From Hufsiella arboris (GTDB taxonomy: Bacteria > Bacteroidota > Bacteroidia > Sphingobacteriales > Sphingobacteriaceae), in NCBI RefSeq assembly GCF_009834875.1, contig NZ_WVHT01000004.1, positions 186,001-250,000 on the forward strand: 64,000 nucleotides of DNA. Reading direction: 5' to 3'. The notes beneath the pieces are model-generated. The model was not told the DNA's origin, searched no databases, and worked only from the letters and a program-made list of their open reading frames with translations. Shown one piece after another: positions 1 through 64,000 of this stretch. The position numbers and the translations under genes were made by a program. Within the stretch, counting starts at the first letter, position 1. Each line of letters begins with the position of its first letter.

Positions 1-499
1 TTTTACTGATCAGCAACAGACCGGAAGTATCTTTATCGATGCGATGCACCAAACCCGGCCGCCCGTCATTTCCCGGAAGCTCCGGCAATTGCTGAAAGTG
101 GTAAACCAGGGCGTTAACAAGGGTTCCGGTATAATTATTATATCCGGGATGAACGACCATGCCGGCATCCTTATTCACAACGATCACATCATCGTCTTCA
201 TACACAATATCCAAAGGAATATTTTCTGGATAAACCTCTGTGTCGCGCGGAGGATGCGGTAACACGACCGAAATTACATCCGCAGGCTTTACTTTGTAAC
301 TGGCTTTAACCGGTTTATCGTTCACCAGCACATTTTCCGCCTCAATCGCATTTTGAATACGGTTGCGCGAAGCATTTTCAATACGATGCATCAAAAATTT
401 GTCGATCCTTAAAAGCGATTGGCCCTTATCAACAACAACCCGTAAATGTTCGTATAAATCCTGCTCTTCCTGCTCTGGCAATTCGATTTCTTCCTGCAT
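1..499 (-). CDS. rluD: RluA/RluD-family 23S rRNA pseudouridine synthase (3' end cut by window)
   Basis: The first 166 residues are visible. An N-terminal S4-like RNA-binding segment (about residues 29-75, LRIDKFL...NRIQNAI) is followed by the start of the catalytic domain, with the family motif HRIDKDTSG at residues 152-160; Asp155 would be the catalytic aspartate. The family isomerises uridines in 23S rRNA helix 69 (RluD) or related sites. The assignment to RluD rather than RluC/RluA rests on domain order and is less certain than the family. The ATG at 497-499 is the only sensible start and lies four bases from a TAccTTTG promoter box. The C-terminus lies off the window. Confidence 0.93.
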   Translation of the reverse strand, partial: MQEEIELPEQEEQDLYEHLRVVVDKGQSLLRIDKFLMHRIENASRNRIQNAIEAENVLVNDKPVKASYKVKPADVISVVLPHPPRDTEVYPENIPLDIVYEDDDVIVVNKDAGMVVHPGYNNYTGTLVNALVYHFQQLPELPGNDGRPGLVHRIDKDTSGLLLISK

Positions 500-503
500 G
501 GTG

Positions 504-511
504 CAAAGGTA
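504..511 (-). promoter_or_regulatory. -7 box of rluD, almost on the start codon
   Basis: Read on the minus strand this is TACCTTTG, an exact match to the Bacteroidota -7 consensus TAnnTTTG. Only four bases separate it from the rluD ATG, so the transcript would start at or next to the start codon. No TTG is found at the -33 spacing. Confidence 0.5.
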
Positions 512-621
512 TAGAATTGACGGATATGAGAGTGGCATTACCGGTCCTGAAGTTTTGATTGCAATTTATTTCTGAAGTATCGATGATTTAGAAAATGAAC
601 GCTATGTGCTACGATCGGTAG

Positions 622-702
622 CTGGCCCTGTTTTCCGCTTTTACTCCTCGCCCCTTGCATATTTGCATCGCCCCGCTGCGGGGTAACGCTTCAACCAGGT
701 TT
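622..702 (-). repeat. Dispersed intergenic repeat, family 2 copy (degenerate)
   Basis: On the minus strand this reads TAAACC(t)GG..GAAGCG...CCCGCAGCG...GGGGCGAGGA, matching the copy at 18082-18166 in order and spacing. It sits in the 379-base gap between rluD and the GH3 gene. The rest of the gap shows no gene. Confidence 0.5.
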
Positions 703-878
703 ATACTGAACGTTCATACACAAAATGCATAGCGCAGATCAATAAGTAGGAAAATACTGTCGCAATTGTAACAACGATCAGCATTGCTAATAGCTGAACA
801 TCAACGTAAAAAATCAATTGATAATCCCTATTTTAGTTGACACTAATCAATCCCATAAACCACTGCAATTAATTATTC

Positions 879-3209
879 ATGAAAAAAAATTTACCAGCTT
901 GCCTGCTTCTTGTAGCCGGTTCGGCTTCGATTACATTTGCCCAAACAACTGTACAAAGTCAAACCGAAAAATCTTATATCGAAATCAGTTCAGGTAAAGG
1001 CCAGAAACTTGCTTATAACCCTTCATCGGGCATAAAAATTCTAAAGGTTGGGGGATTATCCTTCAAGGACTTAAACAAAAACGGAAAACTCGATAAATAC
1101 GAGGACTGGCGCCTGCCTGCCGAAGAACGGGCACAAGACCTTGCCTCGAAAATGTCGGTTGAGCAGATAGCAGGATTGATGCTGTACAGCCGGCACCAGC
1201 CAATTCCTAATCCTCCCGGCGGCCCATTTGCCGGCACTTACAAAGGCAAACCATATCCGGCAAGTGGTGCCAAACCGTCGGATCTCAGTGATCAGCAAAT
1301 TCAGTTTATCACAAAAGACAATGTCAGGCATATTTTGATCACCTCCGTTCAAACTCCGGCAATTGCTGCCGAGTGGAACAATAATGTGCAGGCCTTGGCC
1401 GAAGTTACCGGCCTGGGTATTCCCGCAAACAACAGTTCGGACCCGCGGCATGGAACAGTTGCTTTCGCGGAATTCAATGCAGGCGCAGGCGGACAAATTT
1501 CTATGTGGCCCGGCTCTTTGGGTTTAGCCGCAACGTTCGATCCGCAGCTGGTTGAGCATTTCGGGCATATCGCCGCAACAGAATACCGTGCTTTAGGGAT
1601 CGGAACAGCACTTTCGCCGCAGGTTGATATTGCTACCGAACCTCGTTGGTGGCGCTTTAACGGAACCTTCGGTGAAAACCCATTGCTCGCAACCGACATG
1701 GCACGCGCGTACATTGATGGCTTCCAAACTTCAACCGGTACCAAAGAAATTCACGACGGCTGGGGTTACAACAGCGTCAACGCGATGGTTAAACACTGGC
1801 CGGGCGGTGGCTCGGGCGAAGGCGGTCGCGATTCACATTACGGTTTTGGAAAATACGCGGTTTACCCGGGTAACAACTTCAGCACACACTTCGACCCTTT
1901 CGTAAAGGGTGCATTCAAATTGAAAGGTAAAACGGGAACGGCTGCTTCGGTAATGCCATTTTATACAATCTCTTACAACCAGGACACAAAGTATGGAGAG
2001 AATGTGGGCAATAATTATAATAAATACATTATCGGCGATCTACTCCGCGGGAAATATCAGTACGATGGAGTGGTTTGTACCGACTGGCTCGTTACAGCCG
2101 ATGAAACGTCGATCGATCAATTCTTGTCTGGAAAAGCCTGGGGCGTAGAAAAACTGACCGTTGCAGAGCGTCATTATAAAGCGTTGATGGCGGGAGTTGA
2201 CCAGTTCGGCGGAAACAGCGACATGGCACCCGTTATTTCTGCATACCAGATGGGAGTAAAAGACCATGGCGAAAAATTTATGCGCCAGCGCTTTGAACAA
2301 TCGGCCGTGCGCCTGCTTAGAAATATTTTCCAGATTGGCTTATTTGAAAATCCTTATCTCAATCCGCTGGAAACCCAAAAAACTGTCGGCAAACCTGAAT
2401 TTATGGCGGCTGGTTATGAAGCGCAGCTGAAATCGGTGGTGATGCTGAAAAATAAGAACCATGTTCTTCCTCTTCAAAAAAATAAAACCGTTTACGTTCC
2501 AAAGCAATTTACCCCGGCAGGTAAAAACTTTTTAGGTATGCCGACACCGGAAAAACTGGATTATCCGGTAAACTTAAATGTGGTAAAGAAATATTTTAAC
2601 GTCACAAACAATCCGGATTCAGCCGATTATGCCCTGGTGTTTATTACGAGCCCTTCATCGCAGGGAGGTTATGATGCGGCTGACGTAAAAAGCGGCGGCA
2701 ATGGTTATTTACCTATTAGTTTACAGTATTCACCTTACAAAGCTGCAGAAGCCCGCGAAACCAGTATTGCCGGCGGCGACCCGCTGGAAAATTTCACCAA
2801 TCGCAGTTATAAGAATAAAACCTCAACCGCGATTAACACCTCCGACCTCAAAATGGTTACCGATACTTACGCGAAAATGAAAGGTAAACCGGTTATTGTT
2901 TCCGTAGTATTGAACAATCCGATGATATTTAGTGAATTCGAACAAAACGCTGATGCCATCGTAGGTCAGTTTGCTGTGCAGGACCAGGCAGTGCTCGACA
3001 TTCTTACCGGCAAAACCGAGCCATCAGCCTTACTTCCGTTCCAAATGCCGGCCGATATGAACACCGTTGAAAAACAGAACGAAGACGTTCCACAAGACAT
3101 GACCTGTTACAAAGATTCTGAAGGACATGTTTATGATTTCGGTTATGGATTGAACTGGAAAGGTGTAATCAGCGACGGGCGAACTGCAAAATACGTTCAA
3201 AAAAAGTAA
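879..3209 (+). CDS. Secreted glycoside hydrolase family 3 (beta-glucosidase-type)
   Basis: 776 residues. A signal peptide ends near residue 21 (SITFAQ), so the enzyme should reach the periplasm or outside. The GH3 N-terminal barrel is clear: the KHWPGGG motif at residues 305-311 (family form KHFPGHG) binds substrate, and the VVCTDW segment places the catalytic nucleophile at Asp402. The GH3 C-terminal sandwich follows (VVMLKNKNHVLPL near residue 520). GH3 enzymes remove terminal beta-linked glucose or related sugars; the exact sugar cannot be read from sequence. A glycine-rich stretch with GSGEGGRDSHYG after the KHWPGGG motif resembles the exo-beta-glucosidase subgroup. The gene stands alone with its own terminator and has no SusC/D pair beside it. 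Confidence 0.93.
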   Translation: MKKNLPACLLLVAGSASITFAQTTVQSQTEKSYIEISSGKGQKLAYNPSSGIKILKVGGLSFKDLNKNGKLDKYEDWRLPAEERAQDLASKMSVEQIAGLMLYSRHQPIPNPPGGPFAGTYKGKPYPASGAKPSDLSDQQIQFITKDNVRHILITSVQTPAIAAEWNNNVQALAEVTGLGIPANNSSDPRHGTVAFAEFNAGAGGQISMWPGSLGLAATFDPQLVEHFGHIAATEYRALGIGTALSPQVDIATEPRWWRFNGTFGENPLLATDMARAYIDGFQTSTGTKEIHDGWGYNSVNAMVKHWPGGGSGEGGRDSHYGFGKYAVYPGNNFSTHFDPFVKGAFKLKGKTGTAASVMPFYTISYNQDTKYGENVGNNYNKYIIGDLLRGKYQYDGVVCTDWLVTADETSIDQFLSGKAWGVEKLTVAERHYKALMAGVDQFGGNSDMAPVISAYQMGVKDHGEKFMRQRFEQSAVRLLRNIFQIGLFENPYLNPLETQKTVGKPEFMAAGYEAQLKSVVMLKNKNHVLPLQKNKTVYVPKQFTPAGKNFLGMPTPEKLDYPVNLNVVKKYFNVTNNPDSADYALVFITSPSSQGGYDAADVKSGGNGYLPISLQYSPYKAAEARETSIAGGDPLENFTNRSYKNKTSTAINTSDLKMVTDTYAKMKGKPVIVSVVLNNPMIFSEFEQNADAIVGQFAVQDQAVLDILTGKTEPSALLPFQMPADMNTVEKQNEDVPQDMTCYKDSEGHVYDFGYGLNWKGVISDGRTAKYVQKK

Positions 3210-3232
3210 TTAATTTTCATGTAATAAGTAGT

Positions 3233-3263
3233 AAAAAGGGATGCTGACAGTATCCCTTTTTTT
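3233..3263 (+). terminator. Rho-independent terminator of the GH3 gene
   Basis: AAAAAGGGAT, a short loop, then ATCCCTTTTTTT. It starts about 25 bases after the GH3 stop. Confidence 0.8.
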
Positions 3264-3333
3264 ACCTGGCATTCATTCCTTAAACGCCTTTACTGGCGAA
3301 AGCATGGTTTCGATAAAAGCGAGCCGACGCCGA

Positions 3334-3777
3334 TTATTTTTCATCGCTTAATCGGGATTTTATGCGTTCGAGGCCATTATTTACACCATTTTTAATCATT
3401 TTACCATAACCGTCATCGTTCAAAAAATTGGAATAATCAAGGGCTGATTTATAATTTTCTATCGCCTTTTCAAACTGCTCCAAATCCTCATAACCTTTCG
3501 CGATATTCAAGTAAAGTGAAGGGTATGCCCCTTTAACACTGTCATCATTTATCTTTAGCGCCAAAGACAATGCTAATTCATCCCAGGATAGTTTATCAAC
3601 AGCATGCTTTTGGTGCCGGGCTACATAATGAGCGGCGGTAAATTTCTCTTTGTCGTTGGTCGCCTCTTCCCAGGCCTGGTGAAATACCTTGGAAGCTTCT
3701 TCATTTTTCCCCTCACCTTCCAGACTCATTCCTTTCGCACAAAGTTTAACAATTTTGTTGTCGGCCTCGAATTGCAT
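3334..3777 (-). CDS. Small TPR-like cytoplasmic protein
   Basis: 148 residues from the ATG at 3775-3777, chosen because the sequence before it (an in-frame ATG at 3825 would add 16 residues) does not look conserved in style. The protein is soluble and has no signal peptide. Two helix-turn-helix repeat units are visible: GEGKNEEASKVFHQAWEEA and the later LYLNIAKGYEDLEQFEKAIENYKSAL, the latter a clear tetratricopeptide unit. Similar short TPR proteins are common in Bacteroidota, but no function is established. The end is charged (RIKSRLSDEK). It follows the Crp/Fnr gene on the same strand after about 67 bases, so the two may be co-transcribed. Confidence 0.7.
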   Translation of the reverse strand: MQFEADNKIVKLCAKGMSLEGEGKNEEASKVFHQAWEEATNDKEKFTAAHYVARHQKHAVDKLSWDELALSLALKINDDSVKGAYPSLYLNIAKGYEDLEQFEKAIENYKSALDYSNFLNDDGYGKMIKNGVNNGLERIKSRLSDEK

Positions 3778-3844
3778 AATGCTATTTGTTTTTTCTAAGG
3801 TACGACCGTGAAATGACCCAGGCATTGATCTGCATCAAAAAGCG

Positions 3845-4411
3845 TTATGTCGACTTCAATCTGCTTAAAGTTTCCTCCCGGATATCAAGATATGAGGCTA
3901 ATATCTTGTTAGACAATCTTTGAACATACTCAGGATGATCGGCAAGCAATTCTTGATAGCGTTGTGCGGCGGTTAATGTGGCCAATTGCTGTAATTTTTT
4001 ATGTTGATGCATATAGGCTATCTCCAGAAAGTGATTATAAAATTCCAGCCAGCCCGGTATTTCGACAAGCAAACGACGGAAATTGCTATAAGTTATGACG
4101 TACAGTTCCGAATCTTCTATCGCTTCTACAAATTCTGTTGAAGGTGCCTGCCCGACAAAACTTGACAATGCTGTTACTACCGCCCCTTCTAAAGCGATGA
4201 CTCTTGAACGTTGCTGACCTGCGCTGTTTAGAAAATATGTCCTGACAGAACCGCATCCGACGAAATAAAACTCTTTACACACCTCGCCGGCATCAACTAA
4301 AACGGTCCCGCGGTTGACTTTCCGTAGCTTAAAGCTGTTAACTATCTCATTAATTCCCCGCTCGTCGATATTTGTAGTTGCCCGGAGATAGTTTTTAAAG
4401 CGTCCTGTCAT
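3845..4411 (-). CDS. Crp/Fnr-family transcriptional regulator
   Basis: 188 residues from the ATG at 4409-4411; an in-frame ATG at 4456 would add 15 residues unlike the family. The N-terminal cyclic-nucleotide-binding-like fold is recognisable (VNRGTVLVDAGEVCKEFYFVGCGSVRTYF) and the C-terminus holds a short helix-turn-helix with YLDIREETLSRLKS, the usual recognition helix of Bacteroidota Crp/Fnr proteins. There is no Fnr-type N-terminal cysteine cluster, and the cAMP-binding residues are not convincing, so the ligand is unknown. These regulators often control neighbouring or stress genes; nothing here identifies the target. Confidence 0.85.
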   Translation of the reverse strand: MTGRFKNYLRATTNIDERGINEIVNSFKLRKVNRGTVLVDAGEVCKEFYFVGCGSVRTYFLNSAGQQRSRVIALEGAVVTALSSFVGQAPSTEFVEAIEDSELYVITYSNFRRLLVEIPGWLEFYNHFLEIAYMHQHKKLQQLATLTAAQRYQELLADHPEYVQRLSNKILASYLDIREETLSRLKST

Positions 4412-4501
4412 GATGCTGGTAGTTGACTGCGATATCCTCAGAGTAGCAGTTCTCAATTTTAATAATTTAAAATCTCCATCTCAAGCCCGCCGCGATGAAA
4501 T

Positions 4502-4624
4502 ATGTACGGCGATAAAGGAATCCTGGAAACCGTTGTTTTAGTGAAAGCCTTTTTAATATACATTTTCGGGTATAATGCACCGGAATACAAGCAGGTATCG
4601 GCGTTGTATTTTAAGGCGGTTTAG
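4502..4624 (+). CDS. Possible 40-residue ORF of unknown function
   Basis: An ATG-initiated frame of 40 codons with a hydrophobic middle (VVLVKAFLIYIFGY), ending about 20 bases before a strong terminator. The short distance to the terminator is the only argument that it is expressed. It could equally be the end of a decayed gene or chance. No family is recognised. Confidence 0.2.
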   Translation: MYGDKGILETVVLVKAFLIYIFGYNAPEYKQVSALYFKAV

Positions 4625-4644
4625 GGATTGTAAATGATTGACGG

Positions 4645-4678
4645 CCGGGTGAGATTGACTTCTTACCCGGTTTTTTTG
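4645..4678 (+). terminator. Rho-independent terminator without an obvious gene before it
   Basis: Stem CCGGGTGAGA / TCTTACCCGG (one G-U pair, 6-base loop) followed by seven T. Only the 40-codon frame at 4502-4624 precedes it on this strand. The remainder of the 447-base gap (4412-4903) shows nothing else. Confidence 0.75.
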
Positions 4679-4903
4679 CGGCGTAAAAGCTTAAACTTTA
4701 GCTGTCGAAATCTTGCGCTATAAAATCCATCTCTTTATATTTTTAATAAGCTAACTAAGCCAGTTTAATGAATAATAATTTAAATTATCTTAGCGGATAG
4801 AAGTAGATACGTGGCTCCAATTCTGCTTGCCGTAGAGGGATTGAAGTGATAGAATGGCTTCTATAAACAAGTTATAAGGCATTTTAACCCGACAAAACCT
4901 ACT

Positions 4904-5395
4904 ATGAAAAGAAGCCTGACAATTTTTATTTTAATCGTTCTTTCCGTTTTCAAAAGTTTTGGTCAGACAAATTCAAACCCAATAATTGCTGAACATTATA
5001 AGACTAAGAAATTTGACACTGCTATTTTTCCAGCTAGTTCGCTAGACATGGATCCTGGAAAGCGTTTCACCCCGAACAAAGAGGAAATAAACAGAGCCGA
5101 AACTAATTTAAATTCCGATTTAAAAGACCTAAATAAGAACAAACCTAATCAATCTCCAGCAACTGTTATTCACGAAAAACTTCGAAAATATAAACGACAA
5201 TATTTTGGTTATACCGACCAAAATGGAAATCGAATATTACTAATAAATTGCTTTTGGTCTAAAATCAAAGAATTTAATGAACGTTGGCTTAACGAAAAAA
5301 TAGTTGTGTTCGACGGTGGAAGCTATTTTTGGCAAATAAAATTCAATCTTGACACGAATGAACTTTTTGAACTTTATGTAAATGACAACCCTTAA
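4904..5395 (+). CDS. Secreted hypothetical protein
   Basis: 163 residues with a signal peptide ending near residue 20 (FKSFGQ). The mature part is polar and rich in Asn, Lys and Asp, with no repeats, lipobox or membrane segments. No family is recognised. Base composition is clearly more AT-rich than in flanking genes, as is the GNAT gene that follows after 163 bases. Both lie just upstream of a decayed RAYT/REP locus, so the pair may have arrived by transfer (inference). Confidence 0.65.
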   Translation: MKRSLTIFILIVLSVFKSFGQTNSNPIIAEHYKTKKFDTAIFPASSLDMDPGKRFTPNKEEINRAETNLNSDLKDLNKNKPNQSPATVIHEKLRKYKRQYFGYTDQNGNRILLINCFWSKIKEFNERWLNEKIVVFDGGSYFWQIKFNLDTNELFELYVNDNP

Positions 5396-5558
5396 AGAAA
5401 AAGAAATACGCCTTATAACCACAGGTTTAGAAAATTGCGGGCGAAGTGCTCTAACTTCCTTTACTTCTTTATTTAGTTTTGTGGTGTGCGAGGTTCTGTA
5501 AGTAATTTCGCAATTTCTCAAACCTACCGAACGTTGGCTGTAATGCTACACGACTACA

Positions 5559-6104
5559 ATGAAACTTCAAACAGACAGACTGAATTTTAGACAAGTATCA
5601 ATTGATGATATAAGCAATATTCACGAATTACATTCTTTGTCAGAAACAGACAAATTTAACACGTTAGGAATTCCAAAAACAATTCAAGATACAGAAGGAA
5701 TTATTAACGAATGGTTGGTTGGACAAAATGCAAAACCACAGACTTCATATATTTTTTGTTTAGACCTGGTTGACACAAACCAATTCATTGGACTCATAGC
5801 TTTGAACATAGGAAAGCCAAATTATAAGACAGCGGAAGTTTGGTATAAAATTCATTTAGACCATTGGGGACAAGGTTATGCTTCAGAGGCTTTGACAAAA
5901 CTTTTGGACTTTAGTTTTAATGAAATCAAACTTCATAGAATTGAGGCAGGTTGTGCAGTTGAAAATATTGCGTCAAGTAAAGTGCTTGAAAAAGTTGGTA
6001 TGATAAGAGAAGGTATTAAAAGAAAGAAATTACCAATTAGAGGAGAATGGAAAGACAACTATTTCTATGCAATTTTAGACGAAGACTTTTATAGCAGTAA
6101 ATAG
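5559..6104 (+). CDS. GNAT N-acetyltransferase (RimJ/RimL type)
   Basis: 181 residues. The acetyl-CoA pyrophosphate-binding motif A is visible as HWGQGYASEA (about residues 107-116), followed by the RimL-type ENIASSKVLEKVGMIREG block. RimJ/RimL proteins acetylate protein N-termini or small molecules including antibiotics; the substrate here is unknown. The gene is AT-rich relative to its surroundings and ends just before the inverted repeats at 6129-6216. Confidence 0.85.
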   Translation: MKLQTDRLNFRQVSIDDISNIHELHSLSETDKFNTLGIPKTIQDTEGIINEWLVGQNAKPQTSYIFCLDLVDTNQFIGLIALNIGKPNYKTAEVWYKIHLDHWGQGYASEALTKLLDFSFNEIKLHRIEAGCAVENIASSKVLEKVGMIREGIKRKKLPIRGEWKDNYFYAILDEDFYSSK

Positions 6105-6128
6105 CTTCGTTGGACTAAACCCACAGTC

Positions 6129-6216
6129 GTCCTCGTTTGTAACCTACCGTTTACCAACACTCATCCTCGTTTGTAACGAGGATGTCTAAGAAGCACGACT
6201 TTGTCATATTATGACA
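6129..6216. repeat. Direct and inverted repeats upstream of a RAYT remnant
   Basis: TCCTCGTTTGTAAC occurs twice (6129-6142 and 6164-6177). The second lies inside a perfect hairpin, CATCCTCG (6162-6169) / CGAGGATG (6177-6184). Next comes the near-perfect palindrome TGTCATA-T-TATGACA (6202-6216). Such hairpins typically flank RAYT transposase genes. Confidence 0.7.
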
Positions 6217-6300
6217 TCTTTTGAGGATTAACTGTAGAGCGATATAATCGCACATCCGCTTTTTAAAACGCAGACGATGAATGATTTAGCACCCCCGCTA

Positions 6301-6321
6301 GCGCGAGCTTGTAGCTCGTGC
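6301..6321. repeat. REP-type hairpin in front of the RAYT remnant
   Basis: GCGCGAGCT-TGT-AGCTCGTGC, arms matching at 8 of 9 positions with a three-base loop, 13 bases before the remnant's ATG. Confidence 0.7.
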
Positions 6322-6334
6322 AACATCATAACAA

Positions 6335-6427
6335 ATGAGCAGGAAATATAAATTTTATAATAAAGATGGTTTATACTTTGCCAGCTTTTCAACGGTTTAT
6401 TGGATCGATGTATTTGTAAGAGAAAGG
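6335..6427 (+). pseudogene. Truncated REP-associated tyrosine transposase (RAYT)
   Basis: The first 31 codons read like the start of a Bacteroidota RAYT (MSRKYKF..KDGLYF.SF then TVYWIDVFVRERY). The HUH motif and catalytic tyrosine that should follow are missing: after about 6427 the reading frame passes into REP-type hairpins and simple sequence. An open frame continues to 6589 but has no RAYT character. The best reading is an internal deletion that joined the gene's 5' end to its downstream repeats. Y1/HUH proteins of this family process REP hairpins; this copy must be inactive. Confidence 0.75.
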
Positions 6428-6437
6428 TATCTCGCTG

Positions 6438-6497
6438 TTCGAAGTGTTCAGCGCAGCGGTCACTTCGAATATTCAATAAAAAGGAGTCTCCGACTCC
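6438..6497. repeat. Two REP-type hairpins downstream of the RAYT remnant
   Basis: TTCGAAGTG (6438-6446) pairs with CACTTCGAA (6461-6469). GGAGTC-TCC-GACTCC (6483-6497) is a perfect short hairpin. They mark the downstream edge of the old RAYT element. The stretch 6498-6687 contains no further gene. Confidence 0.65.
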
Positions 6498-6687
6498 AGT
6501 ATTCCTTTTCCATCCAAATTAGCTACTTCCGCAAAAGTAACTTCCTCCCACTAAACCTAAACTCGCAACCGCCAAACTTAAACTCATAACCGCCAAACCA
6601 ATCCTGTCGCATCCGTCCCGCTAAATTGTCGCTGCGCCGCTTGCAATCCAACCGCCTGCTCAGCAACTTTGTATAAAGCTTACCAAT

Positions 6688-7152
6688 ATGACTGCACAGA
6701 AAATTAAATTCAAAGCAGAGCTGCTGCTTGAACGTAAAACAGCAACCGGTATCCAGGTTCCTGAAGAAATTATCGAACAGTTGGGAAACGGAAAACGCCC
6801 GCCGGTAAAAGCAACCATTAACGCTTACACCTATTCCAGCACTATCGGCGTGATGGATGGTAAATTCATGCTGCCAGTCAGCGCCAGCGTCCGGGAAAAA
6901 GCTGGCGTAAAAGCCGGCGACGTGGTGGATGTTGAACTACAGCTGGATACTGAACCGCGGGAAGTGGAAGTACCCGCCGACCTGCAACAAGCGCTGGATG
7001 AAAATGCGGTGGCGAAAAGCTTTTTCGATACGCTTTCAAACAGCGGCAAAAAGCGGTTTACAATTCCGGTCGAACAGGCGAAAGCACCCGAAACGCGGGC
7101 GAAAAGGATCGAAAAGGCAATTGCCGACCTCGAAAAACAGAAGAAGATTTAA
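6688..7152 (+). CDS. DUF1905 / YdeI (OmpD-associated) family protein
   Basis: 154 residues. The first ~90 residues match the DUF1905 beta-barrel type (KFKAELL...TGIQVPEEI...LPVSASVREKAGVKAGDVVDVELQLD). The C-terminal part matches the YdeI/OmpD-associated helical segment (ALDENAVAKSFFDTLSNSGKKRF, then RAKRIEKAIADLEK). The two-domain arrangement is common in Bacteroidota. YdeI-like proteins have been linked to resistance to antimicrobial peptides in enterics; the biochemical role is unknown. It is soluble, has no signal peptide, and stands alone. Confidence 0.8.
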   Translation: MTAQKIKFKAELLLERKTATGIQVPEEIIEQLGNGKRPPVKATINAYTYSSTIGVMDGKFMLPVSASVREKAGVKAGDVVDVELQLDTEPREVEVPADLQQALDENAVAKSFFDTLSNSGKKRFTIPVEQAKAPETRAKRIEKAIADLEKQKKI

Positions 7153-7239
7153 ACGCTAATAACATAATGTAAATTATGGCAAACAATATTTGATCTGCGG
7201 TGACACTCCGCTAATATAAAAAGCGAACCCGCGTGTCAT

Positions 7240-7307
7240 AAACCCGGGCAAAGCGGATACCGGCCAACGTGGCTAAGGCCTGTGAAGTATGAGCGGAGCA
7301 CGGGACT
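7240..7307 (+). repeat. Dispersed intergenic repeat, family 1 copy A
   Basis: Begins TAAACCCGGGC, has the core AAGCGGATACCGGCC, then GGCTAAGGCCTG, GTATGAGCGGAGC and ends ACGGGACT. Four other copies share these blocks (54951-55016, 55954-56020, 62206-62270, 62369-62440). This copy lies in the 229-base gap before the DUF6438 gene. Confidence 0.8.
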
Positions 7308-7381
7308 AAAGATGCCATAGAACACAATCATCGATTTTCTGATAATTAAATGCCTATTTTGAAGGTATTGATCTATAATAT

Positions 7382-8197
7382 ATGAGGCTGCTGACTTTAT
7401 TTCTTTCGTTTCTTTTATCACTTAATTCTTTCGCGCAGCTTAAAAAGCTCAAAGGCTCATGGGTTAGTCACGATCAGGAATTTCTTTTAATTAAAGACAC
7501 AACGCTAACTAAAAACATAAACGGACTCTCTAATGCGCAGCTGCGAGACCAATATTTTGAGTTAGAAATTCTCGGCGACACCTTGAGTTTTCAACAACGC
7601 TATACCTCTTCGCGAACGAATTTTAAACAGCTTCATATCGACAGGTACGATTTTAAAATCAGTAAGCTGACTGATAGTAATCTCATCATCCGGCCGGTTT
7701 CAAAATTTTCAAAACAATTCTTTCCTGGCAAATCGGAACTTGTATTCAGGAGGCAGGAATTTACTGTCGATAGTACCTGGAAATTTGAAAAGATTACCTT
7801 TCATACTACAACCTGCATGGGCAATTGCAGGATTTATCACTTGCAGATTGACAGCACAAAAGCATTCAAATTACGTGCGCCTCTTCCTTCTAATTCGATT
7901 CCCCTTCGTAGATCTATCGTATCGCAGGATCGCTTTACCGGATCAGTCAGTGATTCATTATACGACAAACTTATATTCGCACTGAAAACATCGAATTTAC
8001 GGACGTTGAAAATGAACGAAGTATTGTGTTGCGATGCTCCCGAGCTTACTATTATTGTTCACTTCAATGGGCAGCGTAGATACTTCAAAACGATGTTTCC
8101 GCCCTTACTTGCCGATAACCTTGTCAGAACTCTATACAGTATCTGTGAAAATCAAAAAGGCATGCTAACCGATGAAAAATTCGATTTTGAATATTGA
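7382..8197 (+). CDS. Secreted DUF6438-type protein
   Basis: 271 residues with a signal peptide ending near residue 19 (LNSFAQ). The N-terminal half resembles a lipocalin-like/META-type beta domain (LKGSWVSHDQEFLLIKDTTL). The C-terminal half contains TTTCMGNCRIYHLQID, the two-cysteine signature of DUF6438 (CxGxCxxY), a Bacteroidota family without known function. A further CC pair (VLCCDAP) lies near residue 217. It is single, with no obvious operon partner. Confidence 0.7.
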   Translation: MRLLTLFLSFLLSLNSFAQLKKLKGSWVSHDQEFLLIKDTTLTKNINGLSNAQLRDQYFELEILGDTLSFQQRYTSSRTNFKQLHIDRYDFKISKLTDSNLIIRPVSKFSKQFFPGKSELVFRRQEFTVDSTWKFEKITFHTTTCMGNCRIYHLQIDSTKAFKLRAPLPSNSIPLRRSIVSQDRFTGSVSDSLYDKLIFALKTSNLRTLKMNEVLCCDAPELTIIVHFNGQRRYFKTMFPPLLADNLVRTLYSICENQKGMLTDEKFDFEY

Positions 8198-8264
8198 AAA
8201 TGGAGAGCCGTGATCTGAATAAGGTCACGTGCCAACGGAGCTGAATTTTTATAATACAAACTCC

Positions 8265-9965
8265 CTAAAAAACCGCAGCCTGTATTTTAACATCAGCGTT
8301 CCGCCAGGCATTTTCGAACTGCTTTTTTAACTGTTGAGATTCGGAAGTTTTCTGCTGCCCGGTCAGCGACTGTTGTAAACCCAGCAGCGACCAGCCATTA
8401 TCGGGGTGCCGCTTCAGATCTTCGCGGAATACCTTTTCAGCAGCCGCATAATTTTTAGTTTTCAGCAGTGCGACGCCTAAGTATTCCCGAACCGGCAAAG
8501 GCCAGGTTGGAGGCTCATTGTAGATTAGTTGATCTTCTGATTTAACTCCTTCCATAAGCGTTTTGATTCCTTCGTTCACATCACCTTTTGCATAGGAAAG
8601 CTGCCCTTTCAATACCAGTGTGGCTACGGTAACTGTGTTTGATACAGGGTCCAGCGACGCATACATACTTTTTAAGGTATCCAGTTTACGTAGGGAATCC
8701 AGTTTTTTAAGATCCGTGGCCGCGGCGGAAAATTTACCCTGGCGGGTATTTGCCATTCCCCTGGCAAAATGCCAGATAGCCTGCATATACGGGTATTCGT
8801 TTCCGGGATCGGGCTGCTCTAAAACCTGGTTCCATTTTCCGAAACGTACCATTGAATACATCGGAACGAGCGACATTTCCTGCATAAAGACATTTTCGCC
8901 AAGCTGTCGTTTATCTATTTTGCCAGCAATTTTCGTTGCGTTATTGAGCGAGGCATTACTTTGCCCAAGCATATTTGCTGTGAAAGTTAAAAAGTGGATG
9001 TTATGACTATAGTACATGCTATACATTCCATCAGGCATGTTCCCGTACATTGCTTCGTCGATTTTTACGGCGTCCACATTGCTTTTTTCCGCCTCAACGA
9101 ACATCCCGGTCCGGATATAAATATGTGACGGCATATGGACAATGTGTCCCGCACCCGGCATCAGGGAAGCTAAAACTCTGGCGCTCTGAAGGCCCGCTGT
9201 AAGGTCATTCGATCCTTCAACTAAATGGATCATCAGGTGATTGGCACCGACGTGATCGGGATTATCTTTCAAAGCCAGGGTCAACACCTGGTAGACTTCT
9301 TCAGCTTTCGGTTTCAGCTTACCCGAGGCCTCCCAGTACTGCCACGGAAACGTATTCATCAGCGCGTCTGCATATAACGTTTGTGCGTCAGCATCATCCG
9401 GATAGTTACTTGCCAGATTCTTCATCGCACGGATGTATAGGCTGTCTAAATCTTTGCGGCTGCCTTTTTTGCCATCTGAGTAACGCAGGGAAAGAGCGTT
9501 AATAAATTCAGCGTCCTTCTTTGAAACAGTTGGCACGAGTGATTTCGCCTTTTGTATCGCCTGGTACGCAGTTTTTTCATTGGCCTCGGTCATCGGCATA
9601 TTGATATTTGGCCCCCAGGCGTAAGCTATACCCCAATAGGCCATGGCGCAGGTTGAATCGTTCGAGATGGCCTGTTTAAACGACCGGATCGCTTCGTTAT
9701 GATTGAACCCATAGATCAGGCTCAGCCCCTGGTTAAAAAATTTCTGACTAAGCTCCGATTTAGTGCTTATCGGATGATTCAGGTTTCCCATGCCCGATAA
9801 TAGCTTGGCCGGGGGCTGCAACGAATCAGGTAATGCAAACCGGAGATTTCCGCAAAACGCTACGGGCCCTGATGGGAACAGGGGAATATAACCGGTATTT
9901 CTAAATTTAGTAAATGGATTGATTGCTACAAAACTGACAAGCAGCAATGTGTAAAACCTTTTCAT
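8265..9965 (-). CDS. Secreted tetratricopeptide-repeat protein
   Basis: 566 residues. A short hydrophobic N-terminus suggests export. The start of the conserved region, HPISTKSELSQKFFNQGLSL followed by YGFNHNEAIRSFKQAI, and the AYWGIAYAWGPNINMPM block are typical of a widespread bacterial TPR family often found alone. Further TPR units occur at the C-terminus (YAAAEKVFREDLKRHPDNGW). HMPSHIYIRTG in the middle is a conserved feature of this family. No enzymatic motif is seen. It probably scaffolds protein contacts in the periplasm, but the partner is unknown. It is transcribed divergently from the ACC deaminase-like gene. Confidence 0.8.
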   Translation of the reverse strand: MKRFYTLLLVSFVAINPFTKFRNTGYIPLFPSGPVAFCGNLRFALPDSLQPPAKLLSGMGNLNHPISTKSELSQKFFNQGLSLIYGFNHNEAIRSFKQAISNDSTCAMAYWGIAYAWGPNINMPMTEANEKTAYQAIQKAKSLVPTVSKKDAEFINALSLRYSDGKKGSRKDLDSLYIRAMKNLASNYPDDADAQTLYADALMNTFPWQYWEASGKLKPKAEEVYQVLTLALKDNPDHVGANHLMIHLVEGSNDLTAGLQSARVLASLMPGAGHIVHMPSHIYIRTGMFVEAEKSNVDAVKIDEAMYGNMPDGMYSMYYSHNIHFLTFTANMLGQSNASLNNATKIAGKIDKRQLGENVFMQEMSLVPMYSMVRFGKWNQVLEQPDPGNEYPYMQAIWHFARGMANTRQGKFSAAATDLKKLDSLRKLDTLKSMYASLDPVSNTVTVATLVLKGQLSYAKGDVNEGIKTLMEGVKSEDQLIYNEPPTWPLPVREYLGVALLKTKNYAAAEKVFREDLKRHPDNGWSLLGLQQSLTGQQKTSESQQLKKQFENAWRNADVKIQAAVF

Positions 9966-10155
9966 GATGAGTGCTAAGTTATTAGGTTAGGTTTCGGAAA
10001 AATCTTAAAGCATTCGCCTGCTGGAATAACGTACAAATAAATTTAAGTAAACCCGTAATTAAAAGTGGCACGTTTTGAAAATTGGTTAAGTATTGTGAAT
10101 TTGCCTCGCTTAAGTCTTAATAACATTTGACTACACCTTACCTGTTTTAAAAAAA

Positions 10156-11043
10156 ATGCAGCTCAATACCCCCGAAGAAGAAATTTTTAACCCGCTCTAC
10201 ACGGAAAAAGGTGTCCGCGTCTTTATGAAACGCGACGATATGATTCATCCTTTTATCTCTGGTAATAAATGGCGCAAGTTGAAATATATCCTCCGGCAAG
10301 CGGAAACTGAAAACAAGAAACTGCTGGTGACATTTGGCGGCGCGTGGTCAAACCATTTACTGGCAACGGCATGTGCGGCTGCAAAGTTCGGATTTCAATC
10401 CGTCGGTTTTGTCCGCGGGGAAGATGTAAACAATCCGATTATCGCCTTTTGCAAGCTGTTCGGAATGCATCTCAGATTTGTCAGCAGAGAAGAATATCGC
10501 GACAAGCAGCGACTATTCGATAAATTTTATGGAACAGAACCCTCTGCTTCTTTTATAGATGAAGGTGGCGCCGGGCCTTACGCTGCAAAAGGTTGTGCCG
10601 AAATTATTTCTGAATTGGAGCAACAATATGAACATATTTTTTGTGCGGCCGGAACAGGTACAACATCTGCGGGTATTATCAACGGCTTGATAGAAAACAA
10701 GCTGAGCTCGCAATTTTACGCGGTAAGCGCGTTAAAGGGTGGTGGATTTTTAGAGGATGATATAAACTCTATGCTAACGGAAAAATACCCGTTCAATCTC
10801 CTAACAGACTATCATTTTGGTGGTTATGCTAAAACAAACGAAAATTTAATTACTTTTATTAAGCGTTTTGCAGCGTCTACCGGTATTTTACTTGATCCGG
10901 TTTATACCGGAAAAATGATGTTTGCACTGCATGAGATTATAGAAAGGGATAATTTCAAACCAGGAGATAAAATTTTGGCAATCCACACAGGTGGACTGAT
11001 GGGATTACTGGGCAAAGCAGACTCAATCTATAGCGTTACTTGA
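10156..11043 (+). CDS. PLP-dependent ACC deaminase / D-cysteine desulfhydrase family enzyme
   Basis: 295 residues, fold type II PLP enzyme. SGNKWRKLKY at residues 35-44 is the family's PLP-lysine motif, with Lys38 the likely Schiff-base residue. TFGGAWSNH is the substrate/carboxylate loop and CAAAGTGTTSAGI the phosphate-binding loop. The family deaminates 1-aminocyclopropane-1-carboxylate or D-cysteine. The residues separating the two activities are not decisive here, and D-cysteine desulfhydrase is the more common activity in non-plant-associated bacteria. The protein is slightly shorter than characterised members (about 325-340 residues). The next gene follows after a 46-base gap on the same strand. 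Confidence 0.85.
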   Translation: MQLNTPEEEIFNPLYTEKGVRVFMKRDDMIHPFISGNKWRKLKYILRQAETENKKLLVTFGGAWSNHLLATACAAAKFGFQSVGFVRGEDVNNPIIAFCKLFGMHLRFVSREEYRDKQRLFDKFYGTEPSASFIDEGGAGPYAAKGCAEIISELEQQYEHIFCAAGTGTTSAGIINGLIENKLSSQFYAVSALKGGGFLEDDINSMLTEKYPFNLLTDYHFGGYAKTNENLITFIKRFAASTGILLDPVYTGKMMFALHEIIERDNFKPGDKILAIHTGGLMGLLGKADSIYSVT

Positions 11044-11089
11044 CTACTAACTAATTTTTGACGACTTTGCGTAACATTTGCTAACAATT

Positions 11090-12310
11090 ATGGCTGAAGG
11101 AATAAATTATACAGCACTTATGGTTCCGGCACTTTTGCTTTTCATGGGTATTGAATACGCTTATGCACGCCATAAAAAGAAGTCGAGCTACTTCAAATTT
11201 GAAAGCTCCATTTCAAATCTGAGTATCGGTGTTGCAGAGCGCCTGATGGACCTGTTTTTTTCAGCTAGTTTTTATTCAATTTATTATGCCGTTTATAAAT
11301 ATTACCATGTTTTCGATATAAGCAATTCCTGGTACTGGTGGATCATCTTATTACTGGCAACCGACCTGGTTTGGTACTGGTATCACCGCCTGGGACACGA
11401 AATTAACATTTTATGGGCCGCACATATCGTGCATCATCAAAGCGAAGAATTTAATTATACCGTTGCAGCACGTATCACTATATTTCAGGCCGTAGTTCGT
11501 TGCGGATTTTGGAGCATTTTACCATTGCTTGGTTTCCCTCCGGGAATGGTTATTCCCATTTTACTGGTACATGGCGGATATTCATTTTTCACTCACACAC
11601 GCCTTGTAGGAAAGCTGGGTTTCATCGAAAACATACTCATCACTCCCTCCCATCACCGTGTACATCATGCTGCCGACGAGGAGTATTTGGACAAAAATTA
11701 CGGCGATATTTTTATTTTCTGGGATGTATTGTTTGGCACATTTAAAAGGGAAGAAAAAGAACCAACCTACGGTATTACCCATCCTTTAAAAAGCAATAGT
11801 TTCATATGGCAGCACTTTCATTATTACGCCGAAATTTGGGCCGCTGTGCATAAAAGCAAAACATGGAAAGAAAAGTTCAGAGCTGTTTTTGGGGGGCCGG
11901 AATATATGAATCCTAATATCCGGCCATTGCTGGAGCGAAAACTGCTTTACAAACAACCCAAGGTAAAACCTAAAAACCGGTTTAAAGCATATCTCGTTTA
12001 CCAGATTACTCTTACAATGGCCGCGTTGTTAGTGATGTCATTATTTTATAATTCGCTCGATATTCCGTCAATTATCGCGACAACCTTACTGATCCTGGTA
12101 ACTTTGGTTAATTGCGGTGCTTTACTTGAGCAGCGCCGGTGGATTTTTTATTTAGAGATCACCCGCTTTTTTATCCCGATAGGCTATCTGTGTTATATTT
12201 ATTCTGCGCCTGCATCATTTGTAACTTGTTTGCTTTTCACATTAATTATAGTAGCAATATTTCCACTTAAAAAGTGGTACCATTCACAGCTTTTCCAAAC
12301 GGCTCAATAA
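11090..12310 (+). CDS. Fatty acid hydroxylase / sterol desaturase-family membrane protein
   Basis: 406 residues from the ATG at 11090; an in-frame TTG at 11078 is not needed. The di-iron histidine clusters are complete: HRLGH (99-103), HIVHH (112-116) and HHRVHH (188-193), set among several membrane helices. The sequence continues about 150 residues beyond the catalytic domain with three or four more membrane segments, an arrangement seen in alkylglycerol-monooxygenase-like members. The enzyme should hydroxylate or desaturate a lipid in the cytoplasmic membrane; the substrate is not readable. It may be co-transcribed with the PLP enzyme upstream. Confidence 0.88.
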   Translation: MAEGINYTALMVPALLLFMGIEYAYARHKKKSSYFKFESSISNLSIGVAERLMDLFFSASFYSIYYAVYKYYHVFDISNSWYWWIILLLATDLVWYWYHRLGHEINILWAAHIVHHQSEEFNYTVAARITIFQAVVRCGFWSILPLLGFPPGMVIPILLVHGGYSFFTHTRLVGKLGFIENILITPSHHRVHHAADEEYLDKNYGDIFIFWDVLFGTFKREEKEPTYGITHPLKSNSFIWQHFHYYAEIWAAVHKSKTWKEKFRAVFGGPEYMNPNIRPLLERKLLYKQPKVKPKNRFKAYLVYQITLTMAALLVMSLFYNSLDIPSIIATTLLILVTLVNCGALLEQRRWIFYLEITRFFIPIGYLCYIYSAPASFVTCLLFTLIIVAIFPLKKWYHSQLFQTAQ

Positions 12311-12316
12311 GCTATA

Positions 12317-12350
12317 TGCCTCCGAATTAATGGATTCAGGCCTTTTTTTG
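12317..12350 (+). terminator. Weak hairpin plus T-run after the desaturase gene
   Basis: GCCT-CC-GAAT / ATTC-AGGC with a small bulge, followed by seven T. It abuts the -7 box of the next gene. Confidence 0.4.
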
Positions 12351-12358
12351 TACATTTG
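12351..12358 (+). promoter_or_regulatory. -7 box of lat
   Basis: TACATTTG, an exact TAnnTTTG match. The -33 element at N19 is not recognisable. The box overlaps an in-frame TTG, which argues against that TTG as the lat start. Confidence 0.45.
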
Positions 12359-12373
12359 AGAAAACAGATGACT

Positions 12374-13705
12374 ATGTATAAATTATCAGTTTCTCCAGAT
12401 GAAGTACAGAAAACGCTTGGCAAACACATTTTAGCTGATGGTTACGATCTGACTTTTGATATGGAAAAAAGCAGTGGTGTACATATTTATGATTCAAAGC
12501 ATAACCGTACGCTTCTTGATTTTTTCACCTGCTTTGCATCAGTACCATTGGGTTATAACCACCCTAAAATGATTCAGGATGATGAGTTTAAGAAAAATCT
12601 TATGCTGGCGGCTCTCACAAATCCGTCCAACTCTGATATTTATACAACACAATACGCTCAGTTTGTCGAAACATTTTCGCGTGTTGGAATTCCCGACTAT
12701 CTGCCGCATGCTTTTTTCATTGCCGGCGGCGGTCTGGCAATAGAAAATGCGCTAAAAGTAGCAATGGACTGGAAAGTTCAAAAGAACTTTGAGAAGGGCT
12801 ACACAAAAGAAAAAGGTTTTAAAGTAATTCATTTCGAGCACGCATTTCATGGCCGGACAGGCTATACGATGAGTATGACTAATACTTCACCGGAAAAAAC
12901 GAAGTGGTACGCAAAGTTCGATTGGCCTAGAATTTCCGTTCCGAATATAAAGTTCCCGTATACCGACGATAATTATGAAGAGCTTAAACAACGGGAAGAG
13001 CGTTCGATAAAACAGATCAAACAAGCATTCGCTGACAATAAAGATGATGTTTGCGCCATTATCATCGAGCCTGTTCAATCGGAAGGCGGCGACAATCACG
13101 TAAGAAAAGAATTCCTGGAAAAACTCCGTCAGCTTGCGGATGAGAACGAATGTTTCCTGATCTACGATGAGGTACAAACTGGAGTAGGACTGACTGGTAA
13201 ATTCTGGTGTCATGAACACTTCGGCGAAAATGCCAGACCAGACATTATCGCTTTTGGAAAAAAAATGCAGGTTTGTGGCATTCTGGTCGGCAATCGGGTT
13301 GATGAAGTTGAAAACAATGTTTTTCATGTATCATCCCGCATTAATTCAACATGGGGCGGCAATCTTGTCGACATGGTCAGATCTTCCAAAATCATGGAAA
13401 TTATTGAAGAGGATAACCTCGTAAATAATGCAGCGTTAGTTGGAGAATATCTTCAGAAAGAATTATTGAAGCTTTCAGAGAAATATGACAAAATAAGCAA
13501 TGTACGCGGACGAGGATTACTGACCGCGTTTGATTTTGCCACGAAAGAGATGCGCAATTCCTTTATTAACCAGGGAGTGGAACACGGCATAATGTTTCTC
13601 GGCTGCAGCGATAAAACCATACGTTTCAGGCCGGCATTAACCATGCAATACGAACACATTGACCAGGGAATAGAAGTGATGGAAAAGATTCTGCCGTCAC
13701 TATAG
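12374..13705 (+). CDS. lat: L-lysine 6-transaminase
   Basis: 443 residues from the ATG at 12374 (MYKLSVSPDEV, the usual family start); an ATG at 12368 and a TTG at 12356 are in frame, but the TTG lies inside the promoter box. It is a class III aminotransferase. HFEHAFHGRTGYT and the EPVQSEGGDNHV block bind cofactor and substrate, YDEVQTGVG carries the PLP-binding Asp, and FGKKMQVCG places the PLP lysine at residue 296. The FGKKxQVCG form is typical of lysine epsilon-aminotransferases, which give alpha-aminoadipate semialdehyde (piperideine-6-carboxylate) from lysine with 2-oxoglutarate as acceptor. No partner dehydrogenase gene lies next to it. Convergent with bshB1. Confidence 0.9.
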   Translation: MYKLSVSPDEVQKTLGKHILADGYDLTFDMEKSSGVHIYDSKHNRTLLDFFTCFASVPLGYNHPKMIQDDEFKKNLMLAALTNPSNSDIYTTQYAQFVETFSRVGIPDYLPHAFFIAGGGLAIENALKVAMDWKVQKNFEKGYTKEKGFKVIHFEHAFHGRTGYTMSMTNTSPEKTKWYAKFDWPRISVPNIKFPYTDDNYEELKQREERSIKQIKQAFADNKDDVCAIIIEPVQSEGGDNHVRKEFLEKLRQLADENECFLIYDEVQTGVGLTGKFWCHEHFGENARPDIIAFGKKMQVCGILVGNRVDEVENNVFHVSSRINSTWGGNLVDMVRSSKIMEIIEEDNLVNNAALVGEYLQKELLKLSEKYDKISNVRGRGLLTAFDFATKEMRNSFINQGVEHGIMFLGCSDKTIRFRPALTMQYEHIDQGIEVMEKILPSL

Positions 13706-13716
13706 CGCTAAACGAA

Positions 13717-13739
13717 AAGGCCGTCTTATGACAGCCTTC
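13717..13739. terminator. Short hairpin between convergent lat and bshB1
   Basis: AAGGCCGTC-TTAT-GACAGCCTT, one mismatch. It lacks a strong T-run on either strand, so its efficiency is doubtful. Confidence 0.35.
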
Positions 13740-13751
13740 AAATAGTTTATG

Positions 13752-14474
13752 CTAGAGCAAATTAAAAAGATTATTTACGCCTAGCTGCCTTTTACAAGTA
13801 AAGCCTTCGCCATACTTTACGCCGATGTTCTTTCCGAACTCCCGTGCACGGCCTTCAATTATATGGATAAACTCAGGAGACGAAATATAGGTCTCCGCGT
13901 CTTCATTGTATTCAGGATGATAAAATTGGGTCTTATAAGCCTGGATTGAAGCCATTTTTTTATCCCAGTAATCAGTGACATCAATAATAATATCCGGCTT
14001 AATATAATAATCCTGGATAAATTGAAGCACTAATTTTGGGCGCCATGCCTCCTGTTCTACTCCTGCATGTTCTGTTTTGATCTTAATTAATCCAGATAGA
14101 AAGGTAGCGTCGTTAACAAGCTGCCCCGCCCTTCCATGATCAGGATGCCGGTCGGTGATGGCGTTTGTTATGATAATTTCAGGCTGATATTGCCTTATGG
14201 TTTTAATTATCTTCAAGCGGTTCTCTTCATCATTCTGAAAAAATCCATCGGGCATTTTTAAATTTTCCCGCACATCCAGGCCAAGAATTTTTGCAGCATC
14301 TGCTGCCTCCTCGTCCCGCGTTTCCGCAGTACCACGAGTGCCGAGCTCACCTCTTGTTAAATCAACAATTCCTACTTTTTTTCCTTCGCTTGCGTGTTTT
14401 AAAAGCGTACCGGAACAACCCAATTCGGCGTCGTCAGGGTGCACCGCAAGAACCAGAATATCTAATTTTAACAT
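13752..14474 (-). CDS. bshB1: Bacillithiol biosynthesis deacetylase BshB1
   Basis: 240 residues, LmbE/PIG-L fold. The zinc-binding and catalytic AVHPDDAELGC motif lies at residues 10-20 (His12, Asp15) and the second metal site at DRHPDHGR (His113 region). DLTRGELGTRG is diagnostic for BshB1, as is the C-terminal EFGKNIGVKYGEGF. The enzyme removes the acetyl group from GlcNAc-malate to give GlcN-malate, the second step of bacillithiol synthesis. bshA and bshC are not in the window. It is the last gene of a run DUF4294-gpx-bshB1, 38 bases after gpx. Confidence 0.95.
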   Translation of the reverse strand: MLKLDILVLAVHPDDAELGCSGTLLKHASEGKKVGIVDLTRGELGTRGTAETRDEEAADAAKILGLDVRENLKMPDGFFQNDEENRLKIIKTIRQYQPEIIITNAITDRHPDHGRAGQLVNDATFLSGLIKIKTEHAGVEQEAWRPKLVLQFIQDYYIKPDIIIDVTDYWDKKMASIQAYKTQFYHPEYNEDAETYISSPEFIHIIEGRAREFGKNIGVKYGEGFTCKRQLGVNNLFNLL

Positions 14475-14512
14475 AAGGCAAAAATGGAAATTATAAATGT
14501 TTGTTTAAACAC

Positions 14513-15022
14513 CTATTTGTCAGATTCTGTTTTCAGAAGTTTTGAAATACGCTTCCTCACCCTTCCGGAGGTTGGCTTTGTAAAAGGATAAAAGTAATCT
14601 TCAACTTCGCCATTCCGCCCTACCAGGTATTTATGAAAGTTCCATCTCGGCCTGGTACTCCGGCGACCGCCACTCCGATTGGAAGCCAGAAACCGAAATA
14701 ACGGATGTGCGTCCGGGCCTTTAACATGGATCTTGTCAAATATTCTGAACGTAGTTCCGAAATTGATTTTACAAAATTTTGTTATTGCGCTGCCTTGCAG
14801 TGGCTCCTGTCCGCCAAAATCATTAGACGGAAATGCAAGTACTTCAAATCCCTGGCCGCTAAATTCTTCTTCGAGATCTTCAAGGTCTTTATATTGAGGG
14901 GTAAAGCCACAGCCAGAAGCTGTATTTACGATCAATAGAACCTTATCTTTAAACTCACTCAAATCAACCTGCTCGCCGTTTACTTTATTAACAGTGAACT
15001 GGTAAATTGTATTCTCACTCAT
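14513..15022 (-). CDS. Glutathione-peroxidase-family thiol peroxidase
   Basis: 169 residues. NTASGCGFTPQY (from about residue 33) contains the peroxidatic cysteine (Cys in the selenocysteine position); AFPSNDFGGQEP carries the conserved Gln of the catalytic tetrad and RWNFHKYLVGRNG the conserved Trp/Asn region. The protein is slightly longer than usual because of an extra basic segment (ASNRSGGRRSTRPRWNF). Bacterial Cys-type members usually take electrons from thioredoxin; in a bacillithiol-making cell a link to that thiol is possible but not shown. It is 3 bases after the DUF4294 gene and shares its transcript. Confidence 0.9.
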   Translation of the reverse strand: MSENTIYQFTVNKVNGEQVDLSEFKDKVLLIVNTASGCGFTPQYKDLEDLEEEFSGQGFEVLAFPSNDFGGQEPLQGSAITKFCKINFGTTFRIFDKIHVKGPDAHPLFRFLASNRSGGRRSTRPRWNFHKYLVGRNGEVEDYFYPFTKPTSGRVRKRISKLLKTESDK

Positions 15023-15025
15023 CTT

Positions 15026-15643
15026 TTAGTAATTGTTCCTGGTATAGTAGTTCGTTGTAGCCAGGATTGCTTCAATATCCCGCTGTTCCTGCGGATCGTA
15101 TTTTTCTTTTAGATCATGGCCAAAAACACTTGCAACAAGCTGGTAAGAAAAAGCGGTAAATCCACCGCGTAGTTGCCTTACCAATTCAAAAGTACTGTTT
15201 CCGGTTTCTCTGTCGATCAGTTTAATCAGGATTTCTCCCTGCGTGATCGTAAGATTTTTAATTTCTTTGTTAAACATTCCTTTGATCTGTTGCTCACAAG
15301 CTTTTACCAGCTTTTTCTGTTCCCGTTTATCGCCGGTTACTGCAAGGTCGCGTTGAAGTTGAGAATACCGGTCTCTGGCGAAAACAGCATAAGGAAGAAC
15401 TTTTAATACATTATATCGTAAACGGTTGTACGCGATTCGCTGTTCGGGTGTCAGAAATCGTTTTCCATAAACAGGCACTTCTGACAATGGCAGCCAAGGG
15501 ATCATTACTCCGTTTGCATTTGTCATAGCGACACGAATGGTATCATTTTTGCCGTATCCATTTGGGCCCATTAAATCCTGCGCTGACAGCTTATCCGCAC
15601 AAAGGATCAAAAAGAAAAAAGCAATGAGCCTAAAAATTTTCAT
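15026..15643 (-). CDS. Exported DUF4294-domain protein
   Basis: 205 residues from the ATG at 15641-15643, which gives a normal signal peptide (MKIFRLIAFFFLILCADKLSAQ); an in-frame ATG nine codons earlier is less likely. The mature protein is basic and helical (AYNRLRYNVLKVLPYAVFARDRYSQLQRDLA), the pattern of DUF4294, a Bacteroidota-specific family with no known role. It is the first gene of the run with gpx and bshB1, and it diverges from the (p)ppGpp gene. Confidence 0.8.
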   Translation of the reverse strand: MKIFRLIAFFFLILCADKLSAQDLMGPNGYGKNDTIRVAMTNANGVMIPWLPLSEVPVYGKRFLTPEQRIAYNRLRYNVLKVLPYAVFARDRYSQLQRDLAVTGDKREQKKLVKACEQQIKGMFNKEIKNLTITQGEILIKLIDRETGNSTFELVRQLRGGFTAFSYQLVASVFGHDLKEKYDPQEQRDIEAILATTNYYTRNNY

Positions 15644-15759
15644 ATTTTTATATACTGCAAAATAAGCCAATTTTTTACTATTAATATCAGAAATATTAAA
15701 TTGTAACCCAACAGTTTAATACAACTGATTAACTATAATCCGCGTTTTTATTTTTTGAC

Positions 15760-17991
15760 ATGAAGGAACTTGTGATCGATCTGGAAGCTGAAAAGAAGGA
15801 AATACTAAAAAGATACCGGGCTCTGCTGCGTGCCTGCAAACCTACGCTGCAAAAAGGCGACAAACGCATGATTCGCCGTGCTTTTGATATGGCACTGGAT
15901 AGCCATAGGGATATGCGTCGTAAATCCGGCGAACCTTATATCTACCACCCTATCGCTGTCGCCCAAATTGCAGCGGAAGAGATTGGGCTTGGAACAACTT
16001 CCATTGTTTGCGCTCTGCTGCACGATGTTGTGGAAGATACAGCCATTACACTCGAAGAAATCGAACTTGAATTTGGAAAAAAGGTTGCCAAAATCATTGA
16101 TGGCTTAACAAAAATATCTGGCGTTTTCGACACAAACAGCTCTCTCCAGGCCGAGAACTTCAGGAAAATGCTATTGACGCTGGCTGATGATGTGAGAGTG
16201 ATACTTATCAAACTCGCCGACCGGCTGCACAATATGCGGACGATGGATTTCATGCCTCGTGATAAGCAGTTAAAAATATCGTCGGAGACAGTTTATTTAT
16301 ACGCGCCGCTGGCACATCGCCTTGGCCTTTACGCAATGAAATCTGAACTGGAAGATCTGTCCATGAAATACATGGAATCAGAAACATACAAGTTCATTGC
16401 TCATAAGCTTAATGAAAAAAAGGCGGAAAGGGAGTTATACGTTAAGAACTTTGTCGGACCAATAAAAGAGATTTTACATGAACAGGGCTTGCATTCGATG
16501 GTCTATGGCAGACCAAAGTCCATACATTCCATCTGGAATAAAATGCGAAAAAAGGGAATTCCTTTTGAAGAAGTTTATGACCTTTTCGCCATTCGTATCA
16601 TTATAGATTCACCGATCGACCAGGAAAAATCAGATTGCTGGAAGGCTTATTCAATCGTTACAGACCTTTATCGTCCAAATCCTGACCGTCTGCGGGACTG
16701 GGTTTCTTCGCCAAAAGCCAACGGCTATGAATCACTGCATACAACCGTTATGGGACCAAAAGGCCAGTGGGTTGAAGTGCAGATTCGTACCAGCCGAATG
16801 AATGAAATAGCCGAAAAAGGATTTGCTGCTCATTGGAAATACAAAGAATCATCTTCGGATAGCGGGCTGGATCAATGGATTCATAAGGTGCGCGAAATGC
16901 TAAGCAATCCGGAATCGAATGCACTCGACTTCCTGGATGATTTCAAGATGAACCTGTTTTCGGACGAGATTTTCATTTTTACTCCGAAAGGGGCGCTTAT
17001 CCAGCTGCCAATGAATGCGACAGCCCTGGATTTTGCTTTCGAGATCCACTCCGACCTTGGTGCCAGGTGTATCGGGGCAAAGGTAAATCACAAATTGGTT
17101 CCGCTGGCGCATAAATTACAAAATGGCGACCAGGTTGAAATCATCACCTCAAGCAAACAGACTCCTAAAGAAGACTGGCTAAATTTTGTTGTAACAGCGA
17201 AAGCAAAAGCGCGTATCAAATCGTCGTTAAAAGAGGAAAAACGGCGGATAGCTGAGGAAGGAAAAGACATTTTAGAGCGCAAATTAAAATCGCTTAAAAT
17301 AACTTATAATACAGACAACCTGCACCGGCTCGCGAATTACTTCAAACTTCATTCAACGCTCGATTTATTCTATGACGTCGCAAGAGGCAAAATTGACGTA
17401 CAGAATCTAAAAGAGTTCCAAACGGCGGAAAAAACGCCTGAAAATCGCGGTCCGCAAAATATTGAAGCCAACCAGATTGAAGGTTTAATCAACCGGGTAA
17501 AAGCTAAAGACAGCGATACTTTGCTTATTGGCGAGGATATGCAAAAGATCGACTACAAGCTGGCAAACTGCTGTAACCCAATCCCGGGGGATGATGTTTT
17601 TGGTTTTATCACGATTAACGATGGCATAAAGATCCATCGTACCAATTGTCCGAACGCCGCCAAACTGATGGCCAACTACGGCTACCGGATTGTCAAAGCC
17701 AAATGGACCTCGCAAAAAGAACTTGCTTTTTTAACTGGCCTTCGGATTACAGGAATCGATGATGTCGGACTGATTAATAAACTTACCACCGTTATTTCGA
17801 ATGACTTCGGCGTAAACATGCGATCGATAACAGTTGATAGCGACAATGGCATTTTTGAAGGATCGTTAATGATTTACGTTAATGACACGCAACACCTCGA
17901 AAATCTCATCAAACGTTTAAAACAAGTAAAAGGTGTAACCGGCGTCACGCGGTTCGACTCAGAACCCAGGAAAACTGAAAAAGCTTCCTGA
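15760..17991 (+). CDS. RelA/SpoT bifunctional (p)ppGpp synthetase/hydrolase
   Basis: 743 residues, full length. The order is HD hydrolase domain (LLHDVVED, with His88-Asp89; GEPYIYHP), (p)ppGpp synthetase domain (VYGRPKSIHSIWNKM; FDLFAIRI-type block DLFAIRIII; SPKANGYESLHTTVMGP), TGS domain (IFTPKGALIQLPMNATALDFAFEIH), a zinc-finger-like linker (ANCCNPIPGDDVFGFI; IHRTNCPNA) and a C-terminal ACT domain. Both HD and ANGYESLHT motifs are intact, so both making and breaking of the alarmone are expected, as in Rel of most non-proteobacteria. It has its own upstream region. Confidence 0.95.
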   Translation: MKELVIDLEAEKKEILKRYRALLRACKPTLQKGDKRMIRRAFDMALDSHRDMRRKSGEPYIYHPIAVAQIAAEEIGLGTTSIVCALLHDVVEDTAITLEEIELEFGKKVAKIIDGLTKISGVFDTNSSLQAENFRKMLLTLADDVRVILIKLADRLHNMRTMDFMPRDKQLKISSETVYLYAPLAHRLGLYAMKSELEDLSMKYMESETYKFIAHKLNEKKAERELYVKNFVGPIKEILHEQGLHSMVYGRPKSIHSIWNKMRKKGIPFEEVYDLFAIRIIIDSPIDQEKSDCWKAYSIVTDLYRPNPDRLRDWVSSPKANGYESLHTTVMGPKGQWVEVQIRTSRMNEIAEKGFAAHWKYKESSSDSGLDQWIHKVREMLSNPESNALDFLDDFKMNLFSDEIFIFTPKGALIQLPMNATALDFAFEIHSDLGARCIGAKVNHKLVPLAHKLQNGDQVEIITSSKQTPKEDWLNFVVTAKAKARIKSSLKEEKRRIAEEGKDILERKLKSLKITYNTDNLHRLANYFKLHSTLDLFYDVARGKIDVQNLKEFQTAEKTPENRGPQNIEANQIEGLINRVKAKDSDTLLIGEDMQKIDYKLANCCNPIPGDDVFGFITINDGIKIHRTNCPNAAKLMANYGYRIVKAKWTSQKELAFLTGLRITGIDDVGLINKLTTVISNDFGVNMRSITVDSDNGIFEGSLMIYVNDTQHLENLIKRLKQVKGVTGVTRFDSEPRKTEKAS

Positions 17992-18081
17992 TCTGCTCAA
18001 TTCCAAGACAAAACGGGGACGCTTATTTAAAAAACAGCACTTGGGCCGGTTTTTGCTGATGAAAAACAATCCGTTCGGTAA

Positions 18082-18166
18082 TAAACCCGACAGGAAGGTA
18101 AAGCCCGCAGCGAAGCGTTGTTTGTGTGCCGGGGGGCGAGGACTTGGACTGGATGGCGGGACTGCA
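18082..18166 (+). repeat. Dispersed intergenic repeat, family 2 copy
   Basis: TAAACCCGACAGG...AAGCCCGCAGCG...GGGGGGCGAGGAC...GGATGGCGGGACTGC. It shares its ends (TAAACCCG ... CGGGACT) with family 1 and its middle with 622-702. It lies in the 393-base gap before fur; apart from the two -7 boxes nothing else was seen there. Confidence 0.55.
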
Positions 18167-18296
18167 AATGCGAAAGGCGGTTAACGCTCGTTTTCAAAAT
18201 AATCGCCTTAAGTTTCATAAATAAATCATTGTAATTAAATCAGATCGCAATTAGGATTGACAAACTTAAATAACAACCATGACCGCCTTATTCTAT

Positions 18297-18365
18297 TACC
18301 TTTGTCAGGGTATTCTACAAAATCAACCTCTTTGACCCATAATATTATTTTTTTAAATAACTTTG
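18297..18365 (+). promoter_or_regulatory. Two candidate -7 boxes upstream of fur
   Basis: TACCTTTG at 18297-18304 and TAACTTTG at 18358-18365 both fit TAnnTTTG. The second has TTTG at 18331-18334, 23 bases upstream instead of the usual 19. The second box would give a leader of about 15 bases to the fur ATG. Confidence 0.4.
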
Positions 18366-18384
18366 GCCGTTAGTAAAACTGTAT

Positions 18385-18858
18385 ATGTCTGTACTAGAAA
18401 CCGTTGAAATGGTTAAAAAAATTTTCGAGGCATATCTCGAAAATAAAAGTCTCCGGAAAACTCCGGAACGGTTTGCAATACTCGAAGAGATTTATTCCCG
18501 AAACGATCACTTTGATGTGGAATCACTGTATATCCACATGAAAAATAAAAAATACCGCGTCAGCCGTGCTACGGTTTATAATACACTGGAGCTTCTTGTT
18601 TCCTGCGACCTTGTTACCAAGCATCAGTTTGGGAAGAATATGGCCCAGTTCGAGAAATCGTACGGGTATAAACAACATGATCATATCATTTGCCTTGACT
18701 GCGGAAAGGTTGTGGAATTTTGCGACCCGCGCGTTGGACAAATTCAAAGTATGATGGGCGACCTGCTGAAATTCGAAATTAAACATCACTCCCTGAACCT
18801 TTATGGCAATTGTGCCAAACTTAAAACCGGGTTCTGCGAATCTTTTTCAAAAAATTAA
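18385..18858 (+). CDS. fur: Fur-family metalloregulator
   Basis: 157 residues. A winged-helix DNA-binding domain spans about residues 20-75 ([28 protein letters not shown]). The dimer/metal domain contains [11 protein letters not shown] with Cys103 and Cys106, and a second cysteine pair is Cys143 and Cys151 (GNC and GFC), spaced seven apart rather than the CxxC of many Fur proteins. It should repress iron-uptake or related genes with Fe2+, but Zur/PerR-like roles cannot be excluded. purA follows after 21 bases and may be co-transcribed. Confidence 0.85.
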
Positions 18859-18879
18859 TTTATAATCTTGTTCTTTTAA

Positions 18880-20154
18880 ATGGCTGTTGACGTATTATTA
18901 GGCCTCCAGTGGGGCGACGAGGGTAAAGGAAAAATAGTGGATGTACTTAGCACGAAGTACGATCTGATTGCACGCTTTCAAGGCGGACCTAATGCCGGAC
19001 ATACGTTGGAATTTGATAATCAGAAATATGTTCTGAACACAATTCCTTCCGGAATTTTCAATGACAATTCAATGAACCTGATCGGAAACGGAGTTGTTAT
19101 CGATCCAATCATTTTAAAGAGAGAGCTTGACAATCTGAAGAAAAGCGGGTTTGACCCCGTGGCTGCTAATAAACTCGTTATTGCACGTAAGGCACATCTT
19201 ATTTTGCCTACGCACCAATTACTAGACGCCGCTTCTGAAAGTAAAATGGGCGAAGGAAAGATCGGATCCACATTAAAAGGAATCGGTCCAACCTATATGG
19301 ATAAAACCGGGCGTAACGGCCTGCGTGTGGGAGACACTCAACTTCCTGATTTCAAAGAACGTTACCAAAAATTAGTCAACAAGCACAAATCGATCCTCGA
19401 ACATTACGGAGAGATCCCTGACTTCTCAGAAAAAGAAGCAGCGTTTTTCGAAGCTATCGAATACCTGAAAACTATTCCGCAGGTTGACAGTGAACATTTT
19501 GTAAATAATTACCTGAAAGAAGGCAAAACGATCCTGGCTGAGGGTGCGCAAGGCGCAATGCTTGATGTCGACTTCGGTTCCTATCCTTTTGTAACGTCTT
19601 CTAATACGACTACGGCCGGAGCCTGCACAGGCCTCGGAGTCGCTCCTAAAGATATCGGTTCCGTTATTGGCATCTTTAAAGCGTATTGTACACGCGTTGG
19701 CGGAGGCCCCTTCCCTACCGAACTGGAGGATGAAACCGGCGAGCAACTAAGAAGAGATGGCCATGAATTCGGCGCTACAACTGGACGGCCACGCCGTTGC
19801 GGCTGGATCGATCTTCCGGCATTAAAATACGCGATCATGCTTAACGGCGTTACTGAGCTAGTAATGACGAAAGCAGATGTTCTTAGCGGATTTGAAAAAA
19901 TTTATGCCTGCACACACTATGTCCAGAACGGCGAAACGATCGACTACATGCCTTATGATATCATTACGATAAAACCGGAACCTGTTTACAAAGAAATTGA
20001 CGGCTGGCATGAAGATCTGACAGGAATTAAATCTCCGGATGAAATTCCCGGTAAATTAAAAGCATATGTCGATTTCCTTGAAAGCGAGCTGGGTGTTCCG
20101 GTAAAGTACCTTTCTGTCGGGCCAGATCGCGTGCAAACGTTGATCATGAGTTAA
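18880..20154 (+). CDS. purA: Adenylosuccinate synthase
   Basis: 424 residues, full length. GLQWGDEGKGK at residues 8-18 is the P-loop with catalytic Asp13; GGPNAGHT carries the catalytic His; AEGAQGAMLDVDFGSYPFVTSSNT and TTGRPRRCGW are the IMP- and aspartate-binding blocks. It joins IMP and aspartate with GTP to form adenylosuccinate in AMP synthesis. It starts 21 bases after fur and is followed by pabB after 21 bases, so fur-purA-pabB probably form one transcript. Confidence 0.97.
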   Translation: MAVDVLLGLQWGDEGKGKIVDVLSTKYDLIARFQGGPNAGHTLEFDNQKYVLNTIPSGIFNDNSMNLIGNGVVIDPIILKRELDNLKKSGFDPVAANKLVIARKAHLILPTHQLLDAASESKMGEGKIGSTLKGIGPTYMDKTGRNGLRVGDTQLPDFKERYQKLVNKHKSILEHYGEIPDFSEKEAAFFEAIEYLKTIPQVDSEHFVNNYLKEGKTILAEGAQGAMLDVDFGSYPFVTSSNTTTAGACTGLGVAPKDIGSVIGIFKAYCTRVGGGPFPTELEDETGEQLRRDGHEFGATTGRPRRCGWIDLPALKYAIMLNGVTELVMTKADVLSGFEKIYACTHYVQNGETIDYMPYDIITIKPEPVYKEIDGWHEDLTGIKSPDEIPGKLKAYVDFLESELGVPVKYLSVGPDRVQTLIMS

Positions 20155-20175
20155 AATTCATTTCGGCAAACGCTG

Positions 20176-21444
20176 ATGACTTATAAAATTAGCGACCTGG
20201 ACAAGTTTAAAAAGCAGGTCTTAAAATGGGCCACATCATTTGATGTGGCTTGTTATTTTGATTCAAATCAATATTCTACTGATCCTTATTCGGCTTTCGA
20301 CCTGATGGTAGCTGCCGGAACAAAATCCGGGCTCACATACAACGCAGATTCCCCGCTTCAAACTCTTCAGGAATACATTTCCGCCACTCCAGGCTATAAA
20401 ATTGGCTATCTGTCGTACGATCTTAAGAATGACATCGAAGACTTAAGTTCGGCAAACAGTGATCACCTGGGTTTTCCTAAATATTATTTTTTTGAGCCGC
20501 AGCATATCCTTGTAATCAATGGAAACGAGCTCACCGTTATCTCTGAAGAAGATATACTCCAGGCAATTCTTGAACAAGATATTATCGCGCACCGGCAAAA
20601 ATCATCTTTAGCGGAAATTAAAAGCCGGATCCCAAAGGAAGAATATATAAGCTCAGTAAGCAAACTTCAGGAACATATTCACCGCGGCGATATTTACGAG
20701 GCGAATTTTTGCCAGGAATTCTACAGTGACAACGCCGAAATAGATCCATTAAATATATTTCTAGAGCTAATCCAAATATCGCCAACACCTTTTTCAACCT
20801 TCTTTAAACTTCATAACAAATACATTCTTTCCTCTTCGCCGGAGCGTTTTCTAAGAAAAAGGCAAAACACGCTGATCTCCCAACCTATCAAGGGTACAGC
20901 AAAAAGAGGCAAAACCGAACAGGAAGACACTCGTTTGAAAATGCGACTTTTCAACGATGAGAAAGAACGCGCAGAAAATGTTATGATCGTCGACCTGGTG
21001 CGCAACGACCTTACGAAATGTGCTGTCCCGGGATCGGTTAAGGTGGAAGAACTGTTCGGAGTTTACAGCTTCCGGCAGGTTCATCAAATGATTTCGACTG
21101 TAAGCTGCGAGATCGCCGAAGACACTTCTTTTAAAGAAATTCTGGAAGCGACATTTCCTATGGGTTCGATGACTGGCGCTCCAAAGATCAGCGCAATGAA
21201 ACTTATCGAGAAATATGAAAAATCCAACCGCGGTGTTTACTCCGGATCTATTGGTTACATCGCACCCAACGGTGATTTTGACTTCAATGTGATTATCCGC
21301 AGCATCTTGTATAATTCTTCGAACAATTATCTTTCATTCCAGGTAGGCGGCGCTATAACCGCGGAATCGGTACCGGAGAGGGAATTTGAGGAGTGTTTGT
21401 TGAAAGCGGAAGCGATGATGAAAGTATTAAAGCATCAACTATAG
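20176..21444 (+). CDS. pabB: Aminodeoxychorismate synthase component I-type enzyme
   Basis: 422 residues. The C-terminal chorismate-binding domain is complete: GDIYEANFCQEFY, QPIKGTAKRG, ENVMIVDLVRNDL, FPMGSMTGAPK and GGAITAESVPEREFEE. The PIKGT motif has Lys where anthranilate synthase has Ala (PIAGT); this lysine defines PabB. The product with a PabA glutaminase is 4-amino-4-deoxychorismate for folate. No PabA or PabC domain is fused. folC, also a folate gene, lies at 47064-48347. Confidence 0.88.
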   Translation: MTYKISDLDKFKKQVLKWATSFDVACYFDSNQYSTDPYSAFDLMVAAGTKSGLTYNADSPLQTLQEYISATPGYKIGYLSYDLKNDIEDLSSANSDHLGFPKYYFFEPQHILVINGNELTVISEEDILQAILEQDIIAHRQKSSLAEIKSRIPKEEYISSVSKLQEHIHRGDIYEANFCQEFYSDNAEIDPLNIFLELIQISPTPFSTFFKLHNKYILSSSPERFLRKRQNTLISQPIKGTAKRGKTEQEDTRLKMRLFNDEKERAENVMIVDLVRNDLTKCAVPGSVKVEELFGVYSFRQVHQMISTVSCEIAEDTSFKEILEATFPMGSMTGAPKISAMKLIEKYEKSNRGVYSGSIGYIAPNGDFDFNVIIRSILYNSSNNYLSFQVGGAITAESVPEREFEECLLKAEAMMKVLKHQL

Positions 21445-21470
21445 GCAGATGCTTACGTCAGATTTGAAAT

Positions 21471-21833
21471 ATGTATAAACAATTATATTACTGGACATAC
21501 AAGGTTCTTCAAAAAATCAAGTCTAACGACCAACCCGGTTTTAACGCATGTTTGCTTATTACAGTTCTCCAGTTTCTGAATATTGGTGTTATTATACGGG
21601 CAATTTATTTGATCACCAATTTCCAATTAGATAAACAACTAATTGTTTTTGTGTCACTTGTTGTCTACATAATTATTTTAGGAATAAACTTTACTATTCT
21701 GTTTAAAAACAGAAAAAAAATAATCGAGCTTATGGAACATGTTGACCAAAAAAAAAGGAAGCAGAGCAGGATTATTTCATTAGCATACGTAATAATTAGT
21801 GTACTGACATTTTCTTTGTTCGCGCTAAATTAG
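21471..21833 (+). CDS. Small membrane protein of unknown function
   Basis: 120 residues with three predicted membrane helices (about residues 27-45, 56-76 and 98-118). The loop after helix 2 is strongly basic (KNRKKIIELMEHVDQKKRKQSR), putting it on the cytoplasmic side. No family is recognised. It is more AT-rich than purA and pabB, and together with the following GNAT gene forms a compositionally distinct patch. Confidence 0.6.
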   Translation: MYKQLYYWTYKVLQKIKSNDQPGFNACLLITVLQFLNIGVIIRAIYLITNFQLDKQLIVFVSLVVYIIILGINFTILFKNRKKIIELMEHVDQKKRKQSRIISLAYVIISVLTFSLFALN

Positions 21834-21925
21834 TGGGAGTAAGATTTCACGGACGCGACACGCGTGCGTTAGCAAGGGGCGCTTCGCTGAACGAACTACA
21901 AACTCTCACCAGCCCGGGGATAGCT

Positions 21926-22459
21926 TTATTTAAAACTGTCAATTGGATTTGTCAAATAGTAACAGATCAATTCCTGATTTGTCTCATCAAATTCCCTTGA
22001 TTTTGTAAACGACAGCTTCTCCAACAGATATATCGAGCTCTGGTTATCTCTATGCAGGTATGCATCAATTTTTTGGACTTTAATGGTATTAAATGCGTAA
22101 TCAATAATTTTCTCTGCAGCTTCCTTCATTATTCCTTGTCCTTGAAAATTTGTCAAAAGCTCATACCCTATTTCACATTTGTCGTTTTCATCTGAAAAAT
22201 CGAAAAGACAAATTGTTCCAATCAATATGTCTCTGCCATGCAAAGTTATTGCCCAATACAGAGCATTATTTTCAATAACCTTGTTTATGAAATTCCTTGC
22301 ATCGTCAACAGTGGTGCTTATTGGTCTGTCAAGGTATTTATTTATTTCAATGTCAAAACGCAAAGTAAAAATCCCTTGTTCGTCATTAATTGCCAGTTGC
22401 CTGAGAGTAAGCCTTTCCGTTTTCAATATCGGGAAAGGTTTGAAAGTTTTATTTAACAT
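21926..22459 (-). CDS. GNAT N-acetyltransferase (RimJ/RimL type)
   Basis: 177 residues. LKTERLTLRQLAINDEQGI is the usual start of RimJ/RimL-type GNATs; motif A is NFQGQGIMKEAAEKIIDYAF and the C-terminal block is DNQSSIYLLEKLSFTKSREF. The substrate is unknown. It is AT-rich and convergent with the small membrane-protein gene. It belongs to the same broad family as the protein at 5559-6104 but is not a near copy. Confidence 0.85.
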   Translation of the reverse strand: MLNKTFKPFPILKTERLTLRQLAINDEQGIFTLRFDIEINKYLDRPISTTVDDARNFINKVIENNALYWAITLHGRDILIGTICLFDFSDENDKCEIGYELLTNFQGQGIMKEAAEKIIDYAFNTIKVQKIDAYLHRDNQSSIYLLEKLSFTKSREFDETNQELICYYLTNPIDSFK

Positions 22460-22759
22460 CCGTAGTAATTGATTTGTCAGGCCGTCGATCTTGTAGCTTG
22501 GCCGCTAACGGCTTGACAACTGGGATTGAACTCGTCTGTTTTCAAAGGAACCCAATTTACTCTTTTCCTTCAAAAAGCGGGAGGTGTCCTGTTGACTTTA
22601 ATTATTTAGAGCGCTGCGCTGACATCTTACACGAGCGAGAATTTTTCTATAATGTCTATCTTATTTTCTGCTGCTCTACTATTTATTGTTGTCATAACGT
22701 TCCCGGGCTTAGCGTTCGGGCGGGTTTCGGAGCACAAGTTTCAAACTATTACTAAAGAT

Positions 22760-22837
22760 CCATAAAAGCTCCGTCATCCTGGCTTCGAGCCTCGTCATCT
22801 TCCATAAAAGCCTCGTCATCCTGGCTCGGAGCTCCTC
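22760..22837. repeat. 42-bp direct repeat, two units
   Basis: CCATAAAAGC(t/c)(c/t)CGTCATCCTGGCT starts at 22760 and again at 22802. It resembles the CGTCATCCTGAGC-type repeats common in Bacteroidota intergenic DNA. The surrounding gap (22460-22985) holds a 93-codon open frame without any coding character. Confidence 0.55.
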
Positions 22838-22954
22838 TTTGGCGCAAGTATGCAGCTTCGGCCCTGTGCGGTTACTTGTATCTTTGAATCAATCATTCAC
22901 AATAAAAATGGTATTTAGGAAGAAATCGGACTAGCAAATAAAACTTAAAACAAG

Positions 22955-22976
22955 AAAGCCACCTGGTTGGTGGCTC
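22955..22976 (-). terminator. Hairpin after the M48 gene
   Basis: AGCCACC-TGGTT-GGTGGCT, starting about 10 bases after the stop on the minus strand, followed there by a T-rich stretch (TTTCTTGTTTT). Confidence 0.6.
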
Positions 22977-22985
22977 TCGTGTAAG

Positions 22986-23762
22986 CTATTTCTGATAATA
23001 TTTCATCGCCTCAGGCAATCGTTTTTGGATATCCGCGATACGTGTCGCATCGCTCGGGTGACTGCTTAAGAACTCAGGCGGAGCGCCTCCCTGGTTGGCT
23101 GCCGACATTCTTTGCCAGAACTGAACGGAAGTTGATGGATTATAACCGGCCATCGCCATAAAGATTAAACCTAAACGGTCCGCTTCGGATTCCTGGTTCC
23201 GCGAATATTTCAATAATCCGAATTGAGCCGCATAACCGGAAAGATCAGCGGCAGACTGAGAACCGGTCGACGCTCCAACAATACCAACTCCCGCCTGTGC
23301 CAAAGCTGTTTGAGAAGCTCTCTCTGCCGAGTGCCCGGCAATTGCGTGAGCAATTTCGTGACCGAGAACAGTCGCAAGACCATTATCGTCCTTCGTTACC
23401 GGAAGGATGCCGGTGTAAACAGCAACCTTTCCGCCAGGCATACACCACGCATTTATATCCTTGCTTTCTATCAGGTTAAACTCCCAGGCGTAGTTGTATT
23501 TATCGCCGTAACCGTTTTGCTGCATATAGCGGCTGATTGCGTTCGCTATATTAGTACCTACCCGCTTTACACGCTGCGCGTCGGCAGTTCCTGTTATTAC
23601 CTTGGTTTTAGGATCGGTTAACAATTGCTTATAGGCGGTTGCTGCTTGCTGCTGCAGCTGGCTTTCGTCAGCCAGTGCAAGTTGTTTTCTTCCCGTCAGG
23701 GGAACGGTTGAACAGGACGCCAAAAACAGTCCGGCAACCAATATTGTACTCTTGATTTTCAT
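22986..23762 (-). CDS. M48-family zinc metallopeptidase, lipoprotein
   Basis: 258 residues. The signal sequence ends in the lipobox LASC, so Cys17 should carry lipid and anchor the enzyme in the periplasm. The zinc motif HEIAHAIAGH gives His135, Glu136 and His139, and NQESEADRLG supplies the third ligand. It is of the BepA/LoiP/HtpX-like M48 class that acts on misassembled envelope proteins. The three genes after its start (plsY, nadC, DUF4783) are on the same strand; plsY ends 35 bases upstream of its ATG. Confidence 0.9.
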   Translation of the reverse strand: MKIKSTILVAGLFLASCSTVPLTGRKQLALADESQLQQQAATAYKQLLTDPKTKVITGTADAQRVKRVGTNIANAISRYMQQNGYGDKYNYAWEFNLIESKDINAWCMPGGKVAVYTGILPVTKDDNGLATVLGHEIAHAIAGHSAERASQTALAQAGVGIVGASTGSQSAADLSGYAAQFGLLKYSRNQESEADRLGLIFMAMAGYNPSTSVQFWQRMSAANQGGAPPEFLSSHPSDATRIADIQKRLPEAMKYYQK

Positions 23763-23797
23763 AGTATCTTTTTTTTATCTGATACTTAACAGTTTTT

Positions 23798-24445
23798 TTA
23801 CGAGGCTGTTTTTTTAAATATATTCACTTTGCTTTCTTTCCCCTTGAGCAGGCGCTCAATATTCTTCTGATGGGTCACCAGGATGAGCACGCAAATGCAC
23901 ATCCCGTAAAGCAAAACCGAACGATATGGTGAGTGGAAAACGAATACGATACTCAATGGAAACGCGAATCCCGCGGCAATGGATCCCAGCGAAACGTATT
24001 TAAAAAGTATCAGAACGACCAGGAATATCAGGACACAGATCATAGCCGCCTGGAAATGTACTGCCAGGATCATCCCGAATAAGGTTGCTATACCTTTACC
24101 CCCTCTGAAACCCGCAAATACAGGAAAGAGATGACCCATTACTGCTGTGATACCTAATGCAAGCTGATAATTAATAAACTGCGCGGAAGTTTGCGGGCCG
24201 GTTACCGAAAGGCCGATGAGATAAGCCAGGTTAGTCGCTGTCCAGCCTTTAAAAATATCAATGAGCATAACGGCGATTCCTGCTTTTTTGCCCAAAACCC
24301 TAAAAGTATTTGTCGCTCCGGCATTACCGCTGCCGTATTCGCGTACGTCAATGCCGTAAAAGGCTTCTCCAATCCATACGGCGGTTGGAATTGATCCGAA
24401 TAAATAAGCCCCGAGGAGCCCTAGAATTGAATAAATAGAAATCAT
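23798..24445 (-). CDS. plsY: Acyl-phosphate:glycerol-3-phosphate acyltransferase
   Basis: 215 residues, five or more membrane helices. Conserved blocks are GSIPTAVWIGE, REYGSGNAGATNTFRVLGKKAG (the GSGNxGATN motif), GHLFPVFAGFRGGKGIAT and the GSIAAG loop. The enzyme transfers acyl groups from acyl-phosphate to glycerol-3-phosphate in the inner membrane, the first step of phospholipid synthesis in bacteria with PlsX. It is 43 bases after nadC on the same strand. Confidence 0.95.
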   Translation of the reverse strand: MISIYSILGLLGAYLFGSIPTAVWIGEAFYGIDVREYGSGNAGATNTFRVLGKKAGIAVMLIDIFKGWTATNLAYLIGLSVTGPQTSAQFINYQLALGITAVMGHLFPVFAGFRGGKGIATLFGMILAVHFQAAMICVLIFLVVLILFKYVSLGSIAAGFAFPLSIVFVFHSPYRSVLLYGMCICVLILVTHQKNIERLLKGKESKVNIFKKTAS

Positions 24446-24488
24446 TCAGCTACAATAATACTAAAAACACCTTCTTTTTAAACATTAT

Positions 24489-25352
24489 TTATTCGGTCAC
24501 CGCTTTAAGGCTCATATCCAAACTTTTAACTGAATGAGTTAGTTCGCCCATGGAAACGTAATCGACCCCGCACTCGGCATAGTCTCGTACATTGGCCTCG
24601 GTTATTCCTCCCGATGCTTCTGTAACAAATTTCCCTGAAACAAGTTCTACGCCCTTTTTAAGATTTATAAAATCAAAGTTGTCAAGCAGTATCCTGTCAA
24701 CTTTGCCATTGTGAATTACTTCGTTTAATTCCTCAAGATTTCTCACCTCGATTTCAATCTGGATATCGAGATTATTATCTTTTATATACTGGTTGGCCGA
24801 TTGGATAGCCTGCGTAATTCCGCCTGCGTAATCCACATGATTATCTTTTATGAGGATCATGTCATACAAACCAAAGCGATGGTTAACACCGCCGCCGATT
24901 TTCACGGCTTCCTTTTCGAGAAACCGCAGATTTGGTGTCGTTTTGCGTGTATCGAGAACTTTCGTGCCCGTGCCCTCGAGCAATTTTACAATGCGGTTAG
25001 TTTTCGTCGCGATACCGCTCATGCGCTGCATGGTATTTAAAACAAGGCGCTCCGCTTTTAATATGGATTGTGAACTTCCGATAACGAATAATGCAATATC
25101 GCCGGGTTCTACCTCGCTCCCATCTGCAATTAATACCTCGACCTCAAGATTTGAATCAACGGCTTTGAAAACTGCTAACGCAATGTCAATACCGGCAATT
25201 ATTCCAGCCTCTTTAATAAGAAGTTTAGCTTTTCCAGTTTTATCTGATGGAATTGTTGAAAGTGATGTGTGATCGCCCGAGCCGATATCCTCATCCAGTG
25301 CCTGCGCTACAAATTGCGTTAACAGAGAATCAAAATCATTCATAAGCTCCAA
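24489..25352 (-). CDS. nadC: Nicotinate-nucleotide pyrophosphorylase (carboxylating)
   Basis: 287 residues (an in-frame ATG three codons later, MNDFDSL, is also plausible). Quinolinate/PRPP motifs are LDTRKTTPNLRFLEKEAVKIGGGVNHRFGL with the catalytic Lys/Arg/His residues, IEIEVRNLEEL, ILLDNFD and EASGGITEANV. It converts quinolinate and PRPP to nicotinate mononucleotide in NAD synthesis. It is 23 bases after the DUF4783 gene, a pairing that recurs in Bacteroidota. Confidence 0.95.
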   Translation of the reverse strand: MELMNDFDSLLTQFVAQALDEDIGSGDHTSLSTIPSDKTGKAKLLIKEAGIIAGIDIALAVFKAVDSNLEVEVLIADGSEVEPGDIALFVIGSSQSILKAERLVLNTMQRMSGIATKTNRIVKLLEGTGTKVLDTRKTTPNLRFLEKEAVKIGGGVNHRFGLYDMILIKDNHVDYAGGITQAIQSANQYIKDNNLDIQIEIEVRNLEELNEVIHNGKVDRILLDNFDFINLKKGVELVSGKFVTEASGGITEANVRDYAECGVDYVSMGELTHSVKSLDMSLKAVTE

Positions 25353-25375
25353 AAATAAGGTAAATCTCAGAGCTT

Positions 25376-25777
25376 TTAATTCGATTCTACACGTATTTCT
25401 GTCACGTTGAATTTACCATTCGCACTTTTCATAGAATAAGAGACCCGAAAATTGCCGTTTGCTGTACTGAGTATCAAAACGTTGAACCGGTACAGCGGGT
25501 TAGAGGTAAGAGAGTGAATAACTTTAATACTTTTTGGAGAATGCTTGGCAAAAAAGTCTTTCATGATAATTTCAGCCTGCGCCTTACTGTAAATATCTTC
25601 CTCATCGAGAATAGTGAGCTGTACTGTCTGGGTAAAACGATTAGCGAGTTCTCTGGCATTTCCCGTTCGGATATACGTATTGATCTCATCCGTTACATCC
25701 GTATCGTAGGTAAAACCGGTACTTATTAAAACGAACAAAAAAACTAGCACTGCGGGCAAACAGTGTGATTTAATCAT
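25376..25777 (-). CDS. Exported DUF4783 protein
   Basis: 133 residues with a signal peptide ending near residue 24. The mature part has an NTF2-like pattern (YIRTGNARELANRFTQTVQLTI; AEIIMKDFFAKHSPKSIKVIH), the DUF4783 signature. The function is unknown, but the family repeatedly sits next to nadC in Bacteroidota. A strong promoter lies at 25804-25833 and probably drives DUF4783-nadC-plsY. Confidence 0.8.
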   Translation of the reverse strand: MIKSHCLPAVLVFLFVLISTGFTYDTDVTDEINTYIRTGNARELANRFTQTVQLTILDEEDIYSKAQAEIIMKDFFAKHSPKSIKVIHSLTSNPLYRFNVLILSTANGNFRVSYSMKSANGKFNVTEIRVESN

Positions 25778-25803
25778 AAAAGAAAGTTTAGTCGTTATTT
25801 TTT

Positions 25804-25833
25804 CAAATATATAGTATTGATTTTTCTATGCAA
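25804..25833 (-). promoter_or_regulatory. Promoter of the DUF4783-nadC operon
   Basis: On the minus strand: TTG (25831-25833), 19 bases, TATATTTG (25804-25811). This is the Bacteroidota sigma-A consensus with exact spacing. The leader to the ATG would be about 20-25 bases. Confidence 0.75.
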
Positions 25834-25858
25834 TGGTGCGGTAAATTTTTTACATCAG

Positions 25859-25866
25859 TATATTTG
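25859..25866 (+). promoter_or_regulatory. -7 box of gpmI, four bases from its GTG
   Basis: TATATTTG, exact -7 consensus, without a clear -33 element. It is divergent from the promoter at 25804-25833. Transcription would begin at or next to the GTG start. Confidence 0.45.
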
Positions 25867-25870
25867 CTCC

Positions 25871-27391
25871 GTGAATAATAAGAAACTCATGCTAATGATC
25901 CTGGATGGATGGGGTTATGGCAAATCAGATACCTCGAATGCCATTAGGGCCGCGAACACTCCTTTTTTTGACAGCTTGCTTAAAAACTATCCGAACTCCC
26001 GTTTGGAAGCTTCTGGCGAAGCCGTTGGATTACCTGCCGGACAGATGGGAAATTCGGAAGTTGGACATATGAACCTGGGTGCCGGACGTGTAGTTTACCA
26101 GGAACTTGGCCGCATTCATAAAGCAGTTCAGGATGGTGAACTTGCCGCTAATCCTGTTTTAAACGAAGCTTTTGAATACGCGAAAAAAGAAAATAAGGCA
26201 GTCCATCTTATTGGTCTTGTATCGGATGGTGGCGTGCACTCACATATAAAACACGTAAAAGGTTTATGTGATGTTGCTAAAGAAAAAAACGTTAATAGCG
26301 TTTTTATTCACGCATTTCTTGACGGAAGGGATACCGATCCAAATTCAGGATTGGGTTTCATAACCGATCTGGAAGATCATCTTAAAATTTCGGGGGGAAC
26401 TCTTGCATCAGCCATCGGCAGATATTATGCCATGGACAGGGATAATCGCTGGGAACGCGTAAAACTCGCTTACGACTTGTTAACTCATGGTTCAGGCGCC
26501 GCAACTTCAGATATTCTTTCATCGATACAACAATCATACAACGAAGGCGTGACAGATGAGTTCGTAAAGCCTATCGTGAAGGTTAATGCCGATGGCAGTC
26601 CGGTTGCCGTTATAAAACCGGGTGATGTAGTTATTTGCTTTAACTTCCGTACAGATCGCGGCCGCGAAATAACAACAGCGTTAACACAAAAGGCGTTCCC
26701 GGAATACCAGATGGAGCCTTTATCGCTGAATTATATCACCATGACCAGCTATGACGAAACCTTTACAGGCGTTAAGGTGATTTTTACGAAAGATGACTTG
26801 ACGGAGACCCTGGGAGAAGTTCTGGAAAAAGCCGGAAAAACGCAGGTTCGTATCGCCGAAACCGAGAAGTATCCACACGTGACTTTTTTCTTTTCCGGTG
26901 GCCGCGAAAAAGAATTTAATAATGAGCGCCGCTTACTGGTACCATCGCCAAAAGTAGCAACATACGATCTGCAGCCGGAAATGAGCGCTCCGGGCATTGC
27001 TGACACAATTTGTAAGGATATCCAGGCAAATCAACCCGACTTTATCTGCCTGAACTTCGCTAACCCGGATATGGTTGGACACACTGGCGTTTTTGAGGCG
27101 GTTGTAAAAGCAGTGGAAACTGTTGATTCATGCGCCAACCAGGTGGTTAATTGCGGTTTACATTACGGTTATTCGTTTATTATTATCGCCGATCATGGAA
27201 ATGCTGATTATATGATTAACGATGACGGCTCTCCCAACACGGCACATACCACAAACCTGGTTCCGTGTATTTTAATCGACGCTGATTACAAATCGGTAAA
27301 AGATGGCAAACTGGGTGATATTGCTCCGACAATTTTGAAAATTATGAATGTTGCCATCCCTGAAAAAATGAGCGGCAATGTTTTGGTGTAG
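25871..27391 (+). CDS. gpmI: 2,3-bisphosphoglycerate-independent phosphoglycerate mutase
   Basis: 506 residues from the GTG at 25871 (VNNKKLMLMILDGWGYG). An upstream in-frame ATG at 25817 would add 18 residues unlike the family and would lie upstream of the promoter box. GNSEVGHMNLGAGR contains the phosphoserine nucleophile Ser62; metal-binding blocks are LDGWG, DGRDTDP, FNFRTDRGREI, NFANPDMVGHTG and ADHGNAD. It interconverts 3- and 2-phosphoglycerate in glycolysis using Mn2+. A lipoprotein gene starts on the base after its stop. Confidence 0.96.
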   Translation: MNNKKLMLMILDGWGYGKSDTSNAIRAANTPFFDSLLKNYPNSRLEASGEAVGLPAGQMGNSEVGHMNLGAGRVVYQELGRIHKAVQDGELAANPVLNEAFEYAKKENKAVHLIGLVSDGGVHSHIKHVKGLCDVAKEKNVNSVFIHAFLDGRDTDPNSGLGFITDLEDHLKISGGTLASAIGRYYAMDRDNRWERVKLAYDLLTHGSGAATSDILSSIQQSYNEGVTDEFVKPIVKVNADGSPVAVIKPGDVVICFNFRTDRGREITTALTQKAFPEYQMEPLSLNYITMTSYDETFTGVKVIFTKDDLTETLGEVLEKAGKTQVRIAETEKYPHVTFFFSGGREKEFNNERRLLVPSPKVATYDLQPEMSAPGIADTICKDIQANQPDFICLNFANPDMVGHTGVFEAVVKAVETVDSCANQVVNCGLHYGYSFIIIADHGNADYMINDDGSPNTAHTTNLVPCILIDADYKSVKDGKLGDIAPTILKIMNVAIPEKMSGNVLV

Positions 27392-27922
27392 ATGAGGAAA
27401 ACAAGCCTGTATTTATTTGTGTGTTGTTTGCTGTTTTCCTGTTCACAGCCAGGCAAACCTATAAAAACCGACACTTATTTTGACTTAGCAGGATATTTCA
27501 GCCGGGAAGCAGAACGACTATCCCGGCTGAATCCTGATATTCTAAAAACTGTTTCGCGGAATGGTGAACAGGAGCAAAAAAAGTTGCGGGTAACAAACTG
27601 GAAAAATGAACTTGAACTATTCGAGCTTTCGGACATCAATAAACCGGCCTGGAGGGATAGTTACTCGGTAAAGCAGTCTGGTTCCTCTGTTTCATACCTG
27701 TCAAACGATCCTAAACTGAGAACCCGCGAAATAAAAATTGACTTCGACGACGCAAAAAAAGTTAAGCATATTTTAATTGTCAATAAAAGCGACAATGCAC
27801 TTTACACATCAGACGAGACTTTAAATTATTTTCCGGATTCTGCCTACTCGATTGACAAGCGCCAGCATGTCGTACTGATCGGAAATAACGACTACCTAGT
27901 ACAAGGCAAATTAAAATTCTGA
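27392..27922 (+). CDS. Hypothetical lipoprotein
   Basis: 176 residues. The signal sequence ends in LFSC (Cys17), a clear lipobox. The mature part has alternating beta-strand character (KKLRVTNWKNELELFEL; TREIKIDFDDAKKVKHILIV) and ends in a short strand. No family is recognised with confidence. It starts directly after the gpmI stop, so the two genes share a transcript. Confidence 0.7.
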   Translation: MRKTSLYLFVCCLLFSCSQPGKPIKTDTYFDLAGYFSREAERLSRLNPDILKTVSRNGEQEQKKLRVTNWKNELELFELSDINKPAWRDSYSVKQSGSSVSYLSNDPKLRTREIKIDFDDAKKVKHILIVNKSDNALYTSDETLNYFPDSAYSIDKRQHVVLIGNNDYLVQGKLKF

Positions 27923-27962
27923 TCAATAAAACATAATTTCCTTCGTTAACTTACTTATAGGT

Positions 27963-28490
27963 ATGGTGAAAAAGTTAACGATTGTAGTGCTGGCTGTTAT
28001 TTTGGGTCAGAATTTAGGGTATTCTCAACAACGTTCCGGAGTGGTCACAATGGAACAATTCAAAAACGAACTTCTAATCAGAGTTAACAAATTACGCCAG
28101 CGGGGGTGTAACTGTGGAAACATGTATATGCCGCCGGTGAACCCCATTGCCTGGAACGCGCAGTTACAATTCTCAGCATCAGTGCATGCCCGCGATATGG
28201 CAACTCAGCGTTATTTCTCGCATGAAAGTATTGACGGAAAAAGTGTGAAAGACAGAATTTACAATGCCGGGTATTCGATTTACGGTTATCAGAAAATATG
28301 GATTGGTGAAAACATCGCCCAGGGGCAAACCAGTATTCGCCAGGTTATAAACGACTGGCTGAAAAGCCCCGAGCATTGCAAGAATTTAATGAGCCCAAAC
28401 TACAAGGAAATGGGCGTTGCGCTTGTTAACACCTATTGGGTTCAGGATTTTGGCGGCCGTTACCCGTTTAGTTCAACCGCTTCGAAATAA
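27963..28490 (+). CDS. Secreted CAP-domain (SCP/PR-1-like) protein
   Basis: 175 residues with a signal peptide ending near residue 20 (GYSQQ). The CAP fold is recognised from WNAQLQFSASVHARDMATQRYFSHESIDG (CAP His), WIGENIAQGQ (CAP Glu), and INDWLKSPEHCKNLMSPNYKEMGVAL followed by YWVQDFG. An extra CNCG pair lies before the domain. CAP proteins in bacteria are secreted and mostly uncharacterised. It is 40 bases after the lipoprotein gene. Confidence 0.85.
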   Translation: MVKKLTIVVLAVILGQNLGYSQQRSGVVTMEQFKNELLIRVNKLRQRGCNCGNMYMPPVNPIAWNAQLQFSASVHARDMATQRYFSHESIDGKSVKDRIYNAGYSIYGYQKIWIGENIAQGQTSIRQVINDWLKSPEHCKNLMSPNYKEMGVALVNTYWVQDFGGRYPFSSTASK

Positions 28491-28491
28491 A

Positions 28492-28519
28492 AAAGCCATT
28501 CGATTATTCAAATGGCTTT
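28492..28519. terminator. Bidirectional terminator between the CAP and TPR genes
   Basis: AAAGCCATT, ten bases, AATGGCTTT, with A/T runs on both sides, between convergent genes. Confidence 0.75.
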
Positions 28520-28546
28520 CAAAAATTTTCAATTAATCCCTTTTAG

Positions 28547-29188
28547 CTAATTGTCCAGGTTAGCCAGGTAAACTTTAGCCTTTTTCATTTCAGCCTGGAT
28601 ATCCGTACGTGCCGGATTTAAATCCAGTATATGCTGTAAATCTGCAATACATGACTTGTATGCGTTAGCCGCCGTGGATTTGTCGTAAAACTTCGGAACT
28701 TTCTGACTTTTCAGGATACCGTAATCACGGTTGGCTATTGCCCGGTTCTGATAAAACTTCATATCCTCGGCATTCAACTCAATGGCCTTTGTAAAATCTC
28801 TGATACTCGCCTGAAGCAGCTTCTCTTTTTCAACGGGAGTTAGCTGAGTGTTCATTTGAGTTGCTAAAATGTTACGGGCCTTGCCGCGGTAATAATAAGC
28901 TGAAACTTCCTGCGGCCTTAATGAAACCACTTTACTGAAAGATGTTACGGCTTTAGGATAGTTCGCAGAGTGATAATATGAATAACCAAGCATATAAAGT
29001 ACGCTGGCATTATTGCTATCGGTTGGAAGAGATTTTTCGAGATTGGAAACCGCCAATTTAAAGTCACCGTCAAGAAGCGCCTTCTGACCAAGTTTTACGT
29101 AAGGGTTCGTAGTATCTTTGGTTTGCTGTGCACTTGCTACTCCGGCGATCGCGATAAAAAATAAAAAAACTGAAGAGATCGGTTTCAT
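28547..29188 (-). CDS. Secreted TPR protein
   Basis: 213 residues from the ATG at 29186-29188 (an ATG two codons earlier is in frame). A signal peptide ends near residue 20 (GVASAQ). At least three TPR units follow: QKALLDGDFKLAVSNLEKSL, SVLYMLGYSYYHSANYPKAVTSFSKVV and the YYYRGKARN...LLQASIRDFTKAIEL region. A C-terminal helix pair ends the protein. It is probably a periplasmic adaptor; no partner is evident. Divergent from lon. Confidence 0.78.
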   Translation of the reverse strand: MKPISSVFLFFIAIAGVASAQQTKDTTNPYVKLGQKALLDGDFKLAVSNLEKSLPTDSNNASVLYMLGYSYYHSANYPKAVTSFSKVVSLRPQEVSAYYYRGKARNILATQMNTQLTPVEKEKLLQASIRDFTKAIELNAEDMKFYQNRAIANRDYGILKSQKVPKFYDKSTAANAYKSCIADLQHILDLNPARTDIQAEMKKAKVYLANLDN

Positions 29189-29415
29189 TAACATAAAGTA
29201 AGTTTTGAATTCATAAACGTGGCAAAGGAATATTTATTCTATAAATACGCTGCCAAACTTAAATGCAGTAGCAAACACTCATCCTATTTGCTAAATGCAA
29301 TACTAAAACAAATCTTGTTAATTCTGCTAAAAATTTTACTGACTTTTTAACAGCAGACTTAACTCTTAGTGCCGAATAATTCCGACATTTAATAAAGTTC
29401 GCCGAAATTAATTAG

Positions 29416-29431
29416 TGGCACGTCCATTGCA
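29416..29431 (+). promoter_or_regulatory. Candidate sigma-54 promoter of lon
   Basis: TGGCACG-TCCA-TTGCA matches the RpoN consensus with GG (29417-29418) and GC (29429-29430) ten bases apart. The start would fall near 29442, about 60 bases before the lon ATG. A perfect palindrome GAGATATCTC (29451-29460) lies in the leader. No TAnnTTTG box was found before lon. Confidence 0.5.
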
Positions 29432-29500
29432 ATTACAAGATTATTATATTGAGATATCTCATCACAGGGCATTATCTGCCACTTTGACGTTTAGAAAATA

Positions 29501-31975
29501 ATGAATAAAGATTTGTTTGAATTTACACAGTCGTTGCCGATTACAGAAGATACTGAATTTTTCCCTCTAATGTCTCAGGAAGACGAGGAGGAGATGAACA
29601 ATGAGCAAACTCCTGAAATCTTATCCATACTGCCCCTTAGAAATACCGTATTATTTCCTGGTATTGTTATACCAATTACCGTTGGCCGGGATAAATCTAT
29701 CAAGCTGATTAAGGATGCCTATAAAGGCGATCGTATGATCGGCGTCGTTTCTCAAAGCGACGTGGCTATCGAAGATCCAACTTTTGATCAGTTGAACACC
29801 GTAGGTACCATGGCGCTGATAATCAAAATGCTCCAAATGCCTGATGGAAGTACCACAGTGATCATTCAGGGAAAAAAGAGATTCCGTTTAAGCGAGGAAG
29901 TGCAAAGCGAACCGTACATCAAAGCAACGATAAATCAGTTCGAGGAAATCAGGCCAAAAGTTGATAAGGAATATAAAGCAATGGTATCGTCTATCAAGGA
30001 GATGGCGATGCAGATTATTCAGCTATCGCCGAACATTCCAAGTGAAGCGGGAATTGCGATTAAGAATATTGAAAGCACATCGTTTCTGATCAACTTCATC
30101 TCTTCCAACATGAATGCGGAAGTTGCCGTTAAGCAAACACTTCTGGAAGTAGTGAATTTAAGAGAACGGGCCAATATGGTGCTTGAGCATTTAACAACCG
30201 AGCTTCAAATGGTTGAGCTTAAGAATCAGATACAAAACAAAGTACGCGTTGATCTTGACAAACAGCAGCGTGATTACTTCCTTAGTCAGCAGCTGAAGAC
30301 CATACAGGAAGAACTTGGAGGCAATACTCCCGACCTTGAACTGGAAAGCTTGCGCAGCCGTGCGAAAACAAAAAAATGGAGTAAAGAGGTAGCTGAACAT
30401 TTTTTCAAAGAAACCGATAAGCTGGCACGAATGAATCCCGCGGCAGCGGATTATTCCGTTCAAATTGGTTACCTGGAACTATTGCTTGAACTTCCCTGGA
30501 ACGAATTCACAAAAGACAACTTTGATTTAAAGCGTGCACAACGCATCCTTGATAAAGACCATTACGGCCTGGATAAAGTAAAACGCCGTATTATTGAATA
30601 CCTGGCGGTTCTTAAGTTGAAAAACGACATGAAAGCGCCGATCCTCTGCCTTGTCGGCCCTCCGGGCGTTGGTAAAACGTCGTTAGGTAAATCAATTGCC
30701 AAGGCTTTAGGTAGAAAATATGTACGTATGGCGCTGGGCGGAATTCGCGACGAAGCTGAAATCCGCGGGCACCGTAAAACCTATATTGGAGCAATGCCGG
30801 GACGAATTATTCAATCGCTGAAAAAGGCGGCAACATCCAACCCTGTTTTCGTTCTGGATGAAATTGATAAAGTCGGGAATGATTTCCGCGGCGATCCGTC
30901 TTCAGCATTGCTGGAGGTTTTAGATCCGGAGCAAAATAATGCATTTTATGATCATTATGTGGAGATGGATTACGATCTGTCGAACGTTATGTTCATTGCA
31001 ACGGCGAATTCGTTGAGCAACGTACAGCCTGCCCTGCTTGACCGTATGGAAATCATTGAGGTAAATGGTTATACGATTGAAGAAAAAACAGAAATTGCCA
31101 AGCAACATTTGATTCCAAAACAACGCGAGCAACATGGATTAAAATCGAAAGAAGTTACGATTAAACCATCGGTGATCGAAAAAGTAATTGAAGATTACAC
31201 GCGCGAATCGGGCGTCCGCAGCCTGGAAAAAAGAATTGGCTCATTGGTACGTGGCATCGCTACAAAGATCGCCATGGAAGAAGAACATGTTCCGGCAATA
31301 AGCAAGGATGACGTTGAAAAAATTCTCGGACCGGCAATATTCGACAAGGATTTGTATGAAAACAATGAAGTGGCGGGCGTTGTAACCGGCCTTGCATGGA
31401 CACAGGTTGGCGGGGATATTTTATTTATCGAAGCAAGTTTAAGTCCCGGAAAAGGGAAACTGTCATTAACCGGGAACCTGGGAGATGTAATGAAGGAATC
31501 GGCGGCTATAGCCATGGCTTATATCAAAGCTCACGCTTCAGAACTTGGTATCGACTACAGGTTGTTCGACCAATGGGATATTCACGTCCATGTCCCTGCC
31601 GGTGCAACTCCAAAAGACGGTCCTTCTGCAGGTATTACAATGTTGACAGCGTTGACGTCTGCTTTTACACAACGAAAAGTTAAATCTCACCTGGCAATGA
31701 CCGGCGAAATTACCTTGCGTGGTAAGGTGTTGCCTGTGGGTGGAATCAAAGAAAAGATCCTGGCAGCAAAACGGGCTAATATAAAAGATGTAATTCTATC
31801 GAAATCAAACCAAAAAGACATTTTGGAGATAAAAGAGGATTATATCAAAGACCTCCGCTTCCACTATGTTTCTGACATGAAAGAAGTGGTTGCTCTGGCT
31901 TTAACAAAAGACAAAGTTAAAAACGCCCTTGATCTGACAGTAAAAGAAATACCTGCCGCTGTATCGGCATATTAA
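29501..31975 (+). CDS. lon: ATP-dependent protease Lon
   Basis: 824 residues, complete LonA. The order is N-terminal substrate domain ([12 protein letters not shown]), AAA+ module with Walker [10 protein letters not shown] (Gly386-Ser394, Lys392), sensor region and LEVLDPEQN, then the protease domain with catalytic Ser709 (KDGPSAG) and Lys752 (GGIKEK). It degrades misfolded and regulatory proteins in the cytoplasm. An acidic insert ([16 protein letters not shown]) precedes the N-domain, as in other Bacteroidota Lon proteins. It is a single gene ending in a strong terminator. Its upstream region carries a sigma-54-like site. Confidence 0.97.
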
Positions 31976-31993
31976 GAGTATAGTCAAATAAAA

Positions 31994-32032
31994 AGAAACC
32001 CTGTTTGTTTATGCAAGCAGGGTTTCTATTTT
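31994..32032 (+). terminator. lon terminator
   Basis: AGAAACCCTG (31994-32003) pairs with CAGGGTTTCT (32018-32027), followed by ATTTTT. Its loop and T-run hold the promoter elements of the next gene. Confidence 0.85.
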
Positions 32033-32034
32033 TG
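32004..32034 (+). promoter_or_regulatory. lpxR-like gene promoter embedded in the lon terminator
   Basis: TTTG (32004-32007), 19 bases, TATTTTTG (32027-32034): exact consensus and spacing. The TTTG sits in the hairpin loop and the -7 box in the T-run. The ATG at 32043 is nine bases after the box, so the leader is very short. Confidence 0.7.
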
Positions 32035-32042
32035 CGCCACTA

Positions 32043-32999
32043 ATGAAGGCTTATCTCAGAATCTCAATGACCGTTATGGTCACTTTTTTTTCACTGACAT
32101 GTTTTTCGCAGGATCGTACTTTCAAAAATGAGATTGGATTTAAGAGTGACAATGACTCATATCTGGCGCAGGGGAGCGACCGTTATTACACCAACGGGCT
32201 ATTCTTCTATTTCAGGCACGCTGCCGATTCCTCAGCTTACTCAGGCAATAATGTAAAGAAAATCTGGGAAATCGAGGTTGGCCAGAAAATGTTCAACGCG
32301 CAATCTGGCTATATTCCCGATCCAGTGTACGTTGACAGATCCATAACAGCTTATTTATATGCAGGTTTCGGATTCACCTGGTTTCTACAAAACGACCATG
32401 TATTAAAGGCTTCGCTACAAACCGGCGTAATCGGTCCATCCGCATTAGGTGAACAAGCACAAAAGCTTATCCATTCCATAGCTGGTTTTTACGAACCAAA
32501 CAGCTGGCAATACCAGCTAAACAATGAATTTGAGGTAAATTCGTCGGTAACTTATACCGGCCTGATTGCAAGAAGCAACGGAGGATCGACGGATATTAGT
32601 TTTAACGGAAGAGCCAATTTAGGAACAACTTTTACCGGTGCTGGCATTAGTTTACTTATGCGAGCCGGTGCGATAAATTCGCTTAGCCAGTCGGCGAGCA
32701 TGCACGCCCGCATTACCAGGAAAAGTGAGAACGTAAAACGCGAATTTTTCTTCTATCTAAAACCAGCGTTGAACCTTGTAGTGTATGACGGCACCGTCAG
32801 CGGGGGATTATATGTTAAAGATAAAGGTCCTATAACTTTTGACTCCAAACCATTCGTTTTCTCAACTGAACTTGGAGGCGTTTATGCTAAAAACCATTGG
32901 GTTGTCGGCCTATCTGCTATTTTCCATACAAAGGAAATTGAAAGTTCTGCCAGGGCTCATCAATGGGGATCAGCAAGCGTTTCTTATCTGTTTAATTAA
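32043..32999 (+). CDS. LpxR-like (DUF2219) lipid A deacylase family outer-membrane protein
   Basis: 318 residues. A signal peptide ends near residue 23 (TCFSQ). The mature start has the LpxR pattern FKSDNDSY...GSDRYYTNG (Asp36-Asn37-Asp38, Asp46). Later come GVIGPSALGEQAQ and HSIAGFYEPNSWQYQ, matching the conserved active-site strand and the His/Glu/Trp block. LpxR is a 12-strand outer-membrane barrel that removes the 3'-acyloxyacyl group of lipid A using Ca2+. Whether this homologue deacylates the organism's own lipid A is unknown. Its stop overlaps the arfB stop on the other strand. Confidence 0.82.
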   Translation: MKAYLRISMTVMVTFFSLTCFSQDRTFKNEIGFKSDNDSYLAQGSDRYYTNGLFFYFRHAADSSAYSGNNVKKIWEIEVGQKMFNAQSGYIPDPVYVDRSITAYLYAGFGFTWFLQNDHVLKASLQTGVIGPSALGEQAQKLIHSIAGFYEPNSWQYQLNNEFEVNSSVTYTGLIARSNGGSTDISFNGRANLGTTFTGAGISLLMRAGAINSLSQSASMHARITRKSENVKREFFFYLKPALNLVVYDGTVSGGLYVKDKGPITFDSKPFVFSTELGGVYAKNHWVVGLSAIFHTKEIESSARAHQWGSASVSYLFN

Positions 33000-33400
33000 A
33001 GAACATCCTTTCTTCGGTCGATTTTTTTCAGTGCCTGGTTTCTTTTATTATCAAGCCGTTTCAGAACAGCAGCCTTACCGGGTTTCGTTGGCTTCCTTGT
33101 TTTTGGAATGTATAACGCACTATTAATTAACTGCAGTAGCTTTTGATTACAAAGCTCCTTATTTCCAAGCTGGCCCCTTGATTCCTGAGAAACAACCTGG
33201 ATAGCACCTTTTGCATTCAACCTATTTACCAGCTTATTTGCAATGCTTGATTTTTGATCCTCATTTAAAAACACAGACTGCCTAAAATCATAATTCAGTT
33301 CAACTTTTGTCGAGACCTTATTTACATTTTGACCTCCCTTACCACCGCTACGGGATGTTTTGTATGTGATGTTTGGGAGAAGCTCGTTGAGTGTTAACAT
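32996..33400 (-). CDS. arfB: Alternative ribosome-rescue factor / peptidyl-tRNA hydrolase ArfB (YaeJ)
   Basis: 134 residues from the ATG at 33398-33400; upstream in-frame codons do not look like the family. The release-factor GGQ motif is at residues 22-24 within SRSGGKGGQNVNKVSTKVEL. The C-terminal tail is basic (KTRKPTKPGKAAVLKRLDNKRNQALKKIDRRK), which in ArfB enters the mRNA channel of stalled ribosomes. It frees peptides from non-stop ribosomes. It is convergent with the LpxR-like gene, overlapping by 4 bases at the stops. Confidence 0.9.
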   Translation of the reverse strand: MLTLNELLPNITYKTSRSGGKGGQNVNKVSTKVELNYDFRQSVFLNEDQKSSIANKLVNRLNAKGAIQVVSQESRGQLGNKELCNQKLLQLINSALYIPKTRKPTKPGKAAVLKRLDNKRNQALKKIDRRKDVL

Positions 33401-33488
33401 CTGGCGAAAATAACAACTATGGTGAAAAGGCAGACAAGTGTTGGCAAATCGTAACCGGTAATTCACAATTTAAAATTATTTTTGCCCC

Positions 33489-34163
33489 GTGAGCAAAAAC
33501 ATCGTAATCGCCATTGATGGCTATTCATCTTGCGGAAAGAGTACACTAGCGAAGGCCCTTGCAAAGAAACTTCATTATATTTATATCGATAGTGGTGCAA
33601 TGTACCGGGCTGTCACCCTCTATTTCCTGAGAAACCGTATTAATTTGCAGGACGCACAGGCGGTTAAAGAGGCACTTGACGCAGTTCATCTAGAGTTTCA
33701 TTCCCGGGATTATCAAACCCACATCACACTAAACGAAGAAGAAGTTTCAGACGAAATCCGCCATATGCCCGTCTCTGAGCTGGTAAGCGAAGTCAGCGCC
33801 ATTAAAGCTGTGCGCACTGAAATGGTAAAACAACAGCAGCGAATGGGACGTTCAAAAAACATTGTCATGGATGGCCGCGATATCGGAACCACAGTTTTTC
33901 CGAATGCACAACTAAAAATTTTCATGACAGCAGATCCTAAAATTCGCGCGGAACGCCGTTTTAAAGAGTTAGAAGCGAAAGGTGAAAATATTACACTCGA
34001 AGAAGTTTTTGAAAATATTGCCCATCGGGATTACCAGGATACAACCCGGTTAGAAAGTCCGCTCATCCGCGCCGAAGATGCGGTAATTTTAGACAATACC
34101 AATTTAACTGAAGAACAACAGCTGGCATTTGCGCTGGATAAAATAACGAAGCTAAATCAGTGA
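33489..34163 (+). CDS. cmk: Cytidylate kinase
   Basis: 224 residues starting at the GTG at 33489 (VSKNIVIAIDGYSSCGKST). The P-loop is GYSSCGKST (residues 11-19); IDSGAMYRAVTLY and MDGRDIGTTVFPNAQLKIFMTA bind CMP and metal; RRFKELEAKG is the LID region. It phosphorylates CMP and dCMP. The family-typical length supports the GTG start. The next gene, also with a GTG start, begins 3 bases after its stop. Confidence 0.95.
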   Translation: MSKNIVIAIDGYSSCGKSTLAKALAKKLHYIYIDSGAMYRAVTLYFLRNRINLQDAQAVKEALDAVHLEFHSRDYQTHITLNEEEVSDEIRHMPVSELVSEVSAIKAVRTEMVKQQQRMGRSKNIVMDGRDIGTTVFPNAQLKIFMTADPKIRAERRFKELEAKGENITLEEVFENIAHRDYQDTTRLESPLIRAEDAVILDNTNLTEEQQLAFALDKITKLNQ

Positions 34164-34166
34164 TCC

Positions 34167-34730
34167 GTGAGCGAACCGACAACATACATCGGTAAAAGAA
34201 TTCTCGCCATTGGGACAAAGGCCAGTGTACTGGTACAATTCGTTGGAAAACTACAAAAAGAAGGATTTGTAACCTCGCATTCCGCAAATTTAAAAACAGT
34301 TTTAACCGACTTCAACGGCAAAGATTTCGACTTGATCGTTATTGGCAGAGGAATTAAAAAGCAGCAAAAAGATTTACTGTCGGATGCCTTTAAAAAGCAA
34401 AACGCCGGCGTAAAGATTGTTAATGGCCTGGCGCCAATTACCAATATGCTTCTTGAACAAGTTAAGCAGACATTTATTGACGATGCTTACAGAAAAGAAC
34501 TGGTTTTAAACTTTGATAATAATCACTTGGAAATTACCTGCGACTTCCGGACAGAGCATACGCTGATCATCAAAGAATATTCACTTAACTGGCTATATCA
34601 GGCACGGGAAACCATCCTATTTCAAGCCAGCCTGGTCAAAGGAAAATTTACTTCACCTGTTAAACCGGGAAATGAAAAGTTTATCAGTGTAATAATTGAT
34701 AACCAACCGATTACTATCAGGAAACTTTAG
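34167..34730 (+). CDS. Hypothetical protein co-transcribed with cmk
   Basis: 187 residues from a GTG at 34167, three bases after cmk. The first ~110 residues alternate strands and helices like a receiver-type alpha/beta fold (RILAIGTKASVLVQFVGKL; DFDLIVIGRGIKKQ), but no phosphorylation Asp or Lys is evident. The rest is beta-rich (HLEITCDFRTEHTLIIKEYS). No family is recognised with confidence. Its stop overlaps that of the next, convergent gene by 4 bases. Confidence 0.65.
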   Translation: MSEPTTYIGKRILAIGTKASVLVQFVGKLQKEGFVTSHSANLKTVLTDFNGKDFDLIVIGRGIKKQQKDLLSDAFKKQNAGVKIVNGLAPITNMLLEQVKQTFIDDAYRKELVLNFDNNHLEITCDFRTEHTLIIKEYSLNWLYQARETILFQASLVKGKFTSPVKPGNEKFISVIIDNQPITIRKL

Positions 34731-34957
34731 GCCTCCTCGTCTTCAGGTTTTTCCCCTCTTTGTTCTCTGATATCGTTGAATGATTCGAACATTTGCTCAT
34801 CCTGGGGATTTTCCCAGCCCAACCGGTTTTTTCGGGGTGTAGTTTTAAATGACTCATCATGGGTAGCACCATGTCTTGAGTTTTCGTCACCGGCCCGGGC
34901 ACTTAGTTCGTCCTCACCTTTTGTTATACGTTCGTGGTTCTTTTCCTGGTTTTCCAT
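34727..34957 (-). CDS. Small hydrophilic protein
   Basis: 76 residues, very polar and rich in Glu, Lys, Arg, Asn and Asp, with no predicted hydrophobic core; it is likely disordered. The segment GWENPQDEQMFESFNDIREQ may be a short conserved motif. The frame is preferred over the overlapping one (34717-34902, minus) because it uses an ATG with a clear gap upstream and ends exactly against the neighbouring stop. Function unknown. Confidence 0.55.
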   Translation of the reverse strand: MENQEKNHERITKGEDELSARAGDENSRHGATHDESFKTTPRKNRLGWENPQDEQMFESFNDIREQRGEKPEDEEA

Positions 34958-35402
34958 AATTAAGCTTTTTAAGAAAACGCTTTTGACTGCCTATGGTTTT
35001 AGAAACATTATCACGCTTATATTATAGCTTCCGGAATTTCGGCAAGTAATGGCAGGCCAGACAATATCATTAAGTTGAGACACTCAATTATTATTATTGG
35101 AAGCAAGTTTGATGCTTCCGTCCTTAGTTCAATAAACCAGATCGAAGAGGAAAGCTTTTTGATGCAGTACCGTCAATCCCACTAAAAGCGTTCACAAAAA
35201 CTTGAAACGCAGAGCAGCACTGCATCCGCCAAAAGCTGTAACGGCTCGTTTTAAAGAGATTATCCTTAGGCTTTTGCGAACACAAGCCGTTGTTCGTATT
35301 GACTTAATAACTGTGGTGACGAAACGGGACGGCCGAATCATTAAGGCTGTGCAACCCATATTTTAAACCGTCTAACTATCAGCAAAATAAAAGAAAAAAA
35401 GA
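34958..35402. other. Intergenic stretch with no gene seen
   Basis: About 445 bases between the small hydrophilic protein gene and the rpsA promoter. One 50-codon open frame exists on the plus strand around 35000-35190, but it has no usable start and no recognisable similarity. No hairpin with a T-run and no tRNA fold were seen. Confidence 0.4.
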
Positions 35403-35433
35403 TTTAGTAAATTGAATATTCTCCGTACCTTTG
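35403..35433 (+). promoter_or_regulatory. rpsA promoter
   Basis: TACCTTTG at 35426-35433 is an exact -7 box. At the 19-base spacing stands TTTA (35403-35406), one base off TTTG. Transcription should start near 35438. Confidence 0.6.
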
Positions 35434-35437
35434 CAGT

Positions 35438-35453
35438 CCCGATTGAGGTCGGG
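35438..35453 (+). promoter_or_regulatory. Hairpin at the 5' end of the rpsA leader
   Basis: CCCGA-TTGAGG-TCGGG, a 5-6-bp stem, begins about where transcription should start and lies about 20 bases before the ATG. S1 is known to control its own translation in other bacteria; whether this stem is involved is inference. Confidence 0.35.
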
Positions 35454-35473
35454 AAAAGGAGACAAATTAATTA

Positions 35474-37432
35474 ATGGCTAAAAAACAAGAAGCAGAAAAA
35501 GAGTTAAAAGCTAAAGAAGCGGAACTCGGAACAGTAAGCACTTCGGTGAAAGAAAAAGAAAACATTGAATCAGAAGCTGATTCATTGTCTATCGAAGACA
35601 TCAAATCCAAAACATTGGTTACCCCAACGGGCGACTTTGATTGGGATGCTGATGAAAAAGGCTTCGGCAATTACAGCGCAGAAGAGCGTGCAAAGCTTGA
35701 AGAGCAGTATGCCGGCACTTTCCACTCGATCAACAAAGGAGAAATTATCTCTGGTATCGTTGTATCGATTAACAACAAAGATGTGGTATTGAACATCGGT
35801 TTCAAATCTGATGGACTGGTATCATTATCTGAATTCCGCGACACGCCTGACTTGAAAGTTGGCGACGCAGTTGATGTGTTCGTTGAATCTCAGGAAGATG
35901 CTAACGGGCAGTTAGTACTTTCCCGCAAGCGTGCTAAAACTCAAAAATCATGGGAAACCATTAATGCAGCTTTGGATAACGATACAATCATCAATGGTTT
36001 TGTAAAAAGCCGTACTAAAGGTGGTTTGATCGTTGATATCATGGGTGTTGAAGCCTTCTTACCAGGATCACAGATTGACATTAAGCCAATTCGTGATTAC
36101 GATGTGTACGTTGGTAAAACCATGGAATTTAAAGTTGTAAAGATCAACCACGAATTTAAAAACGTAGTAGTATCACATAAAGTTCTTATCGAGGACGATT
36201 TGGAAAATCAAAAAATCGAAATCGTTGCTAAACTTGAAAAAGGACAGGTTCTTGAAGGAACTGTTAAAAATATCACTGACTTCGGTGTGTTCATCGACTT
36301 GGGTGGTGTTGACGGATTACTTCACATTACTGATATTTCATGGGGTCGTATCGATCATCCGAAAGAAGTATTATCACTTGATCAGAAAATCAACGTGGTT
36401 GTTCTTGACTTTGATGATGAGAAAAAACGTATCGCCCTTGGCTTGAAACAATTAACTCCACATCCTTGGGAGTCATTGGATACTAACATCGCCGTTGGCT
36501 CAACTGTCAAAGGTAAGATCGTTACCGTTGCTGATTACGGCGCATTCCTTGAAATCACCCCTGGTGTTGAAGGATTGATCCACGTATCAGAAATGTCATG
36601 GTCACAAAACCTACGTAGCCCTCAGGAATTCCTGAAAGTTGGCGACGAAATCGAAGCTCAGGTGTTAACACTTGATCGCGATGAGCGCAAGATGAGCCTT
36701 GGTATCAAACAATTGACTCCAGATCCATGGAAAAACATCGCAGAACGTTACCCTGTTGGAAGCCAGCACAAAGCTGTTGTTAAAAACATGACTAACTTCG
36801 GTGTATTTGTTGAAATCGAAGAAGGCGTTGACGGATTGATTCACATCTCTGACCTTTCATGGTCTAAGAAAATCAACCATCCAAATGAATTCACTAAAGT
36901 TGGTGAAGAATTAGATGTGGTTGTTTTAGAGCTTGACGAAGAAAACCGCAAATTAAGTTTAGGTCACAAGCAATTAGAAGAAAACCCTTGGGAAACTTTC
37001 GAAACAATCTTCACATTGGATTCAATCCACGAAGGAACCGTATTGAAAGTAACTGACAAAGGTGATGTAATTGCGCTTCCTTATGGTGTTGAAGGTTTTG
37101 CTCCAAGCAAACACACCATCAAAGAAGATGGCAAAGCTTTAAAAGCTGATGAAGTTGCTGATTTCAAAATCATCGAGTTCAATAAAGATTCAAAACGAAT
37201 CGTAGTATCTCACTCACGTATCTGGGAAGAAGCTAAGAACGAAGCACGTAACGCTGAAAATGCACAACGTAAAAACGATCAGAAAGCTGCTGCCAGCGCT
37301 GTGAAGAAAGTGAAAGATTCAGTTGAGAAATCTACACTTGGCGACTTAAGCGTTCTTGCTCAGCTAAAAGAGCAAATGGAAGGTGCTGAAAGTAAAGCCA
37401 AAAAAACTTCAGGATCAGAAGAAGCTAAATAG
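35474..37432 (+). CDS. rpsA: 30S ribosomal protein S1
   Basis: 652 residues. After an acidic N-terminal extension (about residues 1-90) come repeated S1 RNA-binding domains; clear units begin with GEIISGIVVSINNKDVVLNIG, NGFVKSRTKGGLIVDIMGVEAF, GQVLEGTVKNITDFGVFIDLGG, GSTVKGKIVTVADYGAFLEI, GSQHKAVVKNMTNFGVFVEIEE and a weaker GTVLKVTDKGDVIALPYGVEG. That makes six, as in full-length S1. The C-terminal tail is Lys/Ala/Glu-rich. S1 unwinds and feeds mRNA to the ribosome, a role of particular weight where Shine-Dalgarno sequences are rare. Codon use is notably uniform, as expected for a highly expressed gene. Confidence 0.96.
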   Translation: MAKKQEAEKELKAKEAELGTVSTSVKEKENIESEADSLSIEDIKSKTLVTPTGDFDWDADEKGFGNYSAEERAKLEEQYAGTFHSINKGEIISGIVVSINNKDVVLNIGFKSDGLVSLSEFRDTPDLKVGDAVDVFVESQEDANGQLVLSRKRAKTQKSWETINAALDNDTIINGFVKSRTKGGLIVDIMGVEAFLPGSQIDIKPIRDYDVYVGKTMEFKVVKINHEFKNVVVSHKVLIEDDLENQKIEIVAKLEKGQVLEGTVKNITDFGVFIDLGGVDGLLHITDISWGRIDHPKEVLSLDQKINVVVLDFDDEKKRIALGLKQLTPHPWESLDTNIAVGSTVKGKIVTVADYGAFLEITPGVEGLIHVSEMSWSQNLRSPQEFLKVGDEIEAQVLTLDRDERKMSLGIKQLTPDPWKNIAERYPVGSQHKAVVKNMTNFGVFVEIEEGVDGLIHISDLSWSKKINHPNEFTKVGEELDVVVLELDEENRKLSLGHKQLEENPWETFETIFTLDSIHEGTVLKVTDKGDVIALPYGVEGFAPSKHTIKEDGKALKADEVADFKIIEFNKDSKRIVVSHSRIWEEAKNEARNAENAQRKNDQKAAASAVKKVKDSVEKSTLGDLSVLAQLKEQMEGAESKAKKTSGSEEAK

Positions 37433-37455
37433 TTTAGATTCCGAATAATAAGTTT

Positions 37456-37492
37456 AACCCATCCGTTGTAAAGCGGATGGGTTTTTTGTTTT
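37456..37492 (+). terminator. rpsA terminator
   Basis: AACCCATCCG / CGGATGGGTT stem followed by TTTTTGTTTT. Confidence 0.9.
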
Positions 37493-37529
37493 AGTTGCCA
37501 TTCAAACAGCGACGCTGGCTTATGCCGAC

Positions 37530-37559
37530 TTGATATAAAAGCATTTTTTTCTACCTTTG
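37530..37559 (+). promoter_or_regulatory. pyrR-pyrB promoter
   Basis: TTG (37530-37532), 19 bases, TACCTTTG (37552-37559): perfect consensus. The leader to the pyrR ATG at 37578 is only about 14 bases, too short for a PyrR-type attenuator upstream of pyrR. Confidence 0.8.
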
Positions 37560-37577
37560 CCCAAATCAAAACCACTG

Positions 37578-38120
37578 ATGCAATCACTAACCCTGCTCGA
37601 CGGTCAGAAGTTTCAAATCACCATCCAACGCCTTTGCAGGCAACTTATTGAAAATCACGATAATTTTTCCAATTCGGTAATTTTAGGTATTCAACCGCGC
37701 GGAATTTACCTTTCGCAACGGATTTCTGAAGAGCTGAAAAAGATCTTGCCGGACGCGAATATTTTGAGCGGAATACTTGATATCACGTTTTACCGTGATG
37801 ACTTCAGACGCAAGGAAGGACCGCTCGTTCCAAGCAGCACGGAGATCGATTTTATTATCGAAGGCAAAAAAGTGATTCTGATCGACGATGTATTGTGGAC
37901 AGGCCGAACGATACGGTCAGCTTTAGATGCCATGCTTGCATTCGGGCGGCCCGAAAAAGTCGAAATGCTTGTATTGGTTGACCGTCGGTTTTCCCGTCAG
38001 ATACCTGTTGAAGCCGACTATATCGGGATAGAGGTAGATACGATCAGTTCACAGCGGGTTGTTGTAACCTGGGCAGAAGCAGACCAGAAAGACCAGGTTA
38101 TTTTATTATCAGAAGATTAA
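37578..38120 (+). CDS. pyrR: Bifunctional pyr operon regulator / uracil phosphoribosyltransferase
   Basis: 180 residues from the ATG at 37578; a TTG at 37557 lies inside the promoter box. It is a type I phosphoribosyltransferase: VILIDDVLWTGRTIRSAL is the PRPP loop, and ILGIQPRGIYLSQRI and ITFYRDDFRR are further PyrR blocks (the latter the flexible dimer/RNA-contact region). In Firmicutes PyrR senses UMP and binds attenuators in pyr mRNA; in Bacteroidota its regulatory role is less established. It is followed 21 bases later by pyrB. Confidence 0.93.
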   Translation: MQSLTLLDGQKFQITIQRLCRQLIENHDNFSNSVILGIQPRGIYLSQRISEELKKILPDANILSGILDITFYRDDFRRKEGPLVPSSTEIDFIIEGKKVILIDDVLWTGRTIRSALDAMLAFGRPEKVEMLVLVDRRFSRQIPVEADYIGIEVDTISSQRVVVTWAEADQKDQVILLSED

Positions 38121-38141
38121 CATCCGCGAAAAATTTTAATA

Positions 38142-39080
38142 ATGTCAGAAACCGTTCAAAAACTAAGCACCAGGCATTTATTAGGCATAAAAGACCTGAC
38201 AACCCGCGACATAGAACTTATTTTTGAAACAGCAGACACTTTTAAAGACGTTTTAAACCGGCCAATCAAAAAAGTTCCTTCCCTGCGGGATATAACTATT
38301 GCCAATATATTTTTTGAAAACTCGACACGTACGAGATTGTCTTTTGAGCTTGCCCAAAAACGCTTGTCGGCAGATATTGTGAATTTCGCAGCTTCGTCCT
38401 CATCGGTAAGCAAAGGAGAAACATTGATCGATACGGTGAATAATATTCTCGCCATGAAGGTTGACATGATCGTTATGCGTCATCCTTATCCCGGTGCCGG
38501 AGTGTTTTTGAGCAGGCATGTGAATGCGCAAATTGTAAATGCAGGTGACGGCGCACATGAGCATCCAACACAAGCCTTACTGGATGCTTTCTCGATCAGG
38601 GAAAAATATGGCGATGTGGCCGGCAAAAAAGTGGCGATAATCGGCGATATACTTCACTCACGCGTAGCATTATCCAACATTTTGTGCCTACAGAAACTTG
38701 GAGCGGAAGTAATGGTGTGCGGGCCAACTACACTGATCCCGAAACACATAGGATCGCTCGGCGTGAAGGTTGAGCATGATCTTCTTACTGCTCTTAACTG
38801 GTGCGACGTAGCTAATATGCTGCGGATTCAGCTGGAAAGACAGGATATTAAATATTTCCCTTCTCTTCGTGAATACTCAATGCTATATGGGTTAAATAAA
38901 AGAATCCTTGATTCGCTCGACAAGGAAATCACCGTTATGCATCCCGGCCCGATCAATCGCGGAGTTGAAATAACAAGCGATGTTGCCGACAGTAAGCAGT
39001 CTATTATATTAGACCAGGTAGAAAATGGTGTTGCAATCCGAATGGCCGTTTTATATCTGCTGGCAGGACAGGCAAGTTAA
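38142..39080 (+). CDS. pyrB: Aspartate carbamoyltransferase catalytic chain
   Basis: 312 residues. [12 protein letters not shown] is the carbamoyl-phosphate loop; [25 protein letters not shown] and [12 protein letters not shown] are the substrate-binding blocks. It forms carbamoyl-aspartate, the committed step of pyrimidine synthesis. No pyrI regulatory subunit gene follows, as is usual when pyrR and pyrB are paired. It shares the pyrR promoter. Confidence 0.97.
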
Positions 39081-39209
39081 GCCGATTTTTCAACACTGCA
39101 TACCAATTATTAAATCATTACGTTAAATTCACTGTTTTCAACACCTGTTAATTTCTAATGTTAATTTCGGGCAGTTGTTAATATTAAATTAGCTTTCTCA
39201 GACCAAACT

Positions 39210-42200
39210 ATGTACAAAAAATACATCCGGATAACATTCGTCTTCAGCTTGATAAGTTGTGCTGCTGCTGCTCAATCTACCGCCTGGTATGATATAAATC
39301 AGTACTGCAAAAGTGGAATGGAACTTTATGAAAAAGGGAAATATGCTGCAGCGAGCTATCAGTTTAGTAAAGTTAACGATTATCAGATCGTCGATTTGGA
39401 AAGAGATAAAAATGCTTCATTAATTAAAGAGAATGCGGAATATTACCAGGCTGTTTGTGCGCTTGAACTCTCGAATGAAGATGCAGAAAGCCTTTTTTTA
39501 AAGTATATCAGAAACCATCCGGAAAGCGCTAATACCAAATCCGCTTATTTCCAGGTCGGCAAGTCTTATTTCAATCAGAAAGATTATACCAAGTCGCTTG
39601 AATGGTTCAAAAAGTTAGACATGAACAGTTTGACCGGGGCCGAAAGCCAGGAATATCGTTTCAAACTCGGTTATGACTATTTTGAACTAAAAGACTATAA
39701 CAATGCCGAGCCAATTTTTTCTAAGCTTAAAGAAGAAAAAGGACAATACCAGGAATCCTCAATTTATTACTACGCCTACATCAATTATGCCGATGCAGAT
39801 TATAAAACGGCATTACGTGAATTTGAACGGCTAAAAAACTCTAAGCAATACCAAAGCAGTTATCCGTACTATCTTTCTGCTCTTTATTTTCTTGACAAGC
39901 GATATGACGACGTCTTATCATACACGATTCCTGCGATTCAAACCATCGATGAGCAGTATAAGGGTGAAATGTATCGCATCGTTGCCGCTACTTATTTTGC
40001 TAAAAACGACTATAAAACTGCGTTAGATTATTACCTGAAATTTCAGCAAAAGGATAACGGAAAAACGCAAAATAACCAGGACGATTACCAGATCGGTTAC
40101 ACTTATTTCAAATTAGGGAATAACGAAAACGCAATCAAAGAACTGGAGAAAATGAACTCGCCCGATATTTATTATCAAAACGGAATGATCGTTCTGGGGA
40201 ATGCATTTTTGAAAACGAATAATAAGCAAGGTGCGCGAAACGCTTTCTTCAGGGCTTCAAAACTCACTTTCGACAAAGCTCTTACTGAAGAAGGTTTGTT
40301 CAATTATGCAAAACTCTCTTACGAGCTGGAATTTCATTCAGTCGCACTTGATGCTACGAGACAGTTTATCAAGGCCTATCCGAAATCCAAACGGATTAAC
40401 GAAGCAAAAACGCTTCTTGGCGAGGTTTTGCTAAGTACAAAAAACTACAAAGACGCAGTTGATATACTCGAATCGATAACCAACCGTGATGAAGAAGGCG
40501 ATGCAATCTACCAAAAGGTAACTTATTACCGTGGCCTGGAATTTTACAATGAGCGAGCGTTTGAAAACAGTATTTCGCTGTTTATGCGTTCACAACAGAA
40601 CAAAAGCGACGAAGAAACTTATGCCCTTGCTACTTACTGGCTGGCAGAGGCTATGTTTGAAGTAAGGAAATATGGAGAATCTGTCGCGCAATTTGAAAAG
40701 TTCCTTAGCATTCCTGCAGCCAAGAAAACAGACGTTTACAATTATGCCAATTATGCGTTGGGCTATTCCGCGTTTCAAAATGAAAGCTACTCAAAAGCCG
40801 CTAACTACTTCGCTCGCTTTTTAACTGGCGATGAAAAAGATCAGAATACCATAAATGATGCAGTATTGCGTTTGGGCGATTCATATTTCGTTTTGAAGAG
40901 TTATGACAAAGCAATGCAGGAATATAACAGGATCATCACAAGCGGCGCACAGGGAACGGATTATGCGATGTTTCAGAAAGGAATGATACAGGGATTACAG
41001 GAGCAATACGATGCAAAAATTGCCACCCACCAGGCTTTAATAGATCGGTATCCCAATTCGAACTATGCTGATGACGCCGGCTTTGAAATGGCCTATACGT
41101 ATTTTGTCAAAGGCGATTATGACCGCTCTAAAAACGACCTGACAAACCTAATCGCTAAATATCCGCGAAGCAGTTATGTCCCACGCGCCTTAGTTACAAT
41201 TGGCTTAGTTCAGTACAATCAGAAAGATGATGAAGCAGCCAAGGCGACTTTTGAACGTGTTGTTAAAGATTACTCTACCACAGACGAAGCTAAGCAAGCT
41301 CTTGAATCCGTTAAAAATATTTACCTGGATAAAGGTGATGCAAGTGGATTTTTAGGCTATGCCAATACTACCGGAATTGGAAATCTGAGCACTTACGAAC
41401 AGGACAATATCATGTTCCAGGCGGCGAATAACCTATTTTTGAAAGGAGATTATAACGGCGCATTCCAGGCTGTAAATGCTTACTTTGACAAGTTCCCTAA
41501 AGCGGTAAATGATAAGCAGGCCAAATTTATCAGGGCGGAATCCCTGGTTAAAATTGGTCGCCCGGATGAAGCGATACCAGACTATGCCTATATTTTAAAT
41601 GACTGGACAAGCGACTATACTGAACGTGCTCTGATCAGCATTTCGAACCTGTATCTAAAACAGAAGAAATATAACGAAGCGGTGGTCTATCTTAAAAAGC
41701 TGGAAACCACATCGGAATACAAATCCCATTATGGTTATGCGATTAACAACCTGATCGATTCATACAGCAATATGGGTATGGCAGATGATGTTCTGAAATA
41801 CGCCACCCTGATCAAAGCTTTCGAAAAATCATCGGAAGATGATAAAAATCGCGCAACGCTTTATGCCGGCAAGGCATACCTGATGAAAGAGGATACCACA
41901 AGCGCCTACAAGCAATTCGAAAGCGTTGTTGCGAAAACCCAGAATATTTCCGCAGCAGAAGCGAAATATAACATCGCGAATATTCAATACTCCCGCGGCG
42001 AATATAAAGCATCTCAAAAAACCGCCTTTGAGCTGATCAACAAAATGCCGTCGTTCGATTACTGGGTAGCTAAAAGCTTCATTTTACTTGCGGATAATTA
42101 TATCGCCCTGAAAGATGATTTCCAGGCAAAGAGTACTCTTCAAAGTGTCATAGAAAATTATAAGGGTGATGACGATGTGTTACCGACGGCAAAAGCAAGG

Positions 42201-42227
42201 TTGGGAACAATTAGTGATAAAAAATAG
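39210..42227 (+). CDS. Large exported TPR protein of an ExbBD/TonB-linked cluster
   Basis: 1005 residues. A signal peptide ends near residue 21 (SCAAAAQ). The remainder is about twenty TPR/Sel1-like helical repeats, for example AYFQVGKSYFNQKDYTKSLEWFKKL, AKTLLGEVLLSTKNYKDAVDIL and DAGFEMAYTYFVKGDYDRSKNDL. No lipobox, so it should be soluble in the periplasm or on the inner face of the outer membrane. It starts a block of six genes with very small gaps. The next gene, a beta-barrel protein, begins 3 bases after its stop, suggesting that the two act together. The exact function is not known to me. Confidence 0.82.
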   Translation: MYKKYIRITFVFSLISCAAAAQSTAWYDINQYCKSGMELYEKGKYAAASYQFSKVNDYQIVDLERDKNASLIKENAEYYQAVCALELSNEDAESLFLKYIRNHPESANTKSAYFQVGKSYFNQKDYTKSLEWFKKLDMNSLTGAESQEYRFKLGYDYFELKDYNNAEPIFSKLKEEKGQYQESSIYYYAYINYADADYKTALREFERLKNSKQYQSSYPYYLSALYFLDKRYDDVLSYTIPAIQTIDEQYKGEMYRIVAATYFAKNDYKTALDYYLKFQQKDNGKTQNNQDDYQIGYTYFKLGNNENAIKELEKMNSPDIYYQNGMIVLGNAFLKTNNKQGARNAFFRASKLTFDKALTEEGLFNYAKLSYELEFHSVALDATRQFIKAYPKSKRINEAKTLLGEVLLSTKNYKDAVDILESITNRDEEGDAIYQKVTYYRGLEFYNERAFENSISLFMRSQQNKSDEETYALATYWLAEAMFEVRKYGESVAQFEKFLSIPAAKKTDVYNYANYALGYSAFQNESYSKAANYFARFLTGDEKDQNTINDAVLRLGDSYFVLKSYDKAMQEYNRIITSGAQGTDYAMFQKGMIQGLQEQYDAKIATHQALIDRYPNSNYADDAGFEMAYTYFVKGDYDRSKNDLTNLIAKYPRSSYVPRALVTIGLVQYNQKDDEAAKATFERVVKDYSTTDEAKQALESVKNIYLDKGDASGFLGYANTTGIGNLSTYEQDNIMFQAANNLFLKGDYNGAFQAVNAYFDKFPKAVNDKQAKFIRAESLVKIGRPDEAIPDYAYILNDWTSDYTERALISISNLYLKQKKYNEAVVYLKKLETTSEYKSHYGYAINNLIDSYSNMGMADDVLKYATLIKAFEKSSEDDKNRATLYAGKAYLMKEDTTSAYKQFESVVAKTQNISAAEAKYNIANIQYSRGEYKASQKTAFELINKMPSFDYWVAKSFILLADNYIALKDDFQAKSTLQSVIENYKGDDDVLPTAKARLGTISDKK

Positions 42228-42230
42228 AAC

Positions 42231-43976
42231 ATGAGATTCAACTATTTTATTTTAAGTATAGCATTAACTGTTGCGGCAGGTTCCGGAGCATTTGCTCAGA
42301 AAAAACCTGCGGACAAAAAGCCGGCAGACAAAACTGCCAAACCAGCCGATAAAACAACAAAGCCCGCTGAAAAAACAACGCCGGCAACAACCGACAAAAA
42401 ACAGGATGCTGCCAGCAATGCCGTAGCCGAAGAAATTGAGGTTGTAAGGCCGTACAAACCGGTGCTTGCGGATGTTTCTAAAATCAGGCGTTCGCCCGAA
42501 ATGGATCTGAACAAAACGTTCAAACCGCAGCTAAATTACTCTATCAGCGATAAAAGGCTGGAACAAAACAGCGATATCAGGCAATTACAATCTCAGCCAC
42601 TGGCAGAGATTATTCAACCAGAATTAACAAATAACTATGTTAAAATCGGGCTTGGTAACCTTGCAACCGGCTTTGGAGAAGTTTATGTAAACACCGGGAA
42701 GGATGAAGCTTTACAGGGCGGCGTATTTTTCAAGCATTTTAACCAAAAAGGTGATATTGACGGGCAAAAAGTTTCGCGGCAGCAATTCGGAATTTTTGGA
42801 AGAAGCATCCAGGATAAATTTGCGGTCAACGGAGATCTGACTTATCATCGGTTTGCGACAAACTTTTATGGGTTCATACCGGAACAACCGGCACCGACGA
42901 CAGATATCGAAAAGCAAACCTACAACTTGATCGAATTAAACGGCGATATCGGCAATAACTTCAATCAGGATGATCAAGCCGTAGAATATAAAGTGAAGGC
43001 AAACGCCTATTATCTGAATAACAAAACGGATCAGAAAGAAACTTCTTTCAAACTGGACGGGTATGTAAACAAGGCGATCAACCAGTTTAACGTTGGCGCT
43101 AATCTGGTGGGCGACTTCACCAATATCAATCAGCCGTTATTTAATACCAGCAACAATATTTTCAGGCTGAAACCTTACGTAAAGTTTCAGGGAACTAACT
43201 ATATGCTGAAGATCGGCTTGAATTTCGCGAGTGAATTTGGTGATTCAACCAGTACCAACTTTCTACCTGACGTAACCGCGGAATTCGCCCTCGCACCTGA
43301 ATACGCAACCATATTCGCGGGATACACCGGAGATGTCATTAAAACCTCGTTACGAAATACTGCGACTGAAAACCCTTACATCAATCAAAATATCGCTATT
43401 GTAAACGCGCTGGAAAAAAGCAATATTTTTGGCGGGATAAAGGGTAACGCCGGTGCCGGATTTGGGTATAAAGCAATGGTTTCCTATCGCACCATTGAAA
43501 ACATGCCCCTCTTTATCAATGATAGCCAGTCACCTAATAAATTCGACCTGACTTACGATTCAAAAGCAAAGGTATTCAGCCTGGAAGGTGAAATCAGCTT
43601 AAAGGCGTCGGAAGCAATACTTTGGACGGGTCGCTTTATAACATCGAATTATGATGTTTCGCAACAACGGGAAGCATGGTTTAAACCAACGCTTCAGTTA
43701 GTCTCAAATGTTCGGGCTAACATCAACAAAGCATTTTCTGTTGATGGAGAAGTAGTGATAAACGGAGGATCAAAGGCCTTTGTTCCGGCAAATCCTGATC
43801 AGATATTGACGCTTGACAGCTATGTCGATCTGAGCGGCGGCGCAGAATACCGTCTTAAAAATAACATTGGTATTTATCTGAGGGTAAACAATATCCTTAA
43901 TTCACAATACGAACGATACCTGTATTATCCAAAAGTAGGAATCAATTTCCTTGGAGGTTTAAACTATTCGTTCTGA
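42231..43976 (+). CDS. Outer-membrane beta-barrel protein (TonB-dependent-receptor-like)
   Basis: 581 residues. A signal peptide ends near residue 22 (SGAFAQ). Residues ~23-60 are a low-complexity (K)PADK repeat, probably a flexible periplasmic linker. A conserved block follows (EEIEVVRPYKPVLADVSKIR). The rest alternates amphipathic strands and ends in GGLNYSF, with the terminal Phe typical of outer-membrane barrels; the last ~100 residues (DLSGGAEYRLKNNIGIYLRVNNILN) resemble the C-terminus of TonB-dependent receptors. No complete plug domain was seen. It lies between the TPR gene and the HU/SPOR gene of the cluster. Confidence 0.75.
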   Translation: MRFNYFILSIALTVAAGSGAFAQKKPADKKPADKTAKPADKTTKPAEKTTPATTDKKQDAASNAVAEEIEVVRPYKPVLADVSKIRRSPEMDLNKTFKPQLNYSISDKRLEQNSDIRQLQSQPLAEIIQPELTNNYVKIGLGNLATGFGEVYVNTGKDEALQGGVFFKHFNQKGDIDGQKVSRQQFGIFGRSIQDKFAVNGDLTYHRFATNFYGFIPEQPAPTTDIEKQTYNLIELNGDIGNNFNQDDQAVEYKVKANAYYLNNKTDQKETSFKLDGYVNKAINQFNVGANLVGDFTNINQPLFNTSNNIFRLKPYVKFQGTNYMLKIGLNFASEFGDSTSTNFLPDVTAEFALAPEYATIFAGYTGDVIKTSLRNTATENPYINQNIAIVNALEKSNIFGGIKGNAGAGFGYKAMVSYRTIENMPLFINDSQSPNKFDLTYDSKAKVFSLEGEISLKASEAILWTGRFITSNYDVSQQREAWFKPTLQLVSNVRANINKAFSVDGEVVINGGSKAFVPANPDQILTLDSYVDLSGGAEYRLKNNIGIYLRVNNILNSQYERYLYYPKVGINFLGGLNYSF

Positions 43977-44019
43977 TCGTTAATTTTGCCGGCTTAAAAA
44001 TATAACTAACTTTACCCGG

Positions 44020-45117
44020 ATGGATATTGGGCAATACATAACAGAACTTCTGAACGACCATGATGTGGTCGGCGTGCCCGGTTTTGGAAGTTTTTTCAAA
44101 ACAAATTCACCGTCTTATTTTGATCCGGAAACAAACACGTTTTTTCCTGGCCACCAGCATATAGGCTTCCGAGATGAGGTAGAAAATGATGCTGTACTTG
44201 TCGATCATATAGTCAGCAGCAGAAATATATCCGAAAATTCTGCACGTTATTTCGCAACAAATTTCGGTGGCGAAATTAACCGCAAACTGAACGAAACGGG
44301 AGTTGCCGATGCCGGCAGCCTTGGCCGGTTTACAAGAAACGATGAGCGCTTTCAATTCAAGCCGGCTTATTTTGATTCCGATGAGGCAAATTTCGGTCTG
44401 CAGCCAGTTGAAGATCTTGTTAAGTTAGTTTCTGCAGCGGCCGAAACAAAACCATATAGCGGAGCCGCCGTAAATCTTAACAGTCCCGCTCCTGCTATTA
44501 AGCAGCCTCTGGTTGCCCATGAGCCAGCTGTTCCGGACCTGGCGGAAGCGATATCTGAAGACGAAACGAATGAGCCAGACGAAGTACTTTCAAGGCGCAG
44601 CAATAAGTGGATTATCATTCTAACCACATTGGTGGTAATAGCGGCAGCAGCGGCTGTTATTCAGTATTACTATCCGCAAATTAATAGTTATTTTAACCAC
44701 TTGGACAAGCCGAAGCCGGCTCCGAAAATATCGCCTGCACCTAAACAGGCGACGGAATCTGATTCTCTTTCGTTTGCCGACAGCGTGATGGCGAATGCAA
44801 AAAAAGCCGATTTACAGGTAGAAAAAGCAAGAGACACAGCCGAAATTTCTGTTAAAACAAAAACATTGCCGAATCCTGCGTCCAGAACAACAGTGGAAAT
44901 CATCGGAGCAGCATTAGCAAATCAGAAGGATGCCGATAGTTATGTTAAGAATTTACGTTCGGCGGGTTTTGATGCACGCGTGGTTAAAAGAACTAAAAAA
45001 TGGATATTAGTTAGTTTGGGATCTTTTAAAGATAGGAGCTCGGCAGAGAAGGAACTTCCACGATTTAAGAAAATACAACCCGGTGCTTACCTCAAAGAAT
45101 TGAAAATAACACAATAA
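44020..45117 (+). CDS. HU-CCDC81 and SPOR-domain membrane protein
   Basis: 365 residues. The N-terminus (residues ~1-125) matches the bacterial HU-CCDC81 pair (MDIGQYITELLNDHDVVGVPGFGSF; ISENSARYFATNFGGEINRKL). One membrane helix lies at about 196-215 (WIIILTTLVVIAAAAAVIQY). A proline/alanine linker and a C-terminal SPOR domain follow (about 290-365: EIIGAALANQKDADSYVKNLRSAGFDARVV). SPOR domains bind denuded peptidoglycan at division sites; the HU-like part would face the cytoplasm. In Bacteroidota this architecture is often found beside exbB/exbD, as here. exbB starts one base after its stop. Confidence 0.88.
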   Translation: MDIGQYITELLNDHDVVGVPGFGSFFKTNSPSYFDPETNTFFPGHQHIGFRDEVENDAVLVDHIVSSRNISENSARYFATNFGGEINRKLNETGVADAGSLGRFTRNDERFQFKPAYFDSDEANFGLQPVEDLVKLVSAAAETKPYSGAAVNLNSPAPAIKQPLVAHEPAVPDLAEAISEDETNEPDEVLSRRSNKWIIILTTLVVIAAAAAVIQYYYPQINSYFNHLDKPKPAPKISPAPKQATESDSLSFADSVMANAKKADLQVEKARDTAEISVKTKTLPNPASRTTVEIIGAALANQKDADSYVKNLRSAGFDARVVKRTKKWILVSLGSFKDRSSAEKELPRFKKIQPGAYLKELKITQ

Positions 45118-45118
45118 T

Positions 45119-45820
45119 ATGCTTTTATTACAAATTGATACACCCTCAGCGATACCTGTGGACACTGCCAAAGCTGCAACCGAAGCTGTTCAGCAGGTTC
45201 AGGATTTACGTTTTATCGACCTACTATTTAAAGGTGGCTGGGTAATGCTTCCTTTAGCACTTATCGCTTTTCTTGGATTGGTTATTTTCATAGAACGTTA
45301 TATTACCATCCGGAAAGCTTCAAAAGACGAGACGAACCTAATTTTCCAGGTACGCCAAAGTATTTTATCCGGCAAATTAGATTCGGCAATCGCGCTGTGC
45401 CGGAATAGTAATACTCCATTGGGCCGCATGCTGCAGAAAGGTTTATTACGGATCGGGCGTCCTATCAAAGACATTGAAGCGGCTATTGAAAATGTTGGCA
45501 AACTGGAAGTCTCCAAGCTTGAAAAAAATATTAATATCCTTGGAATCATTGCCGGTATTGCTCCCATGCTCGGCTTCGTGGGAACAATTATTGGTGTAAT
45601 CACCATCTTCCACGATGTTTCCATGAAGGGAATTATTGAAATCGGAACTGTATCCGGAGGTTTATATACCAAAATGATCACTTCTGCAACTGGTTTGATT
45701 ATCGGTATCACGGCTTATGTTTTGTATCATATCCTTAACATGATGGTTGAAAAAATCATCCTGAAAATGGAAACCGACGCTATCGAATTTATAGATTTGT
45801 TAGAAGAACCAGGGAAATGA
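45119..45820 (+). CDS. MotA/TolQ/ExbB-family proton channel protein
   Basis: 233 residues with three membrane helices (about 38-58, 135-155 and 185-205). LLFKGGWVMLPLALIAFLGLVIFIERY is helix 1, and the GIIAGIAPMLGFVGTIIGVITIFHDV block is the conserved ExbB/TolQ signature lining the pore. It forms a proton channel with ExbD that energises a TonB- or TolA-like protein. Its last four bases overlap the exbD start (ATGA). Confidence 0.92.
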   Translation: MLLLQIDTPSAIPVDTAKAATEAVQQVQDLRFIDLLFKGGWVMLPLALIAFLGLVIFIERYITIRKASKDETNLIFQVRQSILSGKLDSAIALCRNSNTPLGRMLQKGLLRIGRPIKDIEAAIENVGKLEVSKLEKNINILGIIAGIAPMLGFVGTIIGVITIFHDVSMKGIIEIGTVSGGLYTKMITSATGLIIGITAYVLYHILNMMVEKIILKMETDAIEFIDLLEEPGK

Positions 45821-46215
45821 ATTTAAGGAAAAGGAAAAAGGCGAATGTAGAGGTTCATACGTCGGCATTGAACGATATCATGTTCTTTTTGCTGCTGTTT
45901 TTTCTTTTGGCGTCTGCTGTAGTAAACCCTAATGTGGTGAAGTTATTTCTGCCGCGATCAAGCTCAGGACAATCTGTGCCAAAGAAAACCATTAATGTAT
46001 CGATCACCAAGGACTTGGAGTATTATGTAGAAAAGGAGAAAGTACCTTTCGATCAGCTTGAACAAAAAATCCAGGTATATCAGCAAACATCTCCGGATCT
46101 GACAATCATCCTTTTTGCAGATCGCAGCATCGCCATCGAAAATGTTGTTAACCTGACAGATATCGCCAACAAGTTGAAAGTTAAACTTGTTTTAGCTACA
46201 GAGAATAAGAAATGA
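45817..46215 (+). CDS. ExbD/TolR-family protein
   Basis: 132 residues. One N-terminal helix contains the functional aspartate in TSALNDIMFFLLLFFLLAS (Asp20), followed by a periplasmic domain (TINVSITKDLEYYVEKEKV). It is the ExbD partner in the proton channel. It overlaps exbB upstream and the TonB-like gene downstream by four bases each, which suggests translational coupling. Confidence 0.93.
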   Translation: MNLRKRKKANVEVHTSALNDIMFFLLLFFLLASAVVNPNVVKLFLPRSSSGQSVPKKTINVSITKDLEYYVEKEKVPFDQLEQKIQVYQQTSPDLTIILFADRSIAIENVVNLTDIANKLKVKLVLATENKK

Positions 46216-47045
46216 TGACCGCGCATCAGAAATATGGTGAGAACAATTATCCAAAAGCCGTTGCAATTTCAACCGGCATTATGGTTGTATTTTTATTGTT
46301 GAGCTATTTTTTGATAGTGAATCGCGCCGCTCCATTGGAAGAGGTTGGAACCGGTGGCATTATCGTGAATTACGGAACGGCCGACGAAGGTATGGGAACC
46401 GACTACATGAGTGTAGAACAGCCTTCAATGGATCCAAACGCGAATGGAAAAGCACCGGATAAAGTTGTTCCGAATACTGATCCTCAGCCAACCCCGACAA
46501 CTGAGAATAACGATAAAGACATTGTAACCCAAAACACCGAAGACGCACCTGAGATCAACACGAAAGAGTCAAAACCAGCTAACAATGTGTCGGCGGTAAA
46601 ACTTCCTGAAAAGGATAAAGCGCCAACGATAAACCCCAATGCTTTATATAAAGGAAGCAAAAATAATGCTTCGGGCCAGGGCGATGGAACAGGAAGTAAA
46701 CCGGGTAACCAGGGAAGCGAGAATGGGGATCCTTTATCACCGGATTATGGCGAAGGCGGCTCAGGAAACGGCGGGGTGGCGTTGGATTTAAAAAGCCGGA
46801 GATTTGTAGATATTCCGCATATCGATGACAACGGCCAGGCTTCAGGAATCATTGCAGTCGATATTCGTGTGGACAAATCGGGAACAATAATTTATGCGCG
46901 TGCTGGCGCAAGGGGCACAACTATTTCCGATCTGAGTTTATGGCGTAAATGCGAACAAGCGGTAACCGGCGCAAGACTTAATCAACTTGAATCAGCTCCT
47001 GAAGTACAAGTTGGCGTTGTTAAATTCAGATTCAAAGTAAAATAA
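46212..47045 (+). CDS. TonB-like energy transducer
   Basis: 277 residues (a second ATG follows the first directly). One membrane helix at about residues 18-38 (ISTGIMVVFLLLSYFLIVN), then a long linker rich in Pro, Asn, Asp, Thr and Gly, and a C-terminal domain (GIIAVDIRVDKSGTIIYARA...FRFKVK) of TonB-C type. The linker has an unusual PNANGKAPDK / GSGNGGV composition rather than the classic Pro-Lys repeats. With ExbB and ExbD it should transmit proton-motive energy to an outer-membrane partner, plausibly the barrel encoded at 42231-43976. Confidence 0.85.
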   Translation: MMTAHQKYGENNYPKAVAISTGIMVVFLLLSYFLIVNRAAPLEEVGTGGIIVNYGTADEGMGTDYMSVEQPSMDPNANGKAPDKVVPNTDPQPTPTTENNDKDIVTQNTEDAPEINTKESKPANNVSAVKLPEKDKAPTINPNALYKGSKNNASGQGDGTGSKPGNQGSENGDPLSPDYGEGGSGNGGVALDLKSRRFVDIPHIDDNGQASGIIAVDIRVDKSGTIIYARAGARGTTISDLSLWRKCEQAVTGARLNQLESAPEVQVGVVKFRFKVK

Positions 47046-47063
47046 ATCTGCCTTTCAGTTTCA

Positions 47064-48347
47064 ATGAATTACCAAGAAACGATCGATTTCCTGTATGCCC
47101 GTTTACCTATGTTTACCCGCGTTGGAGCTGCTGCGATAAAAAAGGGGCTAGATAATACTCTGGCGTTTTGCAAATCACTCGACGACCCGCAAAATAAGTT
47201 CAGATCTGTTCATGTTGGAGGCACTAACGGCAAGGGTTCCACTTCGCATATGCTCGCCGCGATATTACAAACGGCCGGTTATAAAACAGGCTTGTATACC
47301 TCTCCTCACCTGAAAGATTTCCGCGAACGAATACGAATAAATGGTGAAATGATCCAGCAAAATGAAGTGGTGGATTTCGTTGAAAAGAGCCTCTCAACTA
47401 TCGAATCTATCGAGCCTTCATTTTTTGAAGTAACCGTCGCCTTGGCATTTGATCATTTTGCAAAGCACCAGGTTGACATCGCAATTATAGAGGTTGGCCT
47501 GGGCGGCCGATTGGATTCAACTAATGTAATCACTCCTCTCCTTTCTGTGATTACCAATATCGGTTACGATCACATGAATTTGCTAGGAAACACCTTAGCG
47601 GAGATCGCTTCGGAAAAGGCCGGAATTATAAAACCGGGTGTTCCTGTAGTTATCGGAGAAAACCGTAAGGACCTTATTAGCTTATTTCAGGCGAAGGCAA
47701 AAGAAACCTCCTCAGATATCGTTATAACGGCAAATGAACGGCAAATGGACGGCAAATGGACGGCAAATGAGTACGGCGACATTGTTTTAGAAACTTCGAC
47801 AAGCGACGGTCAGTCGTTTACGATGGATCTGAGTGGCAGCTATCAGCTCAATAACTTGTCAACTGTTTTGAGTTCGGTAGATCAGCTGAGAAAATTTGGA
47901 TTTGATATTACAACTGATCACCTGAAAAAAGCACTTTCAAACGTTAAGGAACTAACAGGCCTGGCCGGAAGATGGCAGACGCTGCAAAAGCATCCGCTCA
48001 TTATCTGTGACACCGGACACAATGAAGACGGGATTCGGGAAGTAGTAAAAAACATTCAGGCGGTTCCATACCACAAACTCCACATGGTAATTGGTATGGT
48101 GAAGGACAAGGATATATCTAAAGTATTGACATTACTTCCGAAAGATGCCATTTATTATTTCTGCCAACCGCAGCTTGAACGGGCGAAACCAGCAATTGAG
48201 CTAGCTGATGAAGCGCGAAATTTCGGTTTAACTGGTGATGCTTTTCCAACCGTTTCTGAAGCATTAAATGCCGCGAAACAAGAAGCCTTGGCAGAGGATT
48301 TGATTTTTATTGGCGGAAGCACTTTTGTAGTGGCAGAAATAGTGTAG
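47064..48347 (+). CDS. folC: Folylpolyglutamate synthase / dihydrofolate synthase
   Basis: 427 residues, Mur-ligase fold. HVGGTNGKGSTSHML is the ATP loop, GLYTSPHLKDFRERI the folate-binding region, IEVGLGGRLDSTN and YDHMNLLGNTLAEIASEKAGIIKPG further conserved blocks, and DTGHNEDGI the C-terminal domain motif. It adds glutamate to dihydropteroate and folates. It starts 18 bases after the TonB-like gene. Between about residues 222 and 235 the protein reads TANERQMDGKWTANE, produced by four copies of an 11-bp repeat (47727-47770). Confidence 0.95.
   Translation: MNYQETIDFLYARLPMFTRVGAAAIKKGLDNTLAFCKSLDDPQNKFRSVHVGGTNGKGSTSHMLAAILQTAGYKTGLYTSPHLKDFRERIRINGEMIQQNEVVDFVEKSLSTIESIEPSFFEVTVALAFDHFAKHQVDIAIIEVGLGGRLDSTNVITPLLSVITNIGYDHMNLLGNTLAEIASEKAGIIKPGVPVVIGENRKDLISLFQAKAKETSSDIVITANERQMDGKWTANEYGDIVLETSTSDGQSFTMDLSGSYQLNNLSTVLSSVDQLRKFGFDITTDHLKKALSNVKELTGLAGRWQTLQKHPLIICDTGHNEDGIREVVKNIQAVPYHKLHMVIGMVKDKDISKVLTLLPKDAIYYFCQPQLERAKPAIELADEARNFGLTGDAFPTVSEALNAAKQEALAEDLIFIGGSTFVVAEIV
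47727..47770 (+). repeat. 11-bp tandem repeat, four copies, inside folC
   Basis: Units ACGGCAAATG(A/G) at 47727, 47738, 47749 and 47760. Eleven is not a multiple of three, so successive units are read in three different frames and the fourth returns to the first frame (TANE ... TANE). Confidence 0.95.
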
Positions 48348-48481
48348 ACATTCAATTTCTACTGGAATGGTTACGACCACTGCCTGAGTCAGCAACTAAA
48401 GCGGCGTCCTTTTAGGCTTTTCTGCCAAAAAGAGACAGCGCAAAGCGCGTTAAAACACCAAAAAAATTTCTAAAAATCTAT

Positions 48482-49564
48482 TTACACCTTCGGTTCCTGC
48501 TGGCTTAAGCAATGGAAACTTCCCAAACCCCATATGATGTCTGTCGAATCGAGGCCAACAACCTTGCGCGAAGAAAAGCAGGATTGAATAATATCTAAAG
48601 CCTTGTCATCGTGCTTGCTTCTGTAGGTCGGAACAATAACATGTTTGTTGCTGATGTAGAAATTAGCGTAAGATGCAGGCAAACGCGTATCCTCATAAAT
48701 TACAGCATCCGGCATTGGCAGCTCGATAATATTTAACTGCTTACCATTTAAAAGACGCATTTCCTTTAAGGCTTTCAGATTTTGCTGAAGAAGTTCATAA
48801 TTCTCGTCGCTTTTGTTTTCCTCGACAACTGTTAGTACCGTGTCTTCATTCACGAAACGAATGGTGTCGTCAATATGGCCATCAGTGTCATCGCCAATGA
48901 TGCCTTCATCGACCCAAAGAACTTGTTTGATTCCGTAATAATTTTCCAGGTACTCTTCAATCTGTTTTTGATTGAGATGCGGATTGCGGTTTTCATTTAA
49001 CAGGCAACAGGTGGATGTTAACACGGTACCCGCACCGTTAAACTCAACTGATCCGCCCTCCATAATAATGCCCGGGTGATATACCGGAATGTTAAATTGA
49101 TTACCGATTCTTGTAGGAATAACGTCGTCGAGATCAAACGGGGGATATTTACCGCCCCATGCATTGAAACCCCAGTCGACGATGACCTTTTTTCGAGCAG
49201 CCTTAGGATTTATTAAAAATGCCGGCCCATGATCCCTGCACCAGGCATCGTTTGTCGGGTTCAAATAAAATTCAACCTGCGACATATCAGCGCCAGCTTT
49301 GACGAGATGTGAAATTGCCTGCTGCCGCAACAACTCATCGGCGACATTAATCCGTACCTTCTCTCCTTCCGTGAGTATTTTTACGAACTCGCTGTAAACA
49401 GGATATATCGATTCAATTTTGCCCGGCCAGCTCGCTTCCTTATGCGGCCAGCTCAACCAGGTTGCTTCATGTTCGGCCCATTCGGGCGGGAAGGTGTAGC
49501 CGAGGGAGGCGGGGAAAGAGTCAGCAAAGTCCGGAAGACCGGAAGTCGAAAAGTCGGATTTCAT
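48482..49564 (-). CDS. aguA: Agmatine deiminase (PAD-like family)
   Basis: 360 residues. PPEWAEHEATWLSWPHKEASWPG is the usual start; NDAWCRDHGPAF, GGKYPPFDLDD, MEGGSVEFNGAG, GDDTDGHIDD and the C-terminal GLGSFHCLSQQEP with nucleophile Cys352 are the catalytic blocks. It hydrolyses agmatine to N-carbamoylputrescine and ammonia. The gene for the next step is 452 bases away on the same strand, separated by a four-helix-bundle gene. Porphyromonas-type peptidylarginine deiminase is excluded by length and the absence of a signal peptide. Confidence 0.9.
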   Translation of the reverse strand: MKSDFSTSGLPDFADSFPASLGYTFPPEWAEHEATWLSWPHKEASWPGKIESIYPVYSEFVKILTEGEKVRINVADELLRQQAISHLVKAGADMSQVEFYLNPTNDAWCRDHGPAFLINPKAARKKVIVDWGFNAWGGKYPPFDLDDVIPTRIGNQFNIPVYHPGIIMEGGSVEFNGAGTVLTSTCCLLNENRNPHLNQKQIEEYLENYYGIKQVLWVDEGIIGDDTDGHIDDTIRFVNEDTVLTVVEENKSDENYELLQQNLKALKEMRLLNGKQLNIIELPMPDAVIYEDTRLPASYANFYISNKHVIVPTYRSKHDDKALDIIQSCFSSRKVVGLDSTDIIWGLGSFHCLSQQEPKV

Positions 49565-49566
49565 AG

Positions 49567-49920
49567 TTAACTTAAAGATTTTTTCAAAGCGTTAATCATC
49601 ACTAAAATCTCTTCACAGTTGTTGTAAAGAGTTAGGAAATGATCATGTTCTATATAATTTCGTCTTTTGGCGAGATGCAAACAGCCAACAACTTCAATGT
49701 TCGACCGTAGCGCATAGCCTAAAAACCTTTTAAATTCAGCGTTGGACTGGCCGGTGGAACCTTCAGCTATATTTAAAGAAACCGAATCCGCAGCCCGTTT
49801 AATTTGTGATGTCAGAATGAATATTTCATTTTTTGGAAAGCCTTTGGTTAGCCGATCGATATGGTCAGAAAGATCAACGGCCTTCTGCCATACTTTTAAG
49901 TTTTCGAATTTGAATGCCAT
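49567..49920 (-). CDS. Four-helix-bundle protein (23S rRNA IVP family)
   Basis: 117 residues. FENLKVWQKAVDLSDHIDRLTKGFPKNE, SQIKRAADSVSLNIAEGS and LGYALRSNIEVVGCLHLAKRR are the standard blocks of this family, known as the S23 protein encoded in rRNA intervening sequences and as free genes in Bacteroidota. The function is unknown; a role in nucleic-acid binding has been proposed for homologues linked to diversity-generating retroelements. Here it interrupts an otherwise direct aguB-aguA pair and lies two bases from aguA. Confidence 0.88.
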   Translation of the reverse strand: MAFKFENLKVWQKAVDLSDHIDRLTKGFPKNEIFILTSQIKRAADSVSLNIAEGSTGQSNAEFKRFLGYALRSNIEVVGCLHLAKRRNYIEHDHFLTLYNNCEEILVMINALKKSLS

Positions 49921-50015
49921 GAATAAGGTTTAGATTAAGAAATCTAAATTTAAGCACTTACAACTAAAACGCCATCACTTTCGGTCTTTCCGTCTTAAAA
50001 ACTTCCCGACTTCAC

Positions 50016-50888
50016 TTACTCCTCATCAATATACCTCTTCGTAATCTGCTGATAAGAGTCAATCCTACGATCGCGCATAAAGGGCCAGTGAGTACGATAG
50101 CTGTCGGTTTTGCCCAGATCAATCTCCATAACTTTAACTTCTTCGTCCTCATGAGATGCCTGGTAAAGCACGGAACCGAATGGATTCGCAACAAATGATC
50201 CGCCCCAAAAACGAATTCCTGCTTCTGAGCCAACCCGGTTTACGCTCACCACATGAACTCCGTTTGCAACCGCGTGGCTCCGCTGAATAGTTTGCCATGC
50301 GTTGTATTGTTCAGTGTTCGTAGGGAGATCCTGCGTATGAGCCCAACCAATTGCAGTTGGATAAAATAAGATCTCAGCGCCCATTAAGGATGTAATGCGC
50401 GCGGCTTCCGGATACCATTGATCCCAGCAAATCAATACGCCTATTGTAGCGAACTTCGTTTTGAAAACTTTATATCCCAGATCGCCGGGCGTAAAATAAA
50501 ACTTCTCGTAAAATCCCGGATCGTCAGGAATGTGCATTTTCCGGTACTTGCCAAGGTAAGACCCATCAGCATCCAGAACCGCAGTAGTATTATGATAAAT
50601 TCCCTGTGTACGTTTTTCAAATAAGGAAGCGATAATCACAACGTTCAATTCTCCGGCAATTTTGCTTAACGCATCTGTTGAAGGACCTGGAATTGCTTCT
50701 GCTAAAGAGAAGTTATCGTAGTTTTCCTCGTCACAAAAATACAGGGAAGTAAACAGCTCCTGAAGGCAGACGATCTGTGCTCCTTTTGCCGCTGCTTCTT
50801 TAACCTTTTCAATCGCCTTGGATAAGTTTTGCTCCTTATCTGCAGTGCAGCTCATCTGAACAAGCCCTACTTTAACGTTTTTTGCCAT
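50016..50888 (-). CDS. aguB: N-carbamoylputrescine amidase
   Basis: 290 residues, nitrilase superfamily. The catalytic triad is Glu44 (CLQELF), Lys117 (LGKYRKMHIPD) and Cys154 (VLICWDQWYPEA). Further family blocks are PTAIGWAH and FWGGSFVANPFG. It converts N-carbamoylputrescine to putrescine, CO2 and ammonia. With the agmatine deiminase on the same strand it completes the agmatine-to-putrescine route. No arginine decarboxylase is in the window. Confidence 0.93.
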   Translation of the reverse strand: MAKNVKVGLVQMSCTADKEQNLSKAIEKVKEAAAKGAQIVCLQELFTSLYFCDEENYDNFSLAEAIPGPSTDALSKIAGELNVVIIASLFEKRTQGIYHNTTAVLDADGSYLGKYRKMHIPDDPGFYEKFYFTPGDLGYKVFKTKFATIGVLICWDQWYPEAARITSLMGAEILFYPTAIGWAHTQDLPTNTEQYNAWQTIQRSHAVANGVHVVSVNRVGSEAGIRFWGGSFVANPFGSVLYQASHEDEEVKVMEIDLGKTDSYRTHWPFMRDRRIDSYQQITKRYIDEE

Positions 50889-51010
50889 GGTAAACCTGAT
50901 GATTTTTAAGGCTGCAAAAATAAGTAATCAGCACGACAGAACTGTAATTGAAGCATAAATTTACTTTTGCAAGCTAATCTTCTTTCCTTTGTTTTTGTAA
51001 GACTCGGATT

Positions 51011-52573
51011 ATGAACAACAGAACAACCTGGTATCTCTTTATCTGCGCTGTTATTCTGCTTTTTATTCGCCTGGGCGCGATGAGCGTTTTCCAGGTGGCA
51101 GAAGCCAGGAACGTTGAATGCGCCTACGAGATGCATAGCCGTAATGACTGGATCGTGCCAACATTCAATGGTAATCTGCGAACTGACAAACCGGCACTTG
51201 AGTATTTCGCAATGATAACATCTTTCCGGCTTTTCGGCGTCAGCGAAGGAAGTGCCCGTTTATTTTCCTCAATTTGCGGCTTACTGGTTATATTCGGCAC
51301 CTACCTGTTTGCTAAAAAACACTTCAACGAACGCACGGCGACATGGTCGGCGGCTATTCTGCTGGCTTCAGTCCATGCTATTATACAATTCAGGCTTGCT
51401 ACTCCCGACCCCTATTTAATTTTTACACATGCCTTCTCAGTCTTTTTCTTTTATGAAGGCTGGACGAGCAAAAAGTTTAAATGGTATGCCTGGATGTATG
51501 TTATGTTCGGGCTCGGATTATTAGCCAAAGGCCCCATAGGATTTCTTTTGCCGGCATTGGGGATTTTTGTCTTCCTGCTGATAAAAAAACAATTCACCTG
51601 GAAAAATATCTATTTATTACACCCCTGGTTTGGAGTTTTAATTATCGCAATTGTAAGTGTTCCCTGGTATTACCTCGTACACGAAAAAACAAATGGGGCG
51701 TGGACGCAGGGTTTCTTTTTCGAGCACAATATCAGTCGTTTCGAAAAAGCAGTTGACAATCATAGCGGAATATTTCTATTAACTTTCGCATTTGTTATAG
51801 CTGGATTATTTCCTTTCTCGGTGTTTTTTATCAGGGCTTCACAGTTTATCGGCAAACAGTTAAAAAGCAATGAGGCTGTCTTATATACAACCGTCTCTGC
51901 ATTGATAGTCGTGTTGTTTTATTGCTTCTCAAGCACAAAGCTTTTCAATTATACGACACCGTCGTACCCGTTTTTTGCTATTTTACTAGGATACTGGATT
52001 TCCGAAATTGCAGAAACGAAAGACTTCAAGTTTTTGAAATGGGAATTTTGGTTCATCACCCTGGTTAGTTTTTCGTTACCTGTCGGAATCTTCTTTTGGG
52101 CGTCCAAAACAGAGCCGCTAACTTCAGTGAACTGGTTAGCTTATCCATTGATTCTAATTCCCCTGATCACGCTTTCAGCCTATTTTCGCAGGCAAAAGGA
52201 CAATGCTGATTTATTATTAACCATAGCCGGCAGCTACATGGCCGTTTCTTTCTTGCTGTTCACCATTATTTTTCCGGCGATGGATTCACAAACTTCGATG
52301 CGCAAAAATGAGGAGATCCTTACTTCCGGCAAGGTAGTAGTCGCATATAAAAACTTCAATGATGCCTTCGTTTTCACTGCGAAGAAAACTATTCCTGAAA
52401 TTCAAAACCTACAGCAATTAGACTCTGCTTTAAAAGCACATCCCAGACTACTCATCGTAAGTAAGGCTTTCGTGTCAGCGGAATTGGATTCCATGAAAAA
52501 TTTGAAACTTATCAGCAAAAGCAGGGATGTGTTTAGCAGGCAGTATTCGGTAATCTATGAAGAAATCGAATAG
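51011..52573 (+). CDS. ArnT-like glycosyltransferase, family 39
   Basis: 520 residues with ten or more membrane helices. The first periplasmic loop carries the family acid residues (EARNVECAYEMHSRNDWIVPTFNGNLRTDKPALEYF), and PDPYLIFTHAF and GLLAKGPIGFLLPALGIFVFLLI are typical of the ArnT/PMT-type GT39 family. Such enzymes use undecaprenyl- or dolichyl-phosphate sugars to modify lipid A, cell-wall polymers or proteins at the outer face of the inner membrane. The acceptor is unknown. It has no operon partner in synteny; cmoA follows after about 50 bases. Confidence 0.88.
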   Translation: MNNRTTWYLFICAVILLFIRLGAMSVFQVAEARNVECAYEMHSRNDWIVPTFNGNLRTDKPALEYFAMITSFRLFGVSEGSARLFSSICGLLVIFGTYLFAKKHFNERTATWSAAILLASVHAIIQFRLATPDPYLIFTHAFSVFFFYEGWTSKKFKWYAWMYVMFGLGLLAKGPIGFLLPALGIFVFLLIKKQFTWKNIYLLHPWFGVLIIAIVSVPWYYLVHEKTNGAWTQGFFFEHNISRFEKAVDNHSGIFLLTFAFVIAGLFPFSVFFIRASQFIGKQLKSNEAVLYTTVSALIVVLFYCFSSTKLFNYTTPSYPFFAILLGYWISEIAETKDFKFLKWEFWFITLVSFSLPVGIFFWASKTEPLTSVNWLAYPLILIPLITLSAYFRRQKDNADLLLTIAGSYMAVSFLLFTIIFPAMDSQTSMRKNEEILTSGKVVVAYKNFNDAFVFTAKKTIPEIQNLQQLDSALKAHPRLLIVSKAFVSAELDSMKNLKLISKSRDVFSRQYSVIYEEIE

Positions 52574-52624
52574 AATTTTCCGGTATACTTTAATTTCACT
52601 TTTATAGTTATATTTTAGTAGCTC

Positions 52625-53392
52625 ATTATTAACCGGAAAATTATTAATACTTCTAAAATTGATCAACCTAAAGACAAGGTCTTTGATGATGAAATAAAGA
52701 AAATTGCAGATTTTAAATTCGGCACTACGGTAGCTAATGTATTTGATGACATGGTTAGCCGTTCCGTGCCTTATTACAACGAGATGCAGCGCATGACAGC
52801 CGAATTAGCGGCAGATTTTGCGCAACCAGGAACCGATGTATATGATCTCGGCTGCTCAACCGGTACTACTATGATCGGGATGAACACCCTGATTTCGCCG
52901 GACATTCGATTTATAGGAGTCGACGAATCACCGCAAATGCTCGAAAAATGCGCTTTAAAACTTAAAGAATCAGGTTTCACCAGGCCATTCGAATTGCGCG
53001 CTGAAGATTTAAACGACAAGATAACAATAAACAATGCTTCTGTCGTGGTGCTATGCCTGACATTACAGTTTGTCCGCCCGATAAGTCGTGATAAACTATT
53101 AAAAACAATTGTCGACGGATTAGTACCAGGTGGAGTGCTTATCGTGGTGGAAAAAATTCTTGCCGAAGAGAGCACCTTCAACCGTGAATTTATCAAGTAC
53201 TACTACAACTACAAACGACGCAACAACTACAGCGAACTGGAAATCTCACAGAAAAGAGAGGCCCTGGAAAACGTTCTCATTCCTTACAAACTAAGCGAAA
53301 ATTACCATATGCTGCGTGAGGCCGGCTTTGGCCACTGCGAAACTTTCTTTAAATGGTATAACTTCTGCGGCTTAATTGCAGTTAAACAATAA
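52625..53392 (+). CDS. cmoA: Carboxy-S-adenosylmethionine synthase, apparently with a non-standard start
   Basis: The SAM-binding core YDLGCSTGTTMIGM and PYYNEMQRM, VVLCLTLQFVRP and KILAEESTFNREFIKYYY identify CmoA, which makes carboxy-SAM for the cmo5U tRNA modification. The first ATG (52751) lies inside conserved sequence: the codons before it encode DKVFDDEIKKIADFKFG followed by TTVANVFDDM, the normal CmoA N-terminus. The frame is open upstream only to a TAG at 52619-52621, and between them there is no ATG, GTG or TTG. The best candidates are ATT at 52625 or 52628. The coordinate given uses 52625; 52751 would truncate the protein by about 42 residues. Start loss or a sequencing error are the alternatives. 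Confidence 0.88.
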   Translation: MINRKIINTSKIDQPKDKVFDDEIKKIADFKFGTTVANVFDDMVSRSVPYYNEMQRMTAELAADFAQPGTDVYDLGCSTGTTMIGMNTLISPDIRFIGVDESPQMLEKCALKLKESGFTRPFELRAEDLNDKITINNASVVVLCLTLQFVRPISRDKLLKTIVDGLVPGGVLIVVEKILAEESTFNREFIKYYYNYKRRNNYSELEISQKREALENVLIPYKLSENYHMLREAGFGHCETFFKWYNFCGLIAVKQ

Positions 53393-53393
53393 C

Positions 53394-54119
53394 ATGATTT
53401 CAATCGGTAATTTCTTTTTCAAATACAGGAATATCCTGTTTATATTTCTTTATCTCGCCTTGTTTATCCCGTCTCCAAACATTTTCAGACCGGAGACTTT
53501 TGGCGATAAATATTATCTGTTCCCTATCATTATCGGACTAATAGTAACTATTACAGGTCAGTTGATACGCGGTGCGACAATCGGACTTGCATATATTGTT
53601 CGCGGCGGAAAAGACAAGAAAGTTTACGCCGAAGCACTTGTGACGGAAGGTATCTTTAATCACGGCCGTAATCCGTTGTATGTCGGGAATATACTGATGC
53701 TCGTTGGTGTAGGAATTTTATCCAATTCGCTTATTTACGTTTGTATTTTTATTCCGCTGTTCTTATTTATTTACCAGGCAATTGTGTTAGCCGAAGAAAA
53801 TTTTCTGCGTTCAAAATTCGGAGATCAGTTTGACGAGTATTGCAACCGGGTAAATCGCTGGTGGATTAGCTTGAAAAACATCGGACAAACGTTTAGCGGC
53901 ATGCGCTTTAACTACAAACGCTGGATATTGAAAGAATATAACACGCAATATGTCTGGCTCGCCGGGATCGCGCTTATTCTGCTTACAAAATACAGAACAG
54001 AGCTTTTAGGCGATGACGAAACGTTTCGCAACACATTGCTGATCATTGTGCTGCTTTCGCTCACCGCGATCTACCTGTTTGTAAGATATATGAAGAAAAG
54101 TAAAAGGCTGGTTGATTGA
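53394..54119 (+). CDS. Isoprenylcysteine carboxyl methyltransferase / phospholipid methyltransferase-like membrane protein
   Basis: 241 residues from the ATG at 53394, one base after the cmoA stop. Five or six membrane helices. The segment EALVTEGIFNHGRNPLYVGNILMLVGVGI, followed by LAEENFLRSKFGDQFDEYCNRVNRW, matches the SAM-binding C-terminal part of the ICMT/PEMT fold (GxxxxxRNPxYxG ... E..L...FG..Y..Y). The substrate is unknown; isoprenylcysteine itself is unlikely in bacteria. A C-terminal membrane hairpin beyond the fold is less usual. Confidence 0.82.
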   Translation: MISIGNFFFKYRNILFIFLYLALFIPSPNIFRPETFGDKYYLFPIIIGLIVTITGQLIRGATIGLAYIVRGGKDKKVYAEALVTEGIFNHGRNPLYVGNILMLVGVGILSNSLIYVCIFIPLFLFIYQAIVLAEENFLRSKFGDQFDEYCNRVNRWWISLKNIGQTFSGMRFNYKRWILKEYNTQYVWLAGIALILLTKYRTELLGDDETFRNTLLIIVLLSLTAIYLFVRYMKKSKRLVD

Positions 54120-54250
54120 TCAGCTAGCCAGGCAGATCGCTGCTAAGGCGGCGATCTCCTCTATCCCAGGTGATAAACAAATTGTTCCTCCTTTCATCGC
54201 TGCGAAAAATCCTACTCCCGTTAGTTAGCCCCGATTTCTAACACCAGGAT

Positions 54251-54649
54251 CTACATTCCCGGCCAGTACAAAAAATTATATTTATGGCCATCAGGATCGG
54301 CAAAGCTGAAAGTATAACCCTCGCCCACGTTCTGCGGCGCGCCGACGATGGTGCCGCCTATCGACTGAACCTTTTCGTGCCACTGGTCGACTTCCTCCCG
54401 GCTATCAGCCGAAAGTGAAAACATAATTTCCGTTTCTTTGGTAGCATCGGCAAAATCGGCTGTAAGGCCTTTGGCGAATCCTTTTTCGGTGAAAAAATTG
54501 ATAATGAAATTGCTTTCGGCAAACGAGAAGCTGATCAGCCTGCCTTCGTCCGGCTGTCCGTTCTGCCGGAAGCCCAGGTCGGTGTAAAATTTTTGTGTTT
54601 TATCAAGGTCTTTGACCACAAGGTTTCCCCAGATGTTTCTGATTTTCAT
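54251..54649 (-). CDS. VOC-family (glyoxalase/bleomycin-resistance) protein
   Basis: 132 residues from the ATG at 54647-54649. The fold is recognisable from IWGNLVVKDLDKTQKFYTDLGF, the paired motif EKVQSIGGTIVGAPQNVGEG and FSFADPDGHKYNFLYW. Metal-ligand positions are partly conserved (Glu/His near the ends). Proteins of this subgroup are often annotated as lactoylglutathione lyase without evidence; the substrate here is unknown. Confidence 0.82.
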   Translation of the reverse strand: MKIRNIWGNLVVKDLDKTQKFYTDLGFRQNGQPDEGRLISFSFAESNFIINFFTEKGFAKGLTADFADATKETEIMFSLSADSREEVDQWHEKVQSIGGTIVGAPQNVGEGYTFSFADPDGHKYNFLYWPGM

Positions 54650-54762
54650 AAGTTTTAATGTTGGTCGTCTATAGGTTAACAGCAATTAACTGTTTGCGTT
54701 TTATTGATTTGGAGTAAACTATTCTGTCTTTGAAGCGATGCCGGTTTCGAAGGTATGTCCGT

Positions 54763-54850
54763 TCATTTTAAACCCGGTTGAAGCGGCAGCTTTTTGCCTG
54801 CACAGACGTTCATTCCGCAGATTCGCTAAGGCAAAAACTATAGCGGAAAA
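54763..54850 (+). repeat. Divergent intergenic repeat with family ends (copy F)
   Basis: AAACCCGGTTGAAGCGGCAG ... AGCGGAAAACGGGACTG: ends as in family 1, interior different and containing GCAGCTTTTTGCC / GGCAAAAACT complementary parts. It faces copy E in the same 429-base gap (54650-55078), which shows no gene. Confidence 0.45.
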
Positions 54851-54950
54851 CGGGACTGCTTCACCCGATTAACACTGCAGCACATTTTCAAATATATACG
54901 ATTCTTTATTTATATGAAGCGCAAGGCTATTGCTACTATTAACATGTACT

Positions 54951-55016
54951 CCCGCTTTTCGCTCATACCCACAAGGCATTAGCCACAGGCCGGTATCCGC
55001 TGCAATCGGGGCTAAA
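54951..55016 (-). repeat. Dispersed intergenic repeat, family 1 copy E
   Basis: Minus-strand reading TTAGCCCCGATTGCAGCGGATACCGGCC, then GTGGCTAATGCCTTG, GTATGAGCGAAAAGCGGG. Core blocks match copies A, B, C and D. Confidence 0.8.
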
Positions 55017-55078
55017 TTCAATGTCTGTGCATAAATCGCCGATCCGGACGACAATTGATGAAAGAAACACCGGATTCG

Positions 55079-55762
55079 CTATCTCTGCCGTCTCTCCTCC
55101 GGAACATATAATTTCCACTCCCCTTCCGAAACGACTTCAATCTTACCATCAACCACTTTTACAGCGGTCTGATCATCAATCATATAAGACGGCACCGCAA
55201 GCGTAGCAGCCAGCTTCTCCTGGTTTGCAAGGGAATTTTGCGGAAACTGTTCGTGATTCATATGAGGATGCAGGGCACAATCAACAAATCCCAAACATTT
55301 ATCGCTGCCCGCCGGCAAAGTATGGTTGCCGTAGGTCGTTCCGAAGCGCGTCATGATCATGCTTCCGGCACTCAGGCCTATATATACCATTTTGTCTAAC
55401 AGCGAAGGCAAAAGTTTTGTTAATCCGGACCGCTGCATCCAATAACACAAATACTGGCAATCGCCGCCGCCAACCAGCAGGGCGTCGGTTTCCTGGAGCA
55501 TGGGCACCCAAAGGTCTTCTTTCATACTCGGCAAAGCGGTAAGTTCCAATATCCCAATAGATTTCCAGCCCAACTCACAGAATGGATCGCCCAGCGTTCC
55601 GCAAATCACGCCTCTTATGATCTCAGCGCAGCCCTTAATGCCGTATATAGCAGTGGGAATAAAAAGAGCGCTGGATTCGGCGATCGGTTTGCCTAACAGG
55701 TCGACCAATGCCTTGTGGATGCTAGCGTTGCTGATGCCGGCCGCGGTGAGGAGAAGTTTCAT
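55079..55762 (-). CDS. Peptidase E-like S51 family protein
   Basis: 227 residues. GLSAGSM (Ser131 nucleophile) is the S51 motif, preceded by ALLVGGGDCQYL and followed by LHPHMNHEQF supplying the catalytic His region. S51 contains aspartyl dipeptidase (PepE) and cyanophycinase; the short length fits the dipeptidase side. No cyanophycin synthetase is present. Monocistronic, with its own upstream region. Confidence 0.85.
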   Translation of the reverse strand: MKLLLTAAGISNASIHKALVDLLGKPIAESSALFIPTAIYGIKGCAEIIRGVICGTLGDPFCELGWKSIGILELTALPSMKEDLWVPMLQETDALLVGGGDCQYLCYWMQRSGLTKLLPSLLDKMVYIGLSAGSMIMTRFGTTYGNHTLPAGSDKCLGFVDCALHPHMNHEQFPQNSLANQEKLAATLAVPSYMIDDQTAVKVVDGKIEVVSEGEWKLYVPEERRQR

Positions 55763-55953
55763 GTTTTTTTTGATGAATTTGTAGTTGATTGATCAGATAC
55801 AAATTTTGTCAACGAAATTCGATTTCAGGTAGTTCGGATGCGACAATGTGAGAGGTGGAATGCGACGGGTGGTAGTGATATTGAGGATTGAATAATTGGT
55901 TCGAAATCGATTATCGTTTGAAAAGCAAAAGCGGTATTTCATGAATACTTAGT

Positions 55954-56020
55954 CCCGTGCTGCGCTTATACTGCTCAGGGCCTTAGGCCTTCGGCCGGTA
56001 TCCGCTTCGCCCGGGTTTAA
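55954..56020 (-). repeat. Dispersed intergenic repeat, family 1 copy D
   Basis: Minus-strand reading TTAAACCCGGGCGAAGCGGA, then TACCGGCC, AAGGCCTAAGGCC, AGTATAAGCGCAGC and ACGGG. It lies in the 363-base gap 55763-56125, which shows no gene. Confidence 0.8.
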
Positions 56021-56125
56021 CTCGCCGGGTCAGTTTTCTATAGGTCAGGGGCGATGTCGCTGGGTTTATTGTATTATTACAAGCGGGACGCTGGTTGGAG
56101 CCAGGAGAAACTGCCAATGAACCAG

Positions 56126-56473
56126 CTATGTAAAATTGCTTGTTATCTGAAGAAAAACAAATAAAACAATCAAAAAGTATAATCCAAGAAATACAGCAAA
56201 TTGAATCCCAAAAAAACGTAACAACTTGACCGACCTTTCTAAAACACGATTTATGAAAAGGTAATATAATCCCAGTGAAATAAGTGAAAAGAAAAGAGAG
56301 ACAACTGTTCCCCACAACCCCAATCTTATTATCGCCAGGAACAGCCCGCCTTTTGAATAAAAATTGAGAAATGGGATGCCTAAAAATATCACTGCGATAA
56401 CATTAGTCGACACCAGCAGCATCAAATACAGTAGCCGGACATTTCCGGAATTATCAGTTCGGCCATCATACAT
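56126..56473 (-). CDS. Hypothetical three-helix membrane protein
   Basis: 115 residues with three membrane helices (about 14-34, 46-70 and 85-110). The N-terminus is polar (MYDGRTDNSGN). No family recognised. It follows another small membrane-protein gene on the same strand after 69 bases and may be co-transcribed. AT-rich relative to flanking genes. Confidence 0.55.
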   Translation of the reverse strand: MYDGRTDNSGNVRLLYLMLLVSTNVIAVIFLGIPFLNFYSKGGLFLAIIRLGLWGTVVSLFFSLISLGLYYLFINRVLERSVKLLRFFGIQFAVFLGLYFLIVLFVFLQITSNFT

Positions 56474-56542
56474 TGTCCTTGATTTTTTATTCGATGGTCG
56501 TAGTGTTTCGCTACAACTTAACTACGTCCCATCATTAATTCA

Positions 56543-56953
56543 TTATTCAACTACCTTGTTAATATATCTTAGCCCAGGTAGAATATCAGTTACTTCTACA
56601 GTTCTGTAATGTCCGCCAAATGCACCCTCATCTAAATATTGTCTTATTATTTTGTGTTTGCTTTCTTTCAAAACCTTTAAAATCTTAATATCCTCGTAAT
56701 TTTTGTCTTTTAAAAACGTCGTTATTGAAGTCGCCAAGAAAATCAATACAAGGCCGACTACAAGTCCTAATTTACTCAGAGTTTTTTCGAACCTATAATT
56801 CTGTGCAATGAGAACTCCTAACGTCAATGAACTGATAAAAAGCAATATTGAGTGTAAGGATTCAATTTCAGGAACAGTTAAATCGAAGGAAGATTTATTA
56901 TAAGCAATTCCCAGTGTAGTAAAAGTCAGATTTAGGACTAGAAGGTTTTTCAT
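56543..56953 (-). CDS. Hypothetical membrane protein
   Basis: 136 residues. Hydrophobic segments at about 1-18, 33-50 and 60-82, then a charged, probably cytoplasmic C-terminus (KDKNYEDIKILKVLKESKHKI ... RYINKVVE). The first segment could be a signal sequence. No family recognised; AT-rich. It begins a two-gene minus-strand run with 56126-56473. Confidence 0.55.
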   Translation of the reverse strand: MKNLLVLNLTFTTLGIAYNKSSFDLTVPEIESLHSILLFISSLTLGVLIAQNYRFEKTLSKLGLVVGLVLIFLATSITTFLKDKNYEDIKILKVLKESKHKIIRQYLDEGAFGGHYRTVEVTDILPGLRYINKVVE

Positions 56954-57238
56954 AATATTAATAGGATCGTCTCTGCCTTTGTTAGGTATTACACTACACC
57001 ACTAAATATATTCCATTTAACGGGTAGCCAATACATCAATAAATATTCGTTGTGGACCCTTGTCTTTTTTAACTATAAGTTTCGTAAAAAAATACAAAAA
57101 TGCGAAATAGAGTAGAATACTTTTACCGATTCAGCAAATCCTTAGTCGCTGTTGTGTTTTAACCCAACAGACTACCGACGGAGGCAGCTTTAAGGTCTCT
57201 TTGATTTTTCGAATTGCCTTCATAGCCACGCAGGCCTA

Positions 57239-57264
57239 GTCCTTTTCCTACAGTGGAAAAGGAC
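57239..57264. repeat. Perfect 10-bp hairpin
   Basis: GTCCTTTTCC-TACAGT-GGAAAAGGAC. No T-run follows, so it is not a typical terminator. Confidence 0.7.
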
Positions 57265-57351
57265 CAAAACACAGCCGGCTTCACCGGAACTGCCAATGTT
57301 ATTGGCACTAGCCCAACTGCCGATCATATATTGCTGCCATTAATAGTACGC

Positions 57352-57493
57352 GAGCTTTCCGACAGCGCCGGGTAAATTTCCTTGCAAGGTAGGGATTGAG
57401 CAAAGGGAAGGGCATCAGCATTTGAAAATGCAGCCCGTGTTGCAAGGAAATTGTGCGGTAGAGTTGTGCAACAAAAGCGCCGTCGGAAAGCTC
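57352..57493. repeat. Nested inverted repeat, MITE-like
   Basis: Outer arms GAGCTTTCCGACAGCGC (57352-57368) and its complement at 57477-57493 match at 16 of 17 positions. Inner arms AAATTTCCTTGCAA (57374-57387) and its complement at 57440-57453 match at 13 of 14. The whole 142-bp unit folds onto itself. It is in the 645-base gap 56954-57598, whose open frames overlap these arms and show no coding character. Confidence 0.7.
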
Positions 57494-57505
57494 TTGATTT
57501 TTTGG

Positions 57506-57531
57506 CAACTTTTGTTTCAAGACAAAAGTTG
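57506..57531. repeat. Perfect 10-bp hairpin next to the nested repeat
   Basis: CAACTTTTGT-TTCAAG-ACAAAAGTTG, about 70 bases before the end of cysM. Confidence 0.7.
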
Positions 57532-57598
57532 GGTGCCTCCGCGGCGTAGCGCGGTACAGAACAATCGTGAACACAACGTACAGGAGACAATCAAACGA

Positions 57599-58471
57599 TC
57601 AACCAAACAAATCACTACTCAGATACCTATCCCCACGATCACAAGCAATAAACACAATCACACCGGATTCCAGTTCGCTTGCTACCTTCAACGCCGCATG
57701 TGCTGCTCCGCCCGAACTCATCCCGGCAAAAATAGCCTCAACACGTGCCAGCTTTCTCGTCATTTCCGTAGCGTCAGCTTGTGAAACATCAATTACACGG
57801 TCAACACGACTTGCATCGAAAATTTTAGGCAGATATTTTTCAGGCCAGCGCCGTATTCCAGGAATGGAAGATTCTTCCGTTGGCTGACAGCCTATGATTT
57901 GTATGTCTGGATTTTTTTCTTTGAGGAACATCGAGTTTCCCATGATGCTTCCCGTTGTACCCATCGCACTCACAAAATGGGTGATTTCGCCGTAAGTATC
58001 GCGCCAAATTTCGGGCCCGGTAGTTTTATAATGCGCCAGGTAATTATCAGGATTTGCAAATTGGTCTAACTGAAAATATTCATCCGACCTGCCTTTTTCA
58101 TCAGCGTAATCACGGCATGTTTCGATGCTTTCGAGTAACGTTACCTTAGCCCCGAAAGCTTCCATGGTAAGCGTGCGTTCTTTAGTAGAATTTGAGGGCA
58201 TTACCAGCTCAATCTCAAGATCAAATAACCGGGCAATCATGGCAAGTGCGATGCCGGTATTTCCGCTGGTTGCTTCGATTAATTTGGTTCCGGCTTTAAT
58301 ATCGCCCCGTTTCAACGCGCTTTTAATCATGTTCAGCGCGGCGCGATCCTTAACGCTTCCTCCCGGGTTATTACCTTCCAGCTTGGCGAAAATTTTTACG
58401 TTTGGGTTGGGATTTAATTTATTGAGCTGAACCAGCGGCGTGTTTCCTACGATATCGATAATGCCTCCCAT
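57599..58471 (-). CDS. cysM: Cysteine synthase (O-acetylserine sulfhydrylase)
   Basis: 290 residues, fold type II PLP enzyme. IVGNTPLVQLNKL is the family start; KLEGNNPGGSVKDRAA places the PLP lysine at Lys41; EATSGNTGIALAM is the substrate loop and MGTTGSIMGN the phosphate loop. PTEESSIPGIRRWPEKYLPKIF is typical of CysM-type enzymes. It makes cysteine from O-acetylserine and sulfide or thiosulfate. Its ATG overlaps the cysE stop by one base (TAATG), so translation is probably coupled. Confidence 0.94.
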   Translation of the reverse strand: MGGIIDIVGNTPLVQLNKLNPNPNVKIFAKLEGNNPGGSVKDRAALNMIKSALKRGDIKAGTKLIEATSGNTGIALAMIARLFDLEIELVMPSNSTKERTLTMEAFGAKVTLLESIETCRDYADEKGRSDEYFQLDQFANPDNYLAHYKTTGPEIWRDTYGEITHFVSAMGTTGSIMGNSMFLKEKNPDIQIIGCQPTEESSIPGIRRWPEKYLPKIFDASRVDRVIDVSQADATEMTRKLARVEAIFAGMSSGGAAHAALKVASELESGVIVFIACDRGDRYLSSDLFG

Positions 58472-59283
58472 TATTGAAATAATTTACGTTCAACAACCCG
58501 CAAAGACGCCTCGTGATAAACCGTGGATCCCGCCGGAATACTTTTTGTAAGCCATACATTGCCGCCGATAATACTATGACTTCCGATTACCGTATCACCA
58601 CCCAGAATGGTGGCTCCGGAATATATGACGACATGATCTTCGACCGTTGGATGCCGCTTTATGCTCGCCATATTTTTATCGACGCTTAACGCGCCTAAGG
58701 TTACGCCCTGGTATAGTTTTACGTGATTACCAACTTCGGTTGTTTCGCCAATAACGATTCCCGTTCCGTGATCTATGTAGAGGTATTCGCCGATCACTGC
58801 GCCGGGATGTATGTCGATTCCTGTTTGAGAATGTGCGTATTCAGTGAGTATTCTCGGAATGAGAGGCACATCAAGTTTGAGCAATGCATGCGCTATACGA
58901 TAAAAACAAATGGCATAAAAACCGGGATAGGCTCGTATAATCTCGAACCTGTTTTTCGCGGCAGGATCGCCTTCCGAAATTGAGTCGATATCTGTATTTA
59001 AAACACGGTATATTTCTGGCAATGAATTAAAGAATTCCGCCGCCATGAATTCATTGTTACAGTCGCTGCAGGCCCGGGTGCCGTTTAATATCGCTACAAG
59101 CTGAAGCTGAAGGTTTAACGATTCCCGCTCTATTTTATTAACTGAGTCAAGTTTTTCTGATGATTGTTCCGGAAATATAAGTTTGATGACGCGAATCGCC
59201 CAACGCGAGATTACGTCGTTTGATGGCACCGACCCCGCTTGTTGCTGTTTATCGAAGATGTGCTGGTAAAATGCCTTATTCAT
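58471..59283 (-). CDS. cysE: Serine O-acetyltransferase
   Basis: 270 residues from the ATG at 59281-59283. It has an N-terminal helical domain and a left-handed beta-helix with hexapeptide repeats; GIDIHPGAVIGEYLYIDHGTGIVIGETTEVGNHVKLYQGVTLGA is the catalytic His/active-site region. The N-terminal part is the EpsC/plant-like type. It makes O-acetylserine for the cysM product, with which it overlaps. Together they supply cysteine, also needed for bacillithiol. Confidence 0.94.
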   Translation of the reverse strand: MNKAFYQHIFDKQQQAGSVPSNDVISRWAIRVIKLIFPEQSSEKLDSVNKIERESLNLQLQLVAILNGTRACSDCNNEFMAAEFFNSLPEIYRVLNTDIDSISEGDPAAKNRFEIIRAYPGFYAICFYRIAHALLKLDVPLIPRILTEYAHSQTGIDIHPGAVIGEYLYIDHGTGIVIGETTEVGNHVKLYQGVTLGALSVDKNMASIKRHPTVEDHVVIYSGATILGGDTVIGSHSIIGGNVWLTKSIPAGSTVYHEASLRVVERKLFQ

Positions 59284-59346
59284 TATCTGTTTCAAATGAT
59301 GTGGACAATACAATTTTAGAAAAAAGAATCTGATTGAATTGTCAAA

Positions 59347-60522
59347 TTACTTAGTGGTTTTAAGCCTGGAGGAAAAAATCAATACGCATAATCCCATAAA
59401 AGCAATAATTGTGAATGATGCCCTTAAGCTTGCCGCCTGGGCAACAAAACCTATCAGGGGCGGCCCGATTAAAAAGCCCATGAAACCGATGGTTGTGATA
59501 GCTGCAATCGCTACGCCGGGTTTCATTGTCTTCGATTTAGCGGCTAAACTGTAGCTTAATGGAACTACCGACGAAACCCCAAATCCAACAAGCATAAATC
59601 CAATAATCGCAGTTATTAAGTGCGGAAATATTACTGCCGTAAGCAAACCAATTACGGTAAGCGTTCCGCTCAGCATTAAGGTCGTTTTTAAACCAAAACG
59701 ATGCGAAAATCCATCAGCTAAAAATCGTCCTGTAGCCATCGTAGCCATAAACGCTACGTAACCGGCACCAAGCATCGATGGATCAGGCATGACGACTTTT
59801 TTGAAATAAACACTGCTCCAGTCGAACATGGCACCTTCGCAAATCAGTGAACATAAAGCTATAAGCGATAAGATGAGCAGCGATTTATCCGGCATCGTAA
59901 ACAACGGATCATCACTCTTTTTATGCTCATTGTCATCATTTATCAGGAAGCGGACTGACGATATCACACCAATAACAACCAGCGTCAGAATGACCGAGTA
60001 ATGAATGGGAATAGAAATATCATTGCTGATCATTACCGCCCCGATAGCAGCGCCCACAAATCCCGCTAAACTCCATAAACCATGAAATGAAGCCAGGATC
60101 GGCCGTCCGTACATATTTTCAACATCGACCGCCTGCTTATTCACCGAGATGTTAGTTAGGTTGGAGGTAAAACCAAAACAAAAAAGCACAAAGCTTAATA
60201 AGGTTACGTTATGAATCAGGCCGATTGTAAAAAGCAAAAAGGTATAAATGGTAAGCGAAGCCACAACAACCCGCCGGCTTCCGAACTTGGCAATCAGCAG
60301 TCCGGCGATCGGCGCAGAAACTAAAAGTCCCGCCGGAAGCATCAGCAACAAAGCGCCAAGTTCCGCCTCGTTAAGCTGTAACGTTTGCTGAATGGTTGGA
60401 ATACGTGAAGCCCAGCTCGAAAACGTTAGGCCCATAAAAAAGAAAAGCACACCGACGCCAATCCGATGTGCTCTGTTTGATATTTTCGGTAAACTAACCG
60501 CTAACGTACTTTCTGCATTCAT
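59347..60522 (-). CDS. MFS transporter (YbjJ-like)
   Basis: 391 residues, twelve predicted membrane helices. FFMGLTFSSWASRIPTIQQTLQLNEAELG and LLIAKFGSRRVVVASLTIY are the MFS helix 1-3 region, and GAGYVAFMATMATGRFLADG the second-half counterpart. The pattern fits the YbjJ/fucose-permease-like group of MFS proteins; the substrate is unknown. It ends 63 bases upstream of cysE on the same strand. Confidence 0.88.
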   Translation of the reverse strand: MNAESTLAVSLPKISNRAHRIGVGVLFFFMGLTFSSWASRIPTIQQTLQLNEAELGALLLMLPAGLLVSAPIAGLLIAKFGSRRVVVASLTIYTFLLFTIGLIHNVTLLSFVLFCFGFTSNLTNISVNKQAVDVENMYGRPILASFHGLWSLAGFVGAAIGAVMISNDISIPIHYSVILTLVVIGVISSVRFLINDDNEHKKSDDPLFTMPDKSLLILSLIALCSLICEGAMFDWSSVYFKKVVMPDPSMLGAGYVAFMATMATGRFLADGFSHRFGLKTTLMLSGTLTVIGLLTAVIFPHLITAIIGFMLVGFGVSSVVPLSYSLAAKSKTMKPGVAIAAITTIGFMGFLIGPPLIGFVAQAASLRASFTIIAFMGLCVLIFSSRLKTTK

Positions 60523-60527
60523 TAATG

Positions 60528-60535
60528 CAAAAGTA
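60528..60535 (-). promoter_or_regulatory. -7 box of the MFS transporter gene
   Basis: TACTTTTG on the minus strand, exact TAnnTTTG, five bases from the ATG. It lies in the 23-base gap after the permease gene. The -33 spacing would put that element inside the permease's last codons, and no TTG is seen there. Confidence 0.45.
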
Positions 60536-60545
60536 CGTTAATGAT

Positions 60546-61976
60546 TTATTCGGTTAATTGCTTTTCTTTAACGTTTACTTTCATTAGATAATAAATAGGC
60601 AAACCGATTAAAACGATAATCAGTCCCGGCCAGGTGTACTGAGGTTTATAAACGATCAATAAACCGCAAAAAGCCAGTCCCATGAGGATATACAAAATCG
60701 GTAAAACCGGGTAACCAAACGCCTTATATGGACGTTCAATGTCCGGTCGTTTCTTTCTCAGGATGAATATGCTGAAGATCGTTAACACGTAAAAGATAAC
60801 GACGACAAAAGAGATCATATCCAGAAGGTCGCCGTATTTTCCGCTCAGGCAAAGCAAACTGGCTACGATACATTGTATCCATAAACCGAATTCAGGAACG
60901 GCAAACTTGTTCAAATCGCCTGTTTTTTTAAAGAATAATCCGTCTTTCGCCATTGAATAGTAAACCCTCGCGCCAGCCAGGATCAATCCATTGTTACAGC
61001 CGAACGTTGAAACCATGATCATCAGTGCTATAATGATCGTGCCGACATTTCCGAAAATGACATGTGAAGCAGCAACCGCTACCCTGTCTTTATCCGCTGT
61101 TGCGATATCATGAAGAGGCAAAACCGCCGTATACATTAAATTGGCGGATACATAAATGATGGTAACAATCAAAGTTCCTAAAAACAGGCTTAACCCGATA
61201 TTCCGCTTCGGATTCTCCATTTCCCCGGCGACAAACGTTACGTTATTCCAGGCATCGCTGCTAAAAATCGAACCAACCATGGAACCGGCAATAGCGCCCA
61301 GCGCAGCTACACTTGTATATGCTGTAAAGGAACCATCGGTATTTAATTTATGGATGTTCCAGGCGTCACTCCAGTTTGCGTGCCACACTTCCGGCTTCAT
61401 CATAATGAACCCGAAAATGATCAGTCCAAATAAACTGGCAAGTTTTGTCAGTGTAAAGGTCGTTTGGATCATCTTGCCACTCTTAACACCTTTTGTGTTG
61501 ATATAAGTAAGCAAAACAATGATAGCGATCGAGACCAGTTGTGCAGGTGATATTTTAAAAGATCCCAGGCTAAATACTACCAGGTCTTCACTTACCTGCG
61601 GAACCAGGTAGGCCAGAAACTTGGAAAACGCCACGCCTACCGCTGCTATCGTTCCGGTTTGTATGACGGCAAAGAAACTCCAGCCGTATAAAAAGCCAAC
61701 GAGTGGGTTGTAAGCTTCTTTCAGATATACATATTGCCCACCGGCTTTTGGATACATGCCGCTGAGTTCGCCGTAACTCAAAGCCGCCGTCAGGGTCATA
61801 AAGCCGGTTATAAGCCAAACGACGATCAGCCAGCCGGCCGATCCGACATTACGAGTGATGTCAGCGCTGACAATGAAAATTCCGGAGCCGATCATACTTC
61901 CGGCAACAAGCAAAGTCGCATCGAGCAGGCCGATCTCCCGTTTCATTGAAGTTGCTTCGTTCGTTTCTGTTGACAT
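60546..61976 (-). CDS. APC-superfamily amino acid permease
   Basis: 476 residues, twelve predicted membrane helices. LLDATLLVAGSMIGSGIFIVSADI is the conserved helix-1 GSMIGSGIF motif. The GSIFSSDAWNNVTFVAGEMENPKRNIG block and the C-terminal PDIERPYKAFGYPVLP are typical of the L-type (LAT-like) amino acid transporters of bacteria. It should import or exchange neutral amino acids or related compounds across the inner membrane; direction and substrate are not readable. It precedes the MFS gene by 23 bases. Confidence 0.92.
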   Translation of the reverse strand: MSTETNEATSMKREIGLLDATLLVAGSMIGSGIFIVSADITRNVGSAGWLIVVWLITGFMTLTAALSYGELSGMYPKAGGQYVYLKEAYNPLVGFLYGWSFFAVIQTGTIAAVGVAFSKFLAYLVPQVSEDLVVFSLGSFKISPAQLVSIAIIVLLTYINTKGVKSGKMIQTTFTLTKLASLFGLIIFGFIMMKPEVWHANWSDAWNIHKLNTDGSFTAYTSVAALGAIAGSMVGSIFSSDAWNNVTFVAGEMENPKRNIGLSLFLGTLIVTIIYVSANLMYTAVLPLHDIATADKDRVAVAASHVIFGNVGTIIIALMIMVSTFGCNNGLILAGARVYYSMAKDGLFFKKTGDLNKFAVPEFGLWIQCIVASLLCLSGKYGDLLDMISFVVVIFYVLTIFSIFILRKKRPDIERPYKAFGYPVLPILYILMGLAFCGLLIVYKPQYTWPGLIIVLIGLPIYYLMKVNVKEKQLTE

Positions 61977-62205
61977 AAAAGTTTAAGGTTTGAAATGCCT
62001 AATATAAAAATTAGTATCAATTGGGATAGTGTGTTGGAAGATTTTATGGGAATCGTTGGGTGATATTTTACTATAGACACGTAGTTATTAAAACCGAATC
62101 ATCTATTTACAGCGAGGATAGATGCAACGTTTTGAAAGTGGAGCACGGGATTTAGAATATAAAACATTTGTAAAGCAATGTCCTGCGCATTTTGATTACT
62201 GCAAT

Positions 62206-62270
62206 CCCGTCTTGCATTCATACGCCTGCAGGCATTAGGCGCAGGCCGGTATCCATTTCAGCCGGGTTTA
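62206..62270 (-). repeat. Dispersed intergenic repeat, family 1 copy C
   Basis: Minus-strand reading TAAACCCGGCTGAAATGGAT, then ACCGGCC, GCGCCTAATGCCTGCAGGC, GTATGAATGC and ACGGG. It is in the 705-base gap 61977-62681, which shows no gene, facing copy B 98 bases away. Confidence 0.8.
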
Positions 62271-62368
62271 AAGTGCAATTGAGTACATTAATTATCGTAT
62301 CCTAAAGCGACTTTAACAGCATTTTTGCCGAAATGCCTTCAACAATGTTATAACAAGCCAGCGTTCAA

Positions 62369-62440
62369 TAAACGGGATTGAAGCGGATACCGGCCAAAGT
62401 GGGCAAGGCCTGCAGGCGTATGAGCGAAAAGCCCGGCTGC
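62369..62440 (+). repeat. Dispersed intergenic repeat, family 1 copy B
   Basis: TAAACGGGATTGAAGCGGAT, then ACCGGCC, GGGCAAGGCCTGCAGGC, GTATGAGCGAAAAGC and CCGG. Opposite orientation to copy C. Confidence 0.8.
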
Positions 62441-62619
62441 CACAAAATGAAACACTGCAATTGCTTTTCAAATCAATTATCTTGTTAATACGGTACTGGT
62501 CAATGCCATTTCAACACCTAATCCTCTAATTTTAGGAAAATGATATACTCACTAGCATTATTTATCGATTATAAGTTCGTACTTCTATCCCCACATTTTA
62601 CTCAAAAAATCCGACCTGG

Positions 62620-62650
62620 TTTGTTTAATTCAAAAACCCTGCTATTTTTG
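62620..62650 (+). promoter_or_regulatory. Promoter of the membrane pyrophosphatase gene
   Basis: TTTG (62620-62623), 19 bases, TATTTTTG (62643-62650), perfect consensus. The leader to the ATG at 62682 is about 27 bases. Confidence 0.8.
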
Positions 62651-62681
62651 GAAAATAACCAATTATAAATCAGTTCATTTT

Positions 62682-64000
62682 ATGGAATTCCTACAACAAA
62701 ATTTAATTTATGCTATACCCTTGCTGGGTATTGTTGGCATTCTGGTAATGCTTAGCAAGTCGGCCTGGGTTGTTAAACAGGAGGCCGGCGACGAAAACAT
62801 GCGGACTCTTGCAGGATACATTGCAGATGGGGCGATGGCGTTTCTGAGGGCTGAGTGGAAAATACTTTCTTACTTCGTAATTATCGCGGCTGTGCTTTTA
62901 GCTTATTCCGGAACTTTGGTGGAAACCTCCAGCTGGGTGATTGCCGTTTCTTTTATTATCGGCGCTTTTACTTCTGCTTTTGCGGGATTTATAGGAATGA
63001 ACATCGCAACAAAGGCAAACGTTCGGACCACACATGCCGCGCGTACCAGTTTAGCACAGGCTTTAAAAGTTTCGTTTACCGGCGGCTCGGTAATGGGTAT
63101 TGGCGTCGCGGGATTGGCAGTTCTAGGCTTAGGTTCATTATTTATCCTTTTTTATCATATCTACGTGCTTAAAACCGGTGGCAGCGTTAATGGTAAAGAG
63201 ATGGAAAAAGCGCTGGAAGTTCTTGCAGGATTTTCACTCGGAGCCGAATCTATAGCCTTGTTCGCACGTGTTGGCGGTGGTATTTATACTAAAGCGGCTG
63301 ATGTTGGCGCCGATCTTGTTGGCAAAGTCGAAGCCGGTATTCCCGAAGATGATGTTCGTAATCCCGCGACTATTGCAGATAACGTAGGCGATAACGTAGG
63401 CGACGTTGCTGGAATGGGTGCAGACTTATTCGGTTCTTATGTAGCAACAATCCTCGCGACGATGGTATTGGGTCGTGAAATTAAGTCTGAAGATAACTTT
63501 GGAGGTATCGCCCCTATTTTGCTTCCGATGCTGATTGCAGGTTTGGGATTAATCTTTTCAATTATTGCAACCTATTTCGTGAAGATTAAGAACGAAAGCG
63601 ACAGCGTACAGAAAGCTCTAAACATCGGTAACTGGTCGTCGATCATTATGACAGCCATTGCTGCCTTCTTCGCTGTAAAATGGCTTTTGCCGGAAACAAT
63701 GGAAATCCGTGGCTTCGCCTTTACAAAAACCGATGTTTTCATGGCGATTATTGTAGGCTTGATTGTCGGAACATTGATGAGCCTAATCACAGAATATTAT
63801 ACGGCTATGGGTAAACGGCCTGTGCGAAGTATCATTCAGCAATCTTCAACAGGCCACGCGACAAATATCATAGCCGGGCTTGCAGTCGGAATGGAATCAA
63901 CGGTATTGCCGATATTGGTATTGGCATCCGGAATTTATGGATCATATTACTTCGCCGGACTGTATGGCGTTTCTATTGCCGCCGCTGGCATGATGGCAAC
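62682..64000 (+). CDS. hppA: Membrane-bound ion-pumping pyrophosphatase, variant active site (3' end cut by window)
   Basis: 439 residues are visible. The PPi-binding loops are present: [20 protein letters not shown] and [24 protein letters not shown]. In standard H+- and Na+-PPases a glutamate follows ADLF (ADLFESY); here the residue is Gly251. In helix 5 the usual LGASSIALFAR reads [11 protein letters not shown], placing Glu189 there instead. This relocation is known for a divergent, Na+-regulated H+-pumping group (established for Chlorobium-type enzymes, as I recall it). The K+-dependence residue lies beyond the window. The enzyme hydrolyses PPi in the inner membrane and pumps ions outward. 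Confidence 0.93.

Follow-up and report, generated by a model that had tools for sequence, protein, structure and literature searches.

We describe here a six-gene cluster of Hufsiella arboris whose products may form a third system for force transduction, with a Tol-like role, in which a plugless barrel would take the place of Pal as the object of the pull; we put this forward tentatively, as a reading that falls somewhat short of probable. The genes for the barrel, the TPR protein and the ExbB-type motor protein lie together more often than chance would place them, since in the window's family the barrel gene adjoins both others in 8 of 8 genomes, and in most of the further families it adjoins one or the other of them. 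The window, that is, the whole stretch of 64,000 nucleotides that was analysed, carries the following features (domains of the HU/SPOR protein are given by residue):

39210..42227, + strand: TPR protein, 1005 aa, with a signal peptide, no lipobox seen, CpoB/YbgF-like repeats
42231..43976, + strand: plugless receptor-type barrel protein, 581 aa
42429..42461, + strand: TonB-box-like element at residues 67-77 of the barrel protein (from an alignment, the N-termini of 83 relatives and pattern counts)
42636..43973, + strand: predicted barrel domain, residues 136-581, about 22 strands (structure model, FhuA fold match)
44020..45117, + strand: HU/SPOR protein, 365 aa (Pfam domains)
residues 3-55: HU-1 domain (HU-CCDC81_bac_1, 43.6 bits, cut-off 26)
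residues 60-117: weak HU-2 domain (HU-CCDC81_bac_2, 27.4 bits, below the cut-off of 35)
residues 194-212: single transmembrane helix
residues 297-358: SPOR domain (43.3 bits, cut-off 21)
45119..45820, + strand: ExbB-type motor protein, 233 aa (PF01618, hydropathy, own clade)
45817..46215, + strand: ExbD/TolR-type protein, 132 aa (PF02472, one transmembrane helix)
46212..47045, + strand: TonB-like arm, 277 aa (model, fold match to the TonB C-terminal domain)
47064..48347, + strand: FolC-like gene of the Mur ligase family (PF02875, PF08245)

The open reading frame calls agree exactly with the six genes, their lengths and their common + strand as given in the first-pass annotation. The tight packing described there also stands, the gaps within the cluster being, in order, 3, 43, 1, -4 and -4 bases, whereas the spacing of about 130 bases turned out to be the gap after PyrB (129 bases), which is outside the cluster. 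The end of the cluster had been set at the TonB-like gene and has to be moved one gene further, as the FolC-like gene starts only 18 bases 3′ of it. In the neighbourhood comparison, FolC is found beside the module, or beside its ExbBD-TonB half, in several families, and it is probably a conserved neighbour rather than a working part.

The combination had been said to recur in Bacteroidota, and a survey of 296 genomes found it across the phylum. Profile searches placed the TPR protein in 206 genomes, the barrel (E<1e-19) in 151, all of them also TPR-positive, and the module-type ExbB (E<1e-49) in 170, both cuts being taken on the printed E exponent; the 43 genomes with no barrel match comprise 20 that are in the match list and 23 that are absent from it. 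Within the window's class, 72 of 73 genomes hold all three and the remaining one holds none, while the TPR protein occurs without a module-type ExbB in 37 genomes of 14 families. Adjacency was scored as starts within 12 kb on one contig, for the genomes with best places listed (150 for the barrel, 150 for ExbB and 149 for TPR). By this measure, uncorrected for contig ends (f41 is such a case), the pair conserved most widely is that of the barrel and TPR genes (95 of 126 genomes, 23 of 26 families), and the barrel and ExbB genes are adjacent in 78 of 129 genomes (18 of 27 families). A separation of the ExbBD/TonB genes from the TPR and barrel genes, which the first-pass annotation would have counted against a module, does exist in eight Bacteroidia families (f2-f7, f10 and f11), where ExbB lies apart from the TPR-barrel pair and barrel-ExbB adjacency is seen in 0 of 50 genomes; however, the separated ExbBs placed in the tree share a clade with the linked ones, and the parts co-occur throughout nearly all of the class. 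That the genes are also linked in families beyond the class suggests an ancestral arrangement; the gene order is old but not fixed. A barrel search of genome contigs for named relatives gave five loci. In other classes, a small gene of its own, at the corresponding position, often encodes the first HU domain; the loci were gathered around HU or barrel matches, so that neighbour counts lean towards HU neighbours.

What, then, are the parts? An ExbBD/TonB-type module, a receptor-like barrel with no complete plug, a TPR protein and an HU/SPOR protein had all been proposed, and domain matches and models bear them out, the HU/SPOR protein being predicted to cross the membrane once. The ExbB-type protein matches MotA_ExbB (PF01618) with 76.9 bits and has three hydrophobic helices by hydropathy, and the ExbD/TolR-type protein matches ExbD (PF02472) with 85.5 bits. 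Although tolQ is the best model for the former (63.9 bits), this is far below its cut-off of 221. In a midpoint-rooted tree of 67 rows, for which the window and 41 selected module loci were used while duplicate entries of a gene and additional relatives were omitted, the module ExbBs form a clade of their own, in that a 96/83 branch sets off 42 of 42 rows; this clade lies apart both from the TolQ rows and from the one that holds 13 ordinary ExbBs of Bacteroidota. Neither the barrel nor the TonB-like protein of the window has a Pfam family at E<=0.1, so both are identified by way of fold models and relatives. The model of the arm comprises a transmembrane helix at residues 13-38, a disordered linker and a C-terminal domain at about 194-277, which aligns with TonB C-terminal domains (Z 8.5, 2.1 A, 76 aligned) and with TolA III (Z 7.1), the two folds being related. 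PF03544, absent from the window's protein, is found in 5 of 13 of its relatives.

The second protein is, as modelled, a barrel of the TonB-dependent-receptor type without a plug. About 22 strands were counted by eye from the DSSP elements of the model, FhuA superposes on it with Z 21.9 (3.4 A, 433 aligned), and all 50 matches listed by VIA-align are receptors, a list that does not of itself exclude other folds. Residues 19-132 are disordered (pLDDT <50), and no plug domain family was matched at E<=0.05 in 22 members, namely the window's barrel and 21 relatives. The disordered tail contains residues 67-77, which we take to resemble TonB boxes; with patterns designed after the sequences had been seen, a strict form occurs in 9 of 84 tails (0.02 in shuffles) and a loose one in 69 of 84 (32.5 in shuffles). 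The TPR protein, judged from its sequence, is secreted and CpoB-like. It carries TPR repeats, and its best model is tol_pal_ybgF (TIGR02795; 206.2 bits, cut-off 90.1, eight stretches of the repeat protein), scores of this kind being inflated by repeats; the CpoB model NF008068 gives 51.1 against a cut-off of 383. A link to the T9SS was considered and rejected, the PorW/SprE model reaching 54.4 bits in the TPR protein, below its cut-off of 250.

Like the HU-CCDC81/SPOR proteins of Bacteroidetes (PF18174, PF18175, PF05036), the third protein has HU-1 and SPOR domains above cut-off; its gene differs from those in general in being placed between the barrel and ExbB genes. Because a single transmembrane helix precedes a SPOR domain that would be periplasmic, the HU part is predicted to be cytoplasmic. 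SPOR domains bind at the septum. PF18174 was abandoned as a module marker in favour of the barrel, ExbB and TPR profiles, since this Pfam model is weak outside some families and matched only 64 of 296 genomes.

From these parts, folds, conservation, linkage and clade we infer contacts, a force, a septal site and a role. ExbB-ExbD motors are proton-driven, and the one encoded here would drive the TonB-like arm, whose C-terminal domain would grip the TonB-box-like tail of the plugless barrel, so that each stroke would tug the outer membrane itself and open no gate. The large TPR protein would be the periplasmic partner of the barrel and may couple the pull to wall synthesis, as CpoB does. The SPOR domain would direct the inner-membrane part of the machine to peptidoglycan that is stripped, where the cell divides, while the HU pair stays in the cytoplasm, and the outer membrane would be drawn in at constriction, as by Tol-Pal. 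That this amounts to an ExbBD-TonB-type transducer acting beside the ordinary Ton system, in envelope mechanics rather than in nutrient import, is a possibility that we rate just below an even one. The more specific proposal of a Tol-Pal replacement, in which SPOR targets the septum, pulling on the barrel tail rather than moving a lipoprotein constricts the outer membrane and the HU pair ties nucleoid position to constriction, appears to us rather unlikely.

Could the cluster instead be an energised exporter? The plugless barrel would then be an open outer-membrane pore, the TPR solenoid its periplasmic scaffold, and the TonB-like arm would gate the release of a polymer or protein. TPR scaffolds and pores do serve together in polysaccharide secretion (AlgK/AlgE, BcsC, PgaA), and both the wide keeping of the TPR-barrel pair and the 37 genomes with TPR but no module-type ExbB speak for such a pore. 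In contrast to synthase-dependent exporters such as AlgK/AlgE and BcsC, though, no polysaccharide synthase is linked here, a Pfam scan of the nine genes at 37557-48347 having found no glycosyltransferase or other synthase. The barrel is moreover of receptor type, near-universality in the class fits a housekeeping task better, and SPOR and HU are left unaccounted for; we consider an exporter improbable. An outer-membrane assembly factor, with a BamD-like TPR protein and with the barrel as a pore for assembly or lipid handling that is powered by the inner membrane, seems very unlikely: it could draw on the BamD model TIGR03302, which scores 103.6 bits in the TPR protein, above its cut-off of 81.4, but repeat-rich TPR proteins inflate such scores and the YbgF score is twice as high, no assembly-type family is among the Pfam matches of the barrel and 21 relatives, and SPOR and HU again find no place.

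A different objection is that ExbB, ExbD and the TonB-like protein simply form an auxiliary Ton system that energises ordinary receptors, the TPR, barrel and HU/SPOR genes being neighbours with another job. The cluster shares with Ton systems ExbB, ExbD, a TonB-type end domain and a receptor-type barrel, whose tail may be TonB-box-like, the arm fits the TonB fold slightly better than TolA, and the barrel-ExbB link is missing in the eight Bacteroidia families. In Riemerella anatipestifer, an exbB-exbD-tonB1 operon with sizes as in locus L138 of family f3 acts jointly with tonB2 in adding to hemin uptake, and in E. coli it energises a hemin receptor (PMC4446302). This operon is, however, equated with the module from its sizes and has no adjacent FolC, and tonB1 can be deleted there, with no iron or hemin defect from that deletion alone (PMC4446302). 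Unlike a Ton system, the cluster also has a plugless barrel, an ExbB outside the ordinary clade and linked TPR and HU/SPOR genes, and unrelated genes would hardly explain the barrel linkage and the co-occurrence. We regard an auxiliary Ton system as doubtful and return to the pulling of a plugless barrel as the preferred reading.

How is the outer membrane constricted and held in Bacteroidota without Tol-Pal? A 2025 study, in which tol-pal loci were not found in Bacteroidetes, proposes PorE, a CpoB-TolB-Pal fusion (PMC12204202); another work calls Tol-Pal in Bacteroidetes almost complete by HMM (PMC8871954). The cluster is a concrete candidate with its own motor, present in almost every sampled genome of the class, and may take on the job of Tol-Pal in Bacteroidota, most of which are seemingly without it. 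If this is true, a pull exerted on a plugless barrel would be a new mode of force transfer, and the large TPR protein and plugless barrel, kept by most of the sampled phylum, would have a task. Among the titles and abstract beginnings of one open-licence collection, no paper dedicated to the cluster as a unit was found. As with PorE, the cluster is a proposed answer to outer-membrane tethering without Tol-Pal, but PorE is a single lipoprotein with no motor, whereas the cluster combines genes for a motor, an arm and an outer-membrane barrel. Both could act together.

The cluster resembles Tol-Pal in having a TolQ/ExbB-family motor, an ExbD/TolR-family protein and a one-pass arm, whose end domain has a fold that TonB and TolA share in related form, and perhaps also in its TPR protein, which may be CpoB/YbgF-like but is much larger at 1005 aa. 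Membership of Tol-Pal by sequence was nevertheless rejected: ExbB falls outside the TolQ rows, the Pfam scan of the nine genes found no OmpA-like protein and the cluster thus no Pal, and in the window's genome no TolB was matched either with PF04052 at E<=1e-3 or with a TolB profile at E<=1e-30; the outer partner is likely the plugless barrel. The profile, made from ten f17 TolBs and that of E. coli and favouring both, found full-length TolB in one family only (f17, 63 of 64 genomes), and all 63 lack TPR, barrel and module-type ExbB at the thresholds used, a contrast which, being confined to f17, amounts to one evolutionary event. Neither TPR nor TolB was found in 27 genomes. PF04052 was too weak a marker of TolB, matching 19 genomes, ten of them among the 64 of f17; the nine outside f17 include eight that are TPR-positive, and the control Bacteroides ihuae was matched as well. 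The window's genome has 14 OmpA-domain places outside the cluster, unsorted as to Pal or other, so that other outer-membrane tethers exist.

The first-pass annotation had proposed a six-gene envelope module, and ORF calling of the window bore out six co-directional ORFs, separated by 3, 43, 1, -4 and -4 bases.

39210-47045, plus strand: genes for TPR, barrel, HU/SPOR, ExbB, ExbD and TonB-like arm proteins, in this order
48482-50888, minus strand, downstream: ORFs whose translations, judged by eye, resemble agmatine deiminase, a four-helix-bundle protein and N-carbamoylputrescine amidase

Because PyrB ends 129 bases before the TPR gene and a FolC-like gene of the Mur-ligase family starts 18 bases after the cluster, the transcribed unit may extend beyond the six genes first named. 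Pfam and NCBIfam models recognised TPR repeats, HU-CCDC81_bac_1 and SPOR (above cut-off), MotA_ExbB and ExbD in the window proteins. The genome encodes two MotA_ExbB proteins, that of the module and a second one followed by two ExbD genes, which is the ordinary Ton arrangement of Bacteroidota.

No Pfam family matched the barrel protein at E<=0.1. In a model built from a 22-sequence alignment (mean pLDDT 75.4, pTM 0.69), about 22 long strands occupy residues 136-580, where most ten-residue blocks score above 80, and residues 19-132 stay below pLDDT 50. Among solved structures it matches TonB-dependent receptors, namely FpvA and BtuB in a Foldseek search and FhuA with Z 21.9, 3.4 Å over 433 residues. 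The model, these matches and the lack of any plug family in the 22 sequences at E<=0.05 identify the protein as a plugless barrel of receptor type. In the N-terminal tail one element is conserved; it reads EEIEVVRPYKP in the window and LPEFVITG, LPEVIVTG or LPDFVITG at the same place in deep relatives, and we take it to resemble a TonB box. A strict pattern of this kind was found in 9/84 tails (0.02 in shuffles) and a loose one in 69/84 (32.5 in shuffles), counts that are descriptive since both patterns were devised after the sequences had been viewed.

The TonB-like protein (277 aa) matched no Pfam family at E<=0.1. Its model (mean pLDDT 58.3, end domain about 82-93) predicts a transmembrane helix at 13-38 and, after a disordered linker, a C-terminal domain whose fit is somewhat closer to TonB C-terminal domains (Z 8.5, 2.1 Å, 76 aligned) than to TolA III (Z 7.1, 3.0 Å, 84 aligned). 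PF03544 matched 5 of 13 relatives, and eight profile-negative loci (L104, L107, L108, L118, L120, L122, L124, L131) have a post-ExbD ORF of similar plan by eye. The arm is elsewhere or missing in 13 further loci, because the ORFs listed are not TonB-like (L052, L053, L098, L114, L115, L123, L125, L128, L129) or no candidate is listed (L099, L113, L116, L117).

For the TPR protein, the top NCBIfam model was tol_pal_ybgF (206.2 bits, spread over 8 stretches). TPR N-termini resemble ordinary signal peptides, with a loose lipobox in 3/66. One genome of the window's family encodes a second TPR protein, an 875-aa paralogue (E 9.7e-214, G002:C1:1170328-1172604). The HU/SPOR protein has a single transmembrane helix by hydropathy (residues 194-212), and therefore HU and SPOR lie on opposite membrane sides; SPOR domains being periplasmic, it follows that the HU part would be cytoplasmic. 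Exactly one such helix was found in 60 of 83 HU/SPOR profile matches longer than 200 aa, by a crude hydropathy test that counts near-duplicates. Outside Bacteroidia, a gene of its own (about 64-93 aa) often encodes the first HU domain, directly before the HU2-TM-SPOR gene; the two are fused in Bacteroidia loci, which supports a shared function.

In a tree of 67 proteins, rooted at its midpoint and hence silent on whether the module is nearer to Tol or to Ton, the 42 module ExbBs (linked and unlinked alike) fall on one side of a 96/83 branch; beyond a 99/97 branch lie 13 ordinary Bacteroidota ExbBs and the TolQ proteins from E. coli and five genomes of family f17. E. coli ExbB sits on a long branch, unsurely placed among TolQ. 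Four other ExbB-family proteins fall on the module's side; three of them (L178, L180 and L190, from families f12, f37 and f23) represent a further ExbB clade and precede two ExbD genes. NCBIfam favoured TolQ (63.9 bits) over ExbB (41.7) for the window's protein, though far under cut-off, and 14/14 members of ExbB set A2 matched both model types.

Among 296 Bacteroidota genomes, the TPR profile (E<=1e-40) matched 206 and the barrel profile 253 at E<=1e-3 and 151 at E<1e-19, all 151 of which have TPR. The ExbB profile matched 170 at E<1e-49 and, because other ExbB-family proteins match too, all 296 at E<=1e-20. TPR and module ExbB co-occur in 169 genomes, TPR stands alone in 37 (14 families), ExbB in 1, and 89 have neither. 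The TPR-only genomes argue against the set being obligatory, unless another ExbB serves there. In Bacteroidia, 72/73 genomes have TPR, barrel and ExbB.

Where both places were printed, the barrel adjoins TPR in 95/126 genomes (23/26 families) and ExbB in 78/129 (18/27 families), TPR adjoins ExbB in 51/133 (15/27 families), and the barrel adjoins both in 37/118. Families f21, f23 and f42 keep the barrel beside ExbB and apart from TPR; f2-f7, f10 and f11 keep it beside TPR (except f4 genome G053) and apart from ExbB. The genes are linked in several classes and the separation of ExbB is seen in Bacteroidia families, a pattern that suggests an ancestral origin of the full cluster. In 83 barrel loci, partly chosen through HU hits, TPR lies directly upstream in 70, and same-strand downstream genes include HU/SPOR (58), ExbB (44), ExbD (44), TonB-like by profile (25) and FolC (15). 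Six of 20 separated ExbB loci, L132-L151, keep ExbB-ExbD-TonB-FolC together (L133, L138-L141, L151). TPR-barrel pairs, some with HU/SPOR, occur with no adjoining module-clade ExbB at L109-L112, L121 and L130 (f19, f22, f24, f26, f32, f48). A contig from a MAG assigned to Azovibrio restrictus (L005) carries a TPR-barrel-HU/SPOR cluster identical in lengths to that of a Bacteroides MAG (L004), and is probably a mis-binned Bacteroidota contig.

Where does Tol-Pal itself occur? With a profile of ten f17 TolBs and E. coli TolB, full-length TolB (>=590 bits) was found in 63/296 genomes, all from f17 (63/64); the next match, at 173 bits, is partial. At f17 TolB_N loci, TolR, TolA, TolB and a Pal-like protein stand in a row by eye (within a 2-3 kb reach), TolQ precedes TolR at L166-L170, and G010 (L152) has another ORF between TolA and TolB. 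None of the 63 TolB genomes has TPR, barrel (E<1e-19) or module ExbB (E<1e-49); one has a barrel match at the laxer E<1e-9. The contrast counts as a single evolutionary event rather than 63, and 27 genomes with neither TPR nor TolB count against it. Since tol-pal genes are clustered in Chlorobi according to the portion of PMC8871954 consulted, f17 is probably Chlorobi. Also against the contrast, PF04052 matched nine genomes outside f17, eight with TPR and four in f29, where the one match inspected of the four (L156) begins like a protein kinase by eye; it also matched the control Bacteroides ihuae. No tol-pal loci were found in Bacteroidetes according to an excerpt of PMC12204202, at odds with an excerpt of PMC8871954, in which their Tol-Pal set is almost complete by HMM. 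OmpA domains are encoded at 14 places in the window's genome, which therefore does not lack wall-binding outer-membrane proteins.

The module's parts would suffice to transmit proton-motive force from the inner membrane to a barrel in the outer membrane. That barrel lacks the plug, which is what such force opens during import, and pulling on a plugless barrel embedded in the membrane would most simply serve a mechanical purpose. Because of the CpoB-like TPR partner, the SPOR domain, near-universal presence in Bacteroidia and absence from the sole clear Tol-Pal family, we tentatively favour, at somewhat short of even chances and with each step inferred, a Tol-like envelope role. Use of the same force by an energised exporter seems unlikely, and an outer-membrane assembly factor more doubtful still.

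A spare, auxiliary Ton system, with which the better TonB fit of the arm would agree, seems as unlikely as an exporter. The strongest published hint of Ton-like capability comes from Riemerella anatipestifer, as far as the consulted part of PMC4446302 goes: an operon encodes exbB (24 kDa), exbD (14.7 kDa) and tonB1 (30.6 kDa), and the TonB1 complex can energise a hemin receptor in E. coli. Deleting tonB1 left hemin uptake and growth on iron-depleted medium unaffected, whereas deleting tonB1 and tonB2 abolished hemin transport (PMC4446302). Because these sizes agree with the ORFs of f3 locus L138 (226, 132 and 280 aa), the operon may be this module's motor, although its downstream gene is not FolC.

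Each part comes from a known family, but a search of one open-licence library (titles and abstract starts) did not find them described as one system together with a receptor-type barrel that lacks a plug and serves as outer partner. The sole Bacteroidia genome of the 73 without TPR, barrel and module ExbB at the thresholds used, G269 (family f2, one contig, 3.3 Mb), also has no full-length TolB, and offers a natural test case for the module's replacement.
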